From a virus: a stretch of 42,004 nucleotides of DNA. The notes below the pieces were generated by a model. That model had not been told where the DNA came from and did no database searches. It saw only the letters and a program-made list of their open reading frames with translations. The DNA lies in IMG/VR virus record IMGVR_UViG_3300043548_000832, positions 1 through 42,004 of that record; one strand, 5' to 3'. Shown piece by piece: positions 1-42,004 of the stretch; position 1 is the first letter of the stretch, and each line of letters starts with the position of its first letter. The position numbers and the translations under genes were made by a program.

Positions 1-605
1 AAAGCATCTGCATCAAGGGCGTCGTCTTCATCTAAATAATCCACAAACGACTCTACTCCTTTTTTAGGCATTGCGTGAGTGTCTTTCCCTCTAAACTTAT
101 AGATTTTATCCAAATCAGAATCAATTTCATCTTCAAATTCTATTTCATCAGAAAATGCAGGATGTTTGAATTTATACTTTTTTCCTTTTTTCAAATCGTC
201 AACACTGATTTCATCAATCTCTTCTTCAGTATAATCAAACTTATCGGATAAATTAAGGTCTTCAACGTTTTCCAAGTCTTTAACTTGTTGCATTTCTTCA
301 CCCATTTCTCCACCATTATATCCACACTCAGAACATTCACCTTCATACATCATTCCACCACACTCAGAACACATTGATTCTTTCTCAACTTGTTCATTGA
401 TACCGATATTAGTATAAGCCTTAACATTTCCTTTATTATTTACAGTAACTCCGCCCTTATCGTTAGCAAAATCTTGAGTATAAAGTGGTTGCTCGTTAGA
501 TACCTTTGGTTGCATGGTTTTATAACCATTATATAGTGTTTTGTGTTGGTCCAAGATGCTTCTTTTTTCATCGTTAGACATCAATCCTAAAGCCCATTGT
601 TTCAT
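1..605 (-). CDS. Tagged zinc-ribbon-like phage protein (3' end outside window)
   Basis: Open reading frame of 201 codons from ATG at 605-603 running off the left edge without a stop. The start reads MKQWALGLMSNDEKRSILDQ, which matches the SEEEKxxIxxQH form of the N-terminal tag found on other proteins here. Residues about 78-94 hold two CxxC pairs (CSECGG and CSECGY), a likely zinc ribbon. The remainder is very acidic, with many D/E and a short KKGKKYKFKHP stretch. A TATTTATT box lies 13 bases upstream. I do not recognise the function; a virion-associated protein is an inference from the tag. Confidence 0.8.
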   Translation of the reverse strand, partial: MKQWALGLMSNDEKRSILDQHKTLYNGYKTMQPKVSNEQPLYTQDFANDKGGVTVNNKGNVKAYTNIGINEQVEKESMCSECGGMMYEGECSECGYNGGEMGEEMQQVKDLENVEDLNLSDKFDYTEEEIDEISVDDLKKGKKYKFKHPAFSDEIEFEDEIDSDLDKIYKFRGKDTHAMPKKGVESFVDYLDEDDALDADA

Positions 606-618
606 ATAAATGTTTTTA

Positions 619-626
619 AATAAATA
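619..626 (-). promoter_or_regulatory. TATTTAT box
   Basis: TATTTATT on the minus strand, 13 bases before the ATG at 605. Confidence 0.5.
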
Positions 627-712
627 TTGACGTAATGAAATAAAACAACTAATGTTGTATTGAACAAGTGAAATTCAAATTTCTTGGTAGTATCTTGGTA
701 ATTTACTTATCT

Positions 713-720
713 TATTTTTG
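713..720 (+). promoter_or_regulatory. Bacteroidota-type -7 box
   Basis: TATTTTTG fits the Bacteroidota sigma -7 consensus TAnnTTTG and lies about 21 bases before the ATG at 742. It faces the plus-strand run 742-7669. Confidence 0.45.
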
Positions 721-741
721 GATTCACTTGTTTTTTTATTT

Positions 742-999
742 ATGATAATCAACGAATACGATATACACGAATACTGTGAAGGTGCAGTGATTTTAGAAGG
801 TCTTGATGATGCAATCATCGGAATCGTAGAGGAGTTTGGAAATTCCCCGAGAATTTTATATTCAAAAGATAAGATTCTAGAAATTTTGCAAAAGAGAGAT
901 GGTATGACCTATGAGGAATCTGAAGAATTTTATGACTACAATATTTTGGGTCTTCACGCTGGAGAACAAAATCCCGTTTTTGCCGTCACAATCAAATAA
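742..999 (+). CDS. Conserved phage/bacterial hypothetical protein
   Basis: 85 residues from the ATG at 742; an upstream TTG at 718 would start inside the promoter-like TATTTTTG box and is less likely. The core EGLDDAIIGIVEEFG ... PRILYSKDKI ... RDGMTYEESEEFYDYN is a small acidic protein type I recall as conserved in phages and bacteria, with no assigned function. First gene of the plus-strand run; the next gene starts 14 bases after its stop behind its own host-type box. Confidence 0.8.
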   Translation: MIINEYDIHEYCEGAVILEGLDDAIIGIVEEFGNSPRILYSKDKILEILQKRDGMTYEESEEFYDYNILGLHAGEQNPVFAVTIK

Positions 1000-1001
1000 C
1001 C

Positions 1002-1009
1002 TATCTTTG
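1002..1009 (+). promoter_or_regulatory. Bacteroidota-type -7 box
   Basis: TATCTTTG ends four bases before the ATG at 1014, so a transcript starting from it would have almost no leader. Confidence 0.5.
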
Positions 1010-1013
1010 TGTT

Positions 1014-1682
1014 ATGATAAAGATACCAGTAGATACCAAAAACATACCCGAAGTAAATGTGTGGATAACTTCTGACACACACTTTTCACATAAGAATATA
1101 TGTCGTGGAACAACCGCATGGAGAACAGAGTCAGGTGAAGTCCCCATATCACAAACTCGTGATTTTGCAACCGTAGAAAAAATGAATACAACAATGGTCA
1201 ACAACATAAATCAAGTTGTTGGTCAAGATGACATATTGATACATCTTGGTGACTGGTCTTTCGGTGGTTTCGAACAGATACGTGAGTTTTGGGATAGATT
1301 GGTGTGTAAGAACATACATTTGGTTTTGGGAAACCATGACCACCACATAGAAAATAACAGACAAGGTAGTCAGGGTTTGTTTAAATCCGTTTCACATTAC
1401 AATACACTCGAAATGGGACAGTTTAAGTTCCGTTTGATGCACTACCCCATAAGTTCTTGGGATGGTCTTAATAAGGGTATAATGCACCTACACGGTCACT
1501 GTCACTTACCAACTCACATGAGGTTCGGTAAAGGTCAGAGAATGGATGTTGGTATGGATGGTCACCCTGAGTTCAGACCTTACAATGTTTATAGAGAAGT
1601 AGTACCTATGTTAAGACATAGAGAAAAACTTTCTGAAATGCCAAATGACCACCATGTTGAAAGATTATTAAACTCACAATAA
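1014..1682 (+). CDS. Calcineurin-like metallophosphoesterase
   Basis: 222 residues with the full set of metallophosphoesterase motifs in order: SDTHFSHKNI near residue 20, GDWSFGG near 80, GNHDHH near 106, MHYPISSW near 142 and HGHCHLP near 159. These supply the His/Asp/Asn ligands of a two-metal centre. The short form without extra domains resembles small phosphodiesterases and phosphatases of phages. The substrate is unknown; nucleotide or RNA 2',3'-cyclic phosphates are possible because this phage also carries RNA repair genes. A second, divergent metallophosphoesterase lies at 20904. Confidence 0.9.
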   Translation: MIKIPVDTKNIPEVNVWITSDTHFSHKNICRGTTAWRTESGEVPISQTRDFATVEKMNTTMVNNINQVVGQDDILIHLGDWSFGGFEQIREFWDRLVCKNIHLVLGNHDHHIENNRQGSQGLFKSVSHYNTLEMGQFKFRLMHYPISSWDGLNKGIMHLHGHCHLPTHMRFGKGQRMDVGMDGHPEFRPYNVYREVVPMLRHREKLSEMPNDHHVERLLNSQ

Positions 1683-1690
1683 AATTTTTT

Positions 1691-1885
1691 ATGAAGTTCG
1701 AACTTTCTGAAAAACAAATGGTAAAGCTAAAAGAATGGCAAGAAGCAATTCATAAAATTTATGGAGAATATGGTTCTTATACCTATACTTTTCATCCGAC
1801 CGGAATAGGTGATGTTGTGACCGTCCAAGGGGAGGTACTTGGTAATAAACATATTTTGGATTTAACTGATATTGAAAGTTGGTGA
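1691..1885 (+). CDS. Small hypothetical protein
   Basis: 64 residues, MKFELSEKQMVKLKEWQEAI at the start, with an amphipathic N-terminal helix and a beta-rich C-terminal half. Its stop overlaps the next start (TGATG), showing translational coupling. Not recognised. Confidence 0.75.
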   Translation: MKFELSEKQMVKLKEWQEAIHKIYGEYGSYTYTFHPTGIGDVVTVQGEVLGNKHILDLTDIESW

Positions 1886-2184
1886 TGGACAAAGAATATA
1901 TTTTATGTGCAGCAATTTGGTTTGATGATGGGAAAGAATACCGTCTTCAACCAAAAAATATTACCACAGGATTGGTTCTGTGTGGGTGGAGGCATGGTTG
2001 TATTTTTCCACAAATTGGAGGATTAGTTGCTGAAAGACAAAAACTTGGTATCTTTGAAAAAGAACAAGGTTTTTTAACTAATAGAAATCGATTTGTTGGT
2101 AGGGAAGAGGGTGGTAGAATTGCTTTTGACGCAGGACAAACCAAAGAATTAAAAGAAACATTATATTCAGAAGATTTATATTAA
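1885..2184 (+). CDS. Conserved phage hypothetical protein (FVGREEGGRIAFDAGQ type)
   Basis: 99 residues from the ATG that shares its A with the upstream TGA; the longer TTG start at 1879 is unlikely. It has the pattern of a protein widespread in large phages: an N-terminal ILCAAIWFDDG strand, a CGWRHGCIF segment and a C-terminal QGFLTNRNRFVGREEGGRIA followed by GQ and EDLY. Function unknown in the family. Two bases separate it from the lipoprotein gene that follows. Confidence 0.85.
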   Translation: MDKEYILCAAIWFDDGKEYRLQPKNITTGLVLCGWRHGCIFPQIGGLVAERQKLGIFEKEQGFLTNRNRFVGREEGGRIAFDAGQTKELKETLYSEDLY

Positions 2185-2185
2185 T

Positions 2186-2431
2186 ATGAAAAAATTTTTA
2201 TTTGGGGTAGTTTGTCTTATATTTGTAGGGTGCGTTGAGCCAGTATTAAATTCTAATGAATACGTAATAGTCGATACTTTGGAAGATAATAGAAATGGAT
2301 TCGGCAGGATATTGAGCTATGATGTTGTTGTTATGGTGAAAGAAGATAGCTCATTTCATTATGGTCGTTTAACTAATGACGGAATCCTTGTAGATATTAA
2401 CATAAAAAAAGTTAAAAATTATTACAAATGA
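2186..2431 (+). CDS. Small lipoprotein
   Basis: 81 residues with a lipoprotein signal: MKKF, a hydrophobic stretch LFGVVCLIF, then VGC as lipobox with the acylated cysteine at residue 16. The mature part is a small beta-rich domain. Likely anchored in the host envelope. It overlaps the next gene by four bases (ATGA). Confidence 0.8.
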   Translation: MKKFLFGVVCLIFVGCVEPVLNSNEYVIVDTLEDNRNGFGRILSYDVVVMVKEDSSFHYGRLTNDGILVDINIKKVKNYYK

Positions 2432-2841
2432 GTGGAATATTATTTTTGGTAAGAGGTCTTCCTGGTTCAGGCAAATCTACATTTGCAACTAATATTTGGA
2501 ATGAATATGCCGTTTGTGAAGCGGATAAGTTTTTCTACGATAAAGAAGGAAACTATAATTTTGATGGCTCAAAAATCAGGGAAGCACATGCTTGGTGTAA
2601 AAACGAGGTTGAGACAAGGATGAAAGACCATCAACTAAATCCACAATACTATCCTGAGATTGCTGTTTCCAACACGTTTACTCAAGAGTGGGAAATGAAA
2701 GATTATTATGATTTAGCCGATAAATATGGATATAAAGTTGTATCTTTGATTGTCGAAAATCGACACGGTGGAAAAAATGTACACGGTGTACCTGAAGACA
2801 AGTTAGAGATAATGAAAAACAGGTTCGAAATAAAACTTTAG
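2428..2841 (+). CDS. P-loop nucleotide kinase-like protein (AAA_33/PNK-like)
   Basis: 137 residues beginning MSGILFLVRGLPGSGKSTFA; the Walker A motif GLPGSGKST is at residues 10-18. EADKFFYDKEGNYNFD and REAHAWCKNEVETRM resemble the substrate-binding part of small kinases related to the T4 polynucleotide kinase domain. There is no phosphatase domain. It lies about 1 kb before an RNA ligase, so a role in RNA or DNA end healing is plausible, but substrate specificity cannot be read from sequence. Confidence 0.85.
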   Translation: MSGILFLVRGLPGSGKSTFATNIWNEYAVCEADKFFYDKEGNYNFDGSKIREAHAWCKNEVETRMKDHQLNPQYYPEIAVSNTFTQEWEMKDYYDLADKYGYKVVSLIVENRHGGKNVHGVPEDKLEIMKNRFEIKL

Positions 2842-2842
2842 T

Positions 2843-3079
2843 ATGAAATTTAGAAAAATTTTTTGTATTATTGGATTACACTCTTGGAAATACAAAAGAG
2901 AAAAACACAAAGTCACTGGTCATCCTGATGGTCGTGAATTTGTTAGAGTTGTGGTTAGAGAATGTGAAGTCTGCTCTCATAGAGAACACCACTTACTTCC
3001 GAAACACATAGGATATACAAGATGGAGGAGCTTTGACCATGTTGCAGGTGATGCAACAATTAGATATGAAGAAATTTAA
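2843..3079 (+). CDS. Small His/Cys-rich hypothetical protein
   Basis: 78 residues, very basic. A CEVC pair near residue 48 and several His (GLHSW, REHHLL, FDHV) could bind a metal. Starts one base after the preceding stop. Not recognised. Confidence 0.75.
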   Translation: MKFRKIFCIIGLHSWKYKREKHKVTGHPDGREFVRVVVRECEVCSHREHHLLPKHIGYTRWRSFDHVAGDATIRYEEI

Positions 3080-3090
3080 AACAAACAAAT

Positions 3091-3294
3091 ATGCAAACAT
3101 TGATTTTTAACACAACAACCAAAACCGCTGAGGTAACTTTTGAGGGCGGAAACACTAAGACTTATGAAGACGTTCCAACCGTTGCGGTTATGGAAGGATT
3201 TTATGAGGTACGTCAAACAGACATGATGGAAGATAAAAGATATCCAGTTCTCAGGCTTCCAATCGCAAATACCGTTATGGAAATTAAACGATAG
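3091..3294 (+). CDS. Small hypothetical protein
   Basis: 67 residues, starting MQTLIFNTTTKTAEVTFEGG, mostly beta-strand in character. One base separates it from the next gene. Not recognised. Confidence 0.75.
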   Translation: MQTLIFNTTTKTAEVTFEGGNTKTYEDVPTVAVMEGFYEVRQTDMMEDKRYPVLRLPIANTVMEIKR

Positions 3295-3295
3295 T

Positions 3296-3649
3296 ATGAG
3301 GATTCCAATTATAGTTGGTTTTTTACTTTTATCTTTAAATTCTCAATCACAAAAATTATTCGATAATAGTTCAATATCTCATTTTTCTTGTGGATACTTT
3401 ATAGGGTCTTTATCATCGAGTTATTTTGGGAAAACCTCCAAAGAGAGGTTGATAGTTGGTACTGTGACCGGGTTATCTGCTGGACTAATAAAAGAAATTA
3501 TTGACCACAAAAATTCTCCTAAGTCTGGAAATTTTGGTGACCTATTATCCACAACCACAGGTGCGTTTATCGGGTCGATGGTGGTTAACTTTGTAGTTAA
3601 CAAAAGTTCAAAGAAAAAAAAATATAAAAATGAAACTATATTATTTTAA
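3296..3649 (+). CDS. Secreted/membrane protein, YfiM-like
   Basis: 117 residues with an N-terminal signal (MRIPIIVGFLLLSLNSQSQ, cleavage probably after SQSQ). The rest contains HFSCGYFIGS, a GLSAGLIKEIIDHK segment and GDLLSTTTGAFIGSMV, reminiscent of the YfiM/DUF2279 type of small envelope proteins of Bacteroidota. The C-terminus is lysine-rich. It overlaps the next gene by 20 bases. Function unknown; envelope location inferred. Confidence 0.75.
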   Translation: MRIPIIVGFLLLSLNSQSQKLFDNSSISHFSCGYFIGSLSSSYFGKTSKERLIVGTVTGLSAGLIKEIIDHKNSPKSGNFGDLLSTTTGAFIGSMVVNFVVNKSSKKKKYKNETILF

Positions 3650-3857
3650 TCCGAATAATTACGGTGAACAATTTTTCACTGTGGCAGAATCCGAAGAACA
3701 GGCCATAGATAACTTAAACAAATATTTGGAAAAAACAGACTACCCAAAGAAGGATTGGTTCACCAAAGAATCTCTTACTTGGACTGATGATTACTTCAAA
3801 AAATATACTATAGACTCATTTGAACCTGGTGAGGTTCTTAATTCAGAAATTGCGTAA
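3630..3857 (+). CDS. Small hypothetical protein
   Basis: 75 residues, MKLYYFNPNNYGEQFFTVAE at the start, acidic and rich in aromatic residues. It overlaps both neighbours (20 bases upstream; TAATG junction with the RNA ligase downstream), so it is probably translated as part of the same mRNA. Not recognised. Confidence 0.7.
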   Translation: MKLYYFNPNNYGEQFFTVAESEEQAIDNLNKYLEKTDYPKKDWFTKESLTWTDDYFKKYTIDSFEPGEVLNSEIA

Positions 3858-4981
3858 TGAAACTAAATCTTGAAATATTAAACCAATATGTCGCAGAGGG
3901 TTGGGTGGTCAAAAATGACCACCCATCTTTACCTATATCCATATACAATTACTCTCGTAAGACACAATACGAAGGTAAGTGGGATGATATTACATTAAAA
4001 ACTCGCGGGTTGGTATTAGACAATGAAGGAACTGTTATTGCAAAATCCTTCGATAAGTTTTTTAACTACGAAGAGTTAGTTGGTAAAAATGAGTCTCAAT
4101 TTAAAATACCGAATGAACCTTTTGAGGTCTTCGAAAAAATGGATGGTTCTTTAGGTATATTATTCAACTATAATGATGAATGGATATTGGCAACCAAAGG
4201 TTCTTTTTCATCTGACCAAGCAATAAAGGGAATGCAAATTCTCAAAAAATATAGATATGATAGATTATTGAAGGGGTTCACATATCTTTTTGAAATTATA
4301 TATCCTGAAAATAGAATTGTCTGCGAATATGATTATGAAGATTTAATACTACTTGCAGTAATCGACAATAAAGACGGTTATGAACTCAGAATTCATGATA
4401 ATAACATCCACTTAGAGGGTATAAGATTTAAAAATCTATATGAAAATCTCGGGTTCAAAATTGTCAAAAAATATGATGGAATTCGGGATTATTCCGAACT
4501 GAAGTCCAAAATTTCACAAAATCAAGAAGGATTTGTTATCAAATTCCAAAGCGGGTTCAGAATGAAAGTTAAGGGAGAAGAGTATGTTAGACTACATAAA
4601 ATATTGACTCAATTAACAACTTATGATATTTGGGAACATTTAAAGGATGGTAAAGACGTTCTTGAGTTGGTGGATATCGTACCTGATGAATTCGATAAGT
4701 GGGTTAAATCTCAAGTAAGTGCATTAAGGTATGGCCATTTTTCTGTATCTGAATATTGTGGTAAAACACATGATTATTTCAGATATGGAAAATATAATGA
4801 TGTCGACCCGGAACCAACAAAAAAAGAATTTGCAGAACATCTGAAAAAGTATGTTGACCCAAAGCTACATGGTATCATGTTTGCTATCTGGGACGGAAAA
4901 AGAAATAAAGCAGACGAGTTGATTTGGAAACTTAATAAACCTATATTTTCCAAACCATTTTGGCAAAAAGAAGAAATATGA
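3857..4981 (+). CDS. T4 Rnl1-type RNA ligase
   Basis: 374 residues, the size of T4 RNA ligase 1. Nucleotidyltransferase motifs are in order: RGLVLDNEG near 50, motif I KMDGS with nucleophilic Lys94, motif III YLFEIIYPENRIV near 143-155, motif IV EGFVIKF near 224-230, and motif V RMKVKGEEYV near 235-244. The family seals 5'-phosphate and 3'-OH RNA ends via covalent AMP-lysine and repairs tRNAs cut by host anticodon nucleases. A kinase-like gene lies upstream and a cyclic-phosphate receiver-like gene at 22355. The start shares its A with the upstream TAA. Confidence 0.93.
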   Translation: MKLNLEILNQYVAEGWVVKNDHPSLPISIYNYSRKTQYEGKWDDITLKTRGLVLDNEGTVIAKSFDKFFNYEELVGKNESQFKIPNEPFEVFEKMDGSLGILFNYNDEWILATKGSFSSDQAIKGMQILKKYRYDRLLKGFTYLFEIIYPENRIVCEYDYEDLILLAVIDNKDGYELRIHDNNIHLEGIRFKNLYENLGFKIVKKYDGIRDYSELKSKISQNQEGFVIKFQSGFRMKVKGEEYVRLHKILTQLTTYDIWEHLKDGKDVLELVDIVPDEFDKWVKSQVSALRYGHFSVSEYCGKTHDYFRYGKYNDVDPEPTKKEFAEHLKKYVDPKLHGIMFAIWDGKRNKADELIWKLNKPIFSKPFWQKEEI

Positions 4982-5226
4982 ACAAACCAGATTTTAACAA
5001 GATTTTAAAAAAACATCAGACCCACACAACGTTATTTGATGAAAATGCAATATTAAGTGCATTGAAAGAATCGTATGAAATAGGTAGGAAATCTTCTGAA
5101 GGAGAATTTACACAACTAAAAGATGCATTCCAATCGTTACTCCACGAACATGCACATTCTTGCAGGCAGAATAAAGCCATAACATTATACATGGAAGATT
5201 GGGAAAAAAGAGCAGGGATTTATTAG
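4978..5226 (+). CDS. Small conserved phage hypothetical protein
   Basis: 82 residues from the ATG overlapping the ligase stop (ATGA); an upstream in-frame start at 4960 is inside the ligase and less likely. Helical and charged, with LLHEHAHSC near the C-terminus. Not recognised. Confidence 0.7.
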   Translation: MNKPDFNKILKKHQTHTTLFDENAILSALKESYEIGRKSSEGEFTQLKDAFQSLLHEHAHSCRQNKAITLYMEDWEKRAGIY

Positions 5227-5268
5227 TTAGTTTTTTTTTTCAGTTATCTCAAAATAAAAAAATATATC

Positions 5269-6039
5269 ATGTTCTTAGAAGGAGTAGTTGTCTGCGTAGA
5301 CTATAGTGATTTTTTGTCTCATACTTTGCCATACAACAAGGCAATTTTTAATTATTTAGTAGTAGTTACATCACCAGAAGACGAACAAACACAGAGACTT
5401 TGTGAGTATTATAATGTCGAGTGTATTGTAACCGATGAATTTACAAAAAACGGAGACCCATTTAATAAAGCTAAAGGGATTAATGCCGGATTAAGGAAAC
5501 TTTCGAAAAAAGGGTGGGTCATTCATTTGGATGCTGACATCTATCTTCCTCCACTGACAAGGGGTATTTTAGAAAGAATATCCTTAGACGAGAAGAATTT
5601 ATATGGTATTGACAGAATGATGTGTCCCAATTTTGAATCATGGATGGAATTTGTAACATCACCTAGACAAACTCATACCGGATGGGTTTATATTCACCCC
5701 ACAGTTTTTCCCATGGGTGTTAGGATAGGAGAGTATATGGCTGAGGGTTACGAACCGATTGGTTTTTTTCAAATGTGGCACCCTGACACTTCCAAAGTTT
5801 ATGAATATCCCGAGGTGCATGGTGCGGCAGACAGAACTGATGTTTTGTTTGCAAAAAAATGGTCACGACAGAATAGAGGGCTAATACCCGAAATTATAGC
5901 AATTCATTTAGATTCGGAAAATTCAACCATAAATGAAATGGGAAAAAATTGGAACGGCAGAAAGACTGGATATTTTGGTTTACGAAATGAAAAAAAAGAA
6001 CTATCTTTGTTTCACAATTTTTTTAAAAAAAAACAATAA
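5269..6039 (+). CDS. GT-A fold glycosyltransferase-like protein
   Basis: 256 residues. The N-terminal half has alternating strand/helix character with HLDADIYLPP near residue 87-96, a DxD-type metal and nucleotide-sugar site, preceded by NKAKGINAGLRKLSKKGW as in family 2 glycosyltransferases. The C-terminal part holds aromatic and His residues (WHPDTSKVY, AIHLDSENS). The acceptor is unknown: phage DNA, a virion protein or a host surface sugar are possible. No membrane segment. It follows a short intergenic gap rich in A and T. Confidence 0.82.
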   Translation: MFLEGVVVCVDYSDFLSHTLPYNKAIFNYLVVVTSPEDEQTQRLCEYYNVECIVTDEFTKNGDPFNKAKGINAGLRKLSKKGWVIHLDADIYLPPLTRGILERISLDEKNLYGIDRMMCPNFESWMEFVTSPRQTHTGWVYIHPTVFPMGVRIGEYMAEGYEPIGFFQMWHPDTSKVYEYPEVHGAADRTDVLFAKKWSRQNRGLIPEIIAIHLDSENSTINEMGKNWNGRKTGYFGLRNEKKELSLFHNFFKKKQ

Positions 6040-6042
6040 TTT

Positions 6043-6336
6043 ATGGGAGATAAAACTTTGAGATTTTTAGTTGTAATCTCAACACTTTTTTCAATTTGGG
6101 TTGTCGTAAAAAACACCTCTGAAAGATACGATATAAAAAAAACTCACGAATTGCAAATTATGTCCTTACGTGACAGTTTATATTCGGTCACAAAACAGAA
6201 GGATTCTCTTTATTCCGAATTATACCCTTGTCAAATAGAAACAAACAGATTCCATATTGCTTTCAGGATATTGGAGGATAGAAATCCAATTGCGGCGGAA
6301 CAATTTGGTAATATAATATCAGACGAAACAGAATGA
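6043..6336 (+). CDS. Small membrane-anchored coiled-coil protein
   Basis: 97 residues: a hydrophobic anchor at about 8-22 (LRFLVVISTLFSIWVVV) followed by a charged helical stretch with SLRDSLYSVTKQKDSLYSEL, likely coiled coil. Overlaps the next gene by four bases. Function not recognised. Confidence 0.75.
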   Translation: MGDKTLRFLVVISTLFSIWVVVKNTSERYDIKKTHELQIMSLRDSLYSVTKQKDSLYSELYPCQIETNRFHIAFRILEDRNPIAAEQFGNIISDETE

Positions 6337-6545
6337 GAGAGCTAGACCTACACGGATATTTTCATCATCAAGTTCAATTAGAAGTCGAAAATTTTATATT
6401 TCTTAATTCTATGGAACTTCCTGTAAGAATTATTGTGGGTAGGTCTGAAATGATGAGAAATCTTGTTGAAGGTGTTTTGAAACTAAATAAATTTTCATAT
6501 AACATACCAGTTCATAACCCTGGTGAAATAATTGTATTATCATGA
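6333..6545 (+). CDS. Small Smr-like domain protein
   Basis: 70 residues with the small MutS-related layout: RELDLHGYFHHQVQ at the start (LDLHG), then PVRIIVGRSEMMRNLVEG in place of the usual I.tGkG segment, and HNPGEIIVL at the end. Smr domains bind or nick nucleic acids, but the central GKG is replaced by GRSE, so activity is uncertain. Its stop overlaps the ThyA start by four bases. Confidence 0.65.
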   Translation: MRELDLHGYFHHQVQLEVENFIFLNSMELPVRIIVGRSEMMRNLVEGVLKLNKFSYNIPVHNPGEIIVLS

Positions 6546-7669
6546 ATAACATTGACCGTCAATATAAAGAACTATTGGAACACATCCTACATTTTGGTGT
6601 AGATAAGAAAGACCGTACAGGAACAGGAACCAAATCAATCTTCGGTTGGCAAATACGTCATAATATGAAAGAGGGTTTTCCATTACTTACTACAAAAAAG
6701 ATGGCTTGGAAAACTATGGTAACAGAGTTGTTGTGGTTTCTAAGAGGTGATACTAATATCAAATTCCTTTTGGATTACGATTGTCATATATGGGATGGTG
6801 ATGCTTATAAAAATTACACAGATAAATTTACAGGATATGAAGACGTTCCCGATAAAGAATGGTTCATTAATGAAATAAAAACAAATCCTGAATTTTGTGA
6901 AAAATTTGGTGAGTTAGGACCAATCTATGGTAAGCAATGGAGAAGTTGGAATGGAAAAACAGAACAGATAACAAACTATACTGGCGGTGAAATAAACCCA
7001 TATTTTTGTGATTGTCAAGAACTTTTTGAGGATGGACATTCTAAAGTTAGAAAAAAAAATAAAGGTGTAGACCAAATCGCAAACCTAATCTCAGAACTCA
7101 AAACAAATCCCGATAGTAGAAGATTAATGGTTAGTGCTTGGAATGTAGGTGAATTAAATCAAATGGTACTTCCACCTTGTCATTATGGATTTCAAATGTA
7201 TACGAGAGAATTAACTCCTGATGAAAGAGTAAAATATTTTGAAAAAAATCCAGAATCGTGGCCTGATAATGAGATAAGTAATGTACCTAAACGAGCAATC
7301 TCACTAATGTGGAATCAACGAAGTGTAGATACATTACTTGGTCTGCCGTTTAACATAGCATCCTATGGTTTGTTGTTAGAAATTATTGCAAGAGAAGTGA
7401 ATATGGTTCCTGATGAATTAATTGGTAATTTAGGTGACGTACATCTTTATTCAAATCATATCGAACAAGCGAAAGTGCAGATTACTAGAACTCCATATGA
7501 GTTACCTAAAGTAAAAATTACTGAAAGAAATTGGTATATGCACGAAGCGGTTAAGGAAAATTTGGGCGAAAAAGGATTTAGTGAAAAAATACTAAGTTAT
7601 AGACCTGATTGTTTTGAGTTGATTAACTATCAATCACACCCAAAGATTAAGGCTCCTCTTAGTAATTAA
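6542..7669 (+). CDS. thyA: Thymidylate synthase (ThyA)
   Basis: 375 residues with all ThyA hallmarks: DRTGTGTKSIFG at 24-35, FPLLTTKK, ELLWFLRGDTNIKFL, GPIYGKQWRSW at 126-136, SRRLMVSAWN, the nucleophile Cys213 in LPPCHYGFQMY, and LGLPFNIASYGLLLE with GDVHLYSNH. It converts dUMP to dTMP with methylene-tetrahydrofolate. It is about 90-110 residues longer than the usual 264-286, with insertions around 92-118, 140-175 and 222-250. Last gene of the plus-strand run; converges with the gene at 7666 with a four-base overlap. Confidence 0.97.
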   Translation: MNNIDRQYKELLEHILHFGVDKKDRTGTGTKSIFGWQIRHNMKEGFPLLTTKKMAWKTMVTELLWFLRGDTNIKFLLDYDCHIWDGDAYKNYTDKFTGYEDVPDKEWFINEIKTNPEFCEKFGELGPIYGKQWRSWNGKTEQITNYTGGEINPYFCDCQELFEDGHSKVRKKNKGVDQIANLISELKTNPDSRRLMVSAWNVGELNQMVLPPCHYGFQMYTRELTPDERVKYFEKNPESWPDNEISNVPKRAISLMWNQRSVDTLLGLPFNIASYGLLLEIIAREVNMVPDELIGNLGDVHLYSNHIEQAKVQITRTPYELPKVKITERNWYMHEAVKENLGEKGFSEKILSYRPDCFELINYQSHPKIKAPLSN

Positions 7670-8268
7670 CGGTAGAACATCATATAGTATTGTAGCAAAC
7701 TTGTACCCAATTTTCTGGCCAAAGAGTTGATTCTAGAATCATCATTCAAATCAATATTTTTCAACTGAGCGAATTCAACTAATCCGCTTAGAAACTTACT
7801 CCTTGCTTCGTCTTGAATTTCGAGTAGGTTTTGAAAATTTTCATCGTCTTCTCTGTCTTCACCATAATATCTTTCCAGATGTTCGGCATCCATATAAACA
7901 AAAGGGGAAGAACCAAACATATTCGTAATACCGCTTTTCTGTAACAGTTTAAAGTACTCTAAAAAATAATTTAAATCGAAAGCTCTCCTCAATTCCCTAT
8001 TAGTACCCATAAAATGAGCATGAGGGTCATCCTCTCTACTTGGTTGTTCTTGTATTTTTTGTTTAACAAGTTTCCACTTGTCGACACTTGATAATAACGA
8101 CAAAGAACTCCCATTATCCCACTTTACACTAATAATTTTTTCATCGTCCTCGAAAGGGTCTTTTTGTACTTTTGTGACGGTACCTTTTGTACCAGGAGGT
8201 ACTGAGACCTCGTCTTCCATTGCGAAACAGACTATTCTGTCACCTATTTTTAATTCTGGGTTTAACAT
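7666..8268 (-). CDS. SH3-like domain phage protein
   Basis: 200 residues. The first 60 look like a small SH3/KOW-type barrel (IGDRIVCF, PPGTKGTVTKV, ISVKWDNGSSLSLL). The remainder is helical and acidic. A TATTTATT box sits three bases before the ATG. Function unknown; regulated like the tagged genes although it has no tag. Confidence 0.78.
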   Translation of the reverse strand: MLNPELKIGDRIVCFAMEDEVSVPPGTKGTVTKVQKDPFEDDEKIISVKWDNGSSLSLLSSVDKWKLVKQKIQEQPSREDDPHAHFMGTNRELRRAFDLNYFLEYFKLLQKSGITNMFGSSPFVYMDAEHLERYYGEDREDDENFQNLLEIQDEARSKFLSGLVEFAQLKNIDLNDDSRINSLARKLGTSLLQYYMMFYR

Positions 8269-8271
8269 ACA

Positions 8272-8279
8272 AATAAATA
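8272..8279 (-). promoter_or_regulatory. TATTTAT box
   Basis: TATTTATT three bases before the ATG at 8268; paired divergently with the box at 8292. Confidence 0.5.
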
Positions 8280-8291
8280 TATTTAATAATG

Positions 8292-8299
8292 TATTTATT
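8292..8299 (+). promoter_or_regulatory. TATTTAT box
   Basis: TATTTATT four bases before the ATG at 8304. It supports that start over an earlier in-frame codon at 8289. Confidence 0.5.
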
Positions 8300-8303
8300 G
8301 TGT

Positions 8304-8924
8304 ATGAATTATATTCTGACAGAACAACAATTAAAGATTATTATCAAAGAGGCAAATGACTCTAAGTTAACAAACTACATGAAAATGATGTATTCGTTAA
8401 CTCATAAGATAGTTACGATATCAAAAAGAAAGTTCAATTTGAACGTAAGATTTCTGTTAACTATGGGAACAGCTATCGGTGGTTTTATGTTACCATTGGA
8501 AATGTACTTGAGAGAGGGTTCGTTCGATTTAAACGAGGAACAAACTGCTCTTATTTTGGTGGGTATAGCTGCTGTTAATTTCTACGGACAAAAGAAAAAC
8601 ATTTCCAACATCTTGAGTAAAATTAAAGAAAATGGGTTATCGGAATATTTTGAATCGGTTTTAGAAAAGTCAGACAAATTGAAAAAATCCTTTGTCGGTT
8701 TTTTAGAAAGTCTTTCTCTCACTTTGAGCTCCGTCCAAGAAACAATTTCATATGCTTTTTTACTTCCTTTGATTACGGATTTGATGAACGTTGCTTATAA
8801 TACAAAAGATTTTTGGGGTGCTTCGGAAATTATGACCGAAAGAATATTAGCTTCTGGGGTCGTGGTGGTTTCAGGACAAATTCTGATTGAGATTATCAAC
8901 AAGATACTGAAAAGGGTGTCCTAA
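8304..8924 (+). CDS. Tagged multi-pass membrane protein
   Basis: 206 residues from ATG 8304. The start MNYILTEQQLKIIIKEA is a tag of the MKYIISESQ type, with LTE as the [I/L]xE element. Three hydrophobic stretches follow: FLLTMGTAIGGFMLPLEMYL near 45-64, ALILVGIAAVNFYG near 78-91 and a weaker one near 185-202. A membrane protein with a tag otherwise found on soluble proteins is odd for a head protein and may suggest insertion into the host membrane after delivery. Function unknown. Confidence 0.8.
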   Translation: MNYILTEQQLKIIIKEANDSKLTNYMKMMYSLTHKIVTISKRKFNLNVRFLLTMGTAIGGFMLPLEMYLREGSFDLNEEQTALILVGIAAVNFYGQKKNISNILSKIKENGLSEYFESVLEKSDKLKKSFVGFLESLSLTLSSVQETISYAFLLPLITDLMNVAYNTKDFWGASEIMTERILASGVVVVSGQILIEIINKILKRVS

Positions 8925-8929
8925 GATTT

Positions 8930-9670
8930 TTATATTTCCTCAAAAAAATTATCTACCTGTTCTTTACTCCACCAATGCCATTTACCATCACCTTTGTTTT
9001 CACCATCGATATTTCTGAGATATCCAGAAGCACTTATGTATAAATCTGAGCTACTTTTAAATTTAAAATCTGGCTCACAAGCGGTATAAAATAAATCTGC
9101 AACGTCTGAGGCAAAATCGTTGTCCAACATGATATCTTCAATCCAAGATTTCCCTTCATTGTATTGCGAATCTTTCAACTTGACAGATTTATCTTCATAA
9201 GTCAAATTGAAAATGTCGTAAAAGAAACTGAATGTTATGCTTTCATTATCCATATTCGGTATTTTGTTGAATGATGGAAATATTTTTAATTCGCACGAAA
9301 ATTTGGTGTCGATTTGATTTTCTCGACCGTTTATTTTGAAAAAATATAAAGATTTTAATTCTTTTCTAATTCTTGATTTTGTTTCATCGTTCAAATAAAC
9401 ATCCTGAGCAACATGACCATCAACGAAAAAGTCCGCATTAAAAGCAATTTTTTCACCAAACATATCATGGGTTTCCCATAATATTGTATTTAAATCATCT
9501 TCAAATTTCAATCTTGTGTATGACTGACCTTTTTTGGGTAAATCACAATCTATCAAACATTCTATGTATGAATCTTTAGGTTCCGCAGTCCTGAATATAT
9601 ACTGAGTCCCATTATATTCCCATTTCTTTCTCTTTAGATATTTTGTAATCAGTTTGAAAGTATCTTCCAT
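8930..9670 (-). CDS. Hypothetical protein
   Basis: 246 residues, mixed alpha/beta, no membrane segment or recognisable motif. C-terminal GDGKWHWWSKEQVDNFFEEI is aromatic and acidic. One base separates it from the upstream peptidase gene, with which it is probably cotranscribed. Confidence 0.75.
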   Translation of the reverse strand: MEDTFKLITKYLKRKKWEYNGTQYIFRTAEPKDSYIECLIDCDLPKKGQSYTRLKFEDDLNTILWETHDMFGEKIAFNADFFVDGHVAQDVYLNDETKSRIRKELKSLYFFKINGRENQIDTKFSCELKIFPSFNKIPNMDNESITFSFFYDIFNLTYEDKSVKLKDSQYNEGKSWIEDIMLDNDFASDVADLFYTACEPDFKFKSSSDLYISASGYLRNIDGENKGDGKWHWWSKEQVDNFFEEI

Positions 9671-9671
9671 A

Positions 9672-10691
9672 TTATACTGGTAAATTTAACTTTTTAGCAT
9701 AATCAACAAGTACATCGATAACTATTTGTTTTCTTTCGGGACTCAGGAATTTAATCTGATTGTTTTTTTGCATTTTATCCAAATGGGCTGAAATTACTTC
9801 TTCGAATGGTTTTTTTTCTTTTTTAGATTGTAGATAATATCCTCTGATTTGAGGTTCTATTTCTTGTTGTTTCAAAAGTGTCGACAAACTATCTTTTTTG
9901 TATCTGTGTTTTTCTGAATATGTTACTCTCTCGTTATCAGTTATGACTTGTAGTAGATGTTCATACTCATGTCTTAACGTATAAATTAAATTGTTTTTTA
10001 TTTCTTGGATTTGAGATTTCAGTAATTTTGGATTGTAATATATTCCAACCCTTATATCATTATCCTCAATGTCACCAGGAGCATCAGCATCTATTTTATA
10101 ATGTTCGAGATTCGTTTTGAACAAATATAACTCGATGTAAAATGAATGCGTTTCTCCATAGAAAAAAGGAGTATAATAATATTCTCCTTCATCGGGTAAA
10201 TCGATTTGAGCCTCTTTTTCATCCGAGTTATTAAATAATTTTAATTGGTTCAATATATCTTTTACAATAACACTAACCAATGTATCGTGTTTTGATTCTT
10301 TTATCAAACTTTCATTCATGTTTTCAGTATATTCATTTGTAATTCCAATAGAAATAGTGGGGGTATCTTCACCCATTAAAGATAAAAATGACTGTAATTT
10401 TTCATTACATTTCCATCTTAGTTCGGATAATATCCTCGTAGTAGTTGTCAGTTCTTTGTATTTTTCGTTATCCATAAGAACATCTATTAACCTATTAATA
10501 GCACCAGACGGTAAAACCGTTATTTCATAAGTTAGAAAATTAACTTTATTCCCACCGGTAATATATTCTTTTTCACCAATGACTTTCATTTTAACCTTAG
10601 CGGGGTGGCCAGGTAAATGAAACCCCATGGGATTTTCAATCTCAAATACTTTTTTATCCAAATATTTGTTGTAAAGTTCAATGTCTTTCAT
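9672..10691 (-). CDS. HEYEH zinc metallopeptidase-like protein
   Basis: 339 residues from ATG 10691; upstream in-frame codons overlap the preceding gene, and a TATTTATT box four bases before this ATG supports the choice. Zinc motif HEYEH at 241-245 in IYTLRHEYEHLLQV, followed by EIEPQIRGYYLQSKKEKKPF near 285-305, where a Glu could be the third ligand. The N-terminal 120 residues are a separate beta-rich region. Inside, SLIKESKHDTLVSVIVKDIL near 128-147 resembles the lysine-rich tag form but is internal. Substrate unknown. Confidence 0.8.
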   Translation of the reverse strand: MKDIELYNKYLDKKVFEIENPMGFHLPGHPAKVKMKVIGEKEYITGGNKVNFLTYEITVLPSGAINRLIDVLMDNEKYKELTTTTRILSELRWKCNEKLQSFLSLMGEDTPTISIGITNEYTENMNESLIKESKHDTLVSVIVKDILNQLKLFNNSDEKEAQIDLPDEGEYYYTPFFYGETHSFYIELYLFKTNLEHYKIDADAPGDIEDNDIRVGIYYNPKLLKSQIQEIKNNLIYTLRHEYEHLLQVITDNERVTYSEKHRYKKDSLSTLLKQQEIEPQIRGYYLQSKKEKKPFEEVISAHLDKMQKNNQIKFLSPERKQIVIDVLVDYAKKLNLPV

Positions 10692-10693
10692 TG

Positions 10694-11134
10694 TCAATAA
10701 ATACCTCGAAATGGGATTGATATCCCAACACCCCATCTAACTCCCTCCATATAATTTACCGCAACAACAAAATCAAACCCTTTACTCGTATTTGTTAAAA
10801 TTTTCAAGGGATAAAGTTTGAACCATAAATCCAAAATAACTTCTTCGGAATCTTCTCTGTCAGATAAAAACCCACCAACCATTACACCCCATTTTTGTTT
10901 GGAACCTACAATATCAACTCCAACTCTATTAATTATCGACATCGGTGTTCTATATATGTAAGGTGAAGGTAACTCTTTTGTGTAAAAACCTCCGACGTAT
11001 AAACCAATAGGGGAATGATATGGTCTCGTAGAACCAACTAAAGTTTTTTGGTTACCTACCCAAAGAATATCACTAGTTTGTGAATAACAAGACAAACTAA
11101 AAAACGTTAATAAAATTAAAATAGTTGTTTTCAT
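10694..11134 (-). CDS. Secreted envelope protein
   Basis: 146 residues. N-terminal signal MKTTILILLTFFSLSCYSQ with likely cleavage after YSQ, typical of Bacteroidota. The rest alternates polar and apolar residues with G-rich turns (GLYVGGFYT, WGVMVGGFL, RWGVGISIPF), suggesting short outer-membrane beta strands. Ends two bases before the metallopeptidase start. Function unknown. Confidence 0.75.
   Translation of the reverse strand: MKTTILILLTFFSLSCYSQTSDILWVGNQKTLVGSTRPYHSPIGLYVGGFYTKELPSPYIYRTPMSIINRVGVDIVGSKQKWGVMVGGFLSDREDSEEVILDLWFKLYPLKILTNTSKGFDFVVAVNYMEGVRWGVGISIPFRGIY
10696..10703 (-). promoter_or_regulatory. TATTTAT box inside the upstream gene
   Basis: TATTTATT four bases before ATG 10691, lying within the 3' end of the preceding gene. 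It decides the metallopeptidase start. Confidence 0.5.
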
Positions 11135-11147
11135 TAAACAAATTTAC

Positions 11148-11155
11148 TACCTTTG
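11148..11155 (+). promoter_or_regulatory. Bacteroidota-type -7 box
   Basis: TACCTTTG matches TAnnTTTG; it precedes the ATG at 11173 by 17 bases. Confidence 0.5.
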
Positions 11156-11172
11156 AATTAAATTACAAAATT

Positions 11173-11397
11173 ATGTTGTTAGGATTTTATTTAATCTCCG
11201 TACTTTATTGTATTTGGAGAATGACCAGAAGTTATATGAAAACTCACGGTAATAATGTTATAGGTTCTTCACCAGGTTTAGAAACGCTTGCAATAATCGT
11301 TATGGCACCTGTTATGATGGTTGTTGACGTTAGTCTAACTTGGATTAGGATTTATAAAGAAAGCGAAGAGGCTAGAAGAAGAAATAGTTCTCTATGA
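11173..11397 (+). CDS. Small two-pass membrane protein
   Basis: 74 residues from ATG 11173 (an earlier in-frame ATG at 11125 lies before the promoter-like box). Hydrophobic segments at about 1-16 (MLLGFYLISVLYCIWR) and 32-50 (TLAIIVMAPVMMVVDVSL), with a charged C-terminus EEARRRNSSL. Function unknown. Confidence 0.75.
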   Translation: MLLGFYLISVLYCIWRMTRSYMKTHGNNVIGSSPGLETLAIIVMAPVMMVVDVSLTWIRIYKESEEARRRNSSL

Positions 11398-11478
11398 GAA
11401 CTGTTTTACCTTAAGTTTATCTTGTTTTTTGCGTATTTCTGCATATTTTATTAATATAAAAACAAAAAAAATTAAATT

Positions 11479-12150
11479 ATGAAAACGTTAAGCGAAATTG
11501 CTAAAAAGTATCCTACGGATAAAGATTTTACCCACAACTACTACAATAGGGTGTATGAACAATATTTTTCACCTATTAAAGATGATATTAAATTAGTTTG
11601 TGAAGTTGGTATTGGTAATCCTATGCCGGATTATAATGTGAAACCCGGAAATTCATTAAAAGTTTGGAGAGATTATTTTCCTAACGCTGAAATTCTAGGT
11701 TTAGACATTGTTAAGTTTAATGACATAGATGATTTGGATAGAATCACTTTAGATTGGTTGGACCAGTCGAAAAGAGATTTAGTTATTGAGTATTCTTCCA
11801 AACTTAACAATTATGATTTCATTATTGACGATGGCTCACATAATGTTTTTGACCAACAAATAACCTTGGCACATTTCTTCAAATCATTAAAGCCTGGCGG
11901 AATTTATGTTTTGGAAGACTTGCACTCTAGTATTGAAGTAAACATACCTGAAAAAGCACAATTATGGGGTTGGGGTATTCCTGGATTTATCACTCCACTT
12001 GAATTACTTGAACACTTCGAAAAGACCGGTGAAATTATTGCGGATAGTTTGAACGAAGAAGAAAAGAAATATCTACAAGATAATATTGCAAGTGTGAAGG
12101 TCTTCAAAGATAATTTAGAAAGTATCACGTCAGTAATTATAAAAAAATAA
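11479..12150 (+). CDS. Class I SAM-dependent methyltransferase
   Basis: 223 residues. IAKKYPTDKDFTHNYYNRVY, then LVCEVGIGNP as SAM-binding strand one, NSLKVWRDYFPNAEILGLDI, a YDFIIDDGSHN motif and LKPGGIYVLEDLHSS. This is the layout of sugar/antibiotic O-methyltransferases related to macrocin-type enzymes and common in surface polysaccharide clusters. The acceptor may be a sugar added by a glycosyltransferase such as that at 5269, which is an inference. tRNA-Ser follows 47 bases downstream. Confidence 0.85.
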   Translation: MKTLSEIAKKYPTDKDFTHNYYNRVYEQYFSPIKDDIKLVCEVGIGNPMPDYNVKPGNSLKVWRDYFPNAEILGLDIVKFNDIDDLDRITLDWLDQSKRDLVIEYSSKLNNYDFIIDDGSHNVFDQQITLAHFFKSLKPGGIYVLEDLHSSIEVNIPEKAQLWGWGIPGFITPLELLEHFEKTGEIIADSLNEEEKKYLQDNIASVKVFKDNLESITSVIIKK

Positions 12151-12175
12151 CTTTAATTACTTACATATAATTATG

Positions 12176-12183
12176 TAACTTTG
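12176..12183 (+). promoter_or_regulatory. Bacteroidota-type -7 box before tRNA-Ser
   Basis: TAACTTTG fits TAnnTTTG and ends 14 bases before the first base of the tRNA. Confidence 0.5.
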
Positions 12184-12197
12184 TTATGTAATTATAC

Positions 12198-12285
12198 GGA
12201 AAGATGGCAGAGTTGGTCGATTGCGTCGGTCTTGAAAACCGAAGAACGGGAAACTGTTCCGTGGGTTCGAATCCTACTCTTTCCG
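12198..12285 (+). tRNA. tRNA-Ser(UGA)
   Basis: Acceptor GGAAAGA at 12198-12204 pairs with TCTTTCC at 12278-12284; the discriminator is G. The anticodon loop CTTGAAA carries UGA. A long variable arm (ACGGGAAACTGT) and a T-arm with GGTTCGAATCC identify a class II serine tRNA. CCA is not encoded. Confidence 0.93.
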
Positions 12286-12660
12286 CAAAAAGATAGAAGT
12301 GGGGGGCACCTGTTGCAGGCAACATAAAGTAAGATTCACAACTTGACTGGTCGTCATCTCCTACATGGTAAATGTGAACATGTAGGCTATCTTTGTTCTT
12401 CAGGGGAGTAACCGCAAGCCATTCGGTATTTAGGTCTTTTTCTACATGATGGTCTCTGTAGGAAATGTAAATCCTGCTCCTCTTTCATTGTAAGGTGGTG
12501 AAAAGCGTACGCACGGCAGACACACCCTCCAGTCACGAGGGTACTGGTAAAGAAATAGGTAATGAATATGGGTTGACCACAAGCTGCAGCATATTTGTTC
12601 ATTACTGAATCTCAGTGTGGAGGTTCAAATCCTCCCCTTACAGCATTTGATAATCAAATC
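12286..12660 (+). ncRNA. Candidate structured RNA with a tRNA-like 3' end
   Basis: About 375 bases without a convincing gene between tRNA-Ser and the CDS at 12690. Perfect stems seen: AAAGATAG 12289-12296 with CTATCTTT 12387-12394; CCTACATG 12360-12367 with CATGTAGG 12379-12386; GTAATGAA 12559-12566 with TTCATTAC 12598-12605. An H-type pseudoknot layout is formed by CCCT/AGGG (12525-12528, 12538-12541) and CCAGT/ACTGG (12529-12533, 12543-12547). The 3' end is a T-arm, GGAGG-TTCAAAT-CCTCC at 12619-12635, followed by CCTTACA that pairs with TGTAAGG at 12489-12495. Could be a tmRNA-like molecule, a tRNA with a large insertion, or a new ornate RNA. No tmRNA tag ending in Ala-Ala was found. Confidence 0.6.
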
Positions 12661-12689
12661 GGAAATTTTTAATTTTTAAAAAAAAACAG

Positions 12690-13673
12690 ATGTCTAGAAT
12701 AGAAACACTCAAAGAACAATTTCCTCATTTAAACATCACACTGTTGGATATATTATCTGAAGTCGACGGTACAAAAAGTCATAAATACTTACAATTACTT
12801 TGTAAAGTTTTTTCACGTTCTCATACTCTCACAGAAAATAAACAAGAACATTTCATAGGTGATAAAGATTATTTTATTCAACAAATTGATGATTTCCTAT
12901 CATTAATGGAAATTGACTTATTACAAAATACTAACACCAAGTATGTCAAATATAAGATTTTAGAAATGTTCTATCGTAAGGAGGAAATGGAAGTTTTTAA
13001 ACAATTCCAAGAATTCAACGAACGTGGATTGGTAAAGAATAACGACCTAACAAAATATTCTGACATTTCACAAATAATGACTGAAGTCTCAATTTGTGAA
13101 ATGAGAATCATGGGTAAAGAATTAGAAAAAGAAATCATAAAAGAATATGAAGATGATAGATGGTTGTTGTTGAGACCATTATCTTTTGAAGCATCCTCTA
13201 AATACGGTTCAGGGACTAAATGGTGCACAACGTACAAAAGGGAAAAGGAATACTTTTTCAAATACATACATAGTGGTACTTTGGTTTATTTCATAAACAA
13301 AGAGACTGGATATAAAGTTGCAATGTACAAAGAAATTTATGAGGGTAGTCAAGAAGTATCTTTTTGGGATTCATCAGATAAAAGAAATGATTTCATTTCA
13401 CTCGATTTCGATGAATATTTAGTACCAATCATTAAAAGAATCATTAAAGATAGCAAGAAAAATACTGATTTTTTAGATAAGGACAGGTTATTCAATGTCG
13501 CATCCGAATGTAATTCACTAATGAGACTTTTTGACACCGATAACGTAAAAGCATCGGAAAATCAATTAGTACCCCCTCCTGACCTCACTCAACCCATAAG
13601 AGAGTACGAAGAACTCGAGGAGGCTATAAGAGTTACAGAATTATATGAGACCACTCCAAATATGAGAGCTTAA
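12690..13673 (+). CDS. Conserved large-phage protein with GTKWCT motif
   Basis: 327 residues. Helical N-terminal part, then WLLLRPLSFEASSKYGSGTK, WCTTYKREKEYFFKY and LVYFINKETGYKVAMYKE at about 165-215, and an acidic C-terminus. Proteins with this GTKWCT...YFxxY...LVYFI segment recur in large tailed phages and some plasmid proteins; I know of no established function. A strong hairpin follows at 13681-13700. Confidence 0.8.
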   Translation: MSRIETLKEQFPHLNITLLDILSEVDGTKSHKYLQLLCKVFSRSHTLTENKQEHFIGDKDYFIQQIDDFLSLMEIDLLQNTNTKYVKYKILEMFYRKEEMEVFKQFQEFNERGLVKNNDLTKYSDISQIMTEVSICEMRIMGKELEKEIIKEYEDDRWLLLRPLSFEASSKYGSGTKWCTTYKREKEYFFKYIHSGTLVYFINKETGYKVAMYKEIYEGSQEVSFWDSSDKRNDFISLDFDEYLVPIIKRIIKDSKKNTDFLDKDRLFNVASECNSLMRLFDTDNVKASENQLVPPPDLTQPIREYEELEEAIRVTELYETTPNMRA

Positions 13674-13680
13674 ATAAATA

Positions 13681-13700
13681 ACCCCACTTTAATGTGGGGT
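13681..13700 (+). terminator. Hairpin after the 12690 gene
   Basis: ACCCCAC-TTTAAT-GTGGGGT, a seven-pair stem, followed by TTATAATT. The T-run is weak. Confidence 0.6.
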
Positions 13701-13719
13701 TTATAATTACATGTGGTTA

Positions 13720-13727
13720 TATTTATT
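13720..13727 (+). promoter_or_regulatory. TATTTAT box
   Basis: TATTTATT five bases before ATG 13733. It favours this start over an upstream in-frame codon at 13694, which lies in the terminator hairpin. Confidence 0.5.
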
Positions 13728-13732
13728 ATGGT

Positions 13733-14500
13733 ATGAAACGATTAGACGAATTATTCGACAAATACAACGTAACGGAAAAAAATAATTCAACAGGTAACTT
13801 TAAAAAACTCAAGAAAACAATCTTGGAGTTAGATAAGTTGGATAAAGTTTTACTATTATCTTGTTCAAACAGATATAATTGGGACCCGAACAAGGTTGAC
13901 ATCCCAAAATCTACTATCCTTGCTATGATTATTCAAGAGTATTTGGGTGATAAAGGAGTTTTGATTGATGTACCTGAATTGAAAATTTATCCTTGTGAAG
14001 GAAATGTTTCCAGAGCAGACGGAAATAGTTGTGGTCTCAAAAAGGCTTTGTTAAAAAGTGATACAAAAAACCCTTCAGGGTATCATAGATGTTGGGCATC
14101 TTTGAATGAAAAAGATGACGAACTTTGGAAAATCACTAAAGAACTTTTTGATTCTAACGCTGTTATATTTTTTAGTTCTGTAAGGTGGGGTCAAGCAAAT
14201 CAGTTTTATCAAAAACTTATCGAAAGATTAACTTGGATTGAAAATAGACATGCAACTTTGGGTGAGTCGAATGTTGTTGAAAACATATATTCTGGGTTTA
14301 TTTGTGTGGGTCAAAATTGGAAAGGAATGGATGTTGTAGATACTCAGAAAAAAGTTCATTCGTTTTACGGTTTCAAACCTAACGATGATTTCTATTGGAA
14401 TTGGCAATACACAAATAAAATGAGTGATGAGACCGAGGAATCCTATAAAAAATCTTTCCCAACTTTTGTTGAAAAATTTAAAGTAGACGAACTTCTATAA
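13733..14500 (+). CDS. Flavodoxin-fold / NADPH-dependent FMN reductase-like protein
   Basis: 255 residues from ATG 13733. After a helical N-terminus, VLLLSCSNRYNWDP near 40 begins a flavodoxin-like fold with PKSTILAMIIQEYLGD and VLIDVPELKIYPCEGNV. AVIFFSSVRWGQANQFYQKL near 160-180 matches the s.V.wG....lK.lIeR segment of FMN reductases. Cysteines at CEGN and SCGL could be redox active. Flavodoxins in phages can feed electrons to phage or host reductases; the partner here is not visible. The 3' end overlaps the convergent gene by six bases. Confidence 0.7.
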   Translation: MKRLDELFDKYNVTEKNNSTGNFKKLKKTILELDKLDKVLLLSCSNRYNWDPNKVDIPKSTILAMIIQEYLGDKGVLIDVPELKIYPCEGNVSRADGNSCGLKKALLKSDTKNPSGYHRCWASLNEKDDELWKITKELFDSNAVIFFSSVRWGQANQFYQKLIERLTWIENRHATLGESNVVENIYSGFICVGQNWKGMDVVDTQKKVHSFYGFKPNDDFYWNWQYTNKMSDETEESYKKSFPTFVEKFKVDELL

Positions 14501-14761
14501 TTCCTCTATCTCAACAATTAAATTTCCTTCCCCTTTAATAACTCTATGCCAAACAAATTTCGGTATTTCCAATTTTTGCCCCACGTATAATTTTTTTGGC
14601 AAATAATTTTCCATTTGAAATTGCCATCCACCGTCTTCTAAAATGGTTACTACCCTATCATTGAGGTCTTGATGCCATTTTAACTCATCGACAGACACCT
14701 CAGGTGAGAAACTTCTCACTATTTTATTTTCTTTTACAATTTGTTCGTATGGTTGACTCAT
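14495..14761 (-). CDS. Cupin-like small phage protein
   Basis: 88 residues from ATG 14761; the longer in-frame extension overlaps the upstream gene. Pattern: VDELKWHQDLNDRVVTILED, GGWQFQMENYLP, GQKLEIPKFVWHRVIKGEGN, a short beta barrel seen in many phages and cupin-like. His residues in WHQD and WHRV could bind metal. Function unknown. One base separates it from the holin-like gene upstream. Confidence 0.75.
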   Translation of the reverse strand: MSQPYEQIVKENKIVRSFSPEVSVDELKWHQDLNDRVVTILEDGGWQFQMENYLPKKLYVGQKLEIPKFVWHRVIKGEGNLIVEIEEL

Positions 14762-14762
14762 A

Positions 14763-15071
14763 TTAGTCTTTTTTGGGTTGTACGACAACTCCATCTTCCT
14801 CGTCCATTTTTTGAACCAACATCTTGTCTTTATCAGTGTCACTAAACCAATAATCTATAATTTTACCGTAACTTCCTATGAAAGCTCCAAGCAACAAAAG
14901 TAAAAATTCTTTCCAAACTTCGCTAATGGTTGACTGTGTAGATATTGCAACTCCAATTCCTATAATAATACCTAAGAATGTTAACAAAATTATTCCACTG
15001 ATAATCATTCTTTTTTTCATCACTGAATCTATCAGTCTTTTGAATCCACTGTCGCTTACTTGTTTTTTCAT
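14763..15071 (-). CDS. Two-pass holin-like membrane protein, paralog of 18018
   Basis: 102 residues: polar N-terminus, hydrophobic segments near 22-43 (MIISGIILLTFLGIIIGIGV) and 53-70 (EFLLLLLGAFIGSYGKIID), then a charged tail ending KMDEEDGVVVQPKKD. The middle, GAFIGSYGKIIDYWF with DKDKMLVQKMDEEDGV, is almost identical to the protein at 18018 beside the endolysin. Small size and charged tail fit a holin or antiholin; the two copies could be such a pair, which is inference. Confidence 0.75.
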   Translation of the reverse strand: MKKQVSDSGFKRLIDSVMKKRMIISGIILLTFLGIIIGIGVAISTQSTISEVWKEFLLLLLGAFIGSYGKIIDYWFSDTDKDKMLVQKMDEEDGVVVQPKKD

Positions 15072-15094
15072 TTTCTATATTTTATAAATTCTTA

Positions 15095-15709
15095 TTACCA
15101 AGAGTTTTTTGATGATAAACCTAATTGTTTGGAGTATCTACCAACATGACAAGACCAATAACCTGCGGTTGTTCTATCTTTTTTCTGTGCACAATTATGA
15201 CGTGCTCTAAAGGACTTTGCAGCTTTTTTGTTTGAGTTTTTTACCCTGAGGTTTGGGTCTCCAAATGTCACTTTTTTAATCCCACCTCCAGGTTTTCTAA
15301 CATAAACTGCAAACTTTTTTGGTCCACCAGGAGTTCTGAACGGTTTACCCAACTTCACATTTTTACCTCTGTGCTTAGCTTCACCCAAAAGTTCATCTTC
15401 AATTTCGAACGGTGCATCCAAATATATTGTTTCACCATCAACCTCGATTGAAATTCCTGTATCTGATTCTACCATGAATGTATCTTCTTCATTCAATTCG
15501 ATAAGTCCTTCATTATAAAGTTCTCTAACCTCGTTTATCAAATCAAAATAACTTTTAGAATAAGCTCTGAAAACATTGTTAGTCAAAGTAAATTTATTTT
15601 CGATATGATATTTCAAAGCATCGGATACCTCGACATTCTCTTTAAGTATTAAAGAAGGTTTTTTATAATTTTCTAAAGCATCTTCAATTTGTTCTCTTAA
15701 ATTGTGCAT
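15095..15709 (-). CDS. Phage protein with RARHNC...YWSC domain (DUF5872-like)
   Basis: 204 residues. The N-terminal half is acidic and helical (MHNLREQIEDALENYKKPSL). The C-terminal half has GKPFRTPGGPKKFAVYVRKP, VTFGDPNLRVK and FRARHNCAQKKDRTTAGYWS plus C, a conserved phage domain I recall as DUF5872-like, with two cysteines that might bind metal. Function unknown. TATTTATT lies 14 bases before the start. The N-terminus may be a remote tag variant, but lacks a clear match. Confidence 0.8.
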   Translation of the reverse strand: MHNLREQIEDALENYKKPSLILKENVEVSDALKYHIENKFTLTNNVFRAYSKSYFDLINEVRELYNEGLIELNEEDTFMVESDTGISIEVDGETIYLDAPFEIEDELLGEAKHRGKNVKLGKPFRTPGGPKKFAVYVRKPGGGIKKVTFGDPNLRVKNSNKKAAKSFRARHNCAQKKDRTTAGYWSCHVGRYSKQLGLSSKNSW

Positions 15710-15723
15710 AGCTTGTTTTTTTA

Positions 15724-15731
15724 AATAAATA
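15724..15731 (-). promoter_or_regulatory. TATTTAT box
   Basis: TATTTATT 14 bases before ATG 15709. Confidence 0.5.
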
Positions 15732-15747
15732 GTTGTAAATTTTCATT

Positions 15748-15957
15748 ATGAAAATACAAACAGTTTTAGCCATCTTAATAACATTAGTTAGGATTTACCT
15801 AAGTATAAAGATAATTTCTTGGTTAATATTAAATTTAATTTCTGAAGTTCCACATCCAATTGAAGAAATACAATATCATCTAATTGTTGTATTATTGGAT
15901 ACTTGGTTATCTAGTCAACTAAATAACATCGTTATTAACGAAGTGAAGGAAGACTAA
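15748..15957 (+). CDS. Small membrane protein
   Basis: 69 residues, mostly hydrophobic at 5-32 (TVLAILITLVRIYLSIKIIS), then a polar middle and LIVVLLDTWL. Converges with the polyphosphate kinase gene (four-base overlap). Not recognised. Confidence 0.65.
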   Translation: MKIQTVLAILITLVRIYLSIKIISWLILNLISEVPHPIEEIQYHLIVVLLDTWLSSQLNNIVINEVKED

Positions 15958-17039
15958 GGTTTAAGAACCGTTAGGACCTCTGGATATTCGACATCCAAAA
16001 CTTTTTTATCTTTTCCTTGATAAGGTATATTCTGCAAGATATATCGAATTGCATTCAATCCAGAAATTCTTTTATCTTGGGAATCAATTATTACCCATGG
16101 GTGGTTCACAGTAGATGTTTTATCAAATAATTTTTCTTTGAACTCTGTAAATCTGTCCCATAAATCCTGCATTCTAGCATCATTGGGTGAATATTTCCAA
16201 TATTTCAAAGGTGATTGTTTTCTCATTTCAAATCTTCTAGCTTGAGTTGGTTTTTCTATCGAAAACCAAAGTTTAAATAAGTAATCACCCTCTTTAACCA
16301 AGTCCTGTTCGAAATCTGCAACATTTTCCATGAAGTCTTCATATTCTTCAGGACTGCCGTATCCCATAACAGGTTCAACTAAACCTCTATTATACCAACT
16401 TCTATCGAATAAATTAATCATTCCTGGTCGGATTTGTTTTTTATACCTGTTCCACCAATCTTTTCTTTCTTCAGGAGTAGGTATGCCTAAAGCAACAACA
16501 TTGTAATATCTTGGATTTAAATTTTCCACAAACTTTTTAATTGTTGAACCCTTACCTGCAGAATCTCTTCCCTCGAAAACAACAATTACAGTTTTACCCG
16601 TTTCCTTTAACCATTCTTGAAGTTTTAATAACTCAACTTGTAGTTGATATAGTTCTTTACGATAAATCTTTTTTGGTATTAATGATGGTTCTTCTGGTTC
16701 AAACTCATAGTCCTCACTTTCAGGCTCTACACCATACCCACCTCTTTCTCTGAATTTTAAAGATGATATAATTTTGCCAAAATAATCAGAAACATTCTTT
16801 TTTTTATCTCCTTTCTTCAACAAAATTTTTCTGAGACCTCTTTCAACCAAATCAAAATCGATAATTTGGTCTTTAGCAATAGAGGACAATTCTATTAACA
16901 TTTTTTCAATAGTAGGAGTATATAACTTCAAAAATTCTAAAGCCTGTATAACCTTTCCTAAATTTTTATCTAGTTTTTGGGAACTTTCGGTGATGCCCAT
17001 TACTCTTTTAATTCTATCGGCTTCTGATAATATGCCCAT
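15954..17039 (-). CDS. ppk2: Polyphosphate kinase 2 (PPK2) with N-terminal tag
   Basis: 361 residues. The PPK2 core spans about 120-361: Walker A in FEGRDSAGKGSTIKKF at 155-170, the lid/Walker B region FDRSWYNRGLVEPVMG at 211-226, and LFKLWFSIEKPTQARRFEMR with SPLKYWKYSPND. PPK2 moves phosphate between polyphosphate and nucleotides (NDP or NMP), so it could supply NTPs in infection. Before the core is a roughly 120-residue extension starting MGILSEADRIKRVMGITESS, with LSE and ITE elements, read here as a capsid-type tag. A TATTTATA box precedes the start by 12 bases. The direction and base preference cannot be read. Confidence 0.93.
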   Translation of the reverse strand: MGILSEADRIKRVMGITESSQKLDKNLGKVIQALEFLKLYTPTIEKMLIELSSIAKDQIIDFDLVERGLRKILLKKGDKKKNVSDYFGKIISSLKFRERGGYGVEPESEDYEFEPEEPSLIPKKIYRKELYQLQVELLKLQEWLKETGKTVIVVFEGRDSAGKGSTIKKFVENLNPRYYNVVALGIPTPEERKDWWNRYKKQIRPGMINLFDRSWYNRGLVEPVMGYGSPEEYEDFMENVADFEQDLVKEGDYLFKLWFSIEKPTQARRFEMRKQSPLKYWKYSPNDARMQDLWDRFTEFKEKLFDKTSTVNHPWVIIDSQDKRISGLNAIRYILQNIPYQGKDKKVLDVEYPEVLTVLKP

Positions 17040-17051
17040 GTGTTTTTTTTA

Positions 17052-17059
17052 TATAAATA
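17052..17059 (-). promoter_or_regulatory. TATTTAT box before PPK2
   Basis: TATTTATA 12 bases before ATG 17039; divergent from the box at 17082. Confidence 0.5.
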
Positions 17060-17081
17060 CTACTAGATTATGGTTATGCAA

Positions 17082-17089
17082 TATTTATT
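17082..17089 (+). promoter_or_regulatory. TATTTAT box with a long leader
   Basis: TATTTATT 81 bases before ATG 17171, an unusual distance; the gap holds a hairpin. Confidence 0.4.
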
Positions 17090-17090
17090 G

Positions 17091-17148
17091 ATACCAAGAT
17101 ACTATCCTAAGAGATTTAGAATTTCACAGGATTGCCGTCTTTTGGTAT
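17091..17148 (+). promoter_or_regulatory. Structured 5' leader
   Basis: ATACCAA at 17091-17097 pairs with TTGGTAT at 17142-17148, and ATCCT at 17104-17108 with AGGAT at 17128-17132. This closed two-stem element occupies most of the leader of the gene at 17171 and may control translation of the lysis genes. Confidence 0.4.
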
Positions 17149-17170
17149 TAACTAAAAACCAAAAAAGAAA

Positions 17171-17473
17171 ATGGCACCAAAAAAATCCGTTACCGACGCA
17201 GTTGCCGGTACAATTAAACCCCCAATTTCATTTAAAGAATTTGCAAAAGAACCTGTAAAAGGTTTATTATTCATTGTAATAATTGCTATTGGATATTTGT
17301 ATGTTGATGGGAAAGTTAATTACAATTCGCAGATTGAAAAACAAGGACATAAAATTGAAGTTCTTGAATCAAAGGTCGATGCCTTAACAAATCAATTGAG
17401 AAAGTCTGACAGCGCGTTATCTGCTGCAGTATCGAAAATAACCGTTCTACAAGAATTAGGAAAAATTAATTAA
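17171..17473 (+). CDS. Inner-membrane coiled-coil protein (i-spanin-like)
   Basis: 100 residues: cytoplasmic basic N-terminus, one membrane segment near 31-47 (GLLFIVIIAIGYLYVD), then a helical coiled-coil-like tail with IEKQGHKIEVLESKVDALTN. This is the layout of an inner-membrane spanin. It is followed after two bases by a lipoprotein gene, then a holin-like gene and an endolysin. The first 30 residues are longer than usual for spanins. Confidence 0.7.
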   Translation: MAPKKSVTDAVAGTIKPPISFKEFAKEPVKGLLFIVIIAIGYLYVDGKVNYNSQIEKQGHKIEVLESKVDALTNQLRKSDSALSAAVSKITVLQELGKIN

Positions 17474-17475
17474 CC

Positions 17476-17916
17476 ATGAAAAAATCATTATTAGTCCTTG
17501 GATTATTTCTTTTTTCATGTACTATTCCTGAAGAACCTGTTGTTTTACCTGTTGAGATTGACAGTGTTTTGATTAAAAGTCAGCAAAACTTAGTTACTTC
17601 AGATTCTGTACAGAAAAAGAGCGATTCAACAACGAAAGAACAAGTGATAAAAGTAATTAGAGAATTCAAAATTCTAACAAACGAAGTTGAAAAATTTAAA
17701 ACGGAAAGAGTTCAATTAATGAGTCTTCAAAATGTTGTAACCGAAAAAGTTGTTTACAAAGTTGATACCGTTTACATCGAGGTAGAAAAAAACTTTTGGG
17801 GAAGGAAAAAAACAACTACATCAGTTAAATCAGACAGCACTTCAATAATTACTTCGGATTCTACAATAGAAACTTCAGAAAAGATAGACACAACTTCATC
17901 TAATCTTATTCGTTAA
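17476..17916 (+). CDS. Outer-membrane lipoprotein (o-spanin-like)
   Basis: 146 residues with lipoprotein signal MKKSLLVLGLFLFSC, cysteine at 15. The mature part is Ser/Thr/Asp-rich with a helical stretch KEQVIKVIREFKILTNEVEK and FKTERVQLMSLQ. A lipoprotein paired with the coiled-coil membrane protein just upstream suggests a two-component spanin. It is longer than classical Rz1-type proteins. Confidence 0.7.
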   Translation: MKKSLLVLGLFLFSCTIPEEPVVLPVEIDSVLIKSQQNLVTSDSVQKKSDSTTKEQVIKVIREFKILTNEVEKFKTERVQLMSLQNVVTEKVVYKVDTVYIEVEKNFWGRKKTTTSVKSDSTSIITSDSTIETSEKIDTTSSNLIR

Positions 17917-17931
17917 AAAGTTTATCTAATT

Positions 17932-17971
17932 AAATATTTATAGTGGAATAAACGCTATAAATATTTTTTTT
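17932..17971 (+). terminator. Inverted repeat with T-run
   Basis: AAATATTTATAG (17932-17943) and CTATAAATATTT (17955-17966) form a perfect 12-pair stem, with further Ts after it. It may end the spanin-like transcript; the arms themselves contain TATTTATA on both strands. Confidence 0.5.
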
Positions 17972-17992
17972 GCCCCTAACTGAGGAAAAAAC

Positions 17993-18000
17993 TATTTATA
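17993..18000 (+). promoter_or_regulatory. TATTTAT box before the holin-like gene
   Basis: TATTTATA 17 bases before ATG 18018. Confidence 0.5.
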
Positions 18001-18017
18001 AAAAATAATATTACAAT

Positions 18018-18578
18018 ATGTCATCACAAGAAAATAGCTCAGGTGAATTTGAAAAACTTATCAACTCTATGATGAATAGAAGACTATTCATGAGTTTAGT
18101 AATACTAATAACTTTTTTAGGTATTATAGGTGGTATTGGTGTGGCAATCTCAATAAACTTAGACATAACAGAACAATGGAAGGAACTATTGTTATTGTTA
18201 TTAGGTGCATTTATTGGTAGTTACGGAAAAATAATCGATTACTGGTTTAGAGACAATGATAAAGATAAAATGCTTGTTCAGAAGATGGATGAGGAAGACG
18301 GAGTTGCACTATCAGATACTTCTCACATGGATTTAAATAATGGAGAGCCAGAAATTTCTGAAATACCGTTAGATGTAAGTACCCCTCAAGTCTCCCCTCA
18401 AGTCGGTGTGGAAATCGATGAAGATGGTGATGGTACTATGGATGGTATAGATAAAGACGGTGATGGTGATATAGATGAATATTTTGCGCATAGAAACTGT
18501 GAACATGTTTGGGGTGATAAAGATAATGATGGACAGGAAGAATGTTTAATCTGTGGTTTAATTAAAGAAAACGATTAA
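18018..18578 (+). CDS. Holin-like membrane protein with acidic Ca-site-like tail
   Basis: 186 residues. Two membrane segments near 24-48 (LFMSLVILITFLGIIGGIGV) and 57-74 (ELLLLLLGAFIGSYGKIID), then a tail. Residues 1-95 are paralogous to the gene at 14763. The added tail has EDGDGTMDGIDKDGDGDIDE near 136-155, with DxDxDG loops like EF-hand or thrombospondin-3 calcium sites, and a C-terminal CEHVW ... CLICG pattern that may bind zinc. Two bases before the endolysin gene, supporting a holin role. The tail is unusual for a holin. Confidence 0.75.
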   Translation: MSSQENSSGEFEKLINSMMNRRLFMSLVILITFLGIIGGIGVAISINLDITEQWKELLLLLLGAFIGSYGKIIDYWFRDNDKDKMLVQKMDEEDGVALSDTSHMDLNNGEPEISEIPLDVSTPQVSPQVGVEIDEDGDGTMDGIDKDGDGDIDEYFAHRNCEHVWGDKDNDGQEECLICGLIKEND

Positions 18579-18580
18579 TT

Positions 18581-19405
18581 ATGTTATTAAAAGTAGGGTC
18601 TAAAGGAGATGACGTAAAAAAACTCCAGCAAAAATTAGGTCTGACTGCTGATGGTATTTTTGGACAAGGCACTGCAAAGGCAGTTAAAAAATGGCAGATA
18701 GATAATGATTTAACACCTGATGGTATCGTTGGTGAAGGGACTTGGAATAAAATGTTTGGTTCTAAAGTTTTGATTACTGAACCCGCATCTCCTATATCAA
18801 GTGTTTCAGGTTTAAATCTAAAGAATTTGAAAGGTCATATTCCTGATTCTGTGATTGCACAAATACCTGACACAGCTTCAAAGTTCAAAATTAATACACC
18901 TTTAAGGTTAGCACACTTTTTAGCTCAATGTAGTCACGAGTCAGGAGGTTTCAAACTAACTCAAGAAAATCTAAACTATTCTGCGAAGGGATTAAAAAGT
19001 GTTTTCTCAAAATATTTTAAAGATGCCGGTTTAGCCGAAGCTTATGAGAGAAAACCTGAAAAAATAGGCAATAGAGTTTATGGTGGAAGAATGGGAAATG
19101 GGATAGAATCATCAGGTGATGGATTTAAATACAGAGGTAGAGGTTATATACAATTAACAGGTAAAGACAACTATAATGCCTTTGGAAAATCTATAAATGA
19201 AGATATTGTTAATAATCCAGATTTAGTTGCTTCGAAATATCCATTACTATCGGCAGCATGGTTCTTCCAAAGATGCCTTTCAAAATGTGATTTAGGTTCT
19301 TCCAAAGATGCAATAACAAGTGTATCCAAATGTGTAAATGGAGGTACAAATGGTCTCGAGGATAGAATTAAACATTTTAACGAGTTTTATAATCTACTAA
19401 AATAA
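18581..19405 (+). CDS. Endolysin: PG-binding domain plus GH19-type lysozyme
   Basis: 274 residues. Residues 1-60 form a peptidoglycan-binding domain (GDDVKKLQQKLGLTADGIFG, then TAKAVKKWQ and DGIVGEGTW). Residues about 80-274 are a GH19 chitinase-like muramidase domain with AHFLAQCSHESGGF (catalytic Glu120) and KYRGRGYIQLTGKDNY near 184-198. The family cuts peptidoglycan sugars. No signal peptide, so export depends on a holin, which fits the gene just upstream. The next gene starts directly after the stop. Confidence 0.92.
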   Translation: MLLKVGSKGDDVKKLQQKLGLTADGIFGQGTAKAVKKWQIDNDLTPDGIVGEGTWNKMFGSKVLITEPASPISSVSGLNLKNLKGHIPDSVIAQIPDTASKFKINTPLRLAHFLAQCSHESGGFKLTQENLNYSAKGLKSVFSKYFKDAGLAEAYERKPEKIGNRVYGGRMGNGIESSGDGFKYRGRGYIQLTGKDNYNAFGKSINEDIVNNPDLVASKYPLLSAAWFFQRCLSKCDLGSSKDAITSVSKCVNGGTNGLEDRIKHFNEFYNLLK

Positions 19406-19813
19406 ATGACAGACCATTTATCATATGAAAGCGAATTCCTTTCGGGAGTTAATATTGGCGTTGTTTTTTCAAACAATCCACAATATAAAGAATTAAAACC
19501 TTTATTCGATGAGTATGGATATGGATTTATGGTTCCCAACAAAAACATGATTGTAATTGACGGTGATGTAATCTTGGAATATGGTAGTGAGGTTTTAAAA
19601 TTCATCGAGGCTCATGAAGTGTCTCACGTAATATTAGGACACGACGGTCCAAGAAATCCACAAGACGAAATTGAGGCAGATTTAGGTGCGTATATCTTAT
19701 TGAAAAAATTTAAAAAATTAAAATCAATTCCATATCTCATCTCAAATTTTGAAGATAGACATGGAATTTCGTTCAATGAAAAAATGACTGAAGATTTAAA
19801 AAAATACTTCTAG
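19406..19813 (+). CDS. HEVSH zinc peptidase, ImmA/IrrE-like
   Basis: 135 residues with HEVSHVILGH at 70-79 and EIEADLGAYILLKKF at 88-102, the HExxH...E/D pattern of small IrrE/ImmA-like metallopeptidases. It starts directly after the endolysin stop and may be cotranslated. Proteins of this class cleave or bind regulators, including phage repressors; a lysis role is possible only by position. Confidence 0.8.
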   Translation: MTDHLSYESEFLSGVNIGVVFSNNPQYKELKPLFDEYGYGFMVPNKNMIVIDGDVILEYGSEVLKFIEAHEVSHVILGHDGPRNPQDEIEADLGAYILLKKFKKLKSIPYLISNFEDRHGISFNEKMTEDLKKYF

Positions 19814-19849
19814 TGATATCGCCGAGTTGATTTTTTTAAATATTTCTTA

Positions 19850-19935
19850 TATTTATTGTTATCACCTTAAGGTGTTCTCATATAGACCTTTCCAAAAGAC
19901 CCGCAAATTTATTTTGACGGGTCTATTTTTTTTTA
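19850..19935 (+). ncRNA. Candidate small RNA between a TATTTAT box and a terminator
   Basis: TATTTATT at 19850-19857 is followed by no open frame but by a CACCTTAAGGTG palindrome at 19863-19874 and then a terminator. A transcript of about 65-75 bases would result. Alternatively the box is fortuitous. Confidence 0.35.
19897..19933 (+). terminator. Rho-independent terminator
   Basis: AGACCCG at 19897-19903 pairs with CGGGTCT at 19918-19924, followed by ATTTTTTTTT. Good stem but a 14-base loop. Ends the lysis cassette or the small RNA. Confidence 0.75.
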
Positions 19936-19936
19936 C

Positions 19937-19944
19937 TAAATTTG
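19937..19944 (+). promoter_or_regulatory. Bacteroidota-type -7 box
   Basis: TAAATTTG, four bases before ATG 19949. Confidence 0.45.
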
Positions 19945-19948
19945 TAAA

Positions 19949-20107
19949 ATGAATTACATCGTTTTACTTGTAATTTTTATATTACTATCCATTTTATGGT
20001 TATCTTACGAGATGTGGAAAGCACCATTACTGGATGAAAATTACAGAGTTATTGAAAAAGAAAAAACATTCAAAGACCTTTTAAAAAAATTTAGGTTATG
20101 GAAATAA
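19949..20107 (+). CDS. Small membrane protein (52 residues)
   Basis: MNYIVLLVIFILLSILWLSY is one membrane segment, followed by a short polar tail ending KKFRLWK. Starts just after a host-type box and overlaps the next gene by ten bases. Not recognised. Confidence 0.7.
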   Translation: MNYIVLLVIFILLSILWLSYEMWKAPLLDENYRVIEKEKTFKDLLKKFRLWK

Positions 20108-20730
20108 AATTTGCGGATACTTTTGGAGAATCAATTAAAAGGTTGATATGGCACCAACATCCTGTCTATAAATTCTATGAATTATTTAGATACAAGATTC
20201 CACAGTTTTTCAAAAACCTATGGTTCTTCAGAAAACAACTATGGGAATTCAGGTCTTGGGACTATTCTTTTAACCTTCAATTCTTTGCTCGTACCTTAGA
20301 AAAAACCGTGAATACAATTGAATTTCATGGGTATGAAATTGATGAAACAAGGTTGAAGAAAGTTGAAAAAATGAAACGTGTAATCCAACTAATAGAAAAC
20401 ATTCGTACAGATTCTTATATTCGTATGGCTGAAAAAGAACTTGGAGAAGTAAAAATTATCAATTGGGACTTCGAGCAAACCGAAGATAATCCCGAACTAT
20501 ATCAGTTGGTTGATAATCATACTAAAGAAGAGAATGACCATAATAGAAAGGTGTATAAATTGGCAGATGAGATAGAAGCCCGAGAATGGGAAGAACTCTT
20601 TTCAATATTGAAAGGTCAGGACATTAAAGAATATAGTGAATTATACAATTCTTTAACCGATTACGACAAAAAGGCAAATTTGTGGACAGAATGGTATGAC
20701 GGAAGTGGTATGAAACATTGGTGGGACTAA
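20098..20730 (+). CDS. Conserved large-phage hypothetical protein
   Basis: 210 residues, helical, starting MEIKFADTFGESIKRLIWHQ. Features FRSWDYSFNLQFFARTLEKT, MKRVIQLIENIRTDSYIRMA and a C-terminal TEWYDGSGMKHWWD. I recall this arrangement as common in jumbo and T4-like phage genomes without a function. It is followed by another small membrane protein. Confidence 0.8.
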   Translation: MEIKFADTFGESIKRLIWHQHPVYKFYELFRYKIPQFFKNLWFFRKQLWEFRSWDYSFNLQFFARTLEKTVNTIEFHGYEIDETRLKKVEKMKRVIQLIENIRTDSYIRMAEKELGEVKIINWDFEQTEDNPELYQLVDNHTKEENDHNRKVYKLADEIEAREWEELFSILKGQDIKEYSELYNSLTDYDKKANLWTEWYDGSGMKHWWD

Positions 20731-20748
20731 TTATTAAAAAAACATTTT

Positions 20749-20907
20749 ATGATTGGAGTTATTATCTTTATCTTTGCAATATCTCTTTCACTTGCTTGGT
20801 TATGGGCAGGTGGTATAGATTATATGAAACAAAATCATCCTGATTACAAAGGGGAGGATTACTTGAATTGGGATATTGATGAACAAGATAAAGACCAAAT
20901 ATTATGA
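20749..20907 (+). CDS. Small membrane protein (52 residues)
   Basis: MIGVIIFIFAISLSLAWLWA is a membrane segment; the tail is polar and acidic (EDYLNWDIDEQDKDQIL). Its stop overlaps the metallophosphoesterase start by four bases (ATGA), which supports translation. Confidence 0.7.
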   Translation: MIGVIIFIFAISLSLAWLWAGGIDYMKQNHPDYKGEDYLNWDIDEQDKDQIL

Positions 20908-21584
20908 AAATTACATTTATAAGCGACACTCACAACAAACACGAATACCTTACCAGCAAGGCTTATAATAATATTCTCGGAAGTGGTGATATTTTGGTTC
21001 ACGCGGGTGATTGTACAGGTATGGGTAAAACTCACGAAATCAAAAACTTTTTAGATTGGTTTTCAAATACTGAATATACTCACAAAATATTCATAGCTGG
21101 TAATCACGATTGGGGGTTTGAACTTCATAACGATATTGCGCCTGAATACAAAGAAAAAGGCGTACACTACCTTTTCGATAGTGAAGTTGTAATCGATGGA
21201 GTTAAATTCTATGGTAGCCCATGGCAACCTGAATTCTATAATTGGGCATTCAATCTACCAAGAGGGGAAAAACTCGCTGAAAAGTGGTCTTTGATACCTG
21301 ATGATACCGATGTATTAATTACTCATGGCCCTGCGTACGGAATGCTTGATTGGGTTCCGAGCGGGACTCAAGTTGGTTGTCAAGATTTATTTTATAAGAT
21401 AATTGAGATACAACCTAAAATTCATGTTTGTGGTCACATCCATTGTGCTTACGGACAAAAATATTTTAATGGTGTGGAATTCCTAAACGCCTCAGTTTTG
21501 GATGAACAATACCAACACCATAACAAACCAATCTCTTTGGAATTTGATAACATAGAGAAAAAAATTGTTGAATACTATGTCTAA
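20904..21584 (+). CDS. Metallophosphoesterase, MPPED/UPF0046-like
   Basis: 226 residues with ISDTHNKH near 5, HAGDCTGMGK near 36, IAGNHDWG near 65, YGSPWQPEFYNWAFN near 100, LITHGPAYGMLDW near 140 and CGHIHCAYG near 175. The GSPW and THGP spacing is typical of the MPPED1/2 type of metal-dependent phosphodiesterases. It is only distantly similar to the enzyme at 1014. Substrate unknown. Confidence 0.92.
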   Translation: MKITFISDTHNKHEYLTSKAYNNILGSGDILVHAGDCTGMGKTHEIKNFLDWFSNTEYTHKIFIAGNHDWGFELHNDIAPEYKEKGVHYLFDSEVVIDGVKFYGSPWQPEFYNWAFNLPRGEKLAEKWSLIPDDTDVLITHGPAYGMLDWVPSGTQVGCQDLFYKIIEIQPKIHVCGHIHCAYGQKYFNGVEFLNASVLDEQYQHHNKPISLEFDNIEKKIVEYYV

Positions 21585-21876
21585 AGAACTATGTTCCTGT
21601 GGTTCAGTTGGGGTTTGGGATTACATGCCAGGATTTTCTAATGGAAGTAATTCCGTATTTTGTGATGACTGTGTTCCAAGGGGGTGTGAATGTAATCACA
21701 GATACAGTGATGTGAATGCATATCACCCCCCTTTAGAAAAACCTGATTTACCTGATGGTGAAGAGGGCAAAGATTGGAAATGGGTAAGTGATGGTGTTTG
21801 GTGTCATATTGATGAAAAAGGACGAGAATACCCTTGTGTTGAATATATGTATGACGAAAATGGTTGGGATATATGA
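21577..21876 (+). CDS. Cys-rich conserved phage protein
   Basis: 99 residues from ATG 21577, overlapping the previous stop by eight bases. CSCGSVGVWDYMPGF and FCDDCVPRGCECN form a likely zinc-binding cluster; the C-terminal half is acidic. The CDDCVPRGC type recurs in phage genomes with no known function. Confidence 0.8.
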   Translation: MSKELCSCGSVGVWDYMPGFSNGSNSVFCDDCVPRGCECNHRYSDVNAYHPPLEKPDLPDGEEGKDWKWVSDGVWCHIDEKGREYPCVEYMYDENGWDI

Positions 21877-22166
21877 AATCAAAAAGTATGACAATATTAG
21901 GACTTAGAATAAGTTTTGTCTTCAGACATAAGTTTGAAAAAGACAGAGGAAAGATTGATAAGATTATGTATTGGAGACAATATAATCTTGGTGTTTGGTT
22001 TAAATCCTACACTATGGTGTCGAAACCAAAAGATGGTCCTGCGGTAATTGGAAAAAATGGAACCACATCAAGAAGTTTTCTCTTTGGTGTTGATTTATTA
22101 ATTTGTAAATTTTGGTTTAACATTTGTTATAGACCTTATATATTTCAGATAAATGAAAAAGATTAA
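21873..22166 (+). CDS. Hypothetical protein
   Basis: 97 residues from ATG 21873 (four-base overlap with the previous gene). Basic and aromatic, with LFGVDLLICKFWFNICYRPY near the end. Not recognised. Confidence 0.65.
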   Translation: MKSKSMTILGLRISFVFRHKFEKDRGKIDKIMYWRQYNLGVWFKSYTMVSKPKDGPAVIGKNGTTSRSFLFGVDLLICKFWFNICYRPYIFQINEKD

Positions 22167-22404
22167 CGACGGACACTACTTAGAATTGATGGATAGACTT
22201 TATATGGGAATATGTGCCATAGAAGACCATTTATTGGGTCATCCATTAACAAAAAAAAATAAAAAAGTAAAAAAATTGATTGACAAAGCCGGTATGTGTC
22301 TGGCTGAAGCATACCAAATTGTTGGCGAAGAATCATTTAAAAAGGAACAAAAAAATGGAATACAAAAAATTATACTTAGACGACGTAAGAACTCCAAAGA
22401 CTGA
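22153..22404 (+). CDS. Small helical hypothetical protein
   Basis: 83 residues, MKKINDGHYLELMDRLYMGI at the start and a very basic C-terminus KIILRRRKNSKD. It overlaps the genes on both sides by 14 and 50 bases. Not recognised. Confidence 0.65.
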   Translation: MKKINDGHYLELMDRLYMGICAIEDHLLGHPLTKKNKKVKKLIDKAGMCLAEAYQIVGEESFKKEQKNGIQKIILRRRKNSKD

Positions 22405-22729
22405 TGGGTGGGACATCGTTCGTAATTACGATGATTTTGTTAGTTACATCGAATTAAACGGTGTGCCTGATGAAATATCTTTCGACCACGATTTATCAAG
22501 AGAACACACAAAATACTATTTTGATAATGGAGGACATGATAATCCACCTGACCCGTTAAATGTTGAATTCAAAGAAAAGACAGGATATGATGCTGCAAAA
22601 TGGTTGTGTAACTATTGTTTACGTAATGGTTTACCTATTCCTGAATGGAATGTACATTCCGCAAATCCTGTCGGGAAAGAAAATATTTCATCATTGTTAA
22701 AGAATTATGAAAAACAGTTAAATCAATAA
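22355..22729 (+). CDS. Cyclic-phosphate-processing receiver-like protein (cREC)
   Basis: 124 residues from ATG 22355. KKLYLDDVRTPKTDGWDIV, PDEISFDHDLSRE, GYDAAKWLCNYCLRN and WNVHSANPVGKENI fit the small receiver-like domain proposed to process cyclic phosphate ends of nucleic acids. Conserved DD and DHD acids and HSANPVG would form the active site. With the T4-type RNA ligase and kinase-like protein in this window it may belong to RNA repair; this link is inference. Confidence 0.8.
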   Translation: MEYKKLYLDDVRTPKTDGWDIVRNYDDFVSYIELNGVPDEISFDHDLSREHTKYYFDNGGHDNPPDPLNVEFKEKTGYDAAKWLCNYCLRNGLPIPEWNVHSANPVGKENISSLLKNYEKQLNQ

Positions 22730-22763
22730 AAGGTAGAATATTTTAATTTTACCTTTTATTTTT
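22728..22763. terminator. Bidirectional terminator
   Basis: AAAAGGTA at 22728-22735 pairs with TACCTTTT at 22750-22757, between convergent stops at 22729 and 22756, with a T-run on both strands. Confidence 0.7.
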
Positions 22764-23805
22764 GTTTTTCCATCCAACCTAAATAATCAACACTAGGCGG
22801 GGGTGTTCCTTTTTTTTGTGGTTTTATTTCGGGTTTGGTTATTTCTGAATTTACTATATTTTCTCCGTCATAATATTCAGATTTCCACTCTCTACCCTTT
22901 TTACCCATACAAATGTTTTTGCAAAATCTATAATTACCCTTACATTTATCAAAATTATTTTTAATTTGAACCGGTATCCATTCACCATTTTTTTTGATTA
23001 CCATATCAACTCCCAACAAATCCCCAAAAGAAAAATCACCGCTGAAAATCTTTACATTTTCTTTACCATATTCAGTTTTCAATCTTACGAATGCCTCTTC
23101 TTCTGATTTCTGCCCTTTTTCTGTAGTTTCTTGAATGGTTGAGTAAACATTTTTCATTATAGAGATGGCAAAGTTGGTATTTTCATCATTACCAAAATAA
23201 CTAAAAATAAAATTTGTAAAAAATGGCTCAGATAACTTGTCTCTTTTTGATGGATTTTCAAAATACATTTCAAAGATATCATTGAAACTTTTTGAGACTA
23301 AACCCTTTCTATTTCTAAAATCTGTTAGTAAATATGCCAGAGCACTGTAGTTTGTATTCAATTTAGACAACTCGTCATATTTTATTTCATCACCTACTTT
23401 TTTAACAAAAAGAAAAGTTTTTGCAAATTCTTTTTTGAAATTTTTTATTGAGTCTTCGGCTTTACCACAAGACTGTTTCGTAAATGTTTCCAAATCGTTT
23501 AGATTTTTTGTATTTTTTGTGAAAAAAGGGTCATCTTCGGAATAAAATTTAATCCTTTCTCTATATTTTTCTTCAGTATCGTCTTTTAGTTTAGATGCAA
23601 TTATTGATATTGATTTTTTTACTCTATTTTTAATATCGTAATTTAACCTAAATTTGCTTTCAGCTGATTTACACCAATCTTTCAATTCAGAATTTTGAGG
23701 AAAAAGATTACAACCATATTGCCAAACATTATTATTAGACGATTCACTCAAAAACCCTTTTTTTTGTATTTCTTCTCTTAAAACTCTTCTTATTAAATCT
23801 TTCAT
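22756..23805 (-). CDS. Tagged nuclease-fold-like protein, paralog of 24053
   Basis: 349 residues. Starts MKDLIRRVLREEIQKKGFLS, a tag form shared with the gene at 24053. Long helical middle. Near 230-285, EKGQKSEEEAFVRLKTEYG followed by GVDMVIKKNGEWIPVQIKN resembles the E...D...QxK core of PD-(D/E)xK nucleases, with Gln in place of Asp/Glu. The C-terminal extension is proline-rich. TATTTATA lies five bases before the start. Possibly a packaged nuclease or a degenerate relative. Confidence 0.7.
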   Translation of the reverse strand: MKDLIRRVLREEIQKKGFLSESSNNNVWQYGCNLFPQNSELKDWCKSAESKFRLNYDIKNRVKKSISIIASKLKDDTEEKYRERIKFYSEDDPFFTKNTKNLNDLETFTKQSCGKAEDSIKNFKKEFAKTFLFVKKVGDEIKYDELSKLNTNYSALAYLLTDFRNRKGLVSKSFNDIFEMYFENPSKRDKLSEPFFTNFIFSYFGNDENTNFAISIMKNVYSTIQETTEKGQKSEEEAFVRLKTEYGKENVKIFSGDFSFGDLLGVDMVIKKNGEWIPVQIKNNFDKCKGNYRFCKNICMGKKGREWKSEYYDGENIVNSEITKPEIKPQKKGTPPPSVDYLGWMEKQK

Positions 23806-23810
23806 ATCAA

Positions 23811-23818
23811 TATAAATA
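23811..23818 (-). promoter_or_regulatory. TATTTAT box
   Basis: TATTTATA five bases before ATG 23805. Confidence 0.5.
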
Positions 23819-23830
23819 CAAAACTATATC

Positions 23831-24043
23831 CTATTTTTTCTTCTTCATTTCTTTTGCAAGTTCACCAAGAGTTTTTTTCTTTTTATCCCAAGGATTATAT
23901 GTACGTTTCCATTTGTGTTCAACTTCTACAGGTCCTGCGGTAGTCTTGTTCGTATTGTATTTCCAAATAGAAATGCATTCATCATCCTCGTATACGTATT
24001 CGTATTTTATTGGTTTGGGTTCGGGTTTTTTTTCAAATGCCAT
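23831..24043 (-). CDS. Small basic hypothetical protein
   Basis: 70 residues, MAFEKKPEPKPIKYEYVYED, lysine-rich C-terminus ELAKEMKKKK. Lies between the two nuclease-like paralogs in the same direction. Not recognised. Confidence 0.7.
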   Translation of the reverse strand: MAFEKKPEPKPIKYEYVYEDDECISIWKYNTNKTTAGPVEVEHKWKRTYNPWDKKKKTLGELAKEMKKKK

Positions 24044-24052
24044 AAAACAAAA

Positions 24053-25213
24053 TTATTCATTGTCGCAAACTAAACCAAGAAAATCTTCATCAAAAGATTT
24101 TGGTAAGCCCTTACCTGTATCATAAACCCAATATCCGCAATTCCTTTTTTTCTCGGCAGGATACACTAATATCCCCCCGATATCGTAAGATAATAACTTG
24201 GAATACGCTGATTGTGAACTTTTAATTTGTATAGGTACCCATTCATCCTTAAACTTTACCATCAAATCACACTGAAATGTAATATCTACTAAATTACCAT
24301 ATGATGAAAAATTCTTAATGTTTTCTTTAGGAATTCCGTTCGATATCAAATCACTCATAAATTGTCTTTCAGCGTTTTCTCCCTTTTCAGTTGTTTTTTT
24401 AATTCTTTCCACCATTCTTTTGTAATCATAATCAGACTCAGAGTTGTCTGCAAGGATTAATAAAGAAATAATATCAAAATCCGCTAAACTTAATTTTGGA
24501 ACCCCCGATTTAATCATATCTCTGTCCCTTGAATCATACTCAGATAAATCCACAACAGTCTCTATCGGTTTTTCTGTAAAATAATCATTTACTTTATCGG
24601 TCACCGTTCTTCCTACAAGTTTTCCTTCTACATCCTTTTTCGCAATCAATTTTATCCAATTAGTATAGTTGGTGTTAATTCTATTCAGAATTGACCAATC
24701 ATTTTTTTCCACAAATCCAAAAAAATCTCTTGCACCGAGTTGTCTTATTAATTTATTACATTCTTCTGTAATAGTTAAGGGGATTGCTCTATCAGGAAAA
24801 TCAAATTTCTTATTCGTGTCATTGATATTTTTTTTAAAAAATATGAGGTCTCTTACGTTTTCTAATATCCAATTCCTTTCAGGTTGACCAACTTTCACTT
24901 TTTCATTGTTTTGAAGCATTATTCTCTTCTTACTCCTAATGAGTTGATTGTAAGTTTTAGTACCCAAATTTTTAATTAAATCATGAATTTTTTGGTTATT
25001 TCTGAGGGAGTCCAAAATTGAAGTTGCATAATACTCTTTTTTGAATTGAGATATTGCTTTATTGTATTCCGCCTTTGTAATTTTTCCAGTTACTCTTAAC
25101 TTGAGTCCGATATTTTGCAAAGTTACGTCAGGTCCCTGATAATTTCTCAACATCTCATAGGTATCATACTTTTCCTGTTGTTCTAGTAAAATTTTTCTTA
25201 TCAAATCTTTCAT
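24053..25213 (-). CDS. Tagged nuclease-fold-like protein, paralog of 22756
   Basis: 386 residues, starting MKDLIRKILLEQQEKYDTYE. Same plan as the gene at 22756: tag, long helical part, then KKTTEKGENAERQFMSDLIS and ITFQCDLMVKFKDEWVPIQI plus KSSQ, a D...QxK core like PD-(D/E)xK nucleases. The common EKG-x-x-x-E segment and the W-[IV]-P-[VI]-Q-I-K stretch link the two. TATTTATT lies five bases before ATG. Confidence 0.7.
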   Translation of the reverse strand: MKDLIRKILLEQQEKYDTYEMLRNYQGPDVTLQNIGLKLRVTGKITKAEYNKAISQFKKEYYATSILDSLRNNQKIHDLIKNLGTKTYNQLIRSKKRIMLQNNEKVKVGQPERNWILENVRDLIFFKKNINDTNKKFDFPDRAIPLTITEECNKLIRQLGARDFFGFVEKNDWSILNRINTNYTNWIKLIAKKDVEGKLVGRTVTDKVNDYFTEKPIETVVDLSEYDSRDRDMIKSGVPKLSLADFDIISLLILADNSESDYDYKRMVERIKKTTEKGENAERQFMSDLISNGIPKENIKNFSSYGNLVDITFQCDLMVKFKDEWVPIQIKSSQSAYSKLLSYDIGGILVYPAEKKRNCGYWVYDTGKGLPKSFDEDFLGLVCDNE

Positions 25214-25218
25214 TACTT

Positions 25219-25226
25219 AATAAATA
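25219..25226 (-). promoter_or_regulatory. TATTTAT box
   Basis: TATTTATT five bases before ATG 25213. Confidence 0.5.
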
Positions 25227-25231
25227 CTGAA

Positions 25232-25262
25232 TTAAAATAAAAAGGGGAGACCGTCGTCTCCC
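25232..25262 (-). terminator. Strong minus-strand terminator
   Basis: GGGAGAC-GACG-GTCTCCC on the minus strand (stem 25245-25251 with 25256-25262), then CTTTTTATTT. A perfect seven-pair stem ending the RNA region upstream of 25213. Confidence 0.85.
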
Positions 25263-25560
25263 AGAAGTCCCCGTCAGGACAAGATTCGAGTTGTTTGGAG
25301 GTGGGTCAATCTCTGAAACCCGTAAAGTAGGACGTACTTCTGTTTTTTTGTTTCAAGTCTGAAAAAACGTACCTGAGAAAAAAAGACTCGGTGAGTTGTG
25401 TCTTTTACAGTAGGACTGAGGTTACCACTCTCATAAACTGCCCGTGTTTTAATAACCTTTATTTCTAATTTATATAGCGGAGAAGAATAAAGGTAAGGTG
25501 AGTATGGGGAACCACCAATTAAGAACCATTCCGCTGTCCTGTTTCATTACAAAGATAAGT
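25245..25560 (-). ncRNA. Candidate structured RNA, promoter to terminator
   Basis: No convincing gene. Reading the minus strand from a TATCTTTG box (25550-25557) to the terminator there are long complementary segments. AGCGGA (25535-25530) pairs with TCCGCT (25481-25476), and ACCTTTATT (25494-25486) with AATAAAGGT (25463-25455). These interleave, giving an H-type pseudoknot layout. CAGAAGT (25342-25336) pairs with ACTTCTG (25268-25262) near the 3' end. It is not RNase P or tmRNA by any motif I can see. Confidence 0.6.
25550..25557 (-). promoter_or_regulatory. Bacteroidota-type -7 box in the RNA region
   Basis: TATCTTTG on the minus strand, preceded by TTTGTTTGT about 20 bases upstream as possible -33 element. 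Confidence 0.45.
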
Positions 25561-25664
25561 AAGTTTCGACAAACAAACAAATCTTTTAGAAAATTTTTTG
25601 TGGGACCTCCTGTCTACTTTTATAGGTCATTGCTTCAATACAGACGACACAAAAACACTTTTCG

Positions 25665-25758
25665 TGGTTGGGAGTGGAGTCGAACCACTGGCACACCGCT
25701 GTTCAGGCGGATGCTCTACCAATGTGAACTCAAGGAACACAACTGAGCTACCACAACC
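25665..25758 (-). tRNA. tRNA-Phe(GAA) with D-loop insertion
   Basis: 94 bases. Anticodon arm CCGC-CTGAACA-GCGG gives GAA; T-arm AGTGG-TTCGACT-CCACT; acceptor 3' strand CCCAACC with discriminator A. The 5' strand GGTTGTGG pairs only if one T is bulged. The D-arm AGCTCAGTTG ... GTAGAGC is normal except for about 20 extra bases (TGTTCCTTGAGTTCACATTG) inside the loop. Position 37 is C, unusual. May be an altered, decoy or defective tRNA. CCA is not encoded. Confidence 0.82.
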
Positions 25759-25775
25759 ATATTTAAAGAACTTAA

Positions 25776-25834
25776 AAATAACAACTTTACTCTATAGCTA
25801 CCGATATTGAGATTTGATTTCGGAGTTGTTATTT
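25776..25834 (-). ncRNA. Long hairpin upstream of tRNA-Phe
   Basis: AAATAACAACT at 25776-25786 and AGTTGTTATTT at 25824-25834 form an 11-pair perfect stem around a 37-base loop. It would be the leader of the tRNA-Phe transcript. Confidence 0.5.
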
Positions 25835-25840
25835 CTTTTA

Positions 25841-25848
25841 CAAAGATA
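25841..25848 (-). promoter_or_regulatory. Bacteroidota-type -7 box before tRNA-Phe
   Basis: TATCTTTG on the minus strand just before the hairpin; likely promoter of the tRNA transcript. Confidence 0.5.
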
Positions 25849-25886
25849 AAAAGTAGTTTTTAAACTATCAAATTTTTTTTAAAAAA

Positions 25887-26038
25887 TTAGTTGGGTTCGG
25901 TCGGAAAACCATCCATTTGTTTTTCTTGGTGGGACATCCAATAGTTTTTCACCGTCTTTACTGACATATTCCCAATACGTAGATAGGGAGGGATGAGACC
26001 CTGTTATAATATTAGATTAACCTCCTACACCCAACTAA
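25887..26038 (-). ncRNA. Candidate RNA closed by a 10-pair terminal stem
   Basis: TTAGTTGGGT at 26038-26029 and ACCCAACTAA at 25896-25887 (minus strand) close about 130 bases; a run of T follows directly, so the element could end in a terminator. Inside, GTAGGAGG can pair with CCTCCCTAT with one bulge, and GGTG with CACC. No open frame of note. Confidence 0.5.
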
Positions 26039-26059
26039 ATAATTTTATCAAAGAACGAA

Positions 26060-26141
26060 ATTTGAATACCGAGTATCTTTCATTGCCTATGAGTTTCAAA
26101 TCCTTTACGAAGGTATGAGGTATTTTTTAACCAATCAAATT
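26060..26141. other. Gene-free stretch with complementary arms
   Basis: Between the RNA element and the gene at 26142. AATACC (near 26069) pairs with GGTATT (near 26120), enclosing CCTTTACGAAGG. Direction unknown; part of the roughly 930-base gene-free region. Confidence 0.35.
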
Positions 26142-26426
26142 TTATTTCAACATATCTAAATAAAATTTTACAGTTCTTCTGAGAGCTGGTTTTTCTACTG
26201 ATGTGAATATTCCTTCTAAAATAGAAGATATTTTATTTACCAAATACTTTTTATTTTGAGAAAGCATGTATAACTTGTCATCCACCAAAATCTGTTTAAC
26301 CGGGGAATCCATAAATTTCATATCAAATTCGTAAATAGGATAATTTCTTTTCAAATGAGTTAAAACCTCTTTTGATATATTGTCTTCGTATTTTTTCTTT
26401 ATTTCTTCTTTTTCTTGTTCTGACAT
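26142..26426 (-). CDS. Tagged small protein
   Basis: 94 residues from ATG 26426; a longer in-frame extension covers the divergent gene and is rejected. Starts MSEQEKEEIKKKYEDNISKE, the SEEEKxxI tag form. Then YPIYEFDMKFMDSPVKQILV and a basic C-terminus. TATTTATT is nine bases upstream. Function unknown. Confidence 0.7.
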   Translation of the reverse strand: MSEQEKEEIKKKYEDNISKEVLTHLKRNYPIYEFDMKFMDSPVKQILVDDKLYMLSQNKKYLVNKISSILEGIFTSVEKPALRRTVKFYLDMLK

Positions 26427-26435
26427 TAACATATA

Positions 26436-26443
26436 AATAAATA
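26436..26443 (-). promoter_or_regulatory. TATTTAT box
   Basis: TATTTATT nine bases before ATG 26426; divergent from the box at 26450. Confidence 0.5.
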
Positions 26444-26449
26444 TAGGGA

Positions 26450-26457
26450 TATTTATC
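26450..26457 (+). promoter_or_regulatory. TATTTAT box
   Basis: TATTTATC 15 bases before ATG 26473. Confidence 0.45.
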
Positions 26458-26472
26458 TTCAAAATACATTTT

Positions 26473-26595
26473 ATGGCAAAAGGCACTAATGATTCGAGGA
26501 AAGTTTCTTTCGGTAAAAAGAAGAGTAGGGTTGCTAAAAAATCCTTTAACAAACACGATAGAAGTGAAAAAAATTACAGAGGACAAGGACGATAA
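26473..26595 (+). CDS. Very small basic protein (40 residues)
   Basis: MAKGTNDSRKVSFGKKKSRV followed by AKKSFNKHDRSEKNYRGQGR. Highly basic and polar, likely nucleic-acid binding. A near-perfect terminator starts inside its last codons, and a TATTTATC box lies upstream, which supports a real monocistronic gene. Confidence 0.75.
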   Translation: MAKGTNDSRKVSFGKKKSRVAKKSFNKHDRSEKNYRGQGR

Positions 26596-26619
26596 TCTAC
26601 AATCGTCCTTTTTTTTTAT
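26585..26619 (+). terminator. Rho-independent terminator
   Basis: AGGACGAT-AATCTACA-ATCGTCCT followed by TTTTTTTT. Eight perfect pairs; the 5' arm overlaps the last codons of the basic protein. Confidence 0.88.
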
Positions 26620-26630
26620 TAAATTTTAAT

Positions 26631-26915
26631 GTGAATTTAAAAAATAGATACATACGAATCATCGAAAAGTACCTTAACGTCATAAAAAAAGATGATGTTG
26701 AGCTGATGTATGGGAAAGGAACAAAAATTAAAGTTCGTAATATAAATCCATCAATTTCAAATAATTCAATAACAGTAGAGGTTGTCATCGTTCTCGGAGA
26801 GGTAATCACCGAAGAGGTTTTAGATTCGTCGCTAACACCTTATCTTATTCAAGATATACTCGAACTTATTTTTCCAGATGTAATAACGAAAACAATTGTG
26901 AGTTGGGATGTTTAA
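26631..26915 (+). CDS. Hypothetical protein
   Basis: 94 residues, starting MNLKNRYIRIIEKYLNVIKK; alternating hydrophobic strands (SITVEVVIVLGEVI) and a helical C-terminus. Converges with the gene at 26918. Not recognised. Confidence 0.65.
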   Translation: MNLKNRYIRIIEKYLNVIKKDDVELMYGKGTKIKVRNINPSISNNSITVEVVIVLGEVITEEVLDSSLTPYLIQDILELIFPDVITKTIVSWDV

Positions 26916-26917
26916 AA

Positions 26918-27220
26918 TTAACCGTTAATTATTTTGTTGTGCAAATCAGTATTCTCTCTTTGTAAAAATTCAACTTTGACGGCCAGTGCGGCAACCTGCT
27001 CTGTGAGTTTTAAAATTGTATTTCTCATGTCATCTTTTTCTTTAGAGCTCGATTCTAAAAGGGCTTCGAGTTTCAATATTCTATCTCGACAATCTAATCT
27101 CATAAAATCTTCTTCGTTTTCTTTTCTAATTGCTCTTTTTTCATAAAATCTCCAAGCACTTGCCGAACCAAGAACGGTAACAACACTTATAAGAACCGTC
27201 CATAAAGATGAATTATCCAT
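26918..27220 (-). CDS. Small membrane-anchored coiled-coil protein
   Basis: 100 residues: membrane segment near 7-23 (WTVLISVVTVLGSASAW), then a long coiled coil with RILKLEALLESSSKEK and ILKLTEQVAALAVKVEFLQR. Spanin-like topology but far from the lysis genes. TATTTATG is 14 bases upstream. Confidence 0.75.
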   Translation of the reverse strand: MDNSSLWTVLISVVTVLGSASAWRFYEKRAIRKENEEDFMRLDCRDRILKLEALLESSSKEKDDMRNTILKLTEQVAALAVKVEFLQRENTDLHNKIING

Positions 27221-27234
27221 AATACGAATTTTAT

Positions 27235-27242
27235 CATAAATA
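27235..27242 (-). promoter_or_regulatory. TATTTAT box
   Basis: TATTTATG 14 bases before ATG 27220. Confidence 0.45.
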
Positions 27243-27286
27243 TTAAAATTTATGAAAAAATAAGACTTTTTGTCGGGAGGGCAATA

Positions 27287-27311
27287 ATTATTATTCTTTC
27301 AGAATAATAAT
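27287..27311. repeat. Perfect 11-bp inverted repeat
   Basis: ATTATTATTCT-TTC-AGAATAATAAT between the genes at 26918 and 27369. AT-only apart from one pair; could be a weak terminator or a binding site. Confidence 0.6.
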
Positions 27312-27342
27312 ATAATTAAAAAAATAATATGATTAAAAAAAA

Positions 27343-27356
27343 ACTAGTATACTAGT
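27343..27356. repeat. 14-bp palindrome
   Basis: ACTAGTATACTAGT, perfectly self-complementary, 13 bases beyond the 3' end of the gene at 27369. Possible protein-binding site. Confidence 0.55.
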
Positions 27357-27368
27357 TCTAGAGAATTT

Positions 27369-27644
27369 TCACAAAAATCCGATACAACATTCATACCCAA
27401 ATGTCATTTCCAAAAATTCTTCAATTTCACGATTTGTTTTAAATTTGTAAAAATATCTATAGTCGATTTCCACACTGTTTGTTCTTCTTAACATGATAAA
27501 TAATGTATACGAATCGGGTTTCCACGAACCATTTACCGAGTCAAAAGAGTTAGTCTCTACAATATTGAACTCTTCAATTGTTAACCCAGAATAAGACGTA
27601 TTTAGTGCTTTTTGGCACATATTTTTCATTCTATTTTTGTCCAT
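27369..27644 (-). CDS. Hypothetical protein
   Basis: 91 residues, mixed alpha/beta (YTLFIMLRRTNSVEIDYRYF, NREIEEFLEMTFGYECC). Overlaps the upstream DUF2452 gene by 19 bases. Not recognised. Confidence 0.7.
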   Translation of the reverse strand: MDKNRMKNMCQKALNTSYSGLTIEEFNIVETNSFDSVNGSWKPDSYTLFIMLRRTNSVEIDYRYFYKFKTNREIEEFLEMTFGYECCIGFL

Positions 27645-28009
27645 GTCATGTCTGAATTCAATACAACAGAATACAAATATTTTTTATTCCATTCGTTAGG
27701 TTTAATCATCGATAATGTTCTACCACCTTCAGAATCCTCGTATAAGTGGTATATCTCCCCGATAATAGGTTCAAATTTATATTTTGAGTCATACACCTCT
27801 TGGGTGAGTTCGAACGATTTTTGAAGGGTTTCTGCCTCTTTTAGGAGTTCTTTATATCTTCTATCGAATACCTTGTTGACTTTTTCAGTTCCGTTTCTCT
27901 TAAACGTCGTTAAATCAGTTGGGACAATTTTAGGTGCAGCAACGTGTGCCGGATAGGACATTATATTTGGTTTCAGATTTACCTTATCTATGTGAGATTG
28001 TGTGGACAT
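27626..28009 (-). CDS. DUF2452 protein
   Basis: 127 residues from ATG 28009, which shares a base with the upstream TGA. VNLKPNIMSYPAHVAAPKIV, RRYKELLKEAETLQKSFE and KYKFEPIIGEIYHLYEDSEG match the DUF2452 family common in flavobacteria and their phages. No biochemical function known. It points to a Bacteroidota host. Confidence 0.85.
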   Translation of the reverse strand: MSTQSHIDKVNLKPNIMSYPAHVAAPKIVPTDLTTFKRNGTEKVNKVFDRRYKELLKEAETLQKSFELTQEVYDSKYKFEPIIGEIYHLYEDSEGGRTLSMIKPNEWNKKYLYSVVLNSDMTWTKIE

Positions 28010-28632
28010 CAAATTAGTTCTAAAATTGTTTCAGAATAGGTTGGCGAAAATATTATGTGGGGTCTATCATTATCACAGTCCGAAAATAAAGAACTCAAAA
28101 GAGGAACTAATTTTTTCAGTATAGTTTCTCTAACTCTTCTTTCTATTTTAGGAGTCATAAGTTCTACCGAATGTGTGGGAGAAACCGTTATATGTATTTC
28201 TACTATTTTTTTTGATACTCCCCAAATGTCAATATCACGTAATTCTGTCACATCTAGAATAAACGGATACCATTTTGTTAAAAAATGTTTCACAACCTGT
28301 AATTTGTCATTTGTATCGGGTTTCTCGTACGTTTGCATCAATGGACTTGATGGTTCTGGATATTGTGTATTTAATGACGACGTTGGTGAAGGAGTTCGTA
28401 TTATGTCTGTACCCGGAATTCTTATTTCTGAGAATACAGAGTTGGGTGTCATCGGAGGTTGAGTTTGGAAATGAACCTCTCTATTATGAAAATTCGTCAA
28501 ACTAGAATTTGCAAGTGTCCAGAACCCATGTTCTTCAGGAACATATTCCGGAGTCGGCCTTGGTGATTTTTTACCATACAATTTATCATGTAATGAAGAC
28601 CACTTGTTAACCAAATCTAAAAATTTACCCAT
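28009..28632 (-). CDS. Proline-rich hypothetical protein
   Basis: 207 residues. The first half is low complexity and Pro/Ser/Thr-rich (RTPSPTSSLNTQYPEPSSPL); the C-terminal half is a folded-looking alpha/beta part with KKIVEIHITVSPTHSVELMT and RETILKKLVPLLSSLF. The start codon comes three bases after a terminator-like hairpin. Not recognised. Confidence 0.75.
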   Translation of the reverse strand: MGKFLDLVNKWSSLHDKLYGKKSPRPTPEYVPEEHGFWTLANSSLTNFHNREVHFQTQPPMTPNSVFSEIRIPGTDIIRTPSPTSSLNTQYPEPSSPLMQTYEKPDTNDKLQVVKHFLTKWYPFILDVTELRDIDIWGVSKKIVEIHITVSPTHSVELMTPKIERRVRETILKKLVPLLSSLFSDCDNDRPHIIFSPTYSETILELI

Positions 28633-28635
28633 AAA

Positions 28636-28658
28636 AAAGCCCCTTATGATGGGGCTTT
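28636..28658 (-). terminator. Hairpin directly upstream of a start codon
   Basis: AAAGCCCC-ATCATAA-GGGGCTTT followed by TTT then ATG on the minus strand. Ends the transcript of the gene at 28690 and sits in what would be the leader of the gene at 28009. Confidence 0.75.
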
Positions 28659-28689
28659 AAATATACTAACTCAAAAACTAAAAAACAAA

Positions 28690-29190
28690 TCAATTCCCTT
28701 TAATCATTCCCAATCCATGTTTTATATATTCTTTTGCTCTATCTGAAACATGGTCCATTTCGAAAACCTTTTCAATATCCTTAACGAGCTCCTCACCATG
28801 TTTATTTTCTTTGTACAATTCAATAATTTTATCCATGGCTCTATTACACTCTTTTTTTGTTTCGTCAAAATAATTGTATGGTTTGTAGGTTTTTAAATTG
28901 TTTACTAGTTTGGAAACTAAATCCATTCCACCATCAGTTATTTTTGGATGTAATCTGGCAGTTTTCAAGAGCTCAAGAATGTCAACTAAACCGTTTACAC
29001 CATTTTTTCTTAGTTGAACTCCTTCGATATAATCTTCCGCCTCTCCATCACCAACAATCTCTTCTAAAGTTTTTGTATTACCCTTATGACAAAATCTCTT
29101 ACTTTCAGATTTTGGGGTAGATTGTTCAAAAAAGTATTGTCCTCTAATACTTTTCTTTTCTTCTTCTGATATAATAAATCTTCTATTCAT
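28690..29190 (-). CDS. Tagged hypothetical protein
   Basis: 166 residues starting MNRRFIISEEEKKSIRGQYF, the ISEEEK tag form with ISE as [I/L]xE element. The rest is helical and charged, with KTLEEIVGDGEAEDYIEGVQ and DIEKVFEMDHVSDRAKEYIK. Box TATTTATA is three bases upstream. Function unknown. Confidence 0.75.
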   Translation of the reverse strand: MNRRFIISEEEKKSIRGQYFFEQSTPKSESKRFCHKGNTKTLEEIVGDGEAEDYIEGVQLRKNGVNGLVDILELLKTARLHPKITDGGMDLVSKLVNNLKTYKPYNYFDETKKECNRAMDKIIELYKENKHGEELVKDIEKVFEMDHVSDRAKEYIKHGLGMIKGN

Positions 29191-29193
29191 ACC

Positions 29194-29201
29194 TATAAAT
29201 A
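29194..29201 (-). promoter_or_regulatory. TATTTAT box
   Basis: TATTTATA three bases before ATG 29190. Confidence 0.5.
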
Positions 29202-29258
29202 TAGAAAAGTTTCAAAATGGTAATATTCAAATTTAGATAAAATTAAGTTATCAAACGG

Positions 29259-29266
29259 TATTTATT
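29259..29266 (+). promoter_or_regulatory. TATTTAT box
   Basis: TATTTATT three bases before ATG 29270. Confidence 0.5.
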
Positions 29267-29269
29267 TTT

Positions 29270-29911
29270 ATGAAAAAATTATTAGTAACATTATCATTAT
29301 TAGTTTTTTATTGTTGTTCATTTTCCCAAGACACAGTTAGGTTAATTCATAAAAATTATACCTCAGTTTATTCTAAGTCCAAATCTTATCCAGTTTCTGT
29401 GGAATGGTGGGTAACAAAAAAACAAGTTTCATGTCCAACTCCTGTAAAGCGTGTTGATAAATTTGTTCCTGACCCGCTCCTACCGAATGAAACAAATTTG
29501 GCAATATATTACAAAGGGAGCGGATTCGATAGAGGACATATGTCTCCTGCCGCAGATAACTTATGTGATGGTGAATTAGTAATGAGTGAGAGTTTTTATT
29601 TTTCTAACATGTCACCACAATACCATTCTTTAAATGCTGGAGATTGGAAATCTTTAGAAACTCATACAAGAGAACTTGCTTTGAAACATGATTCAATTAG
29701 AGTTTGGTGTGGTAATATTGGTGAGGTTAGAAAAATAGGCAGGCTCTCTATACCTGAAAAATGTTGGAAGGTTGTTTACATAAAGAGCCAAAACAAATAT
29801 CATTACTTCGTTTTCAATAATGATAAAACTAAACCAGATGGGATGTCAAATAATGAAATAAGTAAACAAGAGTTCGAAAAAATAGTAAAACTGAAATTAT
29901 CTATACAATGA
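29270..29911 (+). CDS. Secreted DNA/RNA non-specific endonuclease
   Basis: 213 residues. Signal peptide MKKLLVTLSLLVFYCCSFSQ, likely cleaved after SQ. The NUC1/Serratia-nuclease motif is GFDRGHMSPAADN with catalytic His90, and ESFYFSNMSPQYHSLNAGDW holds the metal-binding Asn. The family cleaves DNA and RNA with a divalent metal. A signal sequence on a phage nuclease suggests action in the periplasm or outside the cell. It overlaps the tagged metallopeptidase gene by four bases. Confidence 0.93.
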   Translation: MKKLLVTLSLLVFYCCSFSQDTVRLIHKNYTSVYSKSKSYPVSVEWWVTKKQVSCPTPVKRVDKFVPDPLLPNETNLAIYYKGSGFDRGHMSPAADNLCDGELVMSESFYFSNMSPQYHSLNAGDWKSLETHTRELALKHDSIRVWCGNIGEVRKIGRLSIPEKCWKVVYIKSQNKYHYFVFNNDKTKPDGMSNNEISKQEFEKIVKLKLSIQ

Positions 29912-31095
29912 AAAAAATTATTAAATTAAAAGAATCTGATTTAGAATCAATCGTCAATAAGGTAATTTCTGAATCTTTAGGGGTACCTCAAGGTATTTTA
30001 GAAACGTCCGAAAATTTATACGAAGAGTTTGTTAAAGAACTCAATAAAAAAACCTACGACACTGATGAGGACGAATACGACATTGAATTCGATGTAAATT
30101 ATCAGATAGGGGATTTATCAATCACCTCTGCTAATATTGGTTTAGATATCAACAAATGGAATAACCCATCGAGGGATACATATGAAATAATCGGATATGC
30201 AACCCCATTTGAAAGTCAGGCTCAAGATTCTAGCGGTAGATTAGAAATAATTTCGGATTTCGATGAGGTTGTCATCAAAATAAAATTTGTTGTACCCGTC
30301 AATTGGGATTTTAAAGGATTAATTAATAAAATTACATCCGAAAAAAATGAAATTATTAAATCGTTCTCTCACGAATTGATGCATATCTATGATTCTTATA
30401 AAACAGGTTATGATATTGCAAGTGACAGAGCGGAATATAGAGCGTATCAGCAAGTATCTTTCGGTATATATCCAATAGATAAATTTTTACACTTACTTTA
30501 TTTTACAACTGCAGTTGAAAATATAGTTAGACCAACCGAACTGGCGATGGCGATTAAGTTGGGAGAAGTTAGTCAAAAAAACTTTTTGAAATTTCTTATG
30601 GATGACGCAACATATAAGATGTTGGATGATGCGAGAAAATTTTCATACGAAAATCTAAGGATTGAATTGAAAAACCACATTGATAAGATAGATAAAGTTG
30701 GAAGTACTATGAATCATCACATGGGAGATACTGATGAAGAAAAAATAGATGAAATATTGAGATTAGTTTATGTGAATTTAATAAATGAAAAGGGTGACGC
30801 TTACAGGGACTTGATGACATCGAATTTTTTAGAAAAAGTTTTAGGTTTACAAGGAGAAAAACTAAAGAAATTCAAAAAATTTATCAGAAAAGTACAAAGA
30901 TTTAAAAATACTGAAGATTTTTTCCGAAATGAAGAAAAATTGTTTAAATTTGTTGCAAATAATATGATTAAAAAAATATCAAAACTTTATGCAATGACAA
31001 AATCAGAAAACAAATCAATCAAGGAATGGAACTTATATCACGAAGTGAATAATACTAAACGAAATTTAAGTACAGAAATTAAATTCAAAATATAA
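29908..31095 (+). CDS. Tagged HELMH zinc metallopeptidase
   Basis: 395 residues. Tag MKKIIKLKESDLESIVNKVI at 1-20 with LKE. Zinc motif HELMH at 155-159 in IIKSFSHELMHIYDSYKTGY, with a following EYRAYQQVS where Glu may be the third ligand. A long helical C-terminal region follows. It starts within the stop of the secreted nuclease gene, so both are cotranscribed. I infer a virion-delivered protease. Confidence 0.83.
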   Translation: MKKIIKLKESDLESIVNKVISESLGVPQGILETSENLYEEFVKELNKKTYDTDEDEYDIEFDVNYQIGDLSITSANIGLDINKWNNPSRDTYEIIGYATPFESQAQDSSGRLEIISDFDEVVIKIKFVVPVNWDFKGLINKITSEKNEIIKSFSHELMHIYDSYKTGYDIASDRAEYRAYQQVSFGIYPIDKFLHLLYFTTAVENIVRPTELAMAIKLGEVSQKNFLKFLMDDATYKMLDDARKFSYENLRIELKNHIDKIDKVGSTMNHHMGDTDEEKIDEILRLVYVNLINEKGDAYRDLMTSNFLEKVLGLQGEKLKKFKKFIRKVQRFKNTEDFFRNEEKLFKFVANNMIKKISKLYAMTKSENKSIKEWNLYHEVNNTKRNLSTEIKFKI

Positions 31096-31124
31096 AAAAA
31101 CCCACCATTCGGTGGGTTTTTTTT
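31094..31124. terminator. Bidirectional terminator
   Basis: AAAAAACCCACC-ATTC-GGTGGGTTTTTTTT between convergent genes ending at 31095 and 31123. Confidence 0.9.
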
Positions 31125-31587
31125 ATTCGATACAATCAAGAAAACCTGTTAATCTACCTTCAGAATCTACCGAAGAATACTTATTCGAATACTTGACATG
31201 TGTAAAACTCGAAACCCAATTAGGTCTCTCATATTTACAAGCTTCTTCACTCATAAATAATTGAGTTGAATTTTCGATTGATTCATTTGAACTGTAAACA
31301 ACCATTTGATTATGTGCTTGACATACAGATTCAACTGATTCTGCGGATAAGACCTCATGAGCGTAACACACTTCATTAATTGGTGTAGGTGGTGCTGGAG
31401 GTAACTCTGTTTCCTGTGGTTCAGGAGTTGGTTCCGGTTCTTTGATTGATGGGTCAAAACTCAAATCCGGTTTTGGTGTTTCTTCATAAGTTGGTGGAAC
31501 AACATTTTTTTTCTTTTTTAAAGTAAAGAAAGCTAAAACACCGAAAAAAATTCCAATTCCAATTAAAACTAAAATACCTGTTGACAT
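31123..31587 (-). CDS. Membrane-anchored proline-rich protein
   Basis: 154 residues from ATG 31587. Membrane segment near 3-22 (TGILVLIGIGIFFGVLAFFT), then KKKK stop-transfer and a Pro/Glu-rich stalk (EPEPTPEPQETELPPAPPTP), then a small Cys-containing domain (EVCYAHEV, ESVCQAH). Function unknown. Ends in the terminator shared with the previous gene. Confidence 0.75.
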   Translation of the reverse strand: MSTGILVLIGIGIFFGVLAFFTLKKKKNVVPPTYEETPKPDLSFDPSIKEPEPTPEPQETELPPAPPTPINEVCYAHEVLSAESVESVCQAHNQMVVYSSNESIENSTQLFMSEEACKYERPNWVSSFTHVKYSNKYSSVDSEGRLTGFLDCIE

Positions 31588-31604
31588 TTTTTTTAATTTA
31601 ATGT

Positions 31605-32138
31605 TTATTGATAAACTACATCCAATATTTGTGAACTTAATGGACCCTGCATTTGGAATGCTTGGTCCTCCCAAGGTCTATCGTCGTAGTTTATATCTTC
31701 TAATAAATACTCCCCACCATTCCAAGTTATATTTCCATTGTCATATTGAAACGAACCATCGAGATATTGTTGAATGTGAATAATCTCATGTGAAATTACA
31801 GTTATTGCTTCTTTTCTATTTAGTCGGTCAATGAAAAGATAAAATTTACCTTCAAAATATCTGATGTGGGCATTTAGCTCACCATCAAATTGTTGTTTTG
31901 CTGTTTCTGAAAGTTCTTCGATTGTAACCGTAACTCCTTCGATACCCGCCAAACCTAACCCAACATGTAAAATTGTATCATAATAACTCGGCATTGAATT
32001 ATTCAAAATAGAATTTTTTTCTTCTAAAACAATCGGTTTGAATGTAATTTCTTCAGATTGCTGAGACGTGAATAACAGGTATATCAGTGAAATAAGAACT
32101 AAAAGACCAACTAAAATCAAAAGTTTTTTATTTTTCAT
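31605..32138 (-). CDS. Membrane-anchored HEIIH metallopeptidase-like protein
   Basis: 177 residues. Anchor or signal near 5-23 (KLLILVGLLVLISLIYLLF). Zinc motif HEIIH at 117-121 in AITVISHEIIHIQQYLDGSF, then YDDRPWEDQAFQMQ, where Glu of WEDQAF could be the third ligand. Short for a full protease. It would act on the outer face of the cytoplasmic membrane. Confidence 0.8.
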   Translation of the reverse strand: MKNKKLLILVGLLVLISLIYLLFTSQQSEEITFKPIVLEEKNSILNNSMPSYYDTILHVGLGLAGIEGVTVTIEELSETAKQQFDGELNAHIRYFEGKFYLFIDRLNRKEAITVISHEIIHIQQYLDGSFQYDNGNITWNGGEYLLEDINYDDRPWEDQAFQMQGPLSSQILDVVYQ

Positions 32139-32146
32139 TCTAGTAA

Positions 32147-32578
32147 TTAAATGATTTCAATCAAGTTTATTTTTGTTCCTTGTGTGATATTCGGAATTAT
32201 ATCCAGCCCTTCGATAACTTTACCGAAACATGTATGATTACCGTCTAAATGTTGGGTGCTTTGTCTACCGTGACAAATAAAGAACTGTGAACCACCAGTG
32301 TTTCTACCGGCATGAGCCATCGAAAGAACGCCTTTGTCATGATATTGTTTAGGTGCAGTTACTTCGCACGGAATAGTATAACCAGGACCACCATTTCCGA
32401 TACCATTAGGACATCCTCCTTGGGCAACGAACCCAGGTATAACTCTGTGGAAATTTAATCCGTTATAAAAACCTTTGGTGATTAAATCCAAAAAGTTTTT
32501 TACTGTGACTGGGGTTTCATTATCATACAATTCCGCAATCATGTCTCCCTTTTCTGTTGAAATTTTTACTTTACTCAT
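32147..32578 (-). CDS. Cyclophilin-type peptidyl-prolyl isomerase
   Basis: 143 residues from ATG 32578 (the extension upstream overlaps the next gene). FHRVIPGFVAQGGCPNGIGN, GGPGYTIPCE, LSMAHAGRNTGGSQFFI and HLDGNHTCFGKV are cyclophilin active-site segments, with the catalytic Arg in FHRV. Catalyses Pro cis/trans isomerisation. No signal peptide, so cytoplasmic. Cyclophilins are uncommon in phages; folding of a virion or host protein is possible. Confidence 0.93.
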   Translation of the reverse strand: MSKVKISTEKGDMIAELYDNETPVTVKNFLDLITKGFYNGLNFHRVIPGFVAQGGCPNGIGNGGPGYTIPCEVTAPKQYHDKGVLSMAHAGRNTGGSQFFICHGRQSTQHLDGNHTCFGKVIEGLDIIPNITQGTKINLIEII

Positions 32579-32607
32579 AATTTTTTTTATAAAATATAAT
32601 ATTTTTT

Positions 32608-32859
32608 TTACAAAACACAAATTTTACTTACTTCTTCATCTCTAAAGGCCAAACTCGAGTTTTTGGTATTATCTTCGTTCAAAATATCGATTCTCCACAA
32701 CCCTAAAGAGCGACCAACTACTTGTATTTTTTCATTTTCGTGTAATCCCATTTCTATGAGACTCATTTTTAAACAAGAATCACATTTTTGACAAAAAATG
32801 TCTCCAATAAATTCCTTAAGTCGATAAATTTTACCAATATCAGAGTCACTAATTCTCAT
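32608..32859 (-). CDS. Small Cys-containing protein, FeoA-like
   Basis: 83 residues. CQKCDSC near 23 and LKMSLIEMGLHENEKIQVVG near 30-49 look like the small SH3-like FeoA domain. No FeoB is visible. Weak assignment. Confidence 0.6.
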   Translation of the reverse strand: MRISDSDIGKIYRLKEFIGDIFCQKCDSCLKMSLIEMGLHENEKIQVVGRSLGLWRIDILNEDNTKNSSLAFRDEEVSKICVL

Positions 32860-32862
32860 AAG

Positions 32863-33057
32863 TTAACGATTGTGTAATTTTTGTGTTTGGTTGAAAATAA
32901 ATTTCTTTTTTTCTTCTAATTGGGAGATTTTTTTCATATCGGTGTCTGAAACTTCAAAGTTTTTTGCCTTTATTTGTCTAATTTCCTCTTCTACTAAATT
33001 ATATCTTCTAATACCTTCATCATAGAGAGCCGCTTTTTGGTCGTTAGTTAAGTTCAT
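32863..33057 (-). CDS. Small coiled-coil protein
   Basis: 64 residues from ATG 33057; an extended frame overlaps the next gene. Highly charged helix (EEEIRQIKAKNFEVSDTDMK). Not recognised. Confidence 0.65.
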   Translation of the reverse strand: MNLTNDQKAALYDEGIRRYNLVEEEIRQIKAKNFEVSDTDMKKISQLEEKKKFIFNQTQKLHNR

Positions 33058-33067
33058 ATAAATTTTT

Positions 33068-33937
33068 TTACAGTTTGACACCTAAACCCCAAGAAATATA
33101 ACCTTCACTGAGGTCGTAGTCTATTTTGGAGTTAAATTTATTAGACAAATTCAAAAGTGTGCCGATTTTGAATGTTGTTTTGTTAATTCTATAATTTGGG
33201 AAACTATATTCACCATTATTTGATAATATAAAGTAGTCATCATAGTATCTAAAGTTATTTTTTTCTCTACCAAATCCAACCATCATATGGATACCTGCAA
33301 ATTTATTCAATTTTTTACCTAAACCGATTGAAAAAGTAGATTGTTGTTGGAAATTCGAAAGTTTCCTGTCCTCCCAAGGTAAAACTTTATCCAAAGTTAA
33401 TTCTGGATAAAATACGGAAATGTCTTTAGGGTTGTTTTTAGAGAATTCAGCAATAACATATACTTCTCTACCCAAAGTTCCCCACACACCTAGCTCCGAA
33501 TTCATATTGTACGACACACCAATTGAACCATGTAAAGGTTTCAGTTTTATTGTGTCTCTTTTTCCATCATCGTATATATAAACTCGAGCCGGATTTCTGT
33601 ATCCCCAACTATCATACCAAAAAAACGGGGTAAAGCTGTTCCATCCCCACATTGGAGACCAACGATTCCAACCCCATCCCCAATCCCAATAAGGGTCGTA
33701 GGAATAATATCTTCCTGGTCGAGTGTTCTGAGGTGTATAATATTCAGAACGTCTATTTCTTTCTGTAATTTTTTGTTGGGCTTCATTATTTGAAGGTCTA
33801 CTAAATGATTCAGACCTAAACTGCGAAGAAGATGAAGGTCCATAAGTACCAAAACTTCTTACTTGGGCTTTTTGTGCTCTTTCAGATTGAGAAAAAACTA
33901 AAATTGGAAAAAATAACAAGAAAATTAACTTTTTCAT
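33068..33937 (-). CDS. Secreted outer-membrane beta-barrel-like protein
   Basis: 289 residues: signal MKKLIFLLFFPILVFSQ, a Ser/Arg-rich linker, an unusual Trp/Tyr-rich stretch (YDPYWDWGWGWNRWSPMWGW), then about 150 residues of alternating strands (LHGSIGVSYNMNSELGVWGT, FSIGLGKKL, MMVGFGREK, ISWGLGVKL). Suggests an outer-membrane barrel made by the phage, for example to alter receptors. The YWDWGWGWNRW segment is reminiscent of proteins in Bacteroidota. TATATTTAAA lies before the start, an imperfect box. Confidence 0.75.
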   Translation of the reverse strand: MKKLIFLLFFPILVFSQSERAQKAQVRSFGTYGPSSSSQFRSESFSRPSNNEAQQKITERNRRSEYYTPQNTRPGRYYSYDPYWDWGWGWNRWSPMWGWNSFTPFFWYDSWGYRNPARVYIYDDGKRDTIKLKPLHGSIGVSYNMNSELGVWGTLGREVYVIAEFSKNNPKDISVFYPELTLDKVLPWEDRKLSNFQQQSTFSIGLGKKLNKFAGIHMMVGFGREKNNFRYYDDYFILSNNGEYSFPNYRINKTTFKIGTLLNLSNKFNSKIDYDLSEGYISWGLGVKL

Positions 33938-33959
33938 GATTTTTTATTTTAAATATAGT

Positions 33960-34511
33960 TTATTTTTCATCAAAAAACAATCGGATTTCATCCCATCTTC
34001 TATTAGCCAACCCACCAAGGGTTTTTCCTTGTGAACTTGTGAATTCTTCCCAATTCTTTTTCACACCTTTCAGGTTATTATTATTCAAATCTTTTAAAAG
34101 TTGAGATTTTCTGAAATTACCTGGCCCAATATTGTAAATGAGTGAAATTAGAGCTGAGACTTGGTGGTCTTTAAGTGGAACTTTTACCATCCTTTTGATT
34201 GCAGGTATTATATTGTCTTCTAAATCTTTTTTTACATATGCGGTAGCAACTGCATCATCAATTTTTTTTCCTTTTAGTTCAGGGTGTAAATCAGTTCGTG
34301 TTCCGTAACCAATCGTGTAAGGTGGGCAGTCTTTTGTTCCATCACAGAAACCTTCATGTTTCTTTATTAAAGATATTGCTGAAGGAATAGAATTACCATA
34401 ATTGTTGAAGGGTTGTGGTAAGATGTCGATATTGATATTTTTACTTGGTGCCTTCCCCAATACTTGTTCTAGTAACCTTTCTTCCTGTTCCTTTGTTATT
34501 AATATTTTCAT
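33960..34511 (-). CDS. Tagged GH24 lysozyme
   Basis: 183 residues. N-terminal tag MKILITKEQEERLLEQVLGK precedes a linker and a T4/P22-like lysozyme: LIKKHEGFCDG with catalytic Glu53, YTIGYGTRTD at 65-74, LKDHQVSALISLIYNIGPGN and the C-terminal GGLANRRWDEIRLF. Cuts the glycan chain of peptidoglycan. It lacks a signal peptide and is far from the holin; with the tag it is probably carried in the virion and used at entry. Box TATTTATA four bases upstream. Confidence 0.93.
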   Translation of the reverse strand: MKILITKEQEERLLEQVLGKAPSKNINIDILPQPFNNYGNSIPSAISLIKKHEGFCDGTKDCPPYTIGYGTRTDLHPELKGKKIDDAVATAYVKKDLEDNIIPAIKRMVKVPLKDHQVSALISLIYNIGPGNFRKSQLLKDLNNNNLKGVKKNWEEFTSSQGKTLGGLANRRWDEIRLFFDEK

Positions 34512-34515
34512 AAAT

Positions 34516-34523
34516 TATAAATA
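34516..34523 (-). promoter_or_regulatory. TATTTAT box
   Basis: TATTTATA four bases before ATG 34511, directly after a terminator. Confidence 0.5.
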
Positions 34524-34556
34524 TAAAAAAAATGAGTACCGTAAGATACTCATTTT
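34524..34556 (-). terminator. Minus-strand terminator
   Basis: AAAATGAGTA-TCTTACGG-TACTCATTTT followed by TTTT on the minus strand; ends the transcript of the gene at 34579. Confidence 0.8.
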
Positions 34557-34578
34557 GTTGTTCTACTATTTGTGTAAA

Positions 34579-34914
34579 CTAGTTTTTTTTTAAACCTTGA
34601 GAAATTTCTTGGATGTCTTCTTTCACTTCTTTAACTTCTGTAATAACCTCTTTAACTGAGTTGGTTACGTCACCAATTGCTGAAATATTTTTACTTTCAA
34701 CAGCGTCTTCGATTTTTTCTACAACAACTTCAACCTTTTCAACAACATCTTCGATGTTCTCTTCAACTTGGTCGAACTTATCAAGACCTTTTTTTATTTT
34801 TTTCTTTTGCTCCTCAGATAACATTTTATTTTCATCTACAAATTTTTCAGCTTTCGCTTGAAAAATATCTAATTTAGCAAACAATGATTTGAGGAATTTC
34901 AATAATCTTTTCAT
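34579..34914 (-). CDS. Coiled-coil protein
   Basis: 111 residues, nearly all heptad-like and charged: IEDVVEKVEVVVEKIEDAVE and VKEVITEVKEVKEDIQEISQ. Starts MKRLLKFLKSLFAKLDIFQA, an amphipathic basic helix. Box TATTTATT is 14 bases upstream. Possibly structural. Confidence 0.75.
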   Translation of the reverse strand: MKRLLKFLKSLFAKLDIFQAKAEKFVDENKMLSEEQKKKIKKGLDKFDQVEENIEDVVEKVEVVVEKIEDAVESKNISAIGDVTNSVKEVITEVKEVKEDIQEISQGLKKN

Positions 34915-34928
34915 GAAATGAATTTAAT

Positions 34929-34936
34929 AATAAATA
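34929..34936 (-). promoter_or_regulatory. TATTTAT box
   Basis: TATTTATT 14 bases before ATG 34914. Confidence 0.5.
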
Positions 34937-34947
34937 TCTAAAATTTA

Positions 34948-35283
34948 TTATTCAGAACAAGTATTTCTATAATCTTCAAACAACATATCTGAGAACCAGT
35001 CTTTACACATATTGAATAGTAAATCATAAAACTCATCATGATTCTCAGATTCATAAAAATCTTCATCCATGCTCATAAAACGAGTTACCGCCCATTCTAT
35101 TCTACTGAAAGTGTAGTCATATTGGTCTTCATAGTCAGTACAAGGATTTGGTTCGTCCGCAATAGATTCCATTATAAATGGTAACATGGTTTCATAATTA
35201 GCCCTTCTTCTGAACCATATAGAAGGGTTATCCATTTGTTCTCTAAGTAACTGACTTTGTCTTTCTGTTATAATATATTTCAT
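34948..35283 (-). CDS. Tagged small acidic protein
   Basis: 111 residues, tag MKYIITERQSQLLREQMD with ITE. The rest is acidic and aromatic, with FYESENHDEFYDLLFNMCKD. One-base junction with the upstream tagged gene (stop/start overlap). Function unknown. Confidence 0.75.
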   Translation of the reverse strand: MKYIITERQSQLLREQMDNPSIWFRRRANYETMLPFIMESIADEPNPCTDYEDQYDYTFSRIEWAVTRFMSMDEDFYESENHDEFYDLLFNMCKDWFSDMLFEDYRNTCSE

Positions 35284-35570
35284 TATATGTTTTTAGGTCC
35301 GTTTAAATGAAATTTAGCTTCACTATAAGGAATTGTTACTACTAATGGGTCTATACCCAATAAATCTTCAAGTCTATTAGTAACTTCATTATATATTTTT
35401 TTAAAAAATGCGGATTCCCTAACAACATCAAAGAAAAGAGCAACCACAATATGGTTACCCGGTTTTGATGGAAAATTAATCTGTACTCTGTAAAGACCCT
35501 CAATCTCCATAGATTTAACTATTTTCATAATTAATTTTGATAATCGTTCTTCTGAAATTACGTAGTTCAT
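35283..35570 (-). CDS. Tagged small protein
   Basis: 95 residues, tag MNYVISEERLSKLIMKIVKS with ISE. Followed by alpha/beta-like HIVVALFFDVVRESAFF and IDPLVVTIPYSE. Overlaps the upstream gene by four bases. Function unknown. Confidence 0.75.
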   Translation of the reverse strand: MNYVISEERLSKLIMKIVKSMEIEGLYRVQINFPSKPGNHIVVALFFDVVRESAFFKKIYNEVTNRLEDLLGIDPLVVTIPYSEAKFHLNGPKNI

Positions 35571-35893
35571 TTTTTATCTCGATTTTTGATTATCAACTCC
35601 CCTAAAACCTCAAGTCTACCAACTTCAGTTTGAAATTCCTTTTGCGTCATTTCCAGTGAAATTGATTTAAGAGTTTTTTCAAACTCTTTGATTGATTTTT
35701 TTTCGTCAAATTTTCCTTGACTTGCATCTTTGTAATAAGGAAGTTTTACGACAAAATGTTGGTATGTGAGTATGGAAGGTCCGCCCTTTTCTTTTGCAGT
35801 ATTTGCAATTTTTTCTGCACCTGAAAATCTTTTTTTTGCGAACTCGTCTAATTGGAGATTGTTGAATTGGGATTCCGTTATAATAATCTTCAT
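35567..35893 (-). CDS. Tagged small basic protein
   Basis: 108 residues, tag MKIIITESQFNNLQLDEFAK with ITE. Basic middle with FSGAEKIANTAKEKGGPSIL and ending IKNRDKK. First gene of the overlapping trio 34948-35893, with TATTTATA four bases upstream. Function unknown. Confidence 0.75.
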   Translation of the reverse strand: MKIIITESQFNNLQLDEFAKKRFSGAEKIANTAKEKGGPSILTYQHFVVKLPYYKDASQGKFDEKKSIKEFEKTLKSISLEMTQKEFQTEVGRLEVLGELIIKNRDKK

Positions 35894-35897
35894 GTTT

Positions 35898-35905
35898 TAT
35901 AAATA
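35898..35905 (-). promoter_or_regulatory. TATTTAT box
   Basis: TATTTATA four bases before ATG 35893. Confidence 0.5.
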
Positions 35906-35934
35906 CATCTAAAACAGAAACAATTTTTGACTAT

Positions 35935-36216
35935 TTAAACTATCCTTTTGACATAATAACCTTTGTTAGCCATATAAGATTTAATAAACACAACATAATC
36001 ATGATGGTCAATACTAAACATATCTCTAACCAATTCATAAAGAGATTCACGAACAAATAATATTTCATTCTCTTTATCGTACACCATTTGATTATCCTCA
36101 CCCTCACCCCAACTAAGAATATCTCCTCTATCCATGGCATCATATTTTGAAAAGTATTCGTCAAGGAATCTTGTCATTACACTATTAAGTTTGGATTCAG
36201 ATATAATATATTTCAT
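35935..36216 (-). CDS. Tagged small protein
   Basis: 93 residues, tag MKYIISESKLNSVMTRFLDE with ISE. Acidic, with SWGEGEDNQMVYDKENEILF. Located three bases after the stop of the untagged gene upstream. Function unknown. Confidence 0.75.
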   Translation of the reverse strand: MKYIISESKLNSVMTRFLDEYFSKYDAMDRGDILSWGEGEDNQMVYDKENEILFVRESLYELVRDMFSIDHHDYVVFIKSYMANKGYYVKRIV

Positions 36217-36219
36217 AGT

Positions 36220-36543
36220 TTAATGTGCTGCGTTATTTGAACGAACATCAATATAAAAGTCAGGATTTGTATATTTCCCTCTAGAACTCGAACCTATGAA
36301 GGTTGTTGGGTCAGGAGACAATTTATATCCCATATAGTCTTCGATATCATCTATTATTCTGTGTCTAAAGTTGATATAGTCTCTTCTGTCTTCAGGGTCT
36401 TTTTGATTATACCAAATGATTATATATGGTATTTCATAAATGTCATTATTCACAACAACGTCATAAAAATCAACATCTTTATAAAACGTGGTTATGAATT
36501 TTCTCACAGCATTTGAGGCACTTAATATATCATCTTTTTTCAT
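36220..36543 (-). CDS. Small hypothetical protein in the tagged cluster
   Basis: 107 residues, starting MKKDDILSASNAVRKFITTF; no [I/L]xE tag. Contains DFYDVVVNNDIYEIPYIIIW and RDYINFRHRIIDDIEDYMGY. It overlaps the upstream small basic gene by 14 bases. Function unknown. Confidence 0.7.
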   Translation of the reverse strand: MKKDDILSASNAVRKFITTFYKDVDFYDVVVNNDIYEIPYIIIWYNQKDPEDRRDYINFRHRIIDDIEDYMGYKLSPDPTTFIGSSSRGKYTNPDFYIDVRSNNAAH

Positions 36544-36649
36544 TAGTTAGTTTTTTCAAAACTTCTATATTCTTATCAATTCTTGCTTTAGTTTTTAACC
36601 CACTTTTTCTTGACTTCATCGGTCTTGGTTTTTTTGCTGCGCTTCCCAT
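36530..36649 (-). CDS. Very small basic protein (39 residues)
   Basis: MGSAAKKPRPMKSRKSGLKT then KARIDKNIEVLKKLTNEKR. Very basic; overlaps the next gene by 14 bases. Short, so moderate confidence. Confidence 0.6.
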   Translation of the reverse strand: MGSAAKKPRPMKSRKSGLKTKARIDKNIEVLKKLTNEKR

Positions 36650-36670
36650 AGTTTTTTATATTAAATAGTT

Positions 36671-37018
36671 TTATTCATCAATATAAGCATCAATCAACTC
36701 TTGCATAGATAAACCCAAAAGAGAAATTCCAAGTAAGTCCATAAGTTTTGTTTCACTTATTTCAGTATCAGATGAGTCCGAGATAAACCATTTTTCAATC
36801 CTGTCTTGAGCAAGATAATTCTTACCGTCTACACGAATTAAAAACATTGGTCCAAAAGCATTTAAATAATGATTTCCCGCATTTTTACTCATAAGTCTTC
36901 TAAATTCAATAGGTAAATCCCAATAATCAGTTATCATTTCTATGTTTCTAGAAAGGTCCTTCTTGAAATATTTTTTTATTAAATTTTTGGCTTGTGATTC
37001 CTTAATTATATATTTCAT
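36671..37018 (-). CDS. Tagged small protein
   Basis: 115 residues from ATG 37018; an extended frame reaches into the upstream gene. Tag MKYIIKESQAKNLIKKYFKK with IKE. Then YLNAFGPMFLIRVDGKNYLA and ISETKLMDLLGISLLGLSMQ. Function unknown. Confidence 0.75.
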   Translation of the reverse strand: MKYIIKESQAKNLIKKYFKKDLSRNIEMITDYWDLPIEFRRLMSKNAGNHYLNAFGPMFLIRVDGKNYLAQDRIEKWFISDSSDTEISETKLMDLLGISLLGLSMQELIDAYIDE

Positions 37019-37029
37019 TTTTTTTTGTT

Positions 37030-37422
37030 TTAACCATAAACACGTTTCCATGTTTGCTCATAAACTCTAAGACCTAACGGATAACCATATCTAATCAAAT
37101 CTATATCGAAAACATCTTTCAAATCGTTCTTAATATCTTGGGCTCTGTTTATTAGTGACTGATTAAAATAAAATTCAAGTCTAGGTATATCTAAAACCAA
37201 ATTTTCTTCTGCAAATTTTACAAATACGGATTCAACATCAATTTTCAATAATTCGTCTTTATACTTAATTTTGAAATACTTTAGAATTTTTGGTAGGATT
37301 TTTTGCACATATTCTTTTCTTCTACGAATTTCTTGAACTCTGTCTTCCAAACTCATTTCATCGAAATTATCCTGTTCTGATAATATTCTATTATGTTGTG
37401 ATTCTGATATAATGTATTTCAT
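37030..37422 (-). CDS. Tagged small protein
   Basis: 130 residues, tag MKYIISESQHNRILSEQDNF with ISE and LSE. Basic helix EDRVQEIRRRKEYVQKILPK follows. Ends IRYGYPLGLRVYEQ... KRVYG. Two bases separate it from the upstream tagged gene. Function unknown. Confidence 0.75.
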   Translation of the reverse strand: MKYIISESQHNRILSEQDNFDEMSLEDRVQEIRRRKEYVQKILPKILKYFKIKYKDELLKIDVESVFVKFAEENLVLDIPRLEFYFNQSLINRAQDIKNDLKDVFDIDLIRYGYPLGLRVYEQTWKRVYG

Positions 37423-37424
37423 AG

Positions 37425-38303
37425 TTAAGCGTTATCTGCAGAAATTCTTTTATATCCTAAACTATTAATATAATCTCTAACCCCTCTCAAAAACTCCCAT
37501 TGATGCATATGTCTATGAGAACCATCTTTATAAACTATTTTCATCTCAGAGGAACCACTAATAGAAGGCTCAAAACGAATCGAATGAATATTTTTACCTC
37601 CAGGCATTTCTTTGATGTGTTTTTTGATTTCTTTGTTCAAAACCTGTTTAACCCACTTTTCTACATTCTCTGCATTAGTATAAAGGGTAAGATTAACTTT
37701 TCCATGAACAGGGTTACCAAAATCAACCCCCAAATAATTTTCGAGTAATTCTTTAAACTTTCTTTCCAAGTTATGTGATGCGAATGAAAACGATTCATCT
37801 TTCAAATAAGAAGGATAGTCGATATACAATTCTACGTGAACATCATAAGGTACTTCTTCCTCAAATTCTACTCTAACAAAATCCGGAAATCTCATCATTT
37901 TGATTATACGTGGAAGATGTTTTGCATATTTTTCAGTGAACTTTTCTTGTTGTCTTAATGACGGAAGGGTAAAAGCACCAGATTTGACTAATACTTTTCC
38001 AGTTTTTGGAATAGAGTTGTACCCGTTAAAATAAATTTCTTCTCGGTCACCATAATATTGGTCATACTTATCACCCAAAGTATCCTGTAAAAATTCTTTA
38101 CCGTATTTATTCAACAAAAAAGAAAAAGGGTATTTTTTTGAATCTTCTCCCAATTTTTTTGTAATCCAATTTCTGAATAAGAACACAAAAACATCTGTAA
38201 AATCATTATCGTCATATTGACTTAAATCCATTTCAACTTGTTCAACAATAGTTTTTACCATATTGAATAATTCAGATTCTTTTAACGTGATTAACTTCGC
38301 CAT
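37425..38303 (-). CDS. Tagged hypothetical protein
   Basis: 292 residues. Tag MAKLITLKESELFNMVKTIV (LKE) of the same form as at 29908 and 38728. Middle alpha/beta with VRVEFEEEVPYDVHVELYID and VHGKVNLTLYTNAENVEKWV; these strand-helix blocks resemble the small tagged proteins downstream. Box TATTTATC three bases before ATG. Function unknown. Confidence 0.78.
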   Translation of the reverse strand: MAKLITLKESELFNMVKTIVEQVEMDLSQYDDNDFTDVFVFLFRNWITKKLGEDSKKYPFSFLLNKYGKEFLQDTLGDKYDQYYGDREEIYFNGYNSIPKTGKVLVKSGAFTLPSLRQQEKFTEKYAKHLPRIIKMMRFPDFVRVEFEEEVPYDVHVELYIDYPSYLKDESFSFASHNLERKFKELLENYLGVDFGNPVHGKVNLTLYTNAENVEKWVKQVLNKEIKKHIKEMPGGKNIHSIRFEPSISGSSEMKIVYKDGSHRHMHQWEFLRGVRDYINSLGYKRISADNA

Positions 38304-38306
38304 AAA

Positions 38307-38314
38307 GATAAATA
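38307..38314 (-). promoter_or_regulatory. TATTTAT box
   Basis: TATTTATC three bases before ATG 38303. Confidence 0.5.
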
Positions 38315-38337
38315 TATTATTTCAGATAAAATAAAAA

Positions 38338-38649
38338 TTAATCTTTGGAGTTCTTCCCTGATTCCTTTGTTCCGAAATAATATGAAAATATCATAAGAAC
38401 AAGCGTTCTTATTAAGTCAAACAAACTTTCATTTTGTTCTGGTGATATTAGAGAAACCTTCCATGCAATTGTCTTGTCGACAATGTATAATGCGACAAGT
38501 GATGTAAAAATTACCAAAATGAATCTGACTAAAATTTCTTTGGTGCTATCTGCAAACATTTTGTAAACGAAATAGGAACTACCGATGATGAATCCGAGAG
38601 CCATCACAATTCCCATAATCATTACCCATAAATTTTCAGATGAAAACAT
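38338..38649 (-). CDS. Three-pass membrane protein
   Basis: 103 residues: hydrophobic segments near 8-28 (VMIMGIVMALGFIIGSSYFV), 38-57 (EILVRFILVIFTSLVALYIV) and 80-95 (LIRTLVLMIFSYYFG). Polar C-terminus KESGKNSKD. Could be another holin-like protein; weak. Box TATTTATT three bases upstream. Confidence 0.75.
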   Translation of the reverse strand: MFSSENLWVMIMGIVMALGFIIGSSYFVYKMFADSTKEILVRFILVIFTSLVALYIVDKTIAWKVSLISPEQNESLFDLIRTLVLMIFSYYFGTKESGKNSKD

Positions 38650-38652
38650 AAA

Positions 38653-38660
38653 AATAAATA
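38653..38660 (-). promoter_or_regulatory. TATTTAT box
   Basis: TATTTATT three bases before ATG 38649. Confidence 0.5.
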
Positions 38661-38680
38661 TGGTACTTATATTAAAATAA

Positions 38681-38708
38681 AAATCCCCCTAAGAATTTAG
38701 GGGGATTT
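38681..38708 (-). terminator. Terminator-like 12-pair hairpin
   Basis: AAATCCCCCTAA-GAAT (or its complement)-TTAGGGGGATTT, perfect stem. Ends the transcript of the gene at 38728. Confidence 0.8.
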
Positions 38709-38727
38709 CATTCAGTTCTAGTTATTT

Positions 38728-39120
38728 TTATACATATGAGCTTGTATCAGAACCAGAGGATTTAACGTACGCATCACATCCGCATTTCTTGCTCAGCATG
38801 TCATGACCTTGCTTTGTAAGTTTTCCCTCCATAGGTATGCCGCTTTTAAGAATACCATTTGTCAAAGAATATCCTAAAGGTGTATTTTCATCTTTACCAC
38901 AAACAAAATTCAATTTAACCGTCGCTTTACCACTTCTACCTTCGAATTCACAACCCCATGTTTTAGTTTTTTTATTAACAATATCTAAATTTAAAGGTAA
39001 CTTTTCACCGCCTTCTGGGGTTAGTCTTACTTTAGCAATTATTTGAGAGTTTTGTTCTTCAATAACTCTTTTAACTAAATTAGTTAAATCGGTTTCAGTT
39101 AATCTTATTACTTTTTTCAT
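38728..39120 (-). CDS. Tagged small protein, paradigm of the RLTE form
   Basis: 130 residues. Tag MKKVIRLTETDLTNLVKRVI with LTE. The rest is a beta-rich domain (IIAKVRLTPEGGEKLPLNLD, ATVKLNFVCGKD) with Cys pairs (WGCEF, FVCG, KKCGC). No signal peptide. Box TATTTATA 17 bases upstream. Confidence 0.8.
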   Translation of the reverse strand: MKKVIRLTETDLTNLVKRVIEEQNSQIIAKVRLTPEGGEKLPLNLDIVNKKTKTWGCEFEGRSGKATVKLNFVCGKDENTPLGYSLTNGILKSGIPMEGKLTKQGHDMLSKKCGCDAYVKSSGSDTSSYV

Positions 39121-39137
39121 AAATTTTTTTTTACTAA

Positions 39138-39145
39138 TATAAATA
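39138..39145 (-). promoter_or_regulatory. TATTTAT box
   Basis: TATTTATA 17 bases before ATG 39120. Confidence 0.45.
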
Positions 39146-39186
39146 TTCTATTTCATAGGATTATACAAATTAAAAAAAAAAGAATA

Positions 39187-39837
39187 TCAATATGAACTCA
39201 ACTTTGATTTGAATTCTTGTGGCATTTTCCAAGAATACTTCGTCACGATTTCTTTGTAAACCTCATCCCAATTTTCTTCGGAGGTTATTTTTGCTCGGTT
39301 CCTTAACAAATAAAGATATATTTCGTAAACCTGATGATATCCATGGTAAAAGTCTTCACTTTTTTTAAAACACTCAATAGCGGATGATAGGTCTTTATTC
39401 ATTAGTGCTTCGAACCCATACTGTTCGTTTTGTTCTGCTGCAAATAGATTACTTACAAGTGGTCCACCAATTTCAGCTTTTTGTTGTTGTAATACCACAA
39501 TACTATCCATGGCAAAATCTTCATGAGATAAAACTTGTTCCTCACTCTCAGTCAACCCTTTATATTTTTGATAATCTTCAGAAAGAACATTTTGATAGTC
39601 AACCCATCTTTCTCTTAAACGTTTGGTTGGGGTTACAACTGAAAAATATTCAGCAAGTTTCCACCTTTGTTCGATATTATCGGATTTCAATATGATATCA
39701 ACATATTGATTATAGATTTTCATTTCCTCGATACCAACCTCTCTATCCTTAAACATAGATTCAACAAATAGTGTTGCAAAAACAATGACAACACTACTTA
39801 TAAACCATTTAACCAATTCGATAGTTTTTTCATTCAT
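39187..39837 (-). CDS. Membrane-anchored hypothetical protein (Bacteroidota type)
   Basis: 216 residues from ATG 39837; the in-frame extension crosses the box and is less likely. Membrane segment near 11-26 (FISSVVIVFATLFVES), then KDREVGIEEMKIYNQYVDII and QRWKLAEYFSVVTPTKRLRE, and a helical C-terminal part with ALMNKDLSSAIECFKKSED. The plan is one I recall from Bacteroidota proteins of unknown function. Box TATTTATT nine bases upstream. Confidence 0.75.
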   Translation of the reverse strand: MNEKTIELVKWFISSVVIVFATLFVESMFKDREVGIEEMKIYNQYVDIILKSDNIEQRWKLAEYFSVVTPTKRLRERWVDYQNVLSEDYQKYKGLTESEEQVLSHEDFAMDSIVVLQQQKAEIGGPLVSNLFAAEQNEQYGFEALMNKDLSSAIECFKKSEDFYHGYHQVYEIYLYLLRNRAKITSEENWDEVYKEIVTKYSWKMPQEFKSKLSSY

Positions 39838-39846
39838 GATATAAAA

Positions 39847-39854
39847 AATAAATA
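39847..39854 (-). promoter_or_regulatory. TATTTAT box
   Basis: TATTTATT nine bases before ATG 39837. Confidence 0.5.
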
Positions 39855-39872
39855 TTTCTGCATCATAAATAA

Positions 39873-39898
39873 AAACCCCCATTTACAGTGGGGGGTTT
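39873..39898 (-). terminator. Hairpin terminator
   Basis: AAACCCCC ... GGGGGTTT around a 10-base loop, between the stop at 39902 and the gene at 39837. Confidence 0.7.
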
Positions 39899-39901
39899 GT
39901 G

Positions 39902-40117
39902 TTATCCATTCATCTCGTTTAAGAATTCTTCGATAATCTTCTCACGGTCTTCTTCTGTACCATTATCATCATCAAATGAAATTTCTTCAGGCATGACGTT
40001 CCATTCATCCCAAGAATTCCAGTTCGACATAATAAGGAATTTTTTTCCTTCATCGGTTTGTCCTTTAAACCAAACAGTTTTGGATTCTAATCTTCCGTTT
40101 TCGTAATCTATTTGCAT
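39902..40117 (-). CDS. Small acidic hypothetical protein
   Basis: 71 residues, starting MQIDYENGRLESKTVWFKGQ; acidic tail with EEISFDDDNGTEEDREK. No tag, no TATTTAT box. Not recognised. Confidence 0.7.
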   Translation of the reverse strand: MQIDYENGRLESKTVWFKGQTDEGKKFLIMSNWNSWDEWNVMPEEISFDDDNGTEEDREKIIEEFLNEMNG

Positions 40118-40140
40118 AATTGATATATTTTTTTACAAAA

Positions 40141-40416
40141 TTAAACAATTTCATTCAAAACAGCAGGAACCATTTGTTTTAACAATTCTATTTTCTTAAG
40201 TTCAAGTTCAATTCTTTCGTTCATTTTGTTTTCAAGCTCAATCAGTTTTTCAAACTTCCCTTTTTCAATAAGATAAACACCAAATAATTTTCTTTCACCT
40301 TTAGGTGTGGGTGTATCGAATATCTTCAATCCATCATCATAATAACAAGGGACTATTCCTTCGTTCTTATAACGAATTAAATCAAACGGTCCGATATCAA
40401 CATTGAATAGTCTCAT
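40141..40416 (-). CDS. Small hypothetical protein
   Basis: 91 residues, MRLFNVDIGPFDLIRYKNEG, then a charged helix with IELENKMNERIELELKKIEL. Not recognised. Confidence 0.7.
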   Translation of the reverse strand: MRLFNVDIGPFDLIRYKNEGIVPCYYDDGLKIFDTPTPKGERKLFGVYLIEKGKFEKLIELENKMNERIELELKKIELLKQMVPAVLNEIV

Positions 40417-40529
40417 AGAGACAAAGATATTACATTTTCAGAAAATTTCCCAAAATTTTTTTCTTCCTCGGGTAAGATTTTTCATAATGGGGGTCTTGTT
40501 TTAGAAAAGATAATACTTATAGTTAAATT

Positions 40530-40700
40530 ATGAGAAACTACTACGATTTTTGGTCAAAAAAGATTATTAGACAAGGTTTGAAAGCAATTAAAATTGTCAT
40601 TGGTCTTGGATTAACATTTACATTCGCCCTCGAAAATCGGCTAGTTGGTGGACTATTTTTTGGATGGGTATTAATGGAAGCACTTATCGATAGAGAATAA
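40530..40700 (+). CDS. Small membrane protein (56 residues)
   Basis: MRNYYDFWSKKIIRQGLKAI then KIVIGLGLTFTFALENRLVG and GLFFGWVLMEALIDRE. One or two hydrophobic segments. Only plus-strand gene in the last 11 kb; followed by a terminator. Not recognised. Confidence 0.65.
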   Translation: MRNYYDFWSKKIIRQGLKAIKIVIGLGLTFTFALENRLVGGLFFGWVLMEALIDRE

Positions 40701-40702
40701 AA

Positions 40703-40727
40703 AACCCCCTTCACAATGAAGAGGGTT
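40703..40727. terminator. Hairpin between convergent genes
   Basis: AACCCCCTTC-ACAAT-GAAGAGGGTT, ten pairs with one mismatch. Confidence 0.65.
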
Positions 40728-40747
40728 CGTTACTTAAAGTTTAGTTA

Positions 40748-41230
40748 TCATAAGGCATATTCGTTGAAATAAAATCTTTCTCCGAATTCAGATACGTTTT
40801 TTCCGTAGGTATATCTATAATCACTATTAACCCATACCTTAACCAAATCCTCACCTCCGTTTTTTATTGTGATTAATATCTTATTCCAGTTCTCACCATA
40901 TTCAATTCCACCATTATCTTTTTCAATTCTTTTTTCTGAAGATACATCTCCACCCAAATTGAATATTTCTTTAACGGCTTCTTCCAAAGAATTTGGGCTA
41001 ATGAAGTCATGATTTGCTTCAATCCAATTATCCAAGTCTTCAACTTCTCTATAACTTTCTGATATAACTTTTGAACCCTTGAATGATTGTTCCACAAGAG
41101 GTTTAACATCACCAAGTTTTGATTCCATTAATGATTTAAATTTTGACGTATCGATTTTGATTCTATCTGTGTGTTGCTCACGAATGGAATTTTTTTCCTC
41201 TTCGGATAAATTATTTAATATATGTTTCAT
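40748..41230 (-). CDS. Tagged hypothetical protein
   Basis: 160 residues starting MKHILNNLSEEEKNSIREQH, the SEEEK tag form with LSE. Then a helical, acidic part and LITIKNGGEDLVKVWVNSDY. Box TATTTATA 13 bases upstream. Function unknown. Confidence 0.78.
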   Translation of the reverse strand: MKHILNNLSEEEKNSIREQHTDRIKIDTSKFKSLMESKLGDVKPLVEQSFKGSKVISESYREVEDLDNWIEANHDFISPNSLEEAVKEIFNLGGDVSSEKRIEKDNGGIEYGENWNKILITIKNGGEDLVKVWVNSDYRYTYGKNVSEFGERFYFNEYAL

Positions 41231-41243
41231 GAATTTATTTTCA

Positions 41244-41251
41244 TATAAATA
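41244..41251 (-). promoter_or_regulatory. TATTTAT box
   Basis: TATTTATA 13 bases before ATG 41230. Confidence 0.5.
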
Positions 41252-41264
41252 TCGAAGGGAAATA

Positions 41265-41283
41265 AAAACCCCTCATTAAGGAG
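41265..41283 (-). terminator. Weak terminator
   Basis: CTCCT-TAATG-AGGGG then TTTTTATTT on the minus strand, after the repeat gene. Confidence 0.5.
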
Positions 41284-41295
41284 AGATTCCATTTG

Positions 41296-42004
41296 TTATA
41301 AATATATATCACCACCTACTTCAACCATATTTCTAATTTCCTGTTCGGAATATTTTCTAGATATTGGTGTATTTCGCAAACTCAAATAACCCCCAACTGA
41401 TGTTAGATTTCCAAGAGATTCAATTGGAGTACTTCCCAAATCCAAATTACCTCCAACTGATGTTAGATTTCCAAGAGATTCTACATTAGTATAAGTTAAA
41501 ATCAAATCATCACCAACTGATGTTAGATTTCCAAGAGATTCAATTGGTGTATTTCGCAAACTCAACAAACCCCCAACTGATGTTAAATTTCCAAGAGATT
41601 TAATTGGTGTTCCGATTAAATACAAATCTCTACCAACTGATGTTAAATTTCCAAGAGATTGAATTTGTAAATCTTCCAAATACAAATCTCTACCAACCGA
41701 TGTTAGATTTCCAAGAGATTTAATTAAAGTACTTCCCAAATCCAAATTACCCTCAACTGATGTTAAATTTCCAAGAGATTTAATTGTCGTTTTATACAAA
41801 TTTAAATAACCATAAACTGAAATTAAATTTCCAAGAGTTGTTATTTCTGTATTTTCATCTAATTCAACATCACCTCTAAGAATATAAGGAGGATTTCTTT
41901 TTCTTTTCAAATATTCTTGTAATAAATCCCAATCATTATCAAATGCAGAAAAAAGAAGGTTAAGGATTTTATCCTTAATAGTTTCTAACTGAGATTCTGT
42001 TATA
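41296..42004 (-). CDS. Tagged repeat protein, LRR-like 20-residue units (5' end outside window)
   Basis: Open from the right edge to the stop at 41296. The N-terminal part reads ITESQLETIKDKILNLLFSA, a tag of the ITESQ form cut by the edge; an internal TTG at 41910 is not the true start. Then about eight 20-residue repeats of consensus LGNLTSVGGxLxLxxTPIxS, a leucine-rich-like solenoid. The final part is SRKYSEQEIRNMVEVGGDIY. Solenoids of this type often bind proteins. Carrying the tag, it may be packaged. Confidence 0.85.
   Translation of the reverse strand, partial: ITESQLETIKDKILNLLFSAFDNDWDLLQEYLKRKRNPPYILRGDVELDENTEITTLGNLISVYGYLNLYKTTIKSLGNLTSVEGNLDLGSTLIKSLGNLTSVGRDLYLEDLQIQSLGNLTSVGRDLYLIGTPIKSLGNLTSVGGLLSLRNTPIESLGNLTSVGDDLILTYTNVESLGNLTSVGGNLDLGSTPIESLGNLTSVGGYLSLRNTPISRKYSEQEIRNMVEVGGDIYL
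41380..41840 (-). repeat. 60-bp tandem repeats within the solenoid gene
   Basis: About eight copies at a 60-base period with a conserved core ACTGATGTTAGATTTCCAAG (plus strand), diverging in the other half of each unit. Confidence 0.9.

Follow-up and report, generated by a model that had tools for sequence, protein, structure and literature searches.

Does the gap of about 930 bases between positions 25214 and 26141 of this viral DNA encode one large ornate RNA of the GOLLD or ROOL type, as had been suggested from the letters alone (hereafter the sequence-only reading)? GOLLD and ROOL are phage RNAs which lie near tRNA islands and form RNA-only cages, and their function is unknown (PMC12286853). 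The window, meaning the whole stretch of DNA that was analysed, comprises 42,004 nucleotides of the IMG/VR virus record IMGVR_UViG_3300043548_000832; the RNA elements and promoters described below lie on its minus strand. The region proved to be a real and mostly conserved non-coding RNA operon, which contains not one RNA of about 930 nt but a leader, a separate tRNA and an RNA of about 300 nt.

Layout of the minus-strand operon

The absence of genes from the region was confirmed, as no minus-strand ORF of at least 50 aa was found between 25214 and 26141, and the opposite strand carries only two antisense ORFs with GTG or TTG starts. From 5' to 3' the minus strand presents a promoter box with the leader hairpin, a boxA-like sequence, a segment confined to the window, a promoter, the tRNA, another promoter, the ~300-nt RNA and its terminator. 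A gene for a 386-aa protein begins at 25213, 3' of the terminator. For a small ORF-like stretch at 25882-26001 a homolog was not found.

The strong stems emphasised by the sequence-only reading did not stand out when folded. Single-sequence folding revealed no structure in excess of chance for either the 928 nt (z = -0.76) or the ~300-nt RNA alone (z = -0.52), and the case for the RNA thus rests on comparison. The 10-pair stem TTAGTTGGGT/ACCCAACTAA (26029-26038/25887-25896), which bounds the window-only segment (25887-26038), and the 11-pair stem (25776-25786/25824-25834) can be drawn in the window and are restricted to it; in this stretch only a promoter copy matches relatives, and the segment has no counterpart there apart from that copy, which lies further downstream.

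The host-type boxes (TAnnTTTG) and the terminator (25239-25262) are present as proposed, and the promoters of the operon are of the Bacteroidetes type. That of the leader has a -7-like box TACCTTCG at 26108-26115, assigned from its letters, which deviates from TAnnTTTG. The second, recognised as a repeated promoter sequence, has the -7 box TATCTTTG at 25841-25848, and the same box at 25550-25557 belongs to the third, that of the ~300-nt RNA. Two near-identical promoter segments (25831-25888 and 25539-25595) are repeated inside the operon, and they recur across phages. A -7 box precedes the aligned start of the RNA by 9-17 nt in 18 of 23 loci and is absent in the L048 clade.

Regarding the wider setting, ribosomal protein bS21 is encoded by all records above 165 kb in the set searched, together with some smaller ones, and we liken these to lake phages with bS21, which have been predicted to infect Bacteroidetes (PMC9723584). 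Elsewhere in the window, genes for a T4 Rnl1-type RNA ligase (PF09511) and a polyphosphate kinase 2 occupy 3857-4981 and 15954-17039. The motif TATTTAT lies at most 45 nt upstream of 15 of the 37 minus-strand ATG ORFs of at least 90 aa in the window, against a background of 2.2%, and is a candidate phage-specific promoter or start-site motif. One copy separates the terminator from the 386-aa gene, which may therefore have its own promoter.

A conserved RNA of about 300 nt

Homologs were collected from relatives of the 386-aa gene, followed by pattern scans of viral contigs. This set holds 23 distinct full-length RNAs from phage loci, measuring 295-311 nt from start to terminator, on contigs of 18 to 326 kb. 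The contigs with relatives of this gene retain both tRNA and RNA, although the gene itself sits elsewhere in them. In the window the RNA covers 25239-25542 and has a host-type promoter and a terminator to itself; it is predicted to start at AATGGACAGCGG and to end at the GACG terminator.

Rfam scans at gathering and at permissive thresholds returned only the sub-threshold tRNA and chance matches. A blastn search of INPHARED (phage GenBank) matched only tRNA or promoter and no member of the RNA, and a later pattern scan gave already-known members and chance matches. R1, a covariance model of the RNA, recovered 6/6 known positives, with no hits in 395 Bacteroidota genomes under strict filters or in 49 leader/GOLLD records. 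No description of the RNA was found in the literature searched. Candidate loci L303 and L343 were rejected as members, since they look coding. On one contig of 110,935 bases (L231 11800-13255, and L045) an HNH-like ORF lies between leader and tRNA, and three tandem copies of the RNA follow each other at intervals of ~311 nt, of which two are degenerate and weak and have promoters of their own.

Comparison of these homologs shows a conserved structured RNA with interleaved helices, that is, pseudoknots. Helix S1 (25530-25535/25476-25481, AGCGGA/TCCGCT) encloses the hairpin P2 (25513-25516/25497-25500) within 25476-25535, and is interleaved with helix S2 (25486-25494/25455-25463, ACCTTTATT/AATAAAGGT) within 25455-25494. 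The interleaved layout had been picked out from the single sequence, and both helices covary in relatives: S1 reads, for example, AGCGGA/TCCGCT or AGAGAG/CTCTCT, P2 is invariant, and S2 takes the form of 19 different helices in 23 sequences (GACCT/AGGTC and many variants), being weak in the L048 clade. Further along, hairpin P7 (25324-25340) has a stem that is 94.6% paired and shows two-sided changes at 4/4 pairs, and its loop GTCCT (25329-25333) pairs with AGGAC at the 5' end of the RNA (25536-25540). This long-range pairing is 96.5% paired, and RNAalifold recovers it unaided, along with P2, P10 and P11. The latter two close the RNA at 25239-25280 with GACG loops, as hairpin P10 (25267-25280, 98.3% paired) and the terminator hairpin P11 with its T-run (25239-25262, 99.5% paired), both with compensatory changes. 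In the hand-read model, which also has P6, an upstream AGG or CAG is a possible partner for the loop of hairpin P4, and P8 is possibly interleaved with P9. In the window, the 5' sequence CAGGACA could alternatively pair with TGTCCTG inside P10, a complement missing in most relatives.

The sequence-only reading had staked itself on covarying pairs in related phages, and compensatory changes were indeed found. Swapping 3' strands among sequences lowered pairing in 5000/5000 trials (swap test 0/5000) for S1, S2, the 5' end with the P7 loop, P4, P7, P9, P10 and P11; the result was weaker for the pseudoknot PKb (8/5000) and for P6 (5/5000) and uninformative for P2 and P8; these counts are not probabilities, because the 23 sequences are related. 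In a MAFFT alignment, 85.6% of cells were paired, versus 74.5% after shuffling and 41-50% with partners slid, and double changes affected 36 of 57 pairs (covariation score 0.376 versus 0.187), for a fold model partly read from the same sequences. The clearest single compensatory event is GGAC/GTCC to GGAT/ATCC in the L048 clade. Pairing of Shine-Dalgarno (SD) and anti-SD type through GGGAGG was considered and rejected, as this motif changes to GGGCAG in step with its PKb partner. The SD-like GGAGG is likewise lost in the window clade and in L024 along with that partner, and is thus explained by base pairing.

The neighbouring tRNA and the shared leader

The tRNA-Phe of the sequence-only reading exists in non-standard form, as a phenylalanine-type element with anticodon GAA at 25665-25758, preceded by a second boxA-like sequence GTTCTTTAAATATGG (25757-25771). 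It carries an extra acceptor-stem base and, at 25723-25741, a D-loop hairpin insert TGTGTTCCTTGAGTTCACA, and these two features account for its score of 22.9 bits against the Rfam tRNA model (RF00005, cut-off 29) and for the lack of an ARAGORN call. All of its arms can be read and the T stem is perfect; the irregularities are one bulged acceptor base, the D-loop hairpin and an anticodon-stem mismatch. Its counterparts in relatives score from below the RF00005 cut-off up to 57 bits (L231).

A tRNA stands directly upstream of the ~300-nt RNA in 23/23 loci (in L045, as read from the overlapping locus L231). The extra acceptor base (GGTTGxGG/CCCAACC) recurs in 19 and the D-loop insert in 18 of 21 distinct tRNAs, and the anticodon loop reads GAA in all distinct tRNAs except L012. 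Each of the 17 distinct inserts folds into a hairpin, and the arms pair only with their own partners (swap test 0/5000). A normal D-loop in L009, L039 and L231 and a normal acceptor in L053 and L231 accompany the same ~300-nt RNA. The L048 clade has no promoter between tRNA and RNA: the RNA starts immediately after the tRNA CCA, so that its 5' end would be generated by processing of the tRNA 3' end. A related observation comes from the 642-kb phage LR756502.1 (L177), where a tRNA-Glu-like element (3090-3210), its D-loop enlarged by a long insertion, lies between a matching promoter and GOLLD; D-loop inserts may thus be wider among GOLLD-linked phage tRNAs.

The leader hairpin (26058-26102) is a covarying stem around the core AGGCAATGAAAGATACTCGG (26069-26088). 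Across loci, a freely varying stem encloses a nearly invariant core AGGYRATGAAAGATACTCGG. A scan with the core gave at least 120 matches, and the leader-site counts given here are among the matches listed. The stem takes 62 distinct forms among the 77 sites listed, and its own arms pair better than swapped ones (0/5000). A TAnnTTTG-like box occurs at most 45 nt upstream in 72 of 83 distinct leader sites listed, mostly 26-29 nt before the core, which places the hairpin at the very 5' end of the predicted transcript. Just 3' of the leader is the sequence GTTCTTTGATAAA (GTTCTTTGA, 26044-26056), whose likeness to boxA is putative; among sites listed, GTTCTT follows the core by 12-24 nt in about half of those with a match, and a GTTCTTTRA-like box lies near the hairpin in many.

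This leader lies upstream of the ~300-nt RNA in 22 of the 23 distinct loci, and a shortened form is found in the last. Among the matches listed, the same leader also occurs at 47 other loci, where the GOLLD 3' domain follows at a distance of 479-820 nt. Sorted by what follows the leader, the sites listed comprise 47 with GOLLD, 22 with the ~300-nt RNA and 13 with neither, numbers which depend on the way in which loci were gathered and should not be taken as frequencies. GOLLD scored above the Rfam cut-off in 36 of 49 leader records, and the core was found in 0/296 Bacteroidota genomes. Another conserved sequence type, beginning GGGTGTAAAGGTGAAAACCGGGGACCACTCA, follows the leader in L181, L183, L234, L236, L253, L258, L261 and L264; the sequences after the leader in L181 and L183 have no Rfam match at the gathering cut-off, and this type is possibly a third leader-driven RNA. 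A segment running from ACCTGAAGTGAGAG to CACCAAATGGTTTGAAATC after the leader in L172, L224 and L231 is common to phages with GOLLD and phages with the new RNA.

Possible roles and relation to GOLLD and ROOL

Covariance models of GOLLD (RF02032) and ROOL had been put forward as the check on membership, and gave no match, whether with the window (E <= 10) or with relatives (E <= 1); genuine GOLLD RNAs of other phages reach 155-325 bits against the Rfam model of the 3' domain. Among 44 records with or near the new RNA, five, which measure 181-321 kb, hold both GOLLD and the ~300-nt RNA, tens of kb apart, which marks them as distinct RNAs. In these contigs the leader was not found near GOLLD at the four GOLLD loci that were readable. 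The proposed link to GOLLD holds for the leader shared with GOLLD loci and for the five contigs with both RNAs; in sequence, covariance and size the RNA matches neither GOLLD nor ROOL. A highly diverged GOLLD that has lost its 5' half would fit the shared leader, the phage setting and the proximity to tRNAs possible for both RNAs; given the missing GOLLD score and the contigs with both, it is largely refuted and very improbable. We conclude that the ~300-nt RNA is an undescribed phage ornate RNA beside a tRNA, and a member of neither GOLLD nor ROOL.

The reading that we tentatively favour, at slightly less than even confidence, is that the ~300-nt RNA is a trans-acting structural RNA which operates in the manner of GOLLD and ROOL and serves the same process as GOLLD, while unrelated to them in sequence. 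Host RNA polymerase would start at the Bacteroidetes-type promoters, early or constitutively. The first transcript would begin with the leader hairpin, as a 5'-end protector and/or antitermination signal, then the boxA-like sequence, and the leader would stabilise this transcript or make transcription processive. The non-standard tRNA would be produced from the same transcript, accompanying the RNA as tRNAs do at GOLLD and ROOL loci, and the ~300-nt RNA would be released from its own promoter or, where that is missing, by tRNA 3'-end processing, and would end at its own terminator. Its compact body of interleaved helices would have the 5' end locked into its own P7 loop or that of another copy, and the RNA would act in trans, being stable, probably abundant and perhaps self-associating. 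Self-assembly is suggested by analogy with GOLLD and ROOL and by the exposed complementarity of 5' end and loop, which could pair within or between molecules. Against a GOLLD-like model we count the length of ~300 nt, much smaller than ROOL or GOLLD.

Other roles deserve consideration. The conserved terminator could make the RNA a cis-acting attenuator or leader of the next gene, since a gene starts 23-74 nt past it in 23/23 loci and its GACG loop is nearly invariant. The first downstream genes nevertheless fall into five unrelated groups (the upstream genes are partly conserved), which makes a cis role for one gene unlikely and argues for trans action; moreover, the long-range pairs connect the 5' end with a central part of the RNA and not with the terminator, and the window gene may use the TATTTAT motif. 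We regard attenuation as improbable. The host-type promoters, isolated transcription unit and stable fold would also suit a small RNA with a regulatory role during takeover, one that binds RNA polymerase, the ribosome or another such host machine in the manner of 6S RNA. The bS21 genes point in the same direction, as does the pull-down of GOLLD by ribosomes, as cited in PMC12286853. The RNA, however, has no match to 6S or any other Rfam family, and its SD-like motif is accounted for by PKb pairing, so that we consider such a role distinctly unlikely.

T4 uses an Rnl1-type RNA ligase in tRNA repair, and the window encodes a ligase of this type. The odd tRNA and the folded RNA could be decoys or nuclease-resistant substitutes which soak up or evade host defences that cut tRNAs, the D-loop hairpin and acceptor base blocking recognition. 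Insert sequences that vary while the hairpin is kept, and the prevalence of the extra base, agree with this, and tRNAs are known targets in immunity (PMC12851939 and PMC2610378). Counter-defence is still unlikely in our estimation, as tRNAs with a normal D-loop or acceptor stand beside the same RNA, which itself does not resemble a tRNA.

Extending the trans-acting structural reading, the RNA might found a new class of phage ornate RNAs, in complex with the D-loop-hairpin tRNA and possibly as a small cage or oligomer, within a wider phage programme whose single leader launches a number of large RNAs of unrelated kinds, among them GOLLD, this RNA and one or more additional types; we hold this to be possible, though doubtful. 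Since their discovery GOLLD and ROOL have lacked an assigned function, and an RNA with the leader and tRNA setting of GOLLD, small enough at ~300 nt for probing, mutation and structure work, offers a smaller way in. Through the shared leader, more members of this programme of phage RNAs can be sought by sequence, and its possible action in 5' protection or antitermination can be tested; a tRNA with an additional hairpin in its D-loop is already unusual on its own.

Among known systems, the leader resembles the rrn boxB-boxA antitermination leader in layout, with a 5' hairpin and then a GTTCTTTGA-like box preceding a predicted non-coding transcript, but differs in its phage-specific core. In the window tRNA, cloverleaf arms, a T-loop and a GAA anticodon loop can be read as in phage tRNA-Phe(GAA), and it departs from the latter in the extra acceptor base, the D-loop hairpin, its escape from ARAGORN and its tie to one RNA. 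The ~300-nt RNA shares with ROOL its phage or prophage origin, a position near tRNAs and the presence of several pseudoknots (PMC12286853); it has about half the length of ROOL, different helices and no Rfam match. GOLLD is often longer than 800 nt, with a conserved 3' and a variable 5' region, whereas the conserved unit of the new RNA measures 295-311 nt and lacks the conserved 416-position 3' domain as well as any sequence or covariance match; what the two have in common is that both are phage-encoded structured RNAs with the same leader in front, linked to tRNAs and in some cases carried on the same contigs.
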